35,449 nt of DNA from Candidatus Eiseniibacteriota bacterium (lineage in GTDB: Bacteria; Eisenbacteria; RBG-16-71-46; CAIMUX01). Positions 1 through 35,449 of the stretch are shown here, one piece after another (position 1 is the stretch's first letter; each line of letters begins with the position of its first letter). The translations under genes and the position numbers were made by a program. The stretch spans positions 1 to 35,449 of the forward strand of contig CAIMUX010000084.1 of the NCBI GenBank assembly GCA_903844735.1. The letters run 5' to 3'. The notes under the pieces were generated by a model that was not told where the DNA came from, did no database searches, and saw only the letters and a list, made by a program, of their open reading frames with translations.

Positions 1-37
1 CGACGAGAAGCTCTACCTTGAGGTGTTCGCGGTTCCC

Positions 38-59
38 GCCGCGGCCGAACGGCCGCGGC
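38..59. other. Perfect 9-bp inverted repeat (hairpin)
   Basis: A perfect 9-bp inverted repeat (arms 38-46 and 51-59) encloses the tetraloop GAAC. It lies about 80 nt downstream of the small minus-strand peptide gene. No T-run follows on either strand, so it is not a standard intrinsic terminator, although it could still end or stabilise the minus-strand transcript. Its function is unknown. Confidence 0.4.
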
Positions 60-137
60 CCAGACCGACGGCGGCGCGCCGATGATCCGGACCCTCAAAT
101 ATCGTGGCGGAAGCACCCTCAGTTATCGTGCGCACGC

Positions 138-215
138 TCACGCGCCCTGACTCACCGACGCCCCGAACACCAGACACAGGCCAAGGCCCAGTATCAAACC
201 GACAAACCACTTCAT
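138..215 (-). CDS. 25-residue signal-like or membrane peptide
   Basis: A short reading frame runs from an ATG at 215 to a TGA at 138-140. It is preceded by the purine-rich stretch GGAGAAGGA about 9 nt upstream, which is a convincing ribosome-binding site. The product begins MKWFVGLILG, continues with a Gly/Leu/Val-rich hydrophobic core and ends in a short polar tail (SVSQGA). It could be a single-pass membrane micropeptide, or a signal peptide whose mature protein was cut off by the stop. The other downstream frames do not look like a secreted protein, so a simple frameshift is not obvious. It is on the same strand as the FlgD-Ig protein gene, which ends 87 nt upstream. No family was recognised. 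Confidence 0.45.
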   Translation of the reverse strand: MKWFVGLILGLGLCLVFGASVSQGA

Positions 216-302
216 GATTTCGTTTCCTTCTCCGTTGATGGTCGCTTCCTCAATTCGCCGTGTCCCCGTAACGGGGATCCCGGATCAAGATCGTCGGAAT
301 AC

Positions 303-881
303 TCAGGGCAACAGGATCATCCGTCGGCTCTCATCGACGCCGGGTGCCGTGAGCTGATAGAAGTAGATCCCGCTCCCGACCTTCTCCCCCGCGTCGTCTC
401 GGCCATCCCAGTTTGCGGTGTGCCGTCCGGCCGGTCGCGCATCCTTCACAAGACGGCGTATCAGGCGCCCATTCACGCCGTAGATCACGAGATCCACCGG
501 ACCGGTCTTCGGCAGGTCAAAGGCGATCTCCGTCTCGGGAGAAAACGGGTTCGGCTGGTTCTGGAACAGGTGGACGGCTTTCACGAGTGCCGCAGCGTCC
601 CGAGGATCAACCACGCCGGAGTTGGCCGGCGACCAGAGGAACTCGATCCGCACGACGGTCGCCGCGCCATAGCGCTCGGTGCCGCCAGCATGCACCACCA
701 CCAGCGTGTCACCCTCGAAGCCGATCCGGTGCAAATCGTTGACGGGATAGTTCGCCATCTCGCCCCCAACGAGCCGGACCGAGAGCCACGGGATGTCCGC
801 CCGCGCCTGGGGCGCCGCACCGAGGCAGGCCAGGAGCGCCAAGCCAATCCACGCAAAACACAGGACCTGGGACCGTGACAT
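303..881 (-). CDS. Small secreted protein with C-terminal FlgD-type Ig-like domain
   Basis: The product is about 192 residues. A signal peptide (roughly residues 1-28, ending near ARA-DIPW) is followed by a short beta-rich section. That section carries two related halves of the type 'polar turn, hydrophobic strand, Arg-Ile-x-Phe' (RIGF and RIEF). The C-terminal ~85 residues form a FlgD/CHU-type Ig-like domain: an NQPNPFSPETEI opening, an IYGVNGRLIRRL strand, a WDGRDDAGEKVGSGIYFYQL core and a terminal strand. In FCB-group bacteria such domains cap secreted or surface proteins and resemble type IX sorting modules. The ATG at 881 was chosen because it opens the signal peptide and has GGAGGTG upstream, with somewhat long spacing. 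A TTG at 923 is in frame but would put a non-signal stretch first. The exact role is unknown. Confidence 0.8.
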   Translation of the reverse strand: MSRSQVLCFAWIGLALLACLGAAPQARADIPWLSVRLVGGEMANYPVNDLHRIGFEGDTLVVVHAGGTERYGAATVVRIEFLWSPANSGVVDPRDAAALVKAVHLFQNQPNPFSPETEIAFDLPKTGPVDLVIYGVNGRLIRRLVKDARPAGRHTANWDGRDDAGEKVGSGIYFYQLTAPGVDESRRMILLP

Positions 882-1076
882 TCGCCTCACTGGCACCTCC
901 GGTGGGAAAAACAACCCATGCAATAGATCGCAAACCGGTATGAGTAGAACATTCCTGTCCGGGTGATGGCAAACAAGGCAAGATGGCGGAGGATCACGGG
1001 GCAGCCTTGTGCCGGGGGGCGCCCCGATCGGCTACCCCTCCAGTCTTCCGTGTTTCCAGGAGATCATCGACACCTC

Positions 1077-1158
1077 TGTCATTTCTCACGATCTTGACCC
1101 AGGTTTAGGGCGAGTTTCTCACGATCTTGACCCACCCGATTCTCACGGTCTTGACCCA
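1077..1158 (+). repeat. IS21-type left terminus with three 19-bp direct repeats
   Basis: Three near-identical copies of TTCTCACGATCTTGACCCA lie at 1083-1101, 1116-1134 and 1140-1158; the third has one change (GGTC for GATC). A TGTC at 1077 could be the element tip. Multiple short terminal repeats starting with TG just ahead of istA are characteristic of IS21-family elements, where they bind transposase. The gene fragment right after them is istA-like, which supports the assignment. No matching right end was found in the window. Confidence 0.65.
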
Positions 1159-1202
1159 CCCCCTGAGGCCGTGCCGGACCATCATCACCTCCAACCAAGG
1201 AG

Positions 1203-1290
1203 GTGCAGGTGGTCTTTCGGGAGCACGGTATGTGGGAGATCCAAGAGGTTCTTCGCCGCCTCGGTCGGGGCGAGAGCCAGGTGGTGGTTG

Positions 1291-1307
<17 letters not shown>
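1203..1307 (+). pseudogene. istA (IS21-family transposase) N-terminal fragment
   Basis: From a GTG at 1203 the frame reads [10 protein letters not shown], then [15 protein letters not shown], then a run ending in ATGL. This is the start of the helix-turn-helix found at the N-terminus of IS21-family IstA transposases. The similarity stops after about 35 residues, where the same DNA passes, in another frame, into an IS1634/IS4-like transposase. It is therefore only a fragment: no integrase catalytic core and no istB follow. Its position directly after the IS21-type terminal repeats confirms the original arrangement. Confidence 0.65.
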
Positions 1308-2221
<914 letters not shown>

Positions 2222-2223
<2 letters not shown>

Positions 2224-2239
2224 TGCCGACTTTGGCACT
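2222..2239 (+). terminator. Weak hairpin at the transposase stop codon
   Basis: A 6-bp stem (AGTGCC 2222-2227 with GGCACT 2234-2239, loop GACTTT) overlaps the transposase stop and is followed by the short pyrimidine run CTT. It could be part of the insertion-sequence end or a weak terminator. The rest of the gap up to 2510 holds nothing else recognisable and may be the outer end of the insertion sequence. Confidence 0.3.
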
Positions 2240-2510
2240 CTTGGGCCGCTAACCCATTGAAATACCGTCCTGCGCCTTCGCGAACTGCGGAAGTTGGGCT
2301 ACTGCTCACTTACCGGGAAATGGCGGAACTCGTCGGGGATTTCGTCACGAATGCCAAAGGCGCCGCGGGCTGCCGGAGCAACACACACGACGCCCGCGGA
2401 AACCCGGCCGGTCCGGATTCCGCGGCCGAGAGCGGGCGGAGGCTGGAGCCGTAACGGGATGATTTGCCCCCGGTCGCGGGCGGCCGAGACTTGGCACACT
2501 TTGAGGTCAA

Positions 2511-5500
2511 TCAGGCTGCTTCGGAGTCCCGGGCGGGCAGCCACCTTTCCAGGACCTCGGCGAGCACCGCCGGTATCACCGGCTTGGAGACGTAGTCGTC
2601 CATGCCGGCCGCCAGGCATTTCTCGCGGTCGCCCTGCATGGTGTGGGCCGTCAGGGCGACGATGGGAACGTGGTGATTCAGGACCGCGGACCGGGGATCG
2701 CGGACGTGGCGGGTAGCCTCGATCCCGTCCATCTCCGGCATCTGCACATCCATCAGCACCAGGTCGTAGGGCATGGTCTCGAGGGCCTTGACGGCTTCCG
2801 CACCGTTGGCCACGGCGTCTGCCCGCAGGCCGAGCCTCTTCAGGATGCCCAGCGCCACCCGCTGGTTGATGCCGTTGTCCTCGGCCAGCAGGATGCGTGT
2901 CGTGCGGTCGGCGAATGGCGCCGGATTTTCGCGGGAATCCGGGCGCGGGACGGCGGCCCGCGACGTTGGTCCCGTCGCCTCGTGGTCCCGCAACGCCAGC
3001 GAGAGGATCTCCCCGAGCTCCCGGTGTCGTATCGGCTTGGTCGCACGGCCGGCGAAGCCGATCGACTCGAAGCGCCGGGGCTCAGTCTGGGTCCCCCCGG
3101 AGGCCAGGACCACCATGCGGGTGGCGGCCAGGCGCGGGTCGGCCTGGATAGCCCGGCCCAGGGTCGCGCCGTCCATGCCCGGCATCCGCATATCGATCAG
3201 GGCGAGCCGGAAGGGCTCGTTCTCATCCGATGCCCGACGTAGGACCCGGAGTGCCTCGGGGCCGTCTGCCGCCGCCGATGGACGCATGCCCCATGACGCC
3301 AGGCTGGCGGCCAGGAGTTCGCGACTCTTGGCGTTGTCGTCCACGATCAGGATGCGGGCATTGCGCAGGGCGGAAGGCGCGGCGACTGCCGGCCGGTTCC
3401 GTTCGGCCCGGGTGCGCGCGCGCACTGTGAACCAGAACTCGGATCCCCTTCCCTCCTCGCTGCGTACGCCGATCTCGCCGCCCATCAGCTCGGCCAGCCG
3501 TCTCGATATGGCCAGGCCGAGCCCGGCGCCGCCGTATCGCCGCGTGCTCGAGGCATCGACCTGGCTGAACTTGTCGAAGATCAGTTCGATCTTGTCTCGC
3601 GATACTCCGATTCCCGTGTCGCTGACCGAGAACCGCAGCAGGACTTCGGCCCCGGTCTCCTCCACCAGCGAGACGCCGACCGACACCTCGCCCGCTTGAG
3701 TGAACTTGACGGCGTTGCCGACGAGGTTGGTGAGAACCTGGCGGAGGCGTCCGGGGTCTCCCCGCAGCAGTGTCGGGACCGCGGGGTCGATGGCGCAGAG
3801 CAGCTCCAGCCCCTTCTGGTCGGCCTGCCACGCCATCGCGGAGGCGAACTCGTCGAGCAGGCTCGACAGGTCGAAGTCCAGTGTCTCCAGTTCGAGCTTG
3901 TTCGCCTCGATCCTCGAGAAGTCGAGGATGTCGTTGATCAGGCCGAGCAGGGACTCCCCGCTGATGCGCACGACGTCGGCGAGGCGCCGCTGCTCTCCGT
4001 CCAGGCTGGTATCCAGCAGCAACCCGGTCATGCCGATGACCGCGTTCATCGGGGTCCGGATCTCGTGGCTCATGTTGGCCAGGAACTCGCTCTTGGCGAC
4101 GTTGGCTGCTTCGGCCTGGGCTGCCAGCTGGTTGGCCCGGACGGTGGCCCTCTCGAGGCTCCGGTTGGTCTCCAGGAGCGCTTCCTCGGCCAGCTTGCGC
4201 TCGGTGACGTCCGAGATGATGCCGTGCCAGAGGGTGCCGCCGTCGGCCATCCGTTCCGGGTGGGCCTGGGACCAGCGCCAGCGGAGACCTTGCCGCGGGA
4301 GGACCACCCGGAACTCACAGTAGAAGGTCTGCAGGGTGCGGGCCGAATCCTGGATCGCGTGAGCGACGCGGTCGAGGTCTTTCGGATGCAACCGCCCGAA
4401 GACCGGGGTGGCATCCTCCTGCACTTCGCCGGGAGTTACCTCGTAGATGTCGTTCATGCCCGGGCTCGAGTACGGAAACGCGGAACGCCCGTCCGGGTAG
4501 AGCCGGTACTGGTAGACGACGCCCGGTACCAGCCGGGCGAGCTTCTCGAGCAGCTCGTGGCTCTGCTTGATCCGGGCCTCCGCCTCCTTGCGCTCGGTGA
4601 CGACGTCGAACACGGCCACGAAGCGGCCGTTCCCCGGGCCGAACACGGAGACTGAGAACCACATCTGCAGCGCCTCGACCAGCATCTCGAACCTTTCCGG
4701 CCTGCCAGTCAAAGCGACCCTCGCGTAGGTGGCGAAGAGCTCCGGATCTGTCTTCCGGATGCTCGGGATGACGTCACTGACGCTCCGTCCGACCACGTCG
4801 CGGAGGCCGGTCAGCATCTCGAACGCGTGGTTCACGGCAAGATAGACAAAGTCAACGGGTTCGCCGTTCTCGAAGACCATCCTGCAGTAGGCATACCCTT
4901 CGGCCATGTTCTCAAATAGCCCGCGGTAGAGCGCCTCGCTCTCGACCAGTGCCTCCTCGGTCCGCTTGCGCATCAACGCGGCCCCGACGTGCGAGGCAAG
5001 TCCTTCCAGGAGTTGAACGACCTCGAGGGAGAGCCGTCCCCTGCGCCGGTCATTGAGCTGGATCAGGCCGACCAGGTCGTCCCCGGCCCGGATGGGCACC
5101 CAGGCCACGGACGCATAGCCGTGATGCACGCACTGGTTGCGGGGATGGTGCCGCGGGTCCTCGCCGGCCGGGATGTCCAGGAGCGCGGAGGATTCGTTGG
5201 TCCAGCAGCTTCCTCCCGGGGTGCAGAGCGGATTGGACGGGTCTGTCCTGCTGGAGAGGACGAGGCCACACGTGCATTCCAGGCTGAGGCGGCCGTTCTC
5301 GTCCCGGCAGGGCCCGCCCCCGGCCGCCGGCGCGACCAACGAGTTTTCCGTCTGCAGGAACTCCTCGGAGAACCCTTCCTGCGCGAAATAGGGGAAGTCA
5401 TCCCCGTCCCGCAGGCGCACGCCCACGGCATCGAACCCGGTCCGTGCCTTCAGCACGGAGAGGACGCGCCGGATGGAGTGGCGGAGATCGCCGGGCTCGT

Positions 5501-6026
5501 TGAGTATCTGCAGCAGTTCGCGTGTCACTTCCCGTATCGCCTCGGCCTGTTTGCGCTCGGTGATGTCGACCGAGTTGCCACAGACCGCGTACATTCTCCC
5601 CTCGGTGTCAAACAGGGGAAACTTCGTGGAGAGGAAGGTCCGAACGGCATCCGGGGGCCCGGCTGTCTCCTCGACGCAGAGCGAAGACTGCCGGGCCATG
5701 ACCGCGAGATCATTGGCCCGGTGCTGGTCAGCGATCGCTGACGGGAGGAACTCGTGACTCGTCCTCCCGAGGAGCGTCTCGGGCGGGTGGCCGAAAAGCG
5801 CGGCCAGCGAGCGGGATACCAGGATGAAGCGACCCTGGAGATCCTTGGCGTAGAAGAGGTTCAGGGTCTGGTCGATGACAGTCTGGAACGTTGCCTTGCT
5901 GCCCAGGCCCTGGGCCTCGGGCGGAAGCCCCGGGACGTCGGTCCGCCGGAGGCTGAAGACGGGGGGGCTGTCGGCCCGGTCGGCATCGCTATCCACTGCG
6001 CATGCTCGTTTCCTTCCAATTGGCAT
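2511..6026 (-). CDS. Hybrid sensor histidine kinase with PAS/GAF sensors and two receiver domains
   Basis: A cytoplasmic BarA/GacS-type hybrid kinase of about 1171 residues. In order it shows a PAS domain (about 45-175, ending at an ITERKQAE motif), a GAF domain (about 180-360), two more PAS domains (about 365-490 and 500-630), a HisKA domain with the H-box MSHEIRTPMN (phospho-accepting His at about 654), and a HATPase domain with DTGIGV and GAGLGLAIS. Two receiver domains follow, LIVDD...LIDMRMPGMDG...TKP and LLAEDNG...LMDVQMPEMDG...SKP, each with its acidic pair, phospho-Asp and Lys. There is no HPt domain and no transmembrane segment, so a separate phosphotransfer partner is expected. The start is uncertain: an ATG at 6026 was chosen, an in-frame ATG at 6095 adds 23 unlikely residues, and a GTG near 5996 is possible. 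The gene stands alone. Confidence 0.92.
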   Translation of the reverse strand: MPIGRKRACAVDSDADRADSPPVFSLRRTDVPGLPPEAQGLGSKATFQTVIDQTLNLFYAKDLQGRFILVSRSLAALFGHPPETLLGRTSHEFLPSAIADQHRANDLAVMARQSSLCVEETAGPPDAVRTFLSTKFPLFDTEGRMYAVCGNSVDITERKQAEAIREVTRELLQILNEPGDLRHSIRRVLSVLKARTGFDAVGVRLRDGDDFPYFAQEGFSEEFLQTENSLVAPAAGGGPCRDENGRLSLECTCGLVLSSRTDPSNPLCTPGGSCWTNESSALLDIPAGEDPRHHPRNQCVHHGYASVAWVPIRAGDDLVGLIQLNDRRRGRLSLEVVQLLEGLASHVGAALMRKRTEEALVESEALYRGLFENMAEGYAYCRMVFENGEPVDFVYLAVNHAFEMLTGLRDVVGRSVSDVIPSIRKTDPELFATYARVALTGRPERFEMLVEALQMWFSVSVFGPGNGRFVAVFDVVTERKEAEARIKQSHELLEKLARLVPGVVYQYRLYPDGRSAFPYSSPGMNDIYEVTPGEVQEDATPVFGRLHPKDLDRVAHAIQDSARTLQTFYCEFRVVLPRQGLRWRWSQAHPERMADGGTLWHGIISDVTERKLAEEALLETNRSLERATVRANQLAAQAEAANVAKSEFLANMSHEIRTPMNAVIGMTGLLLDTSLDGEQRRLADVVRISGESLLGLINDILDFSRIEANKLELETLDFDLSSLLDEFASAMAWQADQKGLELLCAIDPAVPTLLRGDPGRLRQVLTNLVGNAVKFTQAGEVSVGVSLVEETGAEVLLRFSVSDTGIGVSRDKIELIFDKFSQVDASSTRRYGGAGLGLAISRRLAELMGGEIGVRSEEGRGSEFWFTVRARTRAERNRPAVAAPSALRNARILIVDDNAKSRELLAASLASWGMRPSAAADGPEALRVLRRASDENEPFRLALIDMRMPGMDGATLGRAIQADPRLAATRMVVLASGGTQTEPRRFESIGFAGRATKPIRHRELGEILSLALRDHEATGPTSRAAVPRPDSRENPAPFADRTTRILLAEDNGINQRVALGILKRLGLRADAVANGAEAVKALETMPYDLVLMDVQMPEMDGIEATRHVRDPRSAVLNHHVPIVALTAHTMQGDREKCLAAGMDDYVSKPVIPAVLAEVLERWLPARDSEAA

Positions 6027-6968
6027 CCCCGCCCTGTGGGGACGCCGCGGACTGGATGACCGATCCTGCCGACTCTCCCAGTGGCATCGGCACATTCACG
6101 GTGATTCGGGACACTTTATGACAGTTGTCGTGTTCCGCCGGACGTCGGCACCCGCGACGGCGAGGGCCGGGCGCCGCAACGCGCGAGCAGCACGTCGATT
6201 GAGTAGTTGGCGCAAACACCCGCGCCGCGCCCCGGGGCCGGGTTTCGGGCCGGTTCCTGCGCCGGACCGGGGAGTTGCAGCATTTGACTCCCGCCCGGTT
6301 CTGAAGAAGGACTGGCCGTCCTGCCCCGGACCGCGTAGGAAGACGTTGTCGACGCACGCTTGGCCCCGAGGAGACGGGTGATCAGGCATCCCAGGCACCG
6401 CCTGCCCCGTTCGCAGACCGCTCGCTCCGCCCCCCCGCTCTTCCCCTGAGCGTCCACCACTGGCCCCTGAGAGAGCGGAGAACCGAGAGTTCCGCCGCCC
6501 GGGCGCCCGATCCGCCGCGTCTCCCCGGGCTACCCCGCGAACGGAGAGAGCTCCGAGAACCCGCCCACACCGAGTCTCCCCCGCAACACCCTGCGCCCCA
6601 TCGCGATATACGGCCGCCGCGTCCGCTCTCGGATACGCCCCGACCGTCCACCACTCGGCCCCCGCAAGTTCGCAGCAGCGAAGAGCGGGTCCCCGAGCCG
6701 AACACGAACCTGGACCCCTCCGGTGAACGCCCATCGCCTGCAAACTCCTCCCCGCAAGAAGGCCAAGCACCGGCCGAGGGCTCGAAGCCTATTCTCCGCC
6801 CTGTGGGGCCGCCTCCACGCTGGGCGTAACCTCCGCCGCCACGGTGTCGGCCACCAGGCGCGCGCCCCAAGCCGGCCATCGAGCCGGAGACGCGCTTCCG
6901 CAGAAATGTGCGCCACTCCCGGCTCCCCATCCTCGCTGCAGCTTCCGGAACTCCCACCATGGTCCTGT
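6027..6968. other. Intergenic region, no convincing gene
   Basis: About 940 bp without a recognisable gene on either strand. The open frames here are composition-driven (Arg/Gly/Pro-rich) and match no family. A short duplicated motif, CGTCCACCACT followed by GGCCCC, occurs near 6451 and again near 6645, suggesting old repeat or mobile-element debris. The strand upstream of the hybrid kinase (6096-6130) is relatively AT-rich and could hold its promoter, but no clear -35/-10 pair was found. Confidence 0.5.
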
Positions 6969-7307
6969 TCAAGGAAACGCGGGAATGGCTCTGCGCATGA
7001 ACTCGCTGAAGAGCGGGACGGTGAAAGCCATGTCTCCGTGCGCCGGGCTGTAGATCATCCCTTTGCGAATCAGATTCGACCGGGCTGGGCCAAGACTGGT
7101 GATCTTGACGTTCAGCGCCGTGGCAACGTCGGCGCTACGATGAGGGCCGGCGCCGAGCGACGCCATCGCGCGCAGAAAGTGCTTCTCGCCCGGGGTCAGC
7201 CGGTCGAAGCGCACCCGGAAGAAGTTCTGATCAAGTCGCTGGATCACCTTGGGCGTTGCGTCCTGAACGACTTGGATGGTGAACGATCTATAGTCATTTC
7301 TAGCATG
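6969..7307 (-). pseudogene. C-terminal remnant of an AAA+ ATPase
   Basis: The stop-free stretch encodes about 112 residues ending in a winged-helix-like block. It includes FFRVRFDRLTPGEKHFLRAM, then SADVATALNVK, then LIRKGMIYSPAHGDMAFTV and PLFSEFMRRAIP. This resembles the C-terminal region of stand-alone AAA ATP-binding proteins, where the phrase 'LTP-E-x-x-(F/Y)-L-x-AMA-x-LG' precedes an 'IRKG(L/M)IYSP' wing. The whole P-loop ATPase core that should lie upstream is absent: a TAA at 7308-7310 and then unrelated AT-rich DNA replace it. A GTG at 7245-7247 could start a shorter peptide, but there is no clear ribosome site. It is best regarded as a truncated pseudogene. Confidence 0.6.
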
Positions 7308-7339
7308 TTATTTGATGATCGAGCAGTAAAATACTAGAA
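7298..7339. other. AT-rich island bounded by TTCTAG/CTAGAA
   Basis: A short AT-rich stretch in otherwise very GC-rich DNA, bounded by the 6-bp inverted pair TTCTAG (7298-7303) and CTAGAA (7334-7339). It sits exactly between the truncated ATPase remnant and the recombinase remnant. It may be a deletion or insertion junction, an old attachment site, or a promoter. Nothing in the sequence decides between these. Confidence 0.35.
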
Positions 7340-7377
7340 GTCCTTGCGCGGCCTCCGTAGTGCGCCAGAGGTGAGCC

Positions 7378-7665
7378 CCGAGCCGCCTGTTCCCGAGGCG
7401 AGAGTGTTTCCCACACCGGCACGAACGTCTCCATGGCGGCCGTCAACTCCGTCTCCTCTTCTGCGCATGGCCGCACACATAGTCCCGCTACCGGCGGTCG
7501 CCCTTCTGCGTGTACGTGTGATTCATCGCGGTCGGCGGGATAGACCGTGCCCCGATACCGGACCTTCCCGGCGAGCGTCCAGTTGCCCAGCGTGTACGCC
7601 AACTTCGCCTTGTCCCACGGCCCACCGCCGCGCTCGAGGCCTTTGCGTGTCGTCCACCGTGTCAT
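7378..7665 (-). pseudogene. Serine recombinase C-terminal remnant
   Basis: The minus-strand frame starting MTRWTTRKGLERGG, followed by PWDKAKLAYTLGNW and LAGKVRYRGTVYPADRDE, matches the stretch of recombinase-domain serine recombinases that normally reads 'W-T-T-(R/K)-K-G ... L-Y-x-L-L-T-N-x-x-Y-x-G-K-V-R-Y-(R/K)-G-x-V-(H/Y)-x-G-E-H'. Further on, ETFVPVWETLSPREQAAR matches the usual 'F-x-P-V-W-(E/D)-x-L-(T/S)-P-(R/E)-E-Q-A-R' near the C-terminus. The intervening zinc-ribbon/coiled-coil section is mostly missing, the conserved Gly-Glu-His is altered, and the frame diverges after PREQAAR. The catalytic serine domain is not present upstream. This is a decayed fragment of a resolvase or large serine integrase. 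Confidence 0.6.
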
Positions 7666-7735
7666 TGCACGGCCCTCTACTCACACGTGAGTGGGCCATG
7701 GTGTCATTGACCCGGCCTTCTCTCACGTGTGAGTG
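7659..7735. repeat. Tandem pair of 35-bp repeats, each ending in a palindrome
   Basis: Two related 35-bp units start with GTGTCATTG at 7659 and 7701 (42-bp period). Each ends in a short palindrome, ACTCACACGTGAGT in unit 1 and CTCACGTGTGAG in unit 2. A partial third unit (GTGGTGATT) follows at about 7740. The first unit overlaps the start of the recombinase remnant. Palindrome-tipped direct repeats beside a recombinase are reminiscent of a recombination or operator site, but this is only inference. Confidence 0.55.
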
Positions 7736-8102
7736 CACCGTGGTGATTCCGTCACGACGATCCCGTTTGCGCTGCTCCCGTAGTACCAGAAAGACGCGAA
7801 TGCCCTGCTGCCAATCAGGTTACGCGTTCCGCCCGCCCCTCCCGCCCACGCCGGCAGATGTCGAAAGAACGTCCCCGAGCGGCGGTTCAGACCCTCGGCG
7901 GTCTCCGCCGTCGTCGCGTTTGTGCCCGATCGCGACGAGTCCACACTGAAGCCCCCAGCCCGAAGCCCGAACCTACTCCGAATCTCAGACGCCCCGGTGT
8001 CATTTGCGTGGGGTTGGGTTCATGGACTATCCTCTCGCTTTCGCCGTGACCGGGCCCGGAGTCCGGGAACGACGGGGGGCAGGAGAAACCGAAGGGATCG
8101 AC
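7736..8102. other. Upstream region of leuS, no gene; carries one dispersed repeat copy
   Basis: No supported coding sequence. Positions 7961-7996, read on the minus strand, carry CTGAGATTCGGAGTA followed by TTCGGGCTTCGGGC. The same two blocks occur near 18157-18198 (there separated by a few extra bases). No T-box leader or other amino-acid-responsive structure was recognised ahead of leuS, and no confident promoter was found. Confidence 0.5.
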
Positions 8103-10691
8103 ATGTCAACGATGCAAGCTCCAGGGACGGAAGGCTCTTCCGGCGACGGGGGGGGGGCGAGGGAAGGGTACGACCCGCAGCGGATCGAGGAGCGCTGGCA
8201 GGCCTATTGGGAAGCGCAGGGCCTCCACACGCCCGATCTGGCGGCCGCCCCGAACCCGTACTACACCCTCATGATGTTCCCCTACCCGTCGGCCGAGGGG
8301 CTCCATGTCGGGCATGTCTTTGCCTTCACCGGCGTCGACATCCAGGGGCGGTACCGCCGCTTGCTCGGACACGACGTCTTCGAGCCATTCGGCTTCGATG
8401 CCTTTGGAATCCACAGCGAGAACTTCGCCCTCAAGATGGGTACGCACCCGAAGAAGCTGATCCCGTCCAACATCGCGAATTTCCGACGCCAACTCAAACG
8501 CTGGGGCCTGATGCTGGACTGGAGCCGGGAGGTTTCCACGACGGAGCCGTCCTACTATCGGTGGACGCAGTGGATCTTCCTGAAGCTCTACGAGCGCGGA
8601 CTGGCCTATCGGGGCAAGGCTCCGGTCAACTGGTGCCCCGCCTGCGCCACGGTCATTTCCGACGAGCAGGTGATCGACGGCTTCTGCGAGCGCCACCCCG
8701 AGGCGCGTGTCGAAAGACGCGACCTGGAGCAGTGGTTCTTCCGCATCACCGCCTACGCCCAGCGACTGCTTGACAACCTGTCCTGGATCGATTGGTCCGA
8801 CACGACGAAGCGTGCCCAGGTGAACTGGATCGGGCGGAGCGACGGTGCCGAGTTGCGGTTTCCGGTGGCGAACGGGGGGGAACCGATCGCCGTTTTTACC
8901 ACCCGCCCTGACACGGTATACGGCGCGACGTACATGGTCTTAGCCCCTGAGCACCCGCGTGTCGAAGACCTGGCGGACCCGGCGAGGCTGGAGGAGATCC
9001 GGTCCTACCGCGAGGCGGCCCGCCGCAAGGATACCGTGGAAAGGATGGACGCCACGCGCGAGAAGACCGGCGTCTTCATCGGCGCGCACGCGCTGAATCC
9101 TGCGACCGGTCTTGAGGTGCCGATCTGGATCTCCGACTATGTCCTGACCGGCTACGGCACCGGCGCGATCATGGCGGTGCCCGCGCACGACACGCGCGAT
9201 CACGAGTTTGCGCGGAAGTTCGGCCTGCCGATCGTGGAGGTGATCCGTCGCCCCGAGATCTCCTCCGAGCCCGGCCGTACCGGGCATGCGGGTGCAGTCG
9301 CGAAGGGCGGTGGTACGGAAGAGGCGGGCGGTTCCAAGCAGGCCGGCGATGCCGAGAATGCAGGTGTTCTCATGGCCGGCGATGGCTCCGACTGTTGGAC
9401 CGGCGAGGGGGTCATGGCGAACTCCGGGCCGTTCGACGGGCGGCCTTCGGCCGAGGCGTGGCAGGGGATCGTCGCGATGCTCGGCGAGAAGGGGTTGGGC
9501 GAGCCGCGTGTCCAGTTCCGTCTGCGCGACTGGTGCATTTCGCGGCAGCGCTACTGGGGCCCGCCGATCCCGATGATCCATTGCGATGCGTGTGGCATCG
9601 TGCCGGTGCCGGAGGGGGACCTGCCGGTGGTCCTACCCGATACCGACGACTTCCGGCCGCTGGGAACCGGGATTTCGCCGCTGGCGCGCGTGGAATCGTT
9701 CTACCACGTCCCCTGCCCGCGCTGCGCCTCGCCGGCCCGTCGCGACACGGATGTCAGTGACAACTTCCTCGACTCGGCCTGGTACTACCTGCGCTATCCC
9801 TCGGCCCACGATGATACGCAGGCGTGGGATCCGGAGCTGACGCGGAAGTGGCTGCCGGTGAACTTCTATATCGGCGGCAACGAACACGCGGTGCTGCATC
9901 TGATGTACACGCGATTCCTGTGCATGGCGCTCTACGACATGGGGCTCGTGCCGTTCGAGGAGCCGTTCCGGCGATTCCGGGCGCATGGGCTCCTCATCAA
10001 GGACGGAGCCAAGATCTCGAAGAGCCGGGGGAACGTCATCGACCCCGACGCCTATGTGCGCAAGCACGGAGCGGATGCGTTCCGGATGAACATGATGTTC
10101 CTTGGGCCCTACGAGGAAGGGGGCGATTTCCGCGACGCGGGGATCGTGGGTGTGCATCGATTTCTGGAGCGCGTGTGGCGGTGGTGCGCCGAGGAGCTGC
10201 CGCGCCATCCCGAGGGGGAGCTGCCGCGCCCGGTGCTGATCAAGCTCCATCAGGCGATCAGAAAGATCGGCCGCGACATGGAGAACCTTTCGTATAATAC
10301 CATCGTGGCGGCGCTCATGGAGCTGCACAACACGCTCCGCGCCCAACCTGTGCGCGACCGTTTCGCCGCAGAGTCTTTCGTGATCATGCTGTCTCCGCTC
10401 GCCCCGCATCTGGCCGAGGAGGCCTGGTCGATGCTGGGGAACAAGCCGAGCGTCATCGATGCCCGCTGGCCGGTCTTCGACCCCGCGCTCTGCGTGGAAG
10501 ACTCAGTCGAGGTGGCCGTTCAGGTGAACGGAAAGATGCGCGGCACCGTGACCGTAGCGCGCGATACCGCCGAGGACGAGGTGAAGGCCGCCGTGCTGGC
10601 GAACGAGAAGATCGCCGCCCATGTTGCCGGCAAGCAGATCCGCCGTGTGATCTTCGTGAAGAACCGGCTGATGAACCTGATCACGGGGTAG
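8103..10691 (+). CDS. leuS: Leucyl-tRNA synthetase
   Basis: Charges tRNA(Leu) with leucine in the cytoplasm. At 862 residues it is a normal class Ia bacterial LeuRS. The HIGH-type signature is HVGH (68-71, within FPYPSAEGLHVGHVFAF) and the KMSKS loop is KISKS (637-641). Between them are the CP1 editing domain (TTRPDTVYGATYMVLAPEH, later GTGAIMAVPAHD), the WCISRQRYWGPPIPM block, zinc-ribbon cysteines (CDACG; CPRC) and DSAWYYLRY. The C-terminal anticodon-binding and LeuRS tail (VQVNGKMRGT) are intact. An insertion of about 40 Gly/Ala/Glu-rich residues sits after the CP1 domain, between EVIRRPE and GVMANSGPF. The ATG at 8103 was chosen because it immediately precedes the conserved N-terminus; the open frame extends upstream but without family resemblance. 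It converges with nadE, leaving 31 bp between the stops. Confidence 0.97.
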   Translation: MSTMQAPGTEGSSGDGGGAREGYDPQRIEERWQAYWEAQGLHTPDLAAAPNPYYTLMMFPYPSAEGLHVGHVFAFTGVDIQGRYRRLLGHDVFEPFGFDAFGIHSENFALKMGTHPKKLIPSNIANFRRQLKRWGLMLDWSREVSTTEPSYYRWTQWIFLKLYERGLAYRGKAPVNWCPACATVISDEQVIDGFCERHPEARVERRDLEQWFFRITAYAQRLLDNLSWIDWSDTTKRAQVNWIGRSDGAELRFPVANGGEPIAVFTTRPDTVYGATYMVLAPEHPRVEDLADPARLEEIRSYREAARRKDTVERMDATREKTGVFIGAHALNPATGLEVPIWISDYVLTGYGTGAIMAVPAHDTRDHEFARKFGLPIVEVIRRPEISSEPGRTGHAGAVAKGGGTEEAGGSKQAGDAENAGVLMAGDGSDCWTGEGVMANSGPFDGRPSAEAWQGIVAMLGEKGLGEPRVQFRLRDWCISRQRYWGPPIPMIHCDACGIVPVPEGDLPVVLPDTDDFRPLGTGISPLARVESFYHVPCPRCASPARRDTDVSDNFLDSAWYYLRYPSAHDDTQAWDPELTRKWLPVNFYIGGNEHAVLHLMYTRFLCMALYDMGLVPFEEPFRRFRAHGLLIKDGAKISKSRGNVIDPDAYVRKHGADAFRMNMMFLGPYEEGGDFRDAGIVGVHRFLERVWRWCAEELPRHPEGELPRPVLIKLHQAIRKIGRDMENLSYNTIVAALMELHNTLRAQPVRDRFAAESFVIMLSPLAPHLAEEAWSMLGNKPSVIDARWPVFDPALCVEDSVEVAVQVNGKMRGTVTVARDTAEDEVKAAVLANEKIAAHVAGKQIRRVIFVKNRLMNLITG

Positions 10692-10722
10692 AGGGAGGGG
10701 CAGCGGATCGGGATAGGGGTGG

Positions 10723-12627
10723 TCAGCCGCCCCAACGCCACCCGTTGCTCACCGGATATCGCCGGTCCCGTCCGAACGACCGCGGGGTGATCTTGATCCC
10801 CGGCGGCGCTTGGCGGCGTTTGAACTCGTTGCCGTCGATCCAGCGATAGACGAGTTCCACCCACCGTTTCTCCAGTCCCCGCGCTACCAGAGCCGCGGGC
10901 GACTCCTCGCGCTCCATGCGTGCCTGCACGATCTCGTCTAAGATCTCGTAGGGGGGAAGCGTGTCCTGGTCGGTCTGGTTCTCGCGCAGTTCCGCCGAGG
11001 GAGGTCGTGTCAGGGTGTCCTGTGGAATGACCGGCGACCGCGAATTCCGGTACCGCGCGAGCCTGTAGACAGCCGTCTTCGGCACATCCTGGATCACCGC
11101 GAAACCACCCGCCATGTCGCCGTACAGGGTGCAATAGCCGACCGCCAGCTCGCTCTTGTTGCCGGTGGTGAGGAGAAGCGACCCCTCGGCGTTGCTCAGC
11201 GCCATGAGAAGCGTGCCGCGGATGCGCGCCTGGATGTTCTCGCTGGTGACGCCGCCGGTCCCGTTGCCCGTCACGTCGCGGAGCACGTCGCCGAGCACCG
11301 GCGACAAGGTCTCGAGATAAAGCTGATGGAGTGTTTCGATGGGCACTTCGCGGAAACAGATGCCGAGCTTTTCCGCCACTTCCCGCGCGCCGGTCCGGGA
11401 CGTGGCGCTGTTGAACCGGGTCGGCAGGGAAACGCCGGTGACCTGCTTTGGTCCGAGCGCGTCGGCGGCGATCGCCGCGGTCAACGCCGAGTCGATGCCG
11501 CCGCTCAGGCCCAACACCACCGCGCGAAAGCGGTTCTTCGCGCAGTAGTCACGGAGTCCCAAGACCAGTGCTTCGTAGATCTCCGCCTCCGGGCCGAGCC
11601 GCTCCGTGATACCGCGATTCGAACCGGGGATGGGGATGCGGTCGTGCGGCGCAGCCGGGGGCGGAGGCTGTGCCGGTGGAGCGGAAGGGGCGAACGCAGG
11701 TGCTGGGCCGAACGCCGCCGCGAGCGATGCCGTCCCTCCGACCGCACGCAGATCCACCTGCTCGACGAAAAACTGCTCCTCCAAATCCTCGATCCACTCC
11801 GCCTGCGGTTCGCCGACGACGGCGACGAGATCGACGTTGCGTGACGTCCCCGGCCGCGCACCGACCGGTCCTTGTCCCGACCCGAGCCACTTGTCCTCGA
11901 CATCCACGACCACCAGAGCCTCGCGGAACTGCGGCCCGCGCGCCCGTACCGTCCCGGACGCGTCGACAAAAAGCGACTCGCCGTCGAAGACCAACTCGTC
12001 CTGACCGCCGACGATGTTGCAGTAGGCGATGGCGACCCCGTGAGCGCGTGCCCGGCGGCACAGAAGTGCCTCGCGCTCGAGTCCCTTCTCGGCGTGGTAG
12101 GGCGATGACGAAAGGTTCCAGAGCCAGCGGGCGCCGGCGCGGGCCTGCCGCTCGGGCACGCCGTGCGGCGCCCAAAGGTCCTCGCAGATGTTGACGCCAA
12201 AGGGCGGCCCGTCCCAGGCATAGACCGGGCAGCGCAAGCCCGGGCGGAAGTAGCGCTTTTCGTCGAAGACGCCGTAGTTGGGGAGTGTCCCCTTGGCATA
12301 CGTGTCGACCCAGCGCCCGTCGGCGAGGACGGCGGCCGTGTTTCGCAGGTGCCCGTCGAAGACAAGCGGCACCCCGATCACGGCCAGAAGCCCGCGCGTC
12401 GCGGGAACCAGCAATTCGAGCTGCCGGCGGGTCGCGGCCACGAATTCCTCGTTCAGGAGCAGGTCTTCGGGGGGATAACCGGTGAGCACCAACTCGGGGA
12501 ACAGGACCACGACAGCGTCCAGTTGACGGGCCTCTTCCAGCCGGGCGGCGATCCTCTTCCGATTCTCTTCGATCGCCCCCACCGCGGGGTTGATCTGCGC
12601 CAAGGCAAGGCGGATAGCGGTCATCAT
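10723..12627 (-). CDS. nadE: Glutamine-dependent NAD+ synthetase
   Basis: Last step of NAD biosynthesis: ATP-dependent amidation of nicotinate adenine dinucleotide, with ammonia drawn from glutamine. The 634 residues contain an N-terminal nitrilase-type glutaminase with its triad Glu45 (FPELVLTGYP), Lys112 (YAKGTLPNYGVFDE) and Cys148 (NICEDLW). A Pro/Ala-rich linker (about 305-335) joins it to the synthetase domain with the P-loop SGGIDSALT (from 375), LLTTGNKSELAVGY and the C-terminal KITPRSFGRDRRYPVSN. Two adjacent ATGs (12627 and 12624) follow the strong ribosome site GGAGGAGGAG; the second has the better spacing. It is transcribed towards leuS and away from the solute-binding lipoprotein gene. 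The linker is longer and more repetitive than usual, like other genes here. Confidence 0.97.
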   Translation of the reverse strand: MMTAIRLALAQINPAVGAIEENRKRIAARLEEARQLDAVVVLFPELVLTGYPPEDLLLNEEFVAATRRQLELLVPATRGLLAVIGVPLVFDGHLRNTAAVLADGRWVDTYAKGTLPNYGVFDEKRYFRPGLRCPVYAWDGPPFGVNICEDLWAPHGVPERQARAGARWLWNLSSSPYHAEKGLEREALLCRRARAHGVAIAYCNIVGGQDELVFDGESLFVDASGTVRARGPQFREALVVVDVEDKWLGSGQGPVGARPGTSRNVDLVAVVGEPQAEWIEDLEEQFFVEQVDLRAVGGTASLAAAFGPAPAFAPSAPPAQPPPPAAPHDRIPIPGSNRGITERLGPEAEIYEALVLGLRDYCAKNRFRAVVLGLSGGIDSALTAAIAADALGPKQVTGVSLPTRFNSATSRTGAREVAEKLGICFREVPIETLHQLYLETLSPVLGDVLRDVTGNGTGGVTSENIQARIRGTLLMALSNAEGSLLLTTGNKSELAVGYCTLYGDMAGGFAVIQDVPKTAVYRLARYRNSRSPVIPQDTLTRPPSAELRENQTDQDTLPPYEILDEIVQARMEREESPAALVARGLEKRWVELVYRWIDGNEFKRRQAPPGIKITPRSFGRDRRYPVSNGWRWGG

Positions 12628-12743
12628 CTCCTCCTCCGTGCACGGTAGGCCCCATCCGGCGGACCGGTCAAGATCGCGTCGCCGCGTGCCGATAAACGGT
12701 CTTGGGGGGCTGGTCTAAGGATCTGGTGCGAGGAGCTGGTGCC

Positions 12744-12926
12744 GACCGGTCGGAAAGCCGGATGGACTGACGGGCCGGCCCGTCGGTCCCCGGGCCCGCT
12801 TGCCGGACCACGTTGGGGCAGGACGATGAACGTACGCCGCGCACATACAAGACGTCGACCCGGTCGGAACGCCGGATGGACCGAAGGGCCGGGCCGCCGA
12901 TCCACGGGCCGGCTTGTCGGGCAACG
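12744..12926. repeat. Two imperfect ~70-bp direct repeats upstream of the lipoprotein gene
   Basis: Copies at about 12744-12812 and 12857-12926 share roughly four bases in five by eye. Both begin with CGGTCGGAA and GCCGGATGGA, and both contain a strong GC-rich inverted section (GGGCCGG...CCGGGCCC type). They fill most of the 336-bp divergent spacer between nadE and the solute-binding protein gene. An open frame crosses them (in frame with the lipoprotein), but the translation is repetitive Arg/Gly/Pro-rich and precedes the obvious signal peptide, so they are read here as non-coding repeats. Confidence 0.6.
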
Positions 12927-12963
12927 ATCCGGCGACGATTCCGAGCGCATCCGGCTGGTCGGC

Positions 12964-14586
12964 ATGCTCTCGGTCGCGCTTCTCCTCGGCATCCTGGGCT
13001 GTGCCGGATGTAATCCGTCTCGTCGCGACACGGCCCAAGCTTCGGTGGAACACCCGGTCCCCGGCGGCACGCTCCGCATCCTCCAAGAGATGACCAGCAA
13101 CCTCGACCCGGTGGCGCTGGATGACGCCTACGAGGCGACCGTGGTGGCCCAGATCTACGAGGGGCTGCTCCGTCTCGACAGTGATCTCGGCGTGAGTCCC
13201 TGCCTGGCGCGCACCTGGACGGTGGCCGAGGATGGACGACTCTACCGTCTCATCCTGCGCGAGGGGGTTCGCTTCCATGATGGCCGCCTACTTACGGCCG
13301 AGTGTGTGGTGCGGTCGTTCGAGCGCGCCCTTAATCCGCGCAAGGAGTTTCCCTGCCTGGCCGAGACCTACCTCCTTTGGATTGAGGGTGCGCGGGAGTT
13401 TGCCGCCGGCCGGGCCGCCCGTGTGCGCGGGCTACGCGCCGCCGGAGATACGGTGGAAATACGCCTGGCCGAACCGCTCGGGTACTTTCTCTCGGTGCTC
13501 TGCATGGATCCGGTGAGGGTTGTGCCGCTGCTGGGCCCCGGGGAGTCGCCGAACCGCAGTCCGGTCGGCACCGGCCCGTTCCGCTTCGTGGAACGCCGAC
13601 GCGACGGCGACATCCTCCTGGCCCGCAACGAGGAGTACTGGGGGGAGCGGGCGCTGCCCGATTCACTGCGCTTCGTGGTACCCAAGGCCGACGCCACGCC
13701 CGCCGAAAAGGTGGCGATGCTGCTGCGCGGCAAGGTCAACGTCATTCCCCTCGCCGCCTCCCAGCGAAGGACGGTGGAGGATGTGGCCGGATACCGGATT
13801 CTTCGCTCACCGGACTTCAGCATCTCCTTCACCGGCTTGAACCGCAACCATCCGCCCCTCGACCGCGAGGAGGTGCGGCAGGCCATCGCCATGGCCATCG
13901 ACCGGAACAAGTTGATCTCTCCAGCCGCCGCGGGGATGAACACCCCCGCCACAGGGGTTCTTCCCCCCCGCATGGCCGGCTACCGGCCCGAATCGAAAGT
14001 ACTGCCGCTTGATCCCGACTCGGCGAGGATCCTTTTGGCGCGCGCGGGCTATGACTTCGGGCACCCGGTTCCACCTATCGACTACTACTCCACCGACGCC
14101 GACACCAGCCGCTACCTTCGCGAACTTCGCAGGCAGCTTGGGGAGATCGGAATCGAGCTGCGCACGCACCAGCTCAGTTGGTCCGCCTTCGACGCGCGCA
14201 TCACACGAGGGGAGGCGCAGATGTTCGGACTCTCCTGGATCGCGGACATTCCCGACCCGGACGCCATCCTTTACTTCCTCTTTCGCTCCGGGGAACCGAA
14301 TAACTTCTTCGACTTCCATGACGCGGCCGTCGACTCTCTTCTCGAGGCGGGGCGGCGCATGCGTCCCGGGGCGGAGCGGTTCGAGCTCTACCGGCAGATC
14401 GAGGCCGCCATCCTCGCCCGGGCACCCATGGTCCCCACATTCACCGGGATCAGCCTCTACGCCTGGGATCCGACGGTCCGCGGCGTGGATCCGAATCCCT
14501 TCGGTTTTTCCCTCACCCCCTTCGATCGGATCTGGTTCGCTCCCCCGGAAGCGGCCGGCGATCCGCTGACGGAGCGACTTCCTTGA
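12964..14586 (+). CDS. Peptide/solute-binding lipoprotein (SBP family 5, DppA/OppA-like)
   Basis: An extracytoplasmic solute-binding protein of about 540 residues. From the ATG at 12964 it opens with MLSVALLLGILGCAGC, a lipoprotein signal with Cys in the lipobox position, so it should be membrane-anchored. The mature part shows family 5 hallmarks: PGGTLRI near the N-terminus, NLDPVALDDAYEATVVAQIYEGLLR, LARTWTVAEDGRLYRLILREG, VRFHDGRLLTAECVVRSFERA, SPVGTGPFRFVE, and DREEVRQAIAMAIDRNKL. Family members deliver oligopeptides, nickel or sugars to ABC transporters, but no permease or ATPase gene is adjacent. Instead the stop codon overlaps the start of a histidine kinase gene, suggesting that the bound ligand may feed a signalling pathway. 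Two in-frame upstream ATGs (12739, 12826) exist, but the added sequence lies in a repeat. Confidence 0.88.
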   Translation: MLSVALLLGILGCAGCNPSRRDTAQASVEHPVPGGTLRILQEMTSNLDPVALDDAYEATVVAQIYEGLLRLDSDLGVSPCLARTWTVAEDGRLYRLILREGVRFHDGRLLTAECVVRSFERALNPRKEFPCLAETYLLWIEGAREFAAGRAARVRGLRAAGDTVEIRLAEPLGYFLSVLCMDPVRVVPLLGPGESPNRSPVGTGPFRFVERRRDGDILLARNEEYWGERALPDSLRFVVPKADATPAEKVAMLLRGKVNVIPLAASQRRTVEDVAGYRILRSPDFSISFTGLNRNHPPLDREEVRQAIAMAIDRNKLISPAAAGMNTPATGVLPPRMAGYRPESKVLPLDPDSARILLARAGYDFGHPVPPIDYYSTDADTSRYLRELRRQLGEIGIELRTHQLSWSAFDARITRGEAQMFGLSWIADIPDPDAILYFLFRSGEPNNFFDFHDAAVDSLLEAGRRMRPGAERFELYRQIEAAILARAPMVPTFTGISLYAWDPTVRGVDPNPFGFSLTPFDRIWFAPPEAAGDPLTERLP

Positions 14587-16637
14587 AATCTCATCGCCGA
14601 CTCGGCCTCGCGCGCCGGTTCACCCTGGTGTTCTCGCTGGTCATCCTTCTCGTGGTGGGGCTGCTCGCCGTGCTCGGGGAGGCCTGGATGTCGCGGATCC
14701 TGCACCGCCAAAGCGAACTGCGGGCGCGGTCGCTGGCGATCAGCCTGTCCGCCGTGGCGCGGCCGTATTTGCTCACGTACGACTACCTCACGCTGCAGCG
14801 GATGGCGGACGCCACCGTCCAGGAGCCCGACTTGGCCTACGTCGTGATCCTTGACAAGGAGGGAAAGGTCGCAGGGTACGGCGGCCACCGCGATCGGCAG
14901 GGGATCGAGCTCACCAGTCTGGCGAATGTGCGCGCCATTCAGGCCGAGTCGCCGCGCACCCAGCGGTTGACCTTCCCCTCGGCATCCGGAAAGGACGGCC
15001 CGGTGACCGAATGCTCAGCCCCGGTTCGTGTCGGCGGACCGGAGGGGGAACGCTGGGGCACGGTGCGTGTCGGTTTGTCGCTCGAGCCGGTGCGGCGCGA
15101 GATGATGGTGGCGCGAATTTCGCTGATCCTCGCGGTGATCTGCGGGATGGTCGCCGCGGTCTTCGCTTCGCACGCCCTCGCTCGCCGCATTACCCGGCCT
15201 CTGGCGCACCTCGTCAACGCCGCCACCGAAATGGAGCGCGGGCGCTGGAATCGCGAGTTCTCGATTCGCACGGGAGATGAGATCGAGGAGCTGGCGACCC
15301 GTTTTGCCCGTGCTGCCGCGTCACTGGATCGACAGAAAAAGGAGTTGCTCGCAGCCAAAGAGGAGCTGACCGCCCTCAACGCCACCCTTGAGGAGAAGGT
15401 GCAGCGGCGCACCGCGGAATTGGCCGACTCGCGTGAGAAATACCGGCTCCTCGTGGAGGGAAGCCCCGACGCCTTCGTGCTCTTGGAGCACGACCGGATC
15501 GCCTTCGCCAATCGCGCCTTCCTGAAGATTTTCCAGTACCCGGCCGACACGGGGGTGCTGGAAAACCTGCTCTGGACGCAGGTCATCCATTCCGATTTCC
15601 ACCGCGCGGCTCGCGACCACATCCGGCGCGCGGAGGAGTCGCTGGGCGACTTCCACGTCGAACTGATCGGCCAGACCCGCGCCGGGCGGCCGGTGGAACT
15701 GGAGGCTCGCGGGCGCGGCGTGAAGTTCCGCGGTGGTACCGCCGTAGAGCTGGTCCTCGCTGATGTGGGAGAGAAGAAGCGGCTCTTGCGCCAGGTGGTC
15801 CAACACGAGCGGCTGCGGGCTATGGGCGAAATGACGACCATGGTGGCGCACAACTTCAACAACTTGCTGGCCGTGGTGCTGGGCCGCAGCCAGCTTCTCC
15901 TGCGCAGGACCGACGATGCCGAGGTACGCGAGGGACTGGAGCTGATCAAAACGCACGCGGTGCGCGCCGGCGACATGGTGCGGCATCTCCAGGACTACTT
16001 CGGCGAACAGGTCGACTTGCGCTTCACCGAGATCGACCTCAATGCCAGCGTCCGCGAGGTCACCGTTTATCTCGAGTCGCTCTGGCAGACTATCGGCGAG
16101 CCGGGCCGGCCGCCGGTGACGGTGAGTCTCGACCTGGCTCCGCTGCCGCCGGTCTACGGGGCAGAGCATCTCCTCCAGGATGTCTTCCGGCGGGTCATCA
16201 CCAATGCCGCCGAGGCGATGCCGGGCGGAGGCGAGATCCGCGTGCGGACGCAGAGCGACGGGGCCGTGGTCTCGGTGGTGGTGCAGGACGACGGTCCCGG
16301 GCTGACTCCCGAGGTGCAGCGGCGAGCCTTTGACCCGTTCTTCACCACCAAAGGATCAAACACGCGAGGGCTGGGCCTCTCCACCTCCTTCGGGATCGTG
16401 CAGCGGCACGAGGGGCGGATCGAGATCCATCCAGGCCCGGATCAGGGAACCGAGGTTGTGGTGACCCTACCGGCGCAGTCGCGCGGAAGGCGCGTGGTAC
16501 CGTTCGATGCCACGGCGGCGTTGCCTCCGGGTGGCTCGGCCGCGGCGGCCCCGGCCAACGGCGGCGGGCGTCTGGTCGGGGAGATATTCCGGCGGGCGCC
16601 GGTCACCGGGGAGGAGTGCGCGGGCACGGACGGCTAG
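14583..16637 (+). CDS. Membrane-bound sensor histidine kinase (HAMP-PAS-HK)
   Basis: An inner-membrane sensor kinase of 684 residues. Two membrane helices (about 13-33 and 178-197) flank an extracytoplasmic sensor of about 145 residues. A HAMP segment (ITRPLAHLVNAATEMERG), a coiled coil (about 245-285), a PAS domain (about 288-395), the phospho-acceptor helix and a HATPase domain follow (NAAEAMPGGGEI, DDGPGL, FDPFFTTKGSNTRGLGLS). The acceptor is His423 in VAHNFNNLLAVVLGRSQLL; the residue after His is Asn rather than the common Asp or Glu. A Gly/Ala-rich tail of about 45 residues ends the protein. The start is a TTG at 14583 that overlaps the upstream stop by 4 nt and has GGAG 8 nt before it, so the two genes are translationally coupled. 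No response regulator is adjacent. Confidence 0.93.
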   Translation: MKSHRRLGLARRFTLVFSLVILLVVGLLAVLGEAWMSRILHRQSELRARSLAISLSAVARPYLLTYDYLTLQRMADATVQEPDLAYVVILDKEGKVAGYGGHRDRQGIELTSLANVRAIQAESPRTQRLTFPSASGKDGPVTECSAPVRVGGPEGERWGTVRVGLSLEPVRREMMVARISLILAVICGMVAAVFASHALARRITRPLAHLVNAATEMERGRWNREFSIRTGDEIEELATRFARAAASLDRQKKELLAAKEELTALNATLEEKVQRRTAELADSREKYRLLVEGSPDAFVLLEHDRIAFANRAFLKIFQYPADTGVLENLLWTQVIHSDFHRAARDHIRRAEESLGDFHVELIGQTRAGRPVELEARGRGVKFRGGTAVELVLADVGEKKRLLRQVVQHERLRAMGEMTTMVAHNFNNLLAVVLGRSQLLLRRTDDAEVREGLELIKTHAVRAGDMVRHLQDYFGEQVDLRFTEIDLNASVREVTVYLESLWQTIGEPGRPPVTVSLDLAPLPPVYGAEHLLQDVFRRVITNAAEAMPGGGEIRVRTQSDGAVVSVVVQDDGPGLTPEVQRRAFDPFFTTKGSNTRGLGLSTSFGIVQRHEGRIEIHPGPDQGTEVVVTLPAQSRGRRVVPFDATAALPPGGSAAAAPANGGGRLVGEIFRRAPVTGEECAGTDG

Positions 16638-16640
16638 ACC

Positions 16641-16810
16641 GGACTATGCACGAAATCCTGCTGCGACGTCCGATCTGCCCGCATTTGCTGCGTTGCGCTA
16701 GCTCTCCCTCCTCGACGTACTGCATGGAGTACGCCTTCGTCGGTCGAGCGTCGCGCGCCTTGCAACTACGGGCATCTCCGTTGTCTCGCGACGGATTTCG
16801 TGGATAGTCC
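16641..16810. mobile_element. 170-bp fold-back MITE-like element
   Basis: The ends are 18-bp inverted repeats matching at 17 positions: GGACTATGCACGAAATCC (16641-16658) and its complement at 16793-16810. The symmetry continues inwards. GATCTGCCCGCATTTGC on the left matches GAGATGCCCGTAGTTGC on the right, and the centre is the hairpin GTACT-GCATGG-AGTAC. The whole element can therefore fold into one long imperfect stem. It has no open frame of note and begins 3 nt after the kinase stop codon. This is the structure of a miniature inverted-repeat element or a large REP-like sequence. Whether it is multicopy cannot be seen from one window. Confidence 0.7.
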
Positions 16811-16866
16811 TGGCTAGCGCATGCAGGCATCCCCGTCGGGCCGACCGACCGGATCATCGGAGCTTC

Positions 16867-16886
16867 AACTCGGAAATCCGAGTTTT
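16867..16886 (+). terminator. Intrinsic terminator-like hairpin after the kinase gene
   Basis: A perfect 7-bp stem, AACTCGG (16867-16873) with CCGAGTT (16878-16884), loop AAAT, merges into the T-run TTTT (16883-16886). It is about 230 nt downstream of the kinase stop, beyond the MITE-like element, and in the correct orientation for the lipoprotein-kinase unit. A second GC palindrome, CCCCCGCGGGGG, follows at 16887-16898. Confidence 0.6.
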
Positions 16887-16936
16887 CCCCCGCGGGGGAC
16901 ACGCGGGACGGGCTGTCCTGATTCTGCCTCCTGAAA

Positions 16937-16990
16937 CCTGTCTACCTGTCTGTCTGTCGACCTGTCTGTCTGTCTACCTGTCTACCTGTC
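16937..16990. repeat. CTGT/CTAC tetranucleotide microsatellite
   Basis: About 54 bp made almost entirely of the tetranucleotides CTGT and CTAC, with a single CGAC. It lies in the spacer just downstream of the minus-strand flavin oxidoreductase gene. Such simple repeats are slippage-prone and are uncommon in GC-rich bacterial intergenic DNA. It encodes nothing obvious. Confidence 0.8.
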
Positions 16991-17039
16991 CACATGAGCA
17001 GCAGATTCCGCCGGTCACACGGTCGTGCCGAGGCCGTAG

Positions 17040-18104
17040 CTACCCCACCGCCCAAGCATATTGCAGAGGCCATGGAACCGCATGTCCCAGTTCGCCCGCC
17101 GCCCGGACCGGCCAGTATGGATCGCGCAGGAACTCGCGCCCCAGGAGTACCAAGTCCGCGCGGCCGTCGTGGACGATCTCCGCCGCCATGACCGGCTCTG
17201 TAATCAATCCCACGGCAGCGGTCGGGACCTCCGCCTCGCGGCGGATCCGCTCCGCAAACGGCACCTGATAGCCGGGGCCCACCGGGACCTGCTGTTGCGG
17301 CACCAAGCCGCCCGACGAGCAGTCGACGAGATCGACCCCCAGCCGACGCATCGCGCGGCAGAAGGTCACCGACTGCTCCACGTCCCACCCGTCACGCATC
17401 CAGTCGGTGGCGGAAATCCGCACCAGCAAAGGCAATTCGTCGGGCCACGCGGCTCGCACCCGACGCACCACATCCAGCGGGAAGCGCATGCGATTCTCCA
17501 GCGACCCGCCCCACGCATCATCCCGTCGGTTGGAAAGCGGCGACAGGAATTGGTGGAGTAGATACCCATGGGCCGCGTGAATCTCGATGGCCTGAAAGCC
17601 GGCCGCATGCGCACGGAGGGCGGCAGCGGCAAACCCGGCCGCCAGCTCGTCCAGCTCCACTTCGTCCAGAACACGGGGTACGCGGTAGCCGTCGGCGAAC
17701 GGTAGTGCCGAAGGTCCCACCGGCTCCCAGCTTCCTTCGTCGGCTGAGAGCGGTCCGCGTCCCGCGAACGGCGGCCGCGTGCCTGCCTTGCGCCCGGCGT
17801 GGGCGAGTTGGATCGCGGGGACTGCTCCCTGGGTCACGAGGAATCGAGTGATCGGCGCCCAGGCGGCAATGAAGGAGTCGTCCCAGAGGCCGCAGTCCGC
17901 CGGGCTGATGCGCCCGCGCGGCTCCACCGCCGTCGCCTCCGCGATGACCAGGCCCGCCCCGCCCGCAGCGCGCGAGCCGAGGTGCACGCGATGCCAGTCG
18001 TCGGGCCGGCCGTCGGAGGCGGAGTACATGCACATCGGGCTCAGGCCGATGCGGTTGCGCAGCGTTACGCCGCGAAGCAGGAGGGGATCGAAGATGTGCG
18101 ACAT
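17040..18104 (-). CDS. namA: NADH:flavin oxidoreductase, old yellow enzyme class III (YqjM/NamA-like)
   Basis: An FMN-dependent ene-reductase of 354 residues that reduces activated C=C bonds of enals, enones or nitro compounds with NAD(P)H, probably in detoxification. It shows the YqjM-type N-terminal strand SPMCMYSA with Cys25 (flavin redox tuning) and Tyr27, the RAAGGAGLVIAEATAVEPRG block, QLAHAGRKA, the catalytic histidine pair in IHAAHGYLLHQFLSPLSNRR, and NRMRFPLDVVR. The C-terminal FMN-phosphate loop (AVGLI...DLVLLGREFLRDPYW) is also present. The ATG at 18104 starts the conserved MSHIFDPLLLRGVTLRNRI; the frame is open further upstream without similarity. It is the last gene of the minus-strand run, separated from dprA by a 316-bp spacer with repeats, so it probably has its own promoter. 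Confidence 0.95.
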   Translation of the reverse strand: MSHIFDPLLLRGVTLRNRIGLSPMCMYSASDGRPDDWHRVHLGSRAAGGAGLVIAEATAVEPRGRISPADCGLWDDSFIAAWAPITRFLVTQGAVPAIQLAHAGRKAGTRPPFAGRGPLSADEGSWEPVGPSALPFADGYRVPRVLDEVELDELAAGFAAAALRAHAAGFQAIEIHAAHGYLLHQFLSPLSNRRDDAWGGSLENRMRFPLDVVRRVRAAWPDELPLLVRISATDWMRDGWDVEQSVTFCRAMRRLGVDLVDCSSGGLVPQQQVPVGPGYQVPFAERIRREAEVPTAAVGLITEPVMAAEIVHDGRADLVLLGREFLRDPYWPVRAAGELGHAVPWPLQYAWAVG

Positions 18105-18150
18105 GGCTCGGAGTCTACCCCGCGGACCGGACGGAAACCAGCGTGCCCTC

Positions 18151-18420
18151 GGCGCCTGAGATTCGGAGTACGAATCCGGCTTCGGGCTTCGGGCCTCGTA
18201 CCCGAGACGTTGCCGAACAAGGCCGGAAGACACGGCTCACGATGGTCTGATGGGCGCGCCTGGGCAAACAACGGCTCCCGACGCCCCGCATCTGTCAACC
18301 CTGGCCCCACCAACGCCTGCACGTCAGTGCCCAAGGTGGGAGCCGGATGCGTAGTCCCGCTCGTCTGGTTCTGTGGAGCGGGCTATGGGTGACCATGGTT
18401 CCGAATCTCAGCTCGGCGCC
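18151..18420. repeat. Spacer bounded by inverted GGCGCC/TGAGATTCGG repeats
   Basis: The spacer between dprA and the flavin oxidoreductase gene starts with GGCGCC-TGAGATTCGGA (18151-18167). It ends with the inverted form TCCGAATCTCA-GCTC-GGCGCC (18400-18420), which differs by a 4-nt insertion. Next to the left copy are a local palindrome (GATTCG-GAGTA-CGAATC) and a TTCGGGCTTCGGG run, both resembling the copy at 7961-7996. This could be a 270-bp non-autonomous mobile element or a pair of dispersed repeats. No gene is seen inside. Confidence 0.5.
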
Positions 18421-19737
18421 TCAACCCCTCGCAGCGCCGCGTGGACGCCCGGAGCCGGTCCCCGACAGGGCGTAGCGACCTCCAGGCCGGCGCTCGACCC
18501 GGCCCAACAATTCCAGCCGGGCCAGCACGGCCTGGACCCGGCCGGGCTCGGAGGCACCGAGGTCGCGGATCATCCGGTCGAGGTCACGCACCCCGTTACG
18601 AAGCATCGCCAGCACCCGAGCATCGGTGATCTCACCGGGGTTCCCAGGGTTCCCAGAGTGGCCGGAAGCACCGGGAGCAGGAGCTCCCTGGCCGATCAGA
18701 CCATCCACCCGACCTCCCGCACACCCGCGTGCCCCGGCGACTTCCCCTTCCCTTGCTTCCGCCCTCGCGCTCACCCTCGGCATCGCCTCCAGCGCTGCAA
18801 GGACACTCGCTGCCCCTAGCACCGGGGCCGCCCCGTCGCGGAGCAGACGGTTGGGCAGCACGCTCCCCGGAAGACAGATGTCCCGAGGGACCGCCATCAG
18901 CTCGCGTCCCTGGTCGAGCGCGAAGTCGGCGGTGGAGCGCGCCCCGCTTCGCTCACTCCCCTCGACGATGATCACCACGTCGCAAAGAGCGGCGAGGATC
19001 CGATTACGCCGCGGGAAGTGGAGCGGCCGCGGCGGTGTCCCCGGCGGGAATTCGGTCACGGTGCCGCCGCGATTGAGAATCCGCCGCATCAGGGCGCCGT
19101 GCTCCGACGGATAAGCGATGTCGGATCCGGTGCCGAGAACCGCGACGGTGCGGCCTCCTGCGTCGAGGGCGCCTACGTGCGCCTCCCCATCAATCCCACG
19201 CGCCATCCCGCTCACCACCGTCACGCCCGCGAGGGCAAGGTCGCGCCCCAGCGTGTAGGAGATTTCCCTCCCGGTCGCGCTAGCCGCTCGCGAGCCGACG
19301 ATGCCGACACACCGAGAAGCGGGGGCGTCCAGCGGATCGCCCTGCAGGAAGAGGAGCGGTGGCGGGTCAACCATTTCCGAAACTCGGGCGGGCCAGCCGG
19401 CCGCCCCCTCGCGGAGCAGACGGACCCGATCACGCGCCATCGCCGCCGCAATCCGTTCCAGCGACTCGTCGTCCGGGATCCCGGCCAGGTCTGCAGCCAG
19501 GCGGTGCGCCAGCTCGGGTACCAACCGGGCCACATCTTCAGGAGTGCAGGGAAACGGCAAGGCACTGGCATGTGCCTGTTCGGCTAGCCGACGCAACAGG
19601 AGGGGCGGCATCTGCCAAAGAAAGGCGATCCGGAGATCGCGGAGATCGGGGAGATCGCAGGCGTCGCAGAGATCGCGGAGGTTGCGGGGATCGCGGAGGT
19701 CAGGCAAGGCCGGTGCGGGATGGGCCGTCTCCCGCAC
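18421..19737 (-). CDS. dprA: DNA-processing protein DprA
   Basis: DprA loads RecA onto incoming single-stranded DNA during natural transformation. The Rossmann-like core is clear: GIVGSRAAS, YTLGRDLALAGVTVVSGMAR, GIDGEAHVGAL, TVAVLGTGSDIAYPSEH, SGARSTADFALDQGRELMAVP. A Gly/Ala/Pro-rich linker leads to a C-terminal winged helix (ITDARVLAMLRNG...LARLELLGRVERRPGGRYAL). The N-terminal helical segment is present but divergent. The start is uncertain: the frame is open back to 20058 but that would overlap obgE by 300 bp. The GTG at 19737, 16 nt after the obgE stop, gives about 438 residues and was preferred; an ATG at 19611 is also possible. Near its N-terminus the gene contains a 9-bp tandem repeat encoding Leu-Arg-Asp-type units. 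Confidence 0.9.
   Translation of the reverse strand: MRETAHPAPALPDLRDPRNLRDLCDACDLPDLRDLRIAFLWQMPPLLLRRLAEQAHASALPFPCTPEDVARLVPELAHRLAADLAGIPDDESLERIAAAMARDRVRLLREGAAGWPARVSEMVDPPPLLFLQGDPLDAPASRCVGIVGSRAASATGREISYTLGRDLALAGVTVVSGMARGIDGEAHVGALDAGGRTVAVLGTGSDIAYPSEHGALMRRILNRGGTVTEFPPGTPPRPLHFPRRNRILAALCDVVIIVEGSERSGARSTADFALDQGRELMAVPRDICLPGSVLPNRLLRDGAAPVLGAASVLAALEAMPRVSARAEAREGEVAGARGCAGGRVDGLIGQGAPAPGASGHSGNPGNPGEITDARVLAMLRNGVRDLDRMIRDLGASEPGRVQAVLARLELLGRVERRPGGRYALSGTGSGRPRGAARG
19627..19703. repeat. 9-bp minisatellite inside the dprA 5' end
   Basis: About eight imperfect copies of a 9-bp unit close to GATCGCGGA (plus strand). In the dprA frame it encodes a repetitive acidic/basic stretch of Asp-Leu-Arg units (for example DLRDPRNLRDL, then CDACDLPDLRDLR). 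Because the unit is a multiple of three, copy-number change would not shift the frame. Confidence 0.8.
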
Positions 19738-19753
19738 CAGAGGCAGGAGGGCG

Positions 19754-21127
19754 TCAGTCCCGACGGTCCATCCCCGTAGATGGGCCGTTCGAAGTCGATC
19801 CGTTCGCAGGGCCTCGGTCCGAAGTCGATCCGACTGCGGAGTTGTCGTCCGAAGTCGGTTCGCCCGCGGAACCCCCTTCCGAGGGTGATCCATCCTCGGG
19901 TGCGGGCCCGCCGATCTCCACCAGACGCCGTTGCGGCCAGGGATGCGGTCCGAGGGGCAACCGTCGGTCCACGCGGTCGGTGAAGAAGCGTACCTTGCGT
20001 CCACCACGATCTCTCCCTGTTTCCAGTGCCAAGTCCGTGGCGTCAGCGATGCCGCCATCCTCGCGCTCTTCGCCCTTCACGCCCTCTTCGCCCTCTTCGT
20101 CCTCTTCGTCGGCGAGCTCCCGGGCGAGCAGGGCCGCCGCCGTGGCCGGCTCCGCCTCGCGCAGTTCACGCAGTCTGGTGCCCAGGATCTCAAGCAGTTC
20201 CGGGATCCCAGCACCGGTCGAGGCAGAGATCCGCAGCGGCTCGGTACCGAGAAGCGGCGCCAACTCGCCCCCCTGAGCCAGGTCGGCCCGGCTGTAGGCC
20301 ACGAGTCGTGGTCGCCTCCCCAGCGCCCGGCTGAACGCCGCCAGCTCGCCCAGAAGCGTGTCTAGATCCTCGGATGGATGCGGCGAGGCGGTATCGATCA
20401 GAAAGAGCAGGAGCCGCGTCCGCTCGATGTGCCGCAGGAAGCGCAATCCCAGCCCGCGGCCCTCGTGCGCCCCCTCCACCAACCCCGGCAGATCGGCCAT
20501 CACGAACGAGTCGTACTCGCCGATCGCCACGATCCCCAGGTTCGGCTGCAAAGTCGTGAACGCATAGTCGCCGATCTTCGGCGTGGCGTTGGAAAGTCGC
20601 CGCAGCAGTGTCGACTTCCCGACATTCGGCAACCCGACGAGCCCGACATCCGCCAGCAACTTCAGCGCAAGACGAAGCTCCGATTCCTCACCCAAAGTAC
20701 CGGGCGTGGCGATGCGTGGGGCGCGCCGAGTACTGCTCTTGAAATGGACGTTCCCCTTGCCGCCCCTTCCGCCCCGCGCCACCAGAACACGCTGCCCCGG
20801 CGTCACCAGGTCAGCCACCGGCCGGCCGGTCTGCCCTTCTTCGACCACGGTGCCCGCGGGTACCGCGATCACCGAGTCTCGCCCGCCCTCCCCGAACATC
20901 TGCTTTCCGGCCCCGTCCGCGCCGCTCCCGCCGGCGAAGAACCGTTCATGTCGGAATCGGAGCAGGGTGTGGATGTTTGGATCGACCACGAGCCAGACAT
21001 CGCCGCCGTCGCCGCCGTCGCCGCCATCCGGCCCCCCCTTCGGCACGAATTTCTCGCGGCGGAAGCTGACACAGCCGTGACCTCCGTTGCCCGCCCGCAC
21101 CTGGATGACAGCCTCGTCGATGAACAT
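19754..21127 (-). CDS. obgE: GTPase ObgE/CgtA
   Basis: A ribosome-associated GTPase for 50S assembly and stress control, 457 residues. The N-terminal glycine-rich Obg fold is typical (FIDEAVIQVRAGNGGHGCVSFRREKF, then GGPDGGDGGDGGD), followed by the G domain with G1 GLPNVGKST (about 165-173) and G3 DLPGLVEGA. The G4 position reads SRAD (279-282), where the family normally has NKxD. After the G domain comes an acidic stretch (ADEEDEEGEEG), a basic module, and a Ser/Gly/Asp-rich tail built from a 30-bp tandem repeat. The ATG at 21127 starts the conserved MFIDEA. It sits between the FmdB-type gene and dprA. rplU and rpmA, frequent upstream neighbours of obgE, are absent. Confidence 0.95.
   Translation of the reverse strand: MFIDEAVIQVRAGNGGHGCVSFRREKFVPKGGPDGGDGGDGGDVWLVVDPNIHTLLRFRHERFFAGGSGADGAGKQMFGEGGRDSVIAVPAGTVVEEGQTGRPVADLVTPGQRVLVARGGRGGKGNVHFKSSTRRAPRIATPGTLGEESELRLALKLLADVGLVGLPNVGKSTLLRRLSNATPKIGDYAFTTLQPNLGIVAIGEYDSFVMADLPGLVEGAHEGRGLGLRFLRHIERTRLLLFLIDTASPHPSEDLDTLLGELAAFSRALGRRPRLVAYSRADLAQGGELAPLLGTEPLRISASTGAGIPELLEILGTRLRELREAEPATAAALLARELADEEDEEGEEGVKGEEREDGGIADATDLALETGRDRGGRKVRFFTDRVDRRLPLGPHPWPQRRLVEIGGPAPEDGSPSEGGSAGEPTSDDNSAVGSTSDRGPANGSTSNGPSTGMDRRD
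19791..19890. repeat. 30-bp tandem repeat encoding the ObgE tail
   Basis: Units beginning GAAGTCGATC start at 19791, 19821 and 19851, with a degenerate fourth at 19881 (plus-strand view). The period is exactly 30 bp, giving a 10-residue repeat in the ObgE C-terminal tail. The overlapping dprA frame is also open through it. In-frame copy-number variation is therefore possible. Confidence 0.8.
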
Positions 21128-21229
21128 GGCCTCAGACCCGAACCGAGATGGTCGCTACACCACCGTCGGCGTCGCGCCACCCACCAGAGGAGAAGCCAAT
21201 GTCATGCCACCCCAGCGGTCGCTGTCCTG

Positions 21230-21703
21230 TCACTTCGCGCCCTCCGTGGACTTGCCGTCCTTCTTCGCCGCAGGCCTGCGGCCTCCATCGGAGCCCCCGT
21301 CGGAGCCACCATCGGAGCCACCATCGGAGCCTCGTCCGGAAGGCTTCGGGCCATCCCTTTGGCCACCGTCTTGGCCCCCCTTCTGGCTACCGTTCTGGCC
21401 GCCCGTTTGACGATCCTTCGGGCCCTCCTTCGGCGCCGAGGCGGAGTCAGCCGCGGGCTTCGCCCCATCCGCCGTGCCCCCTGCGGGGGACGATTCCGCC
21501 TTGGCCTTCGCCTTATACTCCGAACTGCGGTAGTCGGTAATGTAGAAGCCGCTCCCCTTGAAGAGCAACCCGGCTCCCGCACCGATCAGCCGTTCTGTTT
21601 TCTTTCCACATTTCGGGCAGCGCTTCCGTGGCGGATCGCTCATCTTCTGCACCACCTCGTACTGGTGTTTGCAGGCCGTGCAGCGATAGTCGTACGTCGG
21701 CAT
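21230..21703 (-). CDS. FmdB-type zinc-ribbon protein with repeat-rich tail
   Basis: A 157-residue protein with an N-terminal FmdB/CxxC regulatory zinc ribbon: MPTYDYRCTACKHQYEV, with Cys8, Cys11, Cys29 and Cys32 as likely zinc ligands. The remaining 110 residues are a low-complexity Lys/Gly/Ala/Ser tail that includes four Gly-Ser-Asp-Gly units encoded by a 12-bp repeat. Family members are usually 70-110 residues, so the tail is long. Such proteins are implicated as regulators in methylotrophs but are mostly uncharacterised. The ATG at 21703 has AAGGA 7 nt upstream. It lies 38 nt after the aminotransferase stop and 102 nt before obgE, so it is probably co-transcribed with both. Confidence 0.88.
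   Translation of the reverse strand: MPTYDYRCTACKHQYEVVQKMSDPPRKRCPKCGKKTERLIGAGAGLLFKGSGFYITDYRSSEYKAKAKAESSPAGGTADGAKPAADSASAPKEGPKDRQTGGQNGSQKGGQDGGQRDGPKPSGRGSDGGSDGGSDGGSDGGRRPAAKKDGKSTEGAK
21288..21335. repeat. 12-bp tandem repeat in the zinc-ribbon protein tail
   Basis: Four 12-bp units of the form TCGGAGCCACCA (at 21288, 21300, 21312 and 21324) encode the Gly-Ser-Asp-Gly repeats of the zinc-ribbon protein. Units two and three are identical, which suggests recent slippage. Confidence 0.85.
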
Positions 21704-21741
21704 CCAGGTCCTTTCTTCTCGTTCCTCGTTCCTCGTCCAAC

Positions 21742-22941
21742 TCAGCGCAAGCGCGCCAGGACCGCAATCATGGAGCTGAGCCCCTCCTCTATAACCGTCT
21801 CGGCGCAGGCGAAGGAGATCCGCAAGTGCCGGTCCGAACCGAAAGCGTCCCCCGGCACCAACACCACGCGCGCCGTGTCGAGAAGGAACTCGGCCATGCC
21901 TTGCGACCCCGACACCGCCGTCCCCGTTCCGTCGAGCGAAAGGCCATAGTAGGCAGAGAAGTCGGGAAAGACATAGAAAGCGCCCTTCGGTGGCACCACA
22001 CGCAGCTTGGACGCCTGCGCCAAGAGCTCCAGGACCCGCGTCCGCCGCCGCGCAAACGTCTCGGTCATCACGCGAACCGTTGCGTCGTCGCCGGTCAGCG
22101 CACAGAGCGTCGCTTCCTGCGAAATGCTGCACGGGTTCCCCGAAAGATGGCTCTGCATCGCCACGGCCGGATCGGCCCAGTCGCGCGGAGCCGCCAGGTA
22201 CCCGATGCGCCAGCCGGTCATGGAGAATGCCTTGGAGACGCCGTTCACCACGGCCGTCATCTCGCGCAGGTTCGGACTCACGGCGGCCGGACTGACATGC
22301 ACCGCGCCGTCGTAGAGGATCCGCTCGTAGATCTCATCGGTGATGAGATGCAGGCCGCGCTCGGCCAACACGCGACCGAGCGCCTCCAGCTCAGAGCGTT
22401 CGTAGACGCTTCCGGTGGGGTTCGACGGCGTGTTCAGGATGATGGCCACGGTGCGCGGGGTGATGGCCGCCGCTAGTTGCTCCGGAGTGATCTTGAAACC
22501 GGTCGACTCGTCGGTGGGCAGGATCACCGGCACGCCGTCGAGAAGCTGGATCATCTCAGGGTAGGAGACCCAGAACGGAGCGGGCACCAAGACCTCGTCC
22601 CCCCGGTCGATCAGCACGGCCAGCGCCATGTAGAGCGCCTGCTTGGCACCGGCAGAAACAACGATCTCGTCCGGCCCATACGTCAGCCCGTTGTCGCGCT
22701 CCAATTTGGCGCAAATCGCGCGCCTAAGTTCCACGGTCCCCTGCGGGCTGGTGTAGACGGTCTTGCCGTCCTTGATAGCCTGGATACCGGCGGCGGAGAT
22801 CGCTTCCGGCGTGGGGAAATCCGGCTGGCCCGCGCCGAAACCCCACAGCTTCACCCCTGTGGCCTTGAGCTTCCGCGCCTTGTCGTCGATTGCCAGCGTA
22901 GTCGAGAACCGTGCTGTCTTGGCCCGATTGGAACGTTTCAT
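21742..22941 (-). CDS. PLP-dependent aminotransferase, aspartate type (class I)
   Basis: A cytosolic transaminase of 399 residues in fold type I, most like the AspB/aspartate aminotransferase Ib branch (aspartate + 2-oxoglutarate to oxaloacetate + glutamate; prephenate is an alternative substrate in this branch). Visible signatures are GFGAGQPDFPTPEAI, YTSPQGTVELRRAI, VSAGAKQALYMAL, the substrate loop NTPSNPTGSVY, DEIYERILYDG, and the PLP lysine Lys237 within NGVSKAFSMTGWRIGY. The Arg of RISFACAE binds the substrate carboxylate. The ATG at 22941 overlaps the coaD stop in an ATGA arrangement, so the two are translationally coupled. The precise substrate cannot be fixed from sequence. Confidence 0.95.
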   Translation of the reverse strand: MKRSNRAKTARFSTTLAIDDKARKLKATGVKLWGFGAGQPDFPTPEAISAAGIQAIKDGKTVYTSPQGTVELRRAICAKLERDNGLTYGPDEIVVSAGAKQALYMALAVLIDRGDEVLVPAPFWVSYPEMIQLLDGVPVILPTDESTGFKITPEQLAAAITPRTVAIILNTPSNPTGSVYERSELEALGRVLAERGLHLITDEIYERILYDGAVHVSPAAVSPNLREMTAVVNGVSKAFSMTGWRIGYLAAPRDWADPAVAMQSHLSGNPCSISQEATLCALTGDDATVRVMTETFARRRTRVLELLAQASKLRVVPPKGAFYVFPDFSAYYGLSLDGTGTAVSGSQGMAEFLLDTARVVLVPGDAFGSDRHLRISFACAETVIEEGLSSMIAVLARLR

Positions 22942-23498
22942 GGTTTCCTCCTCCCCTTGCCTGCGCGCGGGCGCAACTCGGCGCCTGCGATCGTCGCTGC
23001 CGCCTCACGCATCCGCCGGAACTTGTCCTCCAGGCGGCGAGCGGTCTGTGGCGCGACCAGCCCCTGTACCGAACCGCGATTACGCGCCACTTCCTTCACC
23101 AGGGTGGCGTTTAGGTATGTGAACTTCTCGGTCGGCATCAGGTAGATCGTATCAATCTCCGGACAGAGCTTCTGGTTCATGAGCGCCATCTGGAACTCGA
23201 ACTCGAAGTCCGACACGAAGCGAAGCCCGCGCACGATGCCGGTCACCTTCCTCGCGCGGGCGAAGTCGACCAGGAGCCCTTCGAAGGCCGTCACCTCGAC
23301 GAGACCCGCCACGTCGGTGGGCAGCGCATCCCGAATCATCTCCATCCGCTCTTCGGCGGTGAACAGTGTCGCCTTGTGATGGCGATGCGCCACCGCCAGG
23401 ATCATCCGGTCAAACAGATGCAGAGATCGCACGAGGATGTCGAGATGCCCCAGAGTCACCGGGTCGAAGGTCCCCGGGAATAGCCCGATGCGCTTCAT
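22938..23498 (-). CDS. coaD: Phosphopantetheine adenylyltransferase
   Basis: Penultimate step of coenzyme A synthesis: 4'-phosphopantetheine + ATP to dephospho-CoA. The protein is 186 residues, slightly longer than the usual 160 because of a basic C-terminal extension. It shows the nucleotidyltransferase signature GLFPGTFDPVTLGHLDI, VAHRHHKATLFTAEER, GIVRGLRFVSDFEFEFQMAL, and TEKFTYLNATLVKEVA in place of the usual 'ISSTxVKE' motif. The ATG at 23498 overlaps the rsmD stop (ATGA) and has GGAGGAGG just upstream. The pair rsmD-coaD is a widespread bacterial arrangement. Confidence 0.97.
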   Translation of the reverse strand: MKRIGLFPGTFDPVTLGHLDILVRSLHLFDRMILAVAHRHHKATLFTAEERMEMIRDALPTDVAGLVEVTAFEGLLVDFARARKVTGIVRGLRFVSDFEFEFQMALMNQKLCPEIDTIYLMPTEKFTYLNATLVKEVARNRGSVQGLVAPQTARRLEDKFRRMREAAATIAGAELRPRAGKGRRKP

Positions 23499-24262
23499 TC
23501 CACCTCCTCCGCCTCTGACGGCCATGCCCCCTGTGAGGGCCGCGTTACCTCGGAGGGACGCGCCTCCGCCGAAGGTACGCCCGCGCCCCGTTCGTGAAAC
23601 CAAAGCTCGGTCTCCCCCATGGTCCGAACCCGCGTGCAGGGAAGCACGCCGCCGAGGGCCTGGGGCGTGCCGGCCGGTACCTCAAGTACGAGGACGCCGC
23701 CCTCGGTCAGAACGAAAAAGCAGGCCTCCCGCAGCCACGCAGGAAGCGCCCCCGCCACCGCGTCGCTGTAGGGTGGGTCAGCGAGCACCAACGCAAACCG
23801 CACCGATTCTTCGGCCAGGCGCGTCAGGGCGCCCCGCACCGACAGACCGAGGACCCGTGCCCGCTCCCGTGCTCCCAGCATCTCGAGGTTACCCTCGAGC
23901 ACAGCCAGAACCCGTCGTGCCGATTCCACGAAGACCCCCGACGGCGCGCCCCGGCTCATCGCCTCGATGCCCAGCGCTCCCGAACCGGCGTAAAGGTCCA
24001 ACACCGGCCCCGCACGCGCCCGATCGCCCAGGATGTCGAAGAGCACCTGACGCACATGGTCCCGCGTGGGCCGGACCCCGGACGCAGGGACGCGAATGCG
24101 GCGGCCGCGCCATTCGCCGGCGACAATCCGGATTTCTCCGCCTCCGTCCCGTCCCCCCGGCGGCGACGGCCGGGGCTGCCGCGATGGGCACGACGGGTGC
24201 GCAGATTTCGCGGCGCGGGACGGAGTGCGCTCGCGGCGACCTCCTTCTCTCCTGCCCGGCAA
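23495..24262 (-). CDS. rsmD: 16S rRNA (guanine966-N2)-methyltransferase RsmD
   Basis: Methylates G966 of 16S rRNA during 30S assembly using S-adenosylmethionine. The conserved part starts at IRIVAGEWRGRRI, continues with TRDHVRQVLFDIL, the SAM motif VLDLYAGSGALGIEAMSRGA and the catalytic DPPY motif (LVLADPPYS). The start is unusual: no ATG or GTG precedes the conserved region in frame, and the only standard candidate is a TTG at 24262, 2 nt after the aroK stop. This gives an Arg/Pro-rich N-terminal extension of about 44 residues. GGAGGCGGAGAA directly precedes the conserved ATC-CGG-ATT, so initiation at a non-standard ATC or ATT is a less orthodox option. The C-terminus carries a Pro-Ser-Glu-rich tail. 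Confidence 0.9.
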   Translation of the reverse strand: MPGRREGGRRERTPSRAAKSAHPSCPSRQPRPSPPGGRDGGGEIRIVAGEWRGRRIRVPASGVRPTRDHVRQVLFDILGDRARAGPVLDLYAGSGALGIEAMSRGAPSGVFVESARRVLAVLEGNLEMLGARERARVLGLSVRGALTRLAEESVRFALVLADPPYSDAVAGALPAWLREACFFVLTEGGVLVLEVPAGTPQALGGVLPCTRVRTMGETELWFHERGAGVPSAEARPSEVTRPSQGAWPSEAEEVE

Positions 24263-24264
24263 CG

Positions 24265-24834
24265 CTATACTTCGAACACGGGCAGCCCGAGCCGCAGCGT
24301 GATCTCCCGTGCGATCGCCTCCACCGTCCTGTTGTCGGTCTCCACCTCCAGATCGGCGCCCCGGTATAGCGGGTCGCGGATCGGCATCAGCCGCGCCACC
24401 GTTTCCTCCTGATCGAGCCCCTCAAGCAGGGGGCGTCGCGGGCTCCCGGGCTCCTCCAACCGCCGCAGTACCTCGTCGCGCGAGACGCGCAGCCACACAA
24501 TGAGGCAACGGGCGGCCAGCAGGGCGCGGTTTTCGTCCACCAACACCGTCCCGCCGCCGCAGCCGATGATCGTCCCTGCCCCGCGGCAAAGATCGCCCAG
24601 CACCGCGGCCTCCATCCTCCGGAAATGCGACTCGCCCTTCTCGGCGAAAATGCGGTGAATCGGCATCCCCTCGAGTCCCTCCACGATCGCATCGACATCC
24701 ACGAAGGCGAGTCCGGTGAGACGGGCCAAGGCCGCACCGACTTGCGTTTTTCCGGCCGTCATGAAGCCGACGAGGGCGAGGTTGCGATCCGCGGGAAGGC
24801 CCGGCCCGGCGGAGCGGAGAGGGTCGTACCCCAC
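24265..24834 (-). CDS. aroK: Shikimate kinase
   Basis: Phosphorylates shikimate at the 3-hydroxyl with ATP in aromatic amino acid synthesis. The 189 residues show the Walker A loop GFMTAGKTQ (23-31), the DVD motif (46-48) that binds Mg2+ and shikimate, GEShF/RRMEAAVL, the GCGGGTVL shikimate-binding glycines and the lid arginines in SPRRPLLEG. The start is a GTG at 24834, 9 nt after the tatA stop; conserved sequence begins shortly after. The two following genes (rsmD, coaD) continue without gaps, so all are likely in one transcript. Confidence 0.96.
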   Translation of the reverse strand: MGYDPLRSAGPGLPADRNLALVGFMTAGKTQVGAALARLTGLAFVDVDAIVEGLEGMPIHRIFAEKGESHFRRMEAAVLGDLCRGAGTIIGCGGGTVLVDENRALLAARCLIVWLRVSRDEVLRRLEEPGSPRRPLLEGLDQEETVARLMPIRDPLYRGADLEVETDNRTVEAIAREITLRLGLPVFEV

Positions 24835-24843
24835 GGCAGCCGC

Positions 24844-25212
24844 TCAGCCCGCCAAACCCGGGCCAGGGCCCGGATCCGGTTTCAGCGCGATCTCCACGCC
24901 GCCGTCGGCCGCATCGCTCCCGCTAGGCACCCGGGTGACCGGGGCCGGCGCATCGGCAGGCGTCACCGCGGCGGCGGATTCCCCTGACGAGGCCCTCGGA
25001 AGGGCGCCGACGTCGGGGATGGGTCGCATCTCGGGCGCCGTCAACGAATCCGCGGCGTGACGCACATCGCGCTCGATGCCGGACAGCGCATCCCGGACGT
25101 CGCCCAAACCCTTCCCCAGCGCCCGCGCGACCTCGGGGATGCGCTTGGGTCCGAACAGAATGAGCACCGCAAACAGGATAATGAGCAGCTCTTTGCTCTC
25201 GACACCAAACAT
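24844..25212 (-). CDS. tatA: Sec-independent protein translocase subunit TatA/TatE
   Basis: Inner-membrane pore-forming subunit of the twin-arginine translocase, which exports folded proteins. The protein is 122 residues. A short N-terminus with Glu8 leads into a transmembrane helix (about 8-20, LLIILFAVLILFG), the hinge FGPKRIPEVARALGKGLGDVR and an amphipathic helix. The acidic/Pro/Ala-rich C-terminal tail is longer than in typical TatA (80-90 residues). TatB could not be fully excluded, but the FGPKR-P-E hinge fits TatA. tatB and tatC are not in the window. It follows the PorV-like gene after 228 bp and probably begins a new transcription unit. Confidence 0.9.
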   Translation of the reverse strand: MFGVESKELLIILFAVLILFGPKRIPEVARALGKGLGDVRDALSGIERDVRHAADSLTAPEMRPIPDVGALPRASSGESAAAVTPADAPAPVTRVPSGSDAADGGVEIALKPDPGPGPGLAG

Positions 25213-25357
25213 GGTCCGCCCGCGCCTCCGTCTCCGCGTGCGTTGGATGGTAGCAGATGCTCGGGCTGGGCGGTACCGGCGCGTCGGGTGGGCTGGATGG
25301 GTTAGCCCGGGCGGGAGAGGTTCGCCGCAGCGCAGAAGCCGCCCCCATCTACAGGAG

Positions 25358-25390
25358 AACCCCGGTTCTCCCTGCGGGAAAACCGGGGTT
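25358..25390. other. Very stable hairpin between the PorV-like gene and tatA
   Basis: A perfect 10-bp stem, AACCCCGGTT (25358-25367) with AACCGGGGTT (25381-25390). After one mismatch it continues as TCCC-TGC-GGGA inside the loop. It lies 51 bp downstream of the PorV-like gene stop, in the right place to end that transcript, but no T-run follows on either strand. A transcript-end or RNA-stability structure for the envelope operon is the likely role. Confidence 0.6.
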
Positions 25391-25440
25391 CGTGCTCTTG
25401 ACGAATCCGGCGGTACGCCGGACGCGCCCTCGATCGCGCG

Positions 25441-26460
25441 CTAGAAGCTGAACTTCGCCGAGAAGGTGTGGAGATCGTCGAACCAGGTGTCGATCGATTG
25501 GAACGCGTAGTCGACCGTGATCCACGACCCGCTCACCGGGATGTTCACGCCGACCCCGAAGGTCGGCCCGTACATGTAGTCCGACTGCCCCGAGTAGGCA
25601 TAGCCGCCCCGAAGCATGAAGATGTCGCGGTAGGAGTACTCCACCGCGCCGCGCCCCTCGTCGTCGCTGAAGTTGTTACTCTGGAAGCCGCCGTATGCGG
25701 TGACGATGTTGTCCCCCTGCTGCCATGCGCGGATCTCGCCGCCCATCTGGAAGTACGAGGGAAGCTCGAAATCGCTGGAGAGGGTGCTGACCGTGCGGTT
25801 CGAGGCCTGAGGATCATCCCCCGGGACGCGCAGCGAGTACTCGAAATCCGAGCCGCTGAACCGCATGTTCGGACCGAAGTTCTTCATGGCGATGCCGAAC
25901 TTCATCCCCTGCCACCGGGAGTCGTAGTGGAGCCCGAGATCGAAGGCCAAGCCCCTGGCTGTGGCCGACAGCACGCTCTCGCTCACGTAATTCCCCGTCA
26001 TGCCGAAGCTGATCTCATCGGTGACATAACGGGCATAACTCAAGCCCAGGGTGGCGAAGGTGATTCCCTTGACCTCACCCGTTCCCTCTGGCGCGTTGAC
26101 GGTCGTCACATAGAGGTCGCCCACATCGAGAATCTTGGCGTTGATGCCCAACACACCGCCCCCTTGCCGCGCTGCGAGGGCAAAGTACCGAACCTTCATG
26201 TCGGCCAGGTAGTTGGTGTTGGAGAAGAGCACCTCGGTGCCCCGGGCCGCACCCAGCCCGGCCGGGTTGTAGTAGATCGACTCCACCCCATGGTTGCTGG
26301 CCACGGTGGCCCCCCCCAGGGCGAGCCCCCGCGTCCCCACCGGGATACGGAGTTCCTGCGCTCCCGCCGTCCCGATCCGCCGCGAGTTCCCGGCCTGCGC
26401 CGGAGCGACAAGGATCGCGACCGCCAGAAGGAGTGCGATGACTTGGATCGTTCGCTTCAT
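25441..26460 (-). CDS. PorV/PorQ-like outer-membrane beta-barrel protein
   Basis: An outer-membrane protein of 339 residues with a signal peptide (about 1-24, ending PAQAG). The opening RRIGTAGAQELRIPVGTRGLALGGA and SIYYNPAGLG is the hallmark of the PorV/UPF0164 family ('G-A-x-x-L-x-x-x-x-x-A-R-x-x-x-(L/M)-G-G-A ... N-P-A-G-L'). A series of alternating beta-strands follows, and it ends in AKFSF with the terminal aromatic expected for BAM-dependent insertion. In Bacteroidota PorV carries type IX secretion substrates to the attachment complex; in other FCB phyla the function is unproven. It is the last of three genes (TonB receptor, FlgD-Ig secreted protein, this one), 44 nt after its neighbour. 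The ATG at 26460 has GGAGG 10 nt upstream. Confidence 0.85.
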   Translation of the reverse strand: MKRTIQVIALLLAVAILVAPAQAGNSRRIGTAGAQELRIPVGTRGLALGGATVASNHGVESIYYNPAGLGAARGTEVLFSNTNYLADMKVRYFALAARQGGGVLGINAKILDVGDLYVTTVNAPEGTGEVKGITFATLGLSYARYVTDEISFGMTGNYVSESVLSATARGLAFDLGLHYDSRWQGMKFGIAMKNFGPNMRFSGSDFEYSLRVPGDDPQASNRTVSTLSSDFELPSYFQMGGEIRAWQQGDNIVTAYGGFQSNNFSDDEGRGAVEYSYRDIFMLRGGYAYSGQSDYMYGPTFGVGVNIPVSGSWITVDYAFQSIDTWFDDLHTFSAKFSF

Positions 26461-26504
26461 GGTAGAAAAACCTCCCGCTTCCTGGATTCCCTTCCGGCGC
26501 TCGC

Positions 26505-29500
26505 CTAGAAGGTGTTCAGCCGCTCCTTCTCGACGAAGATCGCCATCCGGCCGGTGGTCGTTCCCATCGCGGCGCCGGCGGCGTTCTTTCCTTCGATGTG
26601 GTAGATGTACACGCCGCTGCCCACCGGCAACCGGCGATCGGTCTGTAGGTCCCATGCGAGGAACGAGCTGCTCGGGTTGTCCTTCTCGAGCGTGCGGACC
26701 AGGTCACCGGCGAGGTTGAAGATCCGCACCGTCGCCATCGGCGGCATGCGCGTGAACTTCACCACCCGCTCGAACTGGTTCATTTCGTAGGCGGAGTGCG
26801 CGAAATACGGATTCGGCACCACGCGGATGAGCGAGAGGTCGTTCTTCATCACCGAAGCGTCGAACTTCACGCCTCGGGTGGCGATGGTGAACTTGTCGAG
26901 CGGGGTGTTCGGCTTGGTGGTGGAAAATTGGATCACCGTCCCCGTCGCGGGCAAAACCGGCGGTCGCGCCTCGTTCACATCAGGCGTCTCCGGGTCATCC
27001 TCGATCTGCGCGGACCCGATGACCATGCGAGCGATCAGCTCGACACCGGCTTCGCCGGTCACGTCCACATCGATCACGCCGTTATCGCGGGCATCGGCGA
27101 CAAAGTCCGCATAGGTGCCGGCGTTCGGATCAATGGTAAAGACGTAGATCCAATCGGTGATCAGGTACCCGAAGACCGCGTCGACATCCACGGAATCGGG
27201 GGCGAAGTCGAACACGCCCGGGGTATAGGTTCCGTTCATTACCGGGATCAGTCGGACATCTTCGCCATCGGCCGGATTGCGCTGGTAGAGCCCGAACGGC
27301 ACGTGTGCGGCCTGACCATCATTGAATGACCACCAGGCGTAGTTATCCGGATCATCATCCCACTTCATGATGATGTCCCAACCGGAGTTGTTCGCTTCAC
27401 TGCGCACGAAGCGGCTGATGGCGGAGGTCTCCGTCCCGTCACCACCCCCTACCGCTATGATGTACGTCCCGGTCGAACCGATGCTGAGGAAGAGGTCGTT
27501 GCCCGGGCCACCCCACTTGTCCGGTGGAACCGGCTGGGGGACCCCCAGGCTGTCCGGCGCCATGATCTCATCGACCATGGGACGAGGTCGCGTGTTCCGC
27601 TTGAACCCGGGAATCGCGCCCACGACCTTCCAGAGGATGCCGTCCGCCTCAGCGTAGACCTCGTCTCCTGTCTGATTGCGCTGATGAGCCAGGACGGTCC
27701 GCCCACCGGTGGTCTTGAGATCCCAGAAAGCGCCCACGGAATCCGCGTCGAAGGTGACCTCGTACGTCTCCCCGGTGGTCGCAGCCGGGTTGAGCAGGAT
27801 CGGGTAGACTCTTCCGTCGCTCGTTCCCGCGTGGACGACGTTCAGCGTGTCGCCGGCCCCGCCGTCGCCCAGGATGGTCCCAGCCGATGGCTGCTGTGGC
27901 ACGAGCTCGATCGGGTCGATGGAGTTCTCCAGGGTCTTGAGGCCGGCCGCGGCGGAGTCGCCGTACCCATAGGCTGTCACCCCGAAAAAGTAAGACCGGC
28001 CGTTCCGCAACGTGCCGCCACGGTTCTCGTCGGTCGTGATCATGACCCGGCGTCTGATCCCGCTGTCGGTGCCGAACTGCACCGGCTTGTTGATCACGAC
28101 GCCCGTCTCGAGGTCGAACTGGTCGTCGAAGATGAACGCGAGATTGTCGCTCAGGTCGTAGGTGACGACCCGCTTCCACGGCCCGGCCACCGACTCTCCC
28201 ATGTAGACGTTGTACCCCTCGAAAACGTAACCCGGTTCGTCGTACGTCGTTTCGGAGGTGTCGCCCCAGTACAGGACGATCTCGTTGTCGACGCGCGCCG
28301 CGTTCACGACGGGCCGGGGCGGCGGGCTGGGCAGGTCGAAGTTCGCGTCGAACGCGGCCTGCGCGAACTTGTCGTTGAATTTCAGGGCGGTGATGCTGGT
28401 CAACCGGTCCTTCCCCTGCCCTACGATCACGGCGCAGACCACCGTTTGCGTATCGCCCGGAGCCATGGTGAACGGGCCGGAGGAGAGCATCATGCGCCGG
28501 TCGGCCGGGTTGCTGTCCAGCCAACCGGTGGCCTTCGTCGGGTCGCCGGCGTGCATGAACTTGCTGGGAAGGTTGGTCGTGGGGTCGATGACCGTCGCCC
28601 CGTCGGCCGCGAGGCCTTGCTGGTAATAGTAGGCCTTCGCCGGCGAGTCGGGATCGGTCCCGTTGATGTACTTGTTGAAGGAGGTCATCGGCAGTTCTCT
28701 GCCGTCATCGCCGATGGGCCCCTGGAAGAAGTCGAACCCCACCGCGGGCGGAGTCGACGCGTATATATTGTCGGTGTTGGTGGCGTTATAGCAGTACCCG
28801 AGGGACAGCGTGGTGTCGCAGCCGACGAGGTCGTCCGACGAGCCGCCGAGGTCCGGGTCCGACCAGATCGACACATACGTGTCCACGAGAGTGTTGGCAC
28901 CCTTGTTGATGATCAGGTACTTCATGAAGATCACGTCCCCGAGGGAGCCGGTCCGGTTGAAGGCGAACGTGGTCTGCTGGATCTCGACGCCCAGCCCGAT
29001 GGCGCTAGCCGCGTTGTTGGCGACCCGGCTGGAGTCGTTGAAGACGCTCCAGATCGTCTGGTCACCGATCAGCCCGGGCAGACTGTCCGGCCCGACGACC
29101 GGCGCGCCGTCGGCACGCGGCCAGTTCGCGTAGTCGGCACTGGTCGGGCCGTCGCCGAGGGTGATCTTGTAGGCCTGGTACCGGGGGTTCGTCGGATCGG
29201 CCGGCCGGCCGTTGGGCAGGATCGGTCCGGGCCCGTAGGTGTTCGAGTACTCGGCCACCGAGGTGCGGACCTGGCCGTCTACCTTGGCGCCGATCCAGAT
29301 CCCGGCCGCGTAGATCGCGGCCTTGTTCGTCCCCTTTGGGAAGATCAGTCCCGAGTTGCCGGTTCCGATGTTGTACGCAAACGACCCCTGGTTCGTCACG
29401 AACATGTCCAGGTTGTTGACGTCCATCCGGGTGTCCGTATCGTAGTCCTGGGGCACCGGGGTGGCCGTACGCACTTGCACGTCCGCCCCGGCCGCGCCGG

Positions 29501-29564
29501 CAACAAGAATCAGCCCAAGCAGGCACAGAACCGTTCCGGTCCGCACCCATCCTCTCCGCTTCAT
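26505..29564 (-). CDS. Large secreted/surface protein with C-terminal FlgD-type Ig-like domain
   Basis: About 1019 residues. A signal peptide (1-27, hydrophobic core TVLCLLGLILVAGAAGA) is followed by a long beta-rich, Asp/Asn/Gly-rich ectodomain. Fibronectin-like stretches are visible near the middle (IVLYWGDTSETTYDE and YNVYMGESVAGPWKRV). The C-terminal section opens LSLIRVVPNPYFAHSAYE, continues as VRIFNLAGDLVRTLEKDN and WDLQTDRRLPVGSGVYIYHI, and ends RLNTF. This is the FlgD/CHU-type Ig module used by many FCB-group bacteria at the end of exported proteins. No catalytic motif was recognised. Its place between a TonB receptor gene and a PorV-like gene suggests a SusD-like partner or a PorV-dependent export substrate. 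The ATG at 29564 was chosen because GGAGG lies 6 nt upstream. Confidence 0.8.
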   Translation of the reverse strand: MKRRGWVRTGTVLCLLGLILVAGAAGADVQVRTATPVPQDYDTDTRMDVNNLDMFVTNQGSFAYNIGTGNSGLIFPKGTNKAAIYAAGIWIGAKVDGQVRTSVAEYSNTYGPGPILPNGRPADPTNPRYQAYKITLGDGPTSADYANWPRADGAPVVGPDSLPGLIGDQTIWSVFNDSSRVANNAASAIGLGVEIQQTTFAFNRTGSLGDVIFMKYLIINKGANTLVDTYVSIWSDPDLGGSSDDLVGCDTTLSLGYCYNATNTDNIYASTPPAVGFDFFQGPIGDDGRELPMTSFNKYINGTDPDSPAKAYYYQQGLAADGATVIDPTTNLPSKFMHAGDPTKATGWLDSNPADRRMMLSSGPFTMAPGDTQTVVCAVIVGQGKDRLTSITALKFNDKFAQAAFDANFDLPSPPPRPVVNAARVDNEIVLYWGDTSETTYDEPGYVFEGYNVYMGESVAGPWKRVVTYDLSDNLAFIFDDQFDLETGVVINKPVQFGTDSGIRRRVMITTDENRGGTLRNGRSYFFGVTAYGYGDSAAAGLKTLENSIDPIELVPQQPSAGTILGDGGAGDTLNVVHAGTSDGRVYPILLNPAATTGETYEVTFDADSVGAFWDLKTTGGRTVLAHQRNQTGDEVYAEADGILWKVVGAIPGFKRNTRPRPMVDEIMAPDSLGVPQPVPPDKWGGPGNDLFLSIGSTGTYIIAVGGGDGTETSAISRFVRSEANNSGWDIIMKWDDDPDNYAWWSFNDGQAAHVPFGLYQRNPADGEDVRLIPVMNGTYTPGVFDFAPDSVDVDAVFGYLITDWIYVFTIDPNAGTYADFVADARDNGVIDVDVTGEAGVELIARMVIGSAQIEDDPETPDVNEARPPVLPATGTVIQFSTTKPNTPLDKFTIATRGVKFDASVMKNDLSLIRVVPNPYFAHSAYEMNQFERVVKFTRMPPMATVRIFNLAGDLVRTLEKDNPSSSFLAWDLQTDRRLPVGSGVYIYHIEGKNAAGAAMGTTTGRMAIFVEKERLNTF

Positions 29565-29631
29565 CTGCATCCTCCATAGTCCGGCCCGCATCGAGGCCGG
29601 TTCCCCGGGCATCCCGCCCGGTTTTCCCCGC

Positions 29632-32475
29632 CTAGAAGCTGGTCTTGAGGCCGAAGCGCACCATGCGCGGGATCCCGAAGTTGCTCGGGTTCGTTTCCTT
29701 CAGCTTAAACGCCGCGACGCCTGCGGCCCCAAAGTCCTGCGCCCACTTGCGGCCTTCCTCGGTCGCAAGCCAGCCGGTGGTTCGGGCCGACCCGCTCGAC
29801 TGGTAGACATTGAGTTCGGAGACCGTGTCGAACAGATTGAGGATCCACACGAAGGCGTCGATCCCCATGCCGCCCGCGTTGAAACTCCGCGTCAGCTTGC
29901 CGTCGACCCGGTGCGTCCATGGGCCGTAGCGCGAGTTGATCGGGCCGGTCGGGGTGGTGCTGACCGCGGCCAGGGTGACCTCGTTCTGCGTCACGATCGG
30001 CGTATAAGGGAACCCGCTGGCCGCGTTGAAGAGGATGTTCAGGTTCAGCTTTTCCAACGGCCGGAAACCGGCCACCTGCGGCCCCATGTCTTCGTAGGTG
30101 CGATAGTCGAGGTTCAACGAGAGCTTGTGGCGCTGGTCGAACGACAGCGGCGAGGTCTGCTTGGGTGCTTCGGAGATCGTCCAGGCGATGTTTCCCTGGC
30201 TCGTAGAAATGGATCCGGTGCCGTTGGCGAAGGAGAGGCTGTAGGACGCGCTCCCCGACACACCCATCGTCTCCATCACCTGCACGTTCAAATCGACACC
30301 CTTGATGGTGCCGAAGTCGCTGTTCCGGAAAGAAGCGAAGTTGGCCGGGATGGATGGCTGGTTCTGGACTTGAACCAGGTTCTGCACGTCCTTGTAATAG
30401 GCGGTCGCGTCCACGCGGAGCTTCGAGCTCGGCGCGTGTGTGATGCCGACCTCGTAGGCCGTGGTCGTCTCCGGCTGCAGGTTCGGATTCCCGAAGGGGA
30501 AGTAGTAGCCGCCCATGCGGATCTTGTACTCGAGATAGCGGTAGCTGGTGTACAAGTCCTGCAGGTTCGGCTGCTGGAAGAACCTCCCGTAGTTGGCATG
30601 GAAGAGGGTCTTCTCGGAGACCGGGAAGCCGACGCCGAGCCGCGGGCTGATCTTGTTCTTCGCTTTGGAGGCCGTGAGGTCGGAGGGATCGAGGTTGGAG
30701 GCGTTGTCGCCCGCCAGCGGTCGGTTCGCGTTGACCAGCATCTGGGTCTTCGGATCGAGGTAGTCATACCGGATGCCCGCGTTCACGACGAAGTCGCTGT
30801 ACTCGTACTTGTTCTGCACGTAGGCCGAGGCCGACAGGGGGTGTTTGGCCCCATCCTCGAACAGGCCTTCCTTTCCGTTGAGCTCCGTGGTTCCGAGGCG
30901 ATCGTAACCGTAGTTGACCACGTCGTCGAGGCCGCCGCCGTCGACCCCGAGGTAGTAGGTGGCCGGGTAGAGGGCCTGGTAGAAGCGTAGGGTGTGGCGC
31001 TGCAGGTCGACGCCGAACTTGGCGGCGTTGTGCTCGCTCCACTTGTGGGTCATGTCTCCGGTAAGGCCGACGTAGGACGACTTCCGATGCTGATAGTCGT
31101 CCACGACCCGTCCCGGTGTGGAGTCGTGGTCGGCCGGCCAGAAGAGGCTGTAGAGGTCCATGCGGCGATTGCCGATATCCTCGACCCAGGTCGAGTCCGG
31201 TCCCTCGTGGCGCGTGCGGAGACGGCCGTAGGCGTTCAGGTTGTTGAAGAGGATGCCGTCCCCCGACTCGCGCTCGGTCATGAAGTAGTTACCGCTGAGG
31301 TTGAAGTAGGTGTCGGGATTGAGCTTGTCGGTAAAGGTGGCGAAGTAGGACGAGTTGCGGTCCTCGTACCGCGGCATGTGGGCGCCCGTGAATCGGTAGT
31401 TGTGAATGTACTCCTGCCAGTCGTCCCGGGAGCCGAGCGTCCCGGCCTTGAGGCCCATCCCAGGCGACAGCTTCCAGGCGACCTTGCCCTGCCACGTCCA
31501 GCCGGAGAGCTGGTTAAACGGCAGCGGTCCGTCGGCGAGGGAACGCGGCGAGCGGTCCTTCTGCCACCGGCGCTCACCGGAGGCGAAGAAGGTGACCTTG
31601 TCGTTGTCCGGCAGGAGCGGCCCGCCGAGCGACGCCCCGTAGATGTTGTAGTCGTATTTCTTGGCCCCGACCCACGCGCCGCCAATGTTGTCGGTGACCG
31701 CTTCGAGGGTTCCGAAGTACTTCGCGCCGCCCTCCTTGGTCACGACGTTCACCGCGCCGGACATGATGCGGCCGTACTCGGCGGCGAAGCCACCGGTCAT
31801 GACGACGACCTGCTCCACCGCATTGGTGTTGATGCTGGTGGTCGAGTACCCGGTCAGCGGATCCTGCTGGGAGAAGCCGTCCACGAAGTAGGCGACCTCG
31901 TTGGCGCGTCCGCCGCGGATGAAGAGGATCGGATTGTTGGTCGTCTCGTTGCCCGCCAGGTCGACGGTCGTGGAGCCCTGACTGCTCACGACACCCGCCT
32001 GGATGGATGCGGCGTCCTGGTAACCGCGGGTGGGCAACGAGTTGTACTGCTTGCTGTCCAGGATACGGACGGTGGACGTGGCGTCGCGCTGGAAGACCGG
32101 ACGCTGCGCCTCCACCTTGACCGCATCCAGCGTGGTGGCCACCGTCTGCTCCAAACTGAAGTTCAGCTCGGTGGTGAAGTCCGGCGCCACGAGGACATTC
32201 TGGATCAGGAGCGGTTTGTACCCGATCACCTGCGCCTGAACGTCGTACGTCCCGGCCCCCACGTTGAGGATGAAATAGTTGCCGTCCGGACCGGTCGATG
32301 CGCCCATCGTGGTCGTCACGATGATCACCGCCGCACTGGCGATCGGCTCGCCCGTGCCCGCATCCTTGACGACTCCGGAAATCTTGCCCACCGTGCCGGC
32401 GGAAGCCGCTGTCGCAACAACCCCCGCCAGCAGCAGGACAAGACCGGTGCGAATGAGAGTTCGTTCGTGGAACAT
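29632..32475 (-). CDS. TonB-dependent receptor with N-terminal carboxypeptidase-regulatory-like domain
   Basis: An outer-membrane receptor of 947 residues. A signal peptide (1-26) leads into a carboxypeptidase-regulatory-like beta-sandwich (about 30-110: ISGVVKDAGTGEPIASAAVI, GNYFILNVGAGTYDVQAQ), then a TonB plug domain (about 125-245: ILFIRGGRANEVAYFVDG, VVVMTGGFAAEYGRIMSGAV, NVVTKEGG), then a 22-strand-type barrel region. That region has aromatic-rich strands (YFNLSGNYFMTERESG, ISPRLGVGFPVSEKTLFHANYG, RFFQQPNLQDLYTSYRYLEY) and ends GLKTSF. This layout is that of SusC/CirA-like receptors of FCB bacteria, which import oligosaccharides, peptides or metal chelates; the substrate is not deducible. 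It is the first gene of a three-gene minus-strand unit. The ATG at 32475 has a G-run just upstream. Confidence 0.92.
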   Translation of the reverse strand: MFHERTLIRTGLVLLLAGVVATAASAGTVGKISGVVKDAGTGEPIASAAVIIVTTTMGASTGPDGNYFILNVGAGTYDVQAQVIGYKPLLIQNVLVAPDFTTELNFSLEQTVATTLDAVKVEAQRPVFQRDATSTVRILDSKQYNSLPTRGYQDAASIQAGVVSSQGSTTVDLAGNETTNNPILFIRGGRANEVAYFVDGFSQQDPLTGYSTTSINTNAVEQVVVMTGGFAAEYGRIMSGAVNVVTKEGGAKYFGTLEAVTDNIGGAWVGAKKYDYNIYGASLGGPLLPDNDKVTFFASGERRWQKDRSPRSLADGPLPFNQLSGWTWQGKVAWKLSPGMGLKAGTLGSRDDWQEYIHNYRFTGAHMPRYEDRNSSYFATFTDKLNPDTYFNLSGNYFMTERESGDGILFNNLNAYGRLRTRHEGPDSTWVEDIGNRRMDLYSLFWPADHDSTPGRVVDDYQHRKSSYVGLTGDMTHKWSEHNAAKFGVDLQRHTLRFYQALYPATYYLGVDGGGLDDVVNYGYDRLGTTELNGKEGLFEDGAKHPLSASAYVQNKYEYSDFVVNAGIRYDYLDPKTQMLVNANRPLAGDNASNLDPSDLTASKAKNKISPRLGVGFPVSEKTLFHANYGRFFQQPNLQDLYTSYRYLEYKIRMGGYYFPFGNPNLQPETTTAYEVGITHAPSSKLRVDATAYYKDVQNLVQVQNQPSIPANFASFRNSDFGTIKGVDLNVQVMETMGVSGSASYSLSFANGTGSISTSQGNIAWTISEAPKQTSPLSFDQRHKLSLNLDYRTYEDMGPQVAGFRPLEKLNLNILFNAASGFPYTPIVTQNEVTLAAVSTTPTGPINSRYGPWTHRVDGKLTRSFNAGGMGIDAFVWILNLFDTVSELNVYQSSGSARTTGWLATEEGRKWAQDFGAAGVAAFKLKETNPSNFGIPRMVRFGLKTSF

Positions 32476-33129
32476 AGGCCCCCCTTGCCTGGATCCTTAG
32501 GCCCTTAGATTCTTCTCCGGACCAGCCCCTCCCGGACGACCTCCCTGGTCCATCCTGGCCCGGTGCCGCGCAGCGCCCTCAGCCCGCAGACAGGCGTCCA
32601 AACGGGGTGGCGCGCCAAAGCACATGCGCATTCTCAGCGCCGCGCACGGCCTATACTCATGCCCGGCACGACGCTAGGTCCGATCTTCTGACCCTGTCAA
32701 GCATCAATATGAGTGGCGCAGGCCGACGATCGCACGGCCCGGTCCGAGAATCGGCCCTGACCTCGCCTGCCGAAGGCCGCGTCGCTTCACTTCCGACACA
32801 CCGGAGCGTATCGGAACCAGGGCCATCCACCCGGTGGACAGCGAGCCCCTCGATCGCTGCTCACGGATCTGATTCCGACATCGGCTGCCGGGAGTCGGTG
32901 CCTTAGCGGCAAGTCGCACGATCAGAAGGGCGGTCTGCACCCCCCTGTTCCGTCCGGCCCGGCCGACTCCCCTCCGGTGGTGATCCGTAACGTCGCTCGC
33001 CCATGGGAGTTTGGGGTTACGAGACCCCGGCGGTTTGCCGATGAAGAAGAACGGCACGGCGCCTGCCATGCCATCCGGGGATCCCGCCTGTGGATGGCGG
33101 TCCGGATACGCATCTATCGGGAGGTTTGC
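32476..33129. other. Divergent intergenic region between the TonB receptor and pilin genes
   Basis: About 650 bp with no supported gene; open frames here are shadows of composition or of the pilin gene. It must contain the promoters of both divergent units. Two adjacent small hairpins (GGGGT-TACGAG-ACCCC at 33013-33028 and CGGC-GGTTT-GCCG at 33028-33040) lie about 90 nt before the pilin start and may structure its leader. No riboswitch consensus was recognised. Confidence 0.5.
32671..32700 (-). promoter_or_regulatory. Possible sigma-70-type promoter for the TonB-receptor unit
   Basis: On the minus strand a perfect TTGACA (32700-32695) is followed, after 18 bp, by TAGCGT (32676-32671), a weak -10. 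It would give a leader of nearly 190 nt before the receptor ATG. The -10 match is poor and the organism's promoter consensus is unknown. Confidence 0.3.
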
Positions 33130-33669
33130 GTGCATCGTCCTTGCGGAATGGGCAATCGGCGCCCCGGGCGAAATCGGGTCGAGAAGGGCCGAGCCCGCGG
33201 CACGGCGTCCGGGTCGGCGTTCGGGTCGGGTCCGCGGGCGGGCTTCACCCTCGTCGAGCTGATGATCGCACTGGTCCTGCTCAGTGTTGGGGTCATGGCG
33301 ACGGCGCAGGTTTTCGCCATAGCCAACCTCCACACCTCCCACGCTCGAGAGGAGACGGCCGGGAACTGCCTCGCGCAGGAGATCCGCGAGAAGATCATGA
33401 GTGAGTCGTTCGCCGACATTCGTTCGATCTTCAACGCCATCGACACCAACGTGCCGGCCAGTGTGCCCGCTCCAGCCGCGACCTGGGCAGCCCACGTTAC
33501 CGCCGAGTTGGGCCCCCAAGGACGGGGCACGGTGTTGGTCAACACTCCGACCCAGGATGCGACGATACCCAATGGCATGATCGCAGTCACGGTCACGATG
33601 TCCTGGCGGGAAGGTTCACGCACGGTCAGCCTGCCGCTTCGCTTCAACGTGGCCAAGACAAGTCCCTAA
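33130..33669 (+). CDS. Type IV pilin-like minor (pseudo)pilin, PilV-like
   Basis: A 179-residue prepilin-like protein. The prepilin peptidase site is GPRAG/FTLVELMIALVLLSVGV: cleavage after Gly38 with Phe39 as the new N-terminus, Glu43 at mature position +5 and a hydrophobic helix of about 20 residues. The C-terminal part is a small beta-rich domain (VTVTMSWREGSRTVSLPLRF) as in PilV-type minor pilins. The leader is 38 residues and strongly basic, longer than the 5-25 usual for type IV pilins. The GTG at 33130 was chosen because GGGAGG lies 5 nt upstream; an ATG at 33148 would shorten the leader by 6 residues. The next gene starts 13 nt after the stop, so the two form an operon. Confidence 0.87.
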   Translation: MHRPCGMGNRRPGRNRVEKGRARGTASGSAFGSGPRAGFTLVELMIALVLLSVGVMATAQVFAIANLHTSHAREETAGNCLAQEIREKIMSESFADIRSIFNAIDTNVPASVPAPAATWAAHVTAELGPQGRGTVLVNTPTQDATIPNGMIAVTVTMSWREGSRTVSLPLRFNVAKTSP

Positions 33670-33682
33670 CGGAGGCCCACTC

Positions 33683-35314
33683 ATGGACGCCGCCATCCGA
33701 CGCTCCTCCCGGGAGGAGGGAAGCGCGCTTCTCTTAGCGCTCCTCGTCCTCGCCGCGCTTTCCATCCTGGCCACGACCGCCATCGTGACCTCGATGGGAG
33801 AGCGCAACCTCTCCCGGTACGAGAGCGGCTCGGTGCAGGCCCTGGGTGTCGCCGAAACCGGCATCGCCTATGCCAAGCGGGCCATCGTTGACCGGACCGT
33901 CACCATGACCGACGCCGACGGCGACGGCCGCCCCGAATTCGAGCTCACGGACAGCCTGGCCTGGGGCGGCACGTACCATGTGATCGCCGAAGCCTCCGAC
34001 GTCAAGGGGCTGGGGATCTCGGCCTACCAGTCGAACGGGTTCGCCATCGTCTCGGAGGGCGAGTTCCACGGAGCGCGCCGGCGGGTCAAGGTGGAGATCG
34101 TCCACGACAGCTTCCTCAAGTTTGCGCGTTTCGTTTCCGCCGGTACCCTGACCTACGGCTGCGATGCCCTCATCACCGGCGAGATCTATACCGGGGAAGA
34201 CCTCGACATTGCGTGCGGCTGCAGCGCCAACCGGGAAGACAGGTTCTTGGAGAGCGTCTTCGTGGTAGGAGACATCCCCGACGCAGCCTGCGGCACCTTC
34301 TATCGTGGGTATGTCACCGACGCCGACACCATCGACCTGAGCAACTCCTTCAACTGGGCCGACATGGAGGCCAAAGCCAAGGGGACAGCTACCGGCGGCA
34401 GCGCCTGCGAGCGGCGGGGAAGCGTGGGGATCTACATCGACCTCCCCGCCGTCCATGTGTTTAAGGATCCGCTCGGGCTCAACGCGCAGGCCGCCCCCAA
34501 CGCCGGCGTGCTGCTCTTCGACCGGTTTGACTTCCACAACGCGACGCTGGACGCGCCGGATACCGTCATCACCTACAACGGAAACCCGGTGTTCAACACG
34601 GTCACCGGGCTGCACCTGCGCGCATCGCAGTTCAACGGTATCGTCTTCTTCGAGAGGGACGCCAATGTGAAGGGGGCGTTGACGTTGGGGAACAAGATCG
34701 ACGGGGTGAGCGCGCGCAACCTCACCGTCTTCGCCACCCGCTACATCATCGTTCGGGGGGACATCATCACCGGCCATACCGGGTTCGATCCAGTGACCCG
34801 GGCTGCCAACCAGTCCGGTGATCCTGCCAACATCGGGCTGGTGGCGGAAAGCCAGATCCAAATCCCCGCGGGTGTCCGCCGCGTGCTGCGCATCGACGCG
34901 GCCCTGCTCTCCCGGACCAGCAACTGGGCAGCCTTCGGGGACCAAACCACCAGCGCAACCACCGGCCACCCCTCGGCGGCGCCGGGCCCGCTCGACCTCG
35001 ACCTGGACGAACTCATCGAGACCCCGTACAACAACGACCCCGCAGCAGGGGAAGGCTGGGACGAACAGACCATCACCCTCAACACCTGGGTGTTGAATAT
35101 CACCGGGCCGATCATCACCAACGTCGGCGGAAGTGCCGGCCCATGGGTCGGCACCCCCAGCCCGCTCGGGCCGACCCGCCGCTACAACTACGACATGGAT
35201 ATGACCGAGTTTCCGCCGCCGTGCTTCCCCGTCCCGCTGAACCTGTACAAGGATGTCTCCTGGACCGAGATCTTCGAGGTGCGCACGCCGTTGGCGAGCT
35301 GCCTCCCTAACTAA
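33683..35314 (+). CDS. PilX-like pilus assembly protein with large exported domain
   Basis: A 543-residue protein with a PilX-type N-terminus: a short basic start, EEGSALLLALLVLAALSIL as the hydrophobic helix (about 12-36), then the polar helix GERNLSRYESGSVQALGVAETGIAYAKRAI typical of pilus/pseudopilus proteins with an 'A-E-x-G-x-x-(Y/A)-A' motif. The long remainder is predicted extracytoplasmic and beta-rich. It has several Cys (YGCD, CGCS, DAACGTF, GSACERR, and two near the end) that could form disulphides. Phrases such as GEIYTGEDLDI, NVKGALTLGN and YIIVRGDIITG suggest a right-handed repeat or beta-helix. Family members of this size act as tip or scaffold proteins in type IV pili or pseudopili. 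GGAGG is 7 nt before the ATG. It is co-transcribed with the PilV-like gene. Confidence 0.82.
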   Translation: MDAAIRRSSREEGSALLLALLVLAALSILATTAIVTSMGERNLSRYESGSVQALGVAETGIAYAKRAIVDRTVTMTDADGDGRPEFELTDSLAWGGTYHVIAEASDVKGLGISAYQSNGFAIVSEGEFHGARRRVKVEIVHDSFLKFARFVSAGTLTYGCDALITGEIYTGEDLDIACGCSANREDRFLESVFVVGDIPDAACGTFYRGYVTDADTIDLSNSFNWADMEAKAKGTATGGSACERRGSVGIYIDLPAVHVFKDPLGLNAQAAPNAGVLLFDRFDFHNATLDAPDTVITYNGNPVFNTVTGLHLRASQFNGIVFFERDANVKGALTLGNKIDGVSARNLTVFATRYIIVRGDIITGHTGFDPVTRAANQSGDPANIGLVAESQIQIPAGVRRVLRIDAALLSRTSNWAAFGDQTTSATTGHPSAAPGPLDLDLDELIETPYNNDPAAGEGWDEQTITLNTWVLNITGPIITNVGGSAGPWVGTPSPLGPTRRYNYDMDMTEFPPPCFPVPLNLYKDVSWTEIFEVRTPLASCLPN

Positions 35315-35315
35315 C

Positions 35316-35336
35316 CCTCGAATAAGCGAGGATTTT
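35316..35336 (+). terminator. Hairpin with T-run after the pilin operon
   Basis: CCTCG (35316-35320) pairs with CGAGG (35327-35331) around the loop AATAAG and is followed by ATTTT, 2 nt after the stop codon of the PilX-like gene. The stem is short but correctly oriented. It could alternatively be the outer tip of a mobile element that begins here. Confidence 0.55.
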
Positions 35337-35364
35337 CCCGAAGTATGAAGAACGAGCTTGCAAA

Positions 35365-35433
35365 GAGACGCCTCCTTCCTGCATTTCAGAGTTGTGTGAA
35401 AGCAGAGGCTCTGGAACCGAAAGGAGGCGTTTC
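35365..35433 (+). promoter_or_regulatory. Long-range stem that masks a ribosome-binding site
   Basis: GAGACGCCTCCTT (35365-35377) is complementary to AAGGAGGCGTTTC (35421-35433) over all 13 positions in RNA (one G-U pair). The right arm contains the perfect ribosome-binding site AAGGAGG of the gene starting at 35436. The 43-nt loop contains a smaller helix (TTTCA with TGAAA). Transcripts entering from upstream would fold and hide the site, whereas transcripts starting inside the loop would not. This logic is known from insertion-sequence transposase genes. Confidence 0.6.
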
Positions 35434-35435
35434 AA

Positions 35436-35449
35436 GTGCAGACTACTCG
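35436..35449 (+). CDS. Start of a gene cut by the window edge (possibly a transposase)
   Basis: GTG at 35436 lies 8 nt after the perfect ribosome site AAGGAGG and opens a frame reading Met-Gln-Thr-Thr before the window ends. The masked ribosome site and lack of relation to the pilin genes suggest an insertion-sequence transposase; a Met-Gln-Thr start would suit the IS1380 family, but four residues cannot establish this. Confidence 0.4.

Follow-up and report, generated by a model that had tools for sequence, protein, structure and literature searches.

SusCD and RagAB of Bacteroidota combine a TonB-dependent transporter bearing a CarboxypepD_reg-like N-terminal extension, of the type found in SusC, with a gene for a large surface partner, and several copies are present per genome. 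BtuB-BtuG of Bacteroides thetaiotaomicron also joins a TonB-dependent transporter to a surface partner, the lipoprotein BtuG. In the attachment complex of P. gingivalis, the surface protein PorZ, which bears a C-terminal domain (CTD), is anchored by the barrel PorQ (PMC5562754), and both PorU and PorZ keep their CTDs (PMC11285876). In addition, type B CTD cargoes of type IX secretion (T9SS), as in F. johnsoniae, are held by PorP-like barrels that are often encoded adjacent to them (PMC9143113, PMC12618676).

The window (the whole 35,449-nt stretch of DNA analyzed) comes from a Candidatus Eisenbacteria-like host and carries on its minus strand genes for a TonB-dependent transporter (R), a surface protein (M), and a PorV/PorQ-family barrel (B), in that order, with spacers of 67 nt (R-M) and 44 nt (M-B) (Table 1). 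The first-pass annotation had described three envelope genes packed on one strand with gaps of 44 to 67 nt, and all three were found at those positions. By inspection, R, M, and B each begin with a signal-peptide-like stretch; an in-frame ATG upstream of the assigned start of M would give a protein of 1035 aa. The hairpin downstream of B had a minimum free energy of -56.4 kcal/mol over positions 25345-25440 (z -5.98), and an Rfam search of the window gave no match. No published account of the R-M-B block was found in open-licence papers.

The trio shares with SusCD/RagAB the transporter with its extension, the large partner gene, and the multiple copies, but M has no SusD match, and its signal peptide is ordinary, with no lipobox evident by inspection. 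Instead, the partner ends in a T9SS-type tail and comes with a PorV/PorQ-family barrel of its own, and R falls below the SusC NCBIfam cut-off. The trio likewise differs from BtuB-BtuG in that M, which has a predicted super-sandwich head, is not lipid-tagged as judged by sequence. M and B resemble PorZ and PorQ, their best NCBIfam matches (for M, in the tail) though below the equivalog cut-offs, whereas the trio adds a TonB-dependent receptor and repeats within the genome, and the similarity of M to PorZ is confined to the tail. Like type B cargo genes, M adjoins the gene for what may be its own shuttle or anchor, but the present block combines a type A-like CTD with a PorV/PorQ-family barrel and includes a receptor as well.

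Table 1. Positions of the trio and of its domains and motifs in the window
Feature	Positions	Strand	Details
R, TonB-dependent transporter	29632..32475	-	947 aa, signal peptide; predicted plugged barrel and N-terminal extension domain
R residues 31-112, CarboxypepD_reg-like N-terminal extension	32140..32385	-	PF13715 52.3 bits, PF13620 57.4 bits
R residues 117-126 (DAVKVEAQRP), TonB-box-like motif	32098..32127	-	by inspection
R residues 129-241, plug domain	31753..32091	-	PF07715 39 bits, cut-off 23.9
M, surface protein	26505..29564	-	1019 aa, signal peptide; from ORF and aligned relatives
M residues 40-411 (approximate), super-beta-sandwich head	28332..29447	-	predicted fold, pLDDT mostly 85-98
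M residues 234-250, acidic motif WSDPDLGxxxDDLVGxD	28815..28865	-	conserved in 56 M proteins
M residues 905-1019, T9SS-type C-terminal domain	26508..26852	-	most like retained CTDs of PorZ/PorU
B, PorV/PorQ-family outer-membrane barrel	25441..26460	-	339 aa; NF033709
16-bp hairpin 3' of B	25357..25391	-	terminator-like, without T-run

Predicted architecture of R, M, and B

Matches to the CarboxypepD_reg (PF13620/PF13715), plug (PF07715), and TonB barrel (PF00593) families, each above its Pfam cut-off, confirmed the earlier identification of R as a TonB receptor. Its extension gave profile matches to the N-terminal domains of a SusC homolog and a TonB receptor (9hfj, 6ytc), and the TonB-box-like motif had the consensus VxVxAERP, with A123 and P126 nearly invariant among 25 R proteins. 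The AlphaFold2 model (pLDDT 79, pTM 0.81) aligned with the BtuB, Cir, FhuA, PirA, and BtuB1-BtuG1 chains at VIA Z scores of 27-32, including BtuB over 538 residues at 2.5 Å (Z 31.6) and the BtuB1 chain 8blw (Z 30.1). Among the matches listed, the closest were importers of small ligands (BtuB, siderophore, and heme), not SusC; SusC was not among the best 50 listed, which does not by itself exclude a likeness to SusC. The SusC/RagA model TIGR04056 scored 58.9 bits against a cut-off of 368, with its best stretch N-terminal. R has the predicted architecture of a TonB-dependent importer.

M had no match of any kind in a Pfam search, glycoside hydrolase (GH) families included. The first-pass annotation had reported no recognized catalytic or binding motif in M, which held for the sequence; the predicted head (model pLDDT 79.9, pTM 0.74), by contrast, had a recognizable fold, the super-sandwich found N-terminally in GH15, GH65, GH94, and GH116 (VIA Z 18-20; Foldseek E 4e-7). 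The top alignments covered 233-271 residues at 3.0-3.8 Å, with identity of about 10%. Unlike these enzymes, M has no catalytic helical barrel after the head: past residue 411 the model is strand-rich. A hydrolase role for M is therefore unsupported, since the super-sandwich is present without the catalytic (alpha/alpha)6 barrel. Within the acidic motif of the head, W234, D236, D238, G240, and D245 were invariant among 56 M proteins, and D244, G248, and D250 were nearly so; a role for the motif in binding metal or ligand is conjecture only. Identity of M between phyla was 34-49%.

The tail of M had been called FlgD-Ig and sorting-like. The FlgD-Ig label is weak for M itself, which had no Pfam match; in 25 relatives, the tails matched PorZ (21/25), the T9SS type A tail (17/25, counted at E<=0.01; best 1.3e-6), PorU (12/25), and FlgD_ig (9/25). 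The best NCBIfam match of M itself was the T9SS type A sorting domain TIGR04183, at 21.6 bits, below the cut-off of 23, and profile matches of the tail to PDB entries were weak (PorU 6za2, E 0.04; PorZ 5m11, E 0.93). In the 56 M proteins, a PNP motif in the tail was invariant and G953 nearly so.

B scored 146.6 bits against the PorV/PorQ family model NF033709 (cut-off 90), in agreement with its earlier description as a PorV-like barrel, and the same model was matched by 25/25 of its relatives. All equivalog scores were below cut-off; PorQ was the best at 70.5 (cut-off 220), followed by PorV at 49.6 (cut-off 250) and PorV2 at 48.0. The family profile matched F. johnsoniae PorV (6h3i) at E 8e-19. 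The BamG model NF053685 gave no match for B at 1e-5 and weak matches in 2/25 relatives, and B was ruled out as a BamG by its far better PorV/PorQ scores.

Recurrence of the trio and genomic setting

The same gene order was sought in other genomes, and the full trio was present, with its order conserved, at 64 of the 80 named loci encoding M relatives. R was present at 70/74 loci with upstream room and B at 65/68 with downstream room; the genes lay on one strand and abutted at nearly every locus with room, so that linkage was close to universal. Sources included Eisenbacteria, Zixibacteria, Ignavibacteria, Calditrichaeota, and Marinimicrobia. The suggestion of a route outside Bacteroidota should be softened, as loci labeled Bacteroidetes, Ignavibacteria, and Chlorobiaceae held the trio too. 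A good match to M was missing from some genomes of the class. One named strain with the trio is Stygiobacter electus 09-Me (L145).

The Eisenbacteria source genome contains four divergent trios. At loci L161 and L168, which lie in two different genomes, the trio occurs in tandem, duplicated as a unit: the first units of the two genomes were 93-94% identical and the second units 88-93%, whereas first and second units shared 33-52% identity. Pairwise distances of R, M, and B correlated at 0.73-0.84, values that do not separate co-evolution from shared descent.

Neighbors of the trio varied by lineage and included genes for GWxTD, lipid A acyltransferase, heptosyltransferase, aminotransferase, and, by eye, glutamate dehydrogenase. 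These flanking genes were uninformative as a clue to substrate, since they recur only lineage by lineage. Among the neighbors scanned, no carbohydrate-active enzyme was recognized beside the trios.

The first-pass annotation had proposed a search for PorU and SprA, and both were found in the source genome above cut-off (SprA, 478 bits, cut-off 200; PorU sortase, 496 bits, cut-off 420). SprA was also above cut-off in 16/16 trio genomes tested from other phyla. GldL and GldM gave no match, in searches in which no control genome matched either. The source genome had 9 TonB_C matches and 119 FlgD_ig matches. Other PorV-family barrels of this genome also adjoin CTD proteins, some of these pairs without a receptor. 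A nearby true SusD was sought as well: SusD_RagB (PF07980) was matched in neither the source genome nor 8 relatives, although a Bacteroides control matched.

A proposed uptake complex and its alternatives

Our preferred reading, which we consider about evenly balanced between right and wrong, is that the cassette encodes one SusCD-like or BtuBG-like outer-membrane uptake complex whose lid is exported by T9SS and held by a PorQ-type barrel. Conserved linkage across phyla, duplication of the trio as a unit, the four trios of the source genome, and the lack of a SusD match favor this reading. R would be the TonB-energized importer, as its plug, barrel, and TonB-box-like motif and the TonB_C genes suggest. 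The signal peptide would take M across the inner membrane, and the C-terminal domain would direct it through the SprA channel in the outer membrane. B, as M's own PorV/PorQ-type barrel, would catch M and keep it at the surface with its tail intact, as PorQ does PorZ. The PorZ/PorU-like tail, the PorQ/PorV-like barrel, the SprA and PorU genes, SprA in the trio genomes of other phyla, and the other barrel-CTD pairs of the source genome are consistent with this export and anchoring, although the presence of SprA does not alone prove export of M. Because a PorU sortase is present, the tail may instead be cleaved, leaving B as a shuttle only. The super-sandwich head would lie beside or over R and bind or present a ligand for TonB-driven import, so that M would be a functional counterpart of SusD or BtuG, anchored by the type IX route instead of by lipid. 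The first-pass annotation had offered SusCD-like uptake or an export/anchoring route; probably each is half right, R being importer-like and M-B resembling a cargo with its cognate barrel.

The ligand would probably be a glycan or glycoconjugate, as the predicted head fold suggests. This is the weakest part of the reading: no carbohydrate-active enzyme was recognized among the neighbors scanned, and the super-sandwich is a non-catalytic part of the GH enzymes. Two observations count against the uptake complex as a whole, namely, that the best structural matches of R are small-ligand importers rather than SusC and that M is well conserved for a substrate-specific lid.

That conservation across phyla would suit an envelope-building housekeeping machine, as opposed to a nutrient importer. 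BamG, a FadL-family barrel, has a partner at the surface (PMC12611786), and the trio might be compared with the BamG-BamH canopy on BAM, given the weak BamG matches in two B proteins and the lipid A acyltransferase and heptosyltransferase genes that adjoin the trio in Ignavibacteria. We regard this as unlikely; B is far better as a PorV/PorQ protein, flanking genes vary between phyla, several diverged trios occur within one genome, and some genomes of the class have no good M match.

Less probable still is that R works outward. Oar of Myxococcus is a long TonB-dependent transporter whose N-terminal extension is required for secretion of PopC (PMC6434023); R has such an extension and might export M or another surface protein, leaving M-B as a surface-held product, and nutrient genes were not recognized among the neighbors scanned near the trio. 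However, with a T9SS-type tail on M and SprA in the genome, export of M need not depend on R, and the predicted structure of R matches importers.

Slightly less likely again, M could be an ordinary T9SS cargo with a PorV-like shuttle, cut by PorU and either released or attached to LPS, while an unrelated R works alone; the PorU sortase, the many CTD-like proteins, and the receptor-less PorV-like/CTD pairs of the source genome fit this, but across phyla almost every unit includes R, which is duplicated together with M and B, and the tail of M is like the retained class. Chance proximity of the three genes was ruled out by recurrence across phyla, and an ordinary SusCD locus by the failure to find SusD and the different partner.

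If the uptake complex is real, it would link TonB-dependent uptake and type IX secretion, which have so far been treated apart, and would mean that type IX secretion plays a structural part in nutrient uptake. PorV-family barrels could then serve as cargo-specific anchors, and cargo-specific shuttles would include, besides PorP/SprF for type B, the PorV family for type A-like tails. It would also explain the surface partner of a TonB-dependent transporter in bacteria where no SusD was found. Since the block recurs across many phyla, which are little studied, a function for the trio would annotate many hypothetical proteins together. More broadly, it is possible, although we lean slightly against it, that the FCB superphylum has widespread outer-membrane uptake machines in which a T9SS cargo, permanently docked on a PorV/PorQ-type barrel of its own, acts as the ligand-binding lid of a TonB-dependent transporter.

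Anatomy and conservation of the trio

The first-pass annotation had described three linked envelope genes, and all three lie on the minus strand where it had placed them, with gaps of 67 nt (R-M) and 44 nt (M-B). The proposed TonB receptor is the transporter R, with CarboxypepD_reg, Plug, and TonB barrel domains (Pfam), and the PorV-like barrel is B, a PorV/PorQ family member; the surface protein M is encoded between them. By inspection, R, M, and B alike have a signal-peptide-like N terminus, and a strong hairpin lies 3' of B.

Features of the window and of other loci discussed
Location	Strand	Feature
window 29632-32475	minus	R, 947 aa
window 26505-29564	minus	M, 1019 aa; no Pfam match; subthreshold T9SS type A tail
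window 25441-26460	minus	B, 339 aa
window 306-1031	minus	242-residue open frame at contig end; terminal FlgD_ig domain (38.2 bits)
window 1009-2223	plus	DDE transposase adjoining the FlgD_ig-tailed frame
window 20378-21949	plus	523-aa open frame; no Pfam match; may be a shadow of opposite-strand genes
window 32977-35314	plus	minor pilin-like genes (PilV-like N_methyl protein, PilX_N protein), divergent to trio
L114:1-8685 (G000:C142)		giant protein with T9SS-like tail (open frame 5990 aa)
L114:8689-10257 (G000:C142)		PorV-family barrel fused to OmpA-type domain, directly after giant protein
L116:5879-10805 (G000:C15)		PorV-family barrel adjoining 1210-aa protein with CTD-like end
L119:8864-11883 (G000:C138)		PorV-family or PorV-like barrel adjoining FlgD-tailed protein
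L145:14444-15838		recurrent trio neighbor
L147:14571-16103		recurrent trio neighbor
L145:15838-17726		lipid A acyltransferase and heptosyltransferase genes just 3' of trio; also in matching Ignavibacteria loci

Of 59 related genomes, 50 had M-like matches, of which many were long and 45 to 56% identical. In the best-match neighborhoods, the R-M-B order on one strand recurred on every contig of sufficient length other than L073 and L077. The trio was also found on a contig of a class-level relative (G012:C129) and was not seen around more distant M paralogues (neighborhoods L048, L049, and L081 to L087). Relatives are encoded in 355 stretches of named genomes; the trio counts rest on the best 80 of these 355, with members detected by profiles built from relatives. 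In this set, the search for the same gene order that the first-pass annotation had suggested succeeded: 64 of the 80 loci had the full trio, and where the contig left room, R was found upstream in 70 of 74 loci and B downstream in 65 of 68. The five flagged exceptions shrink to L170, L204, and perhaps L180, because the B of L169 lies in an overlapping frame and a complete trio adjoins the best M of L178. Going by the labels on deposited records, these loci come from Eisenbacteria, Zixibacteria, Ignavibacteria, Calditrichaeota, Marinimicrobia, KSB1, Delongbacteria, Cloacimonetes, and GN15, with one "Gemmatimonadetes" and some labeled Bacteroidetes or Chlorobiaceae. L161 and L168 each carry two tandem trios, duplicated as units.

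A further protein family is a repeated neighbor of the trio in several phyla (25 of the best 80 loci). It lies downstream of the trio in Ignavibacteria, Calditrichaeota, and Cloacimonetes but upstream of it in Eisenbacteria; both members scanned matched the GWxTD domain (below cutoff at L147), and this neighbor may be a fourth partner. At ten Eisenbacteria loci, members of a secreted family are encoded upstream of R; at L139, four genes upstream of R are tandem copies of it (starting roughly SRVEGMG...YLSQFTDDYVNIYPYPSSVVRQNNLVLAELG). One relative had no Pfam match.

Structure of the three proteins

R is modeled as a TonB-dependent barrel with a plug (pTM 0.81), and it aligns at Z 27 to 32 with BtuB, Cir, FhuA, PirA, and BtuB1-BtuG1 chains. 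A TonB-box-like motif, VxVxAERP, is conserved, and likeness to SusC is strongest in the N-terminal part (NCBIfam). All 25 B relatives tested matched PorV_fam, with PorQ as best equivalog below its cutoff, and the family profile finds Flavobacterium johnsoniae PorV (6h3i, E 8e-19).

In an alignment of 56 M proteins, the head and tail were conserved and the middle was variable; invariant positions include W234, D236, D238, G240, and D245. The AlphaFold2 model (mean pLDDT 79.9, pTM 0.74) is confident for head and tail and poor for residues 657 to 870. On this model, Foldseek and VIA-align placed residues 40 to 411 with the super-sandwich domain found N-terminally in dextran dextrinase, glucodextranase, glucoamylase, and the GH116 and GH94 enzymes (top rows, VIA Z 18 to 20; 233 to 271 residues at 3.0 to 3.8 A). 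Catalysis in these enzymes sits in a helical barrel, which M lacks, and M therefore probably has a binding or scaffold role; the shared predicted fold is not proof that M binds glycans. Of 25 members, 21 had a tail matching PorZ, 17 one matching the T9SS tail, and 12 one matching PorU; among solved structures, the tail weakly matched both PorU and PorZ.

Type IX secretion genes in the host genome

The window is the entire contig C84 of its own genome, G000, a 5.4-Mb draft that is ~96% complete. Export genes are present: the genome search raised by the first-pass annotation recovered both the channel SprA (478 bits; cutoff, 200) and the sortase PorU (496 bits; cutoff, 420). In other phyla, SprA exceeded its cutoff in each of the 16 trio-bearing genomes searched. 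G000 has nine PorV-family genes above cutoff (the one on C15 has PorV as best equivalog), eight C25-peptidase matches, and 119 FlgD_ig matches, a very large pool of candidate type IX cargoes for a genome outside Bacteroidota. Its 12 TonB barrel matches are spread over 11 reading frames. Four trios were found (window, C22, C121, and C64, the last ordered R-B-gap-M), and no M or B match lay beside the other TonB receptors with fetched surroundings.

In Porphyromonas gingivalis, PorQ anchors PorZ and PorV anchors PorU (PMC5562754), and the CTDs of PorU and PorZ stay uncleaved (PMC11285876). In Flavobacterium, PorP/SprF barrels serve to secrete and retain type B cargoes, and barrel and cargo genes are often neighbors; for type A cargoes, PorV is said to be the only barrel used (PMC9143113, PMC12618676). 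The PorV-family barrels beside CTD proteins on C142, C15, and C138 support M and B being a cargo and its cognate barrel; the C15 and C138 pairs had no R match nearby. The C142 fusion looks like a one-gene PorP+PorE-style anchor.

Proposed mechanism and alternatives

Most likely, M would be exported through SprA, caught and then held by B, putatively in permanent docking, and would present a ligand to R, probably by contact, for import with TonB energy; any ligand class assigned would likewise be putative. What the data show is the anatomy of the block, its linkage, its duplication as a unit, and the presence of genes for export and energy supply; no SusD was detected. One rival is an Oar-like export role (PMC6434023), after the TonB-dependent transporter of Myxococcus. 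A second, by analogy with the BamG/BamH canopy on BAM (PMC12611786), is that the trio might serve envelope building. Lastly, M might simply be a T9SS cargo encoded next to a receptor that works independently of it.

Every part of the trio is a member of a known family or is similar to one, and no description of the R-M-B block was found in the open-licence literature. We see the block as a known kind of arrangement, putatively a transporter with a surface lid, whose export and anchoring route would be unusual.
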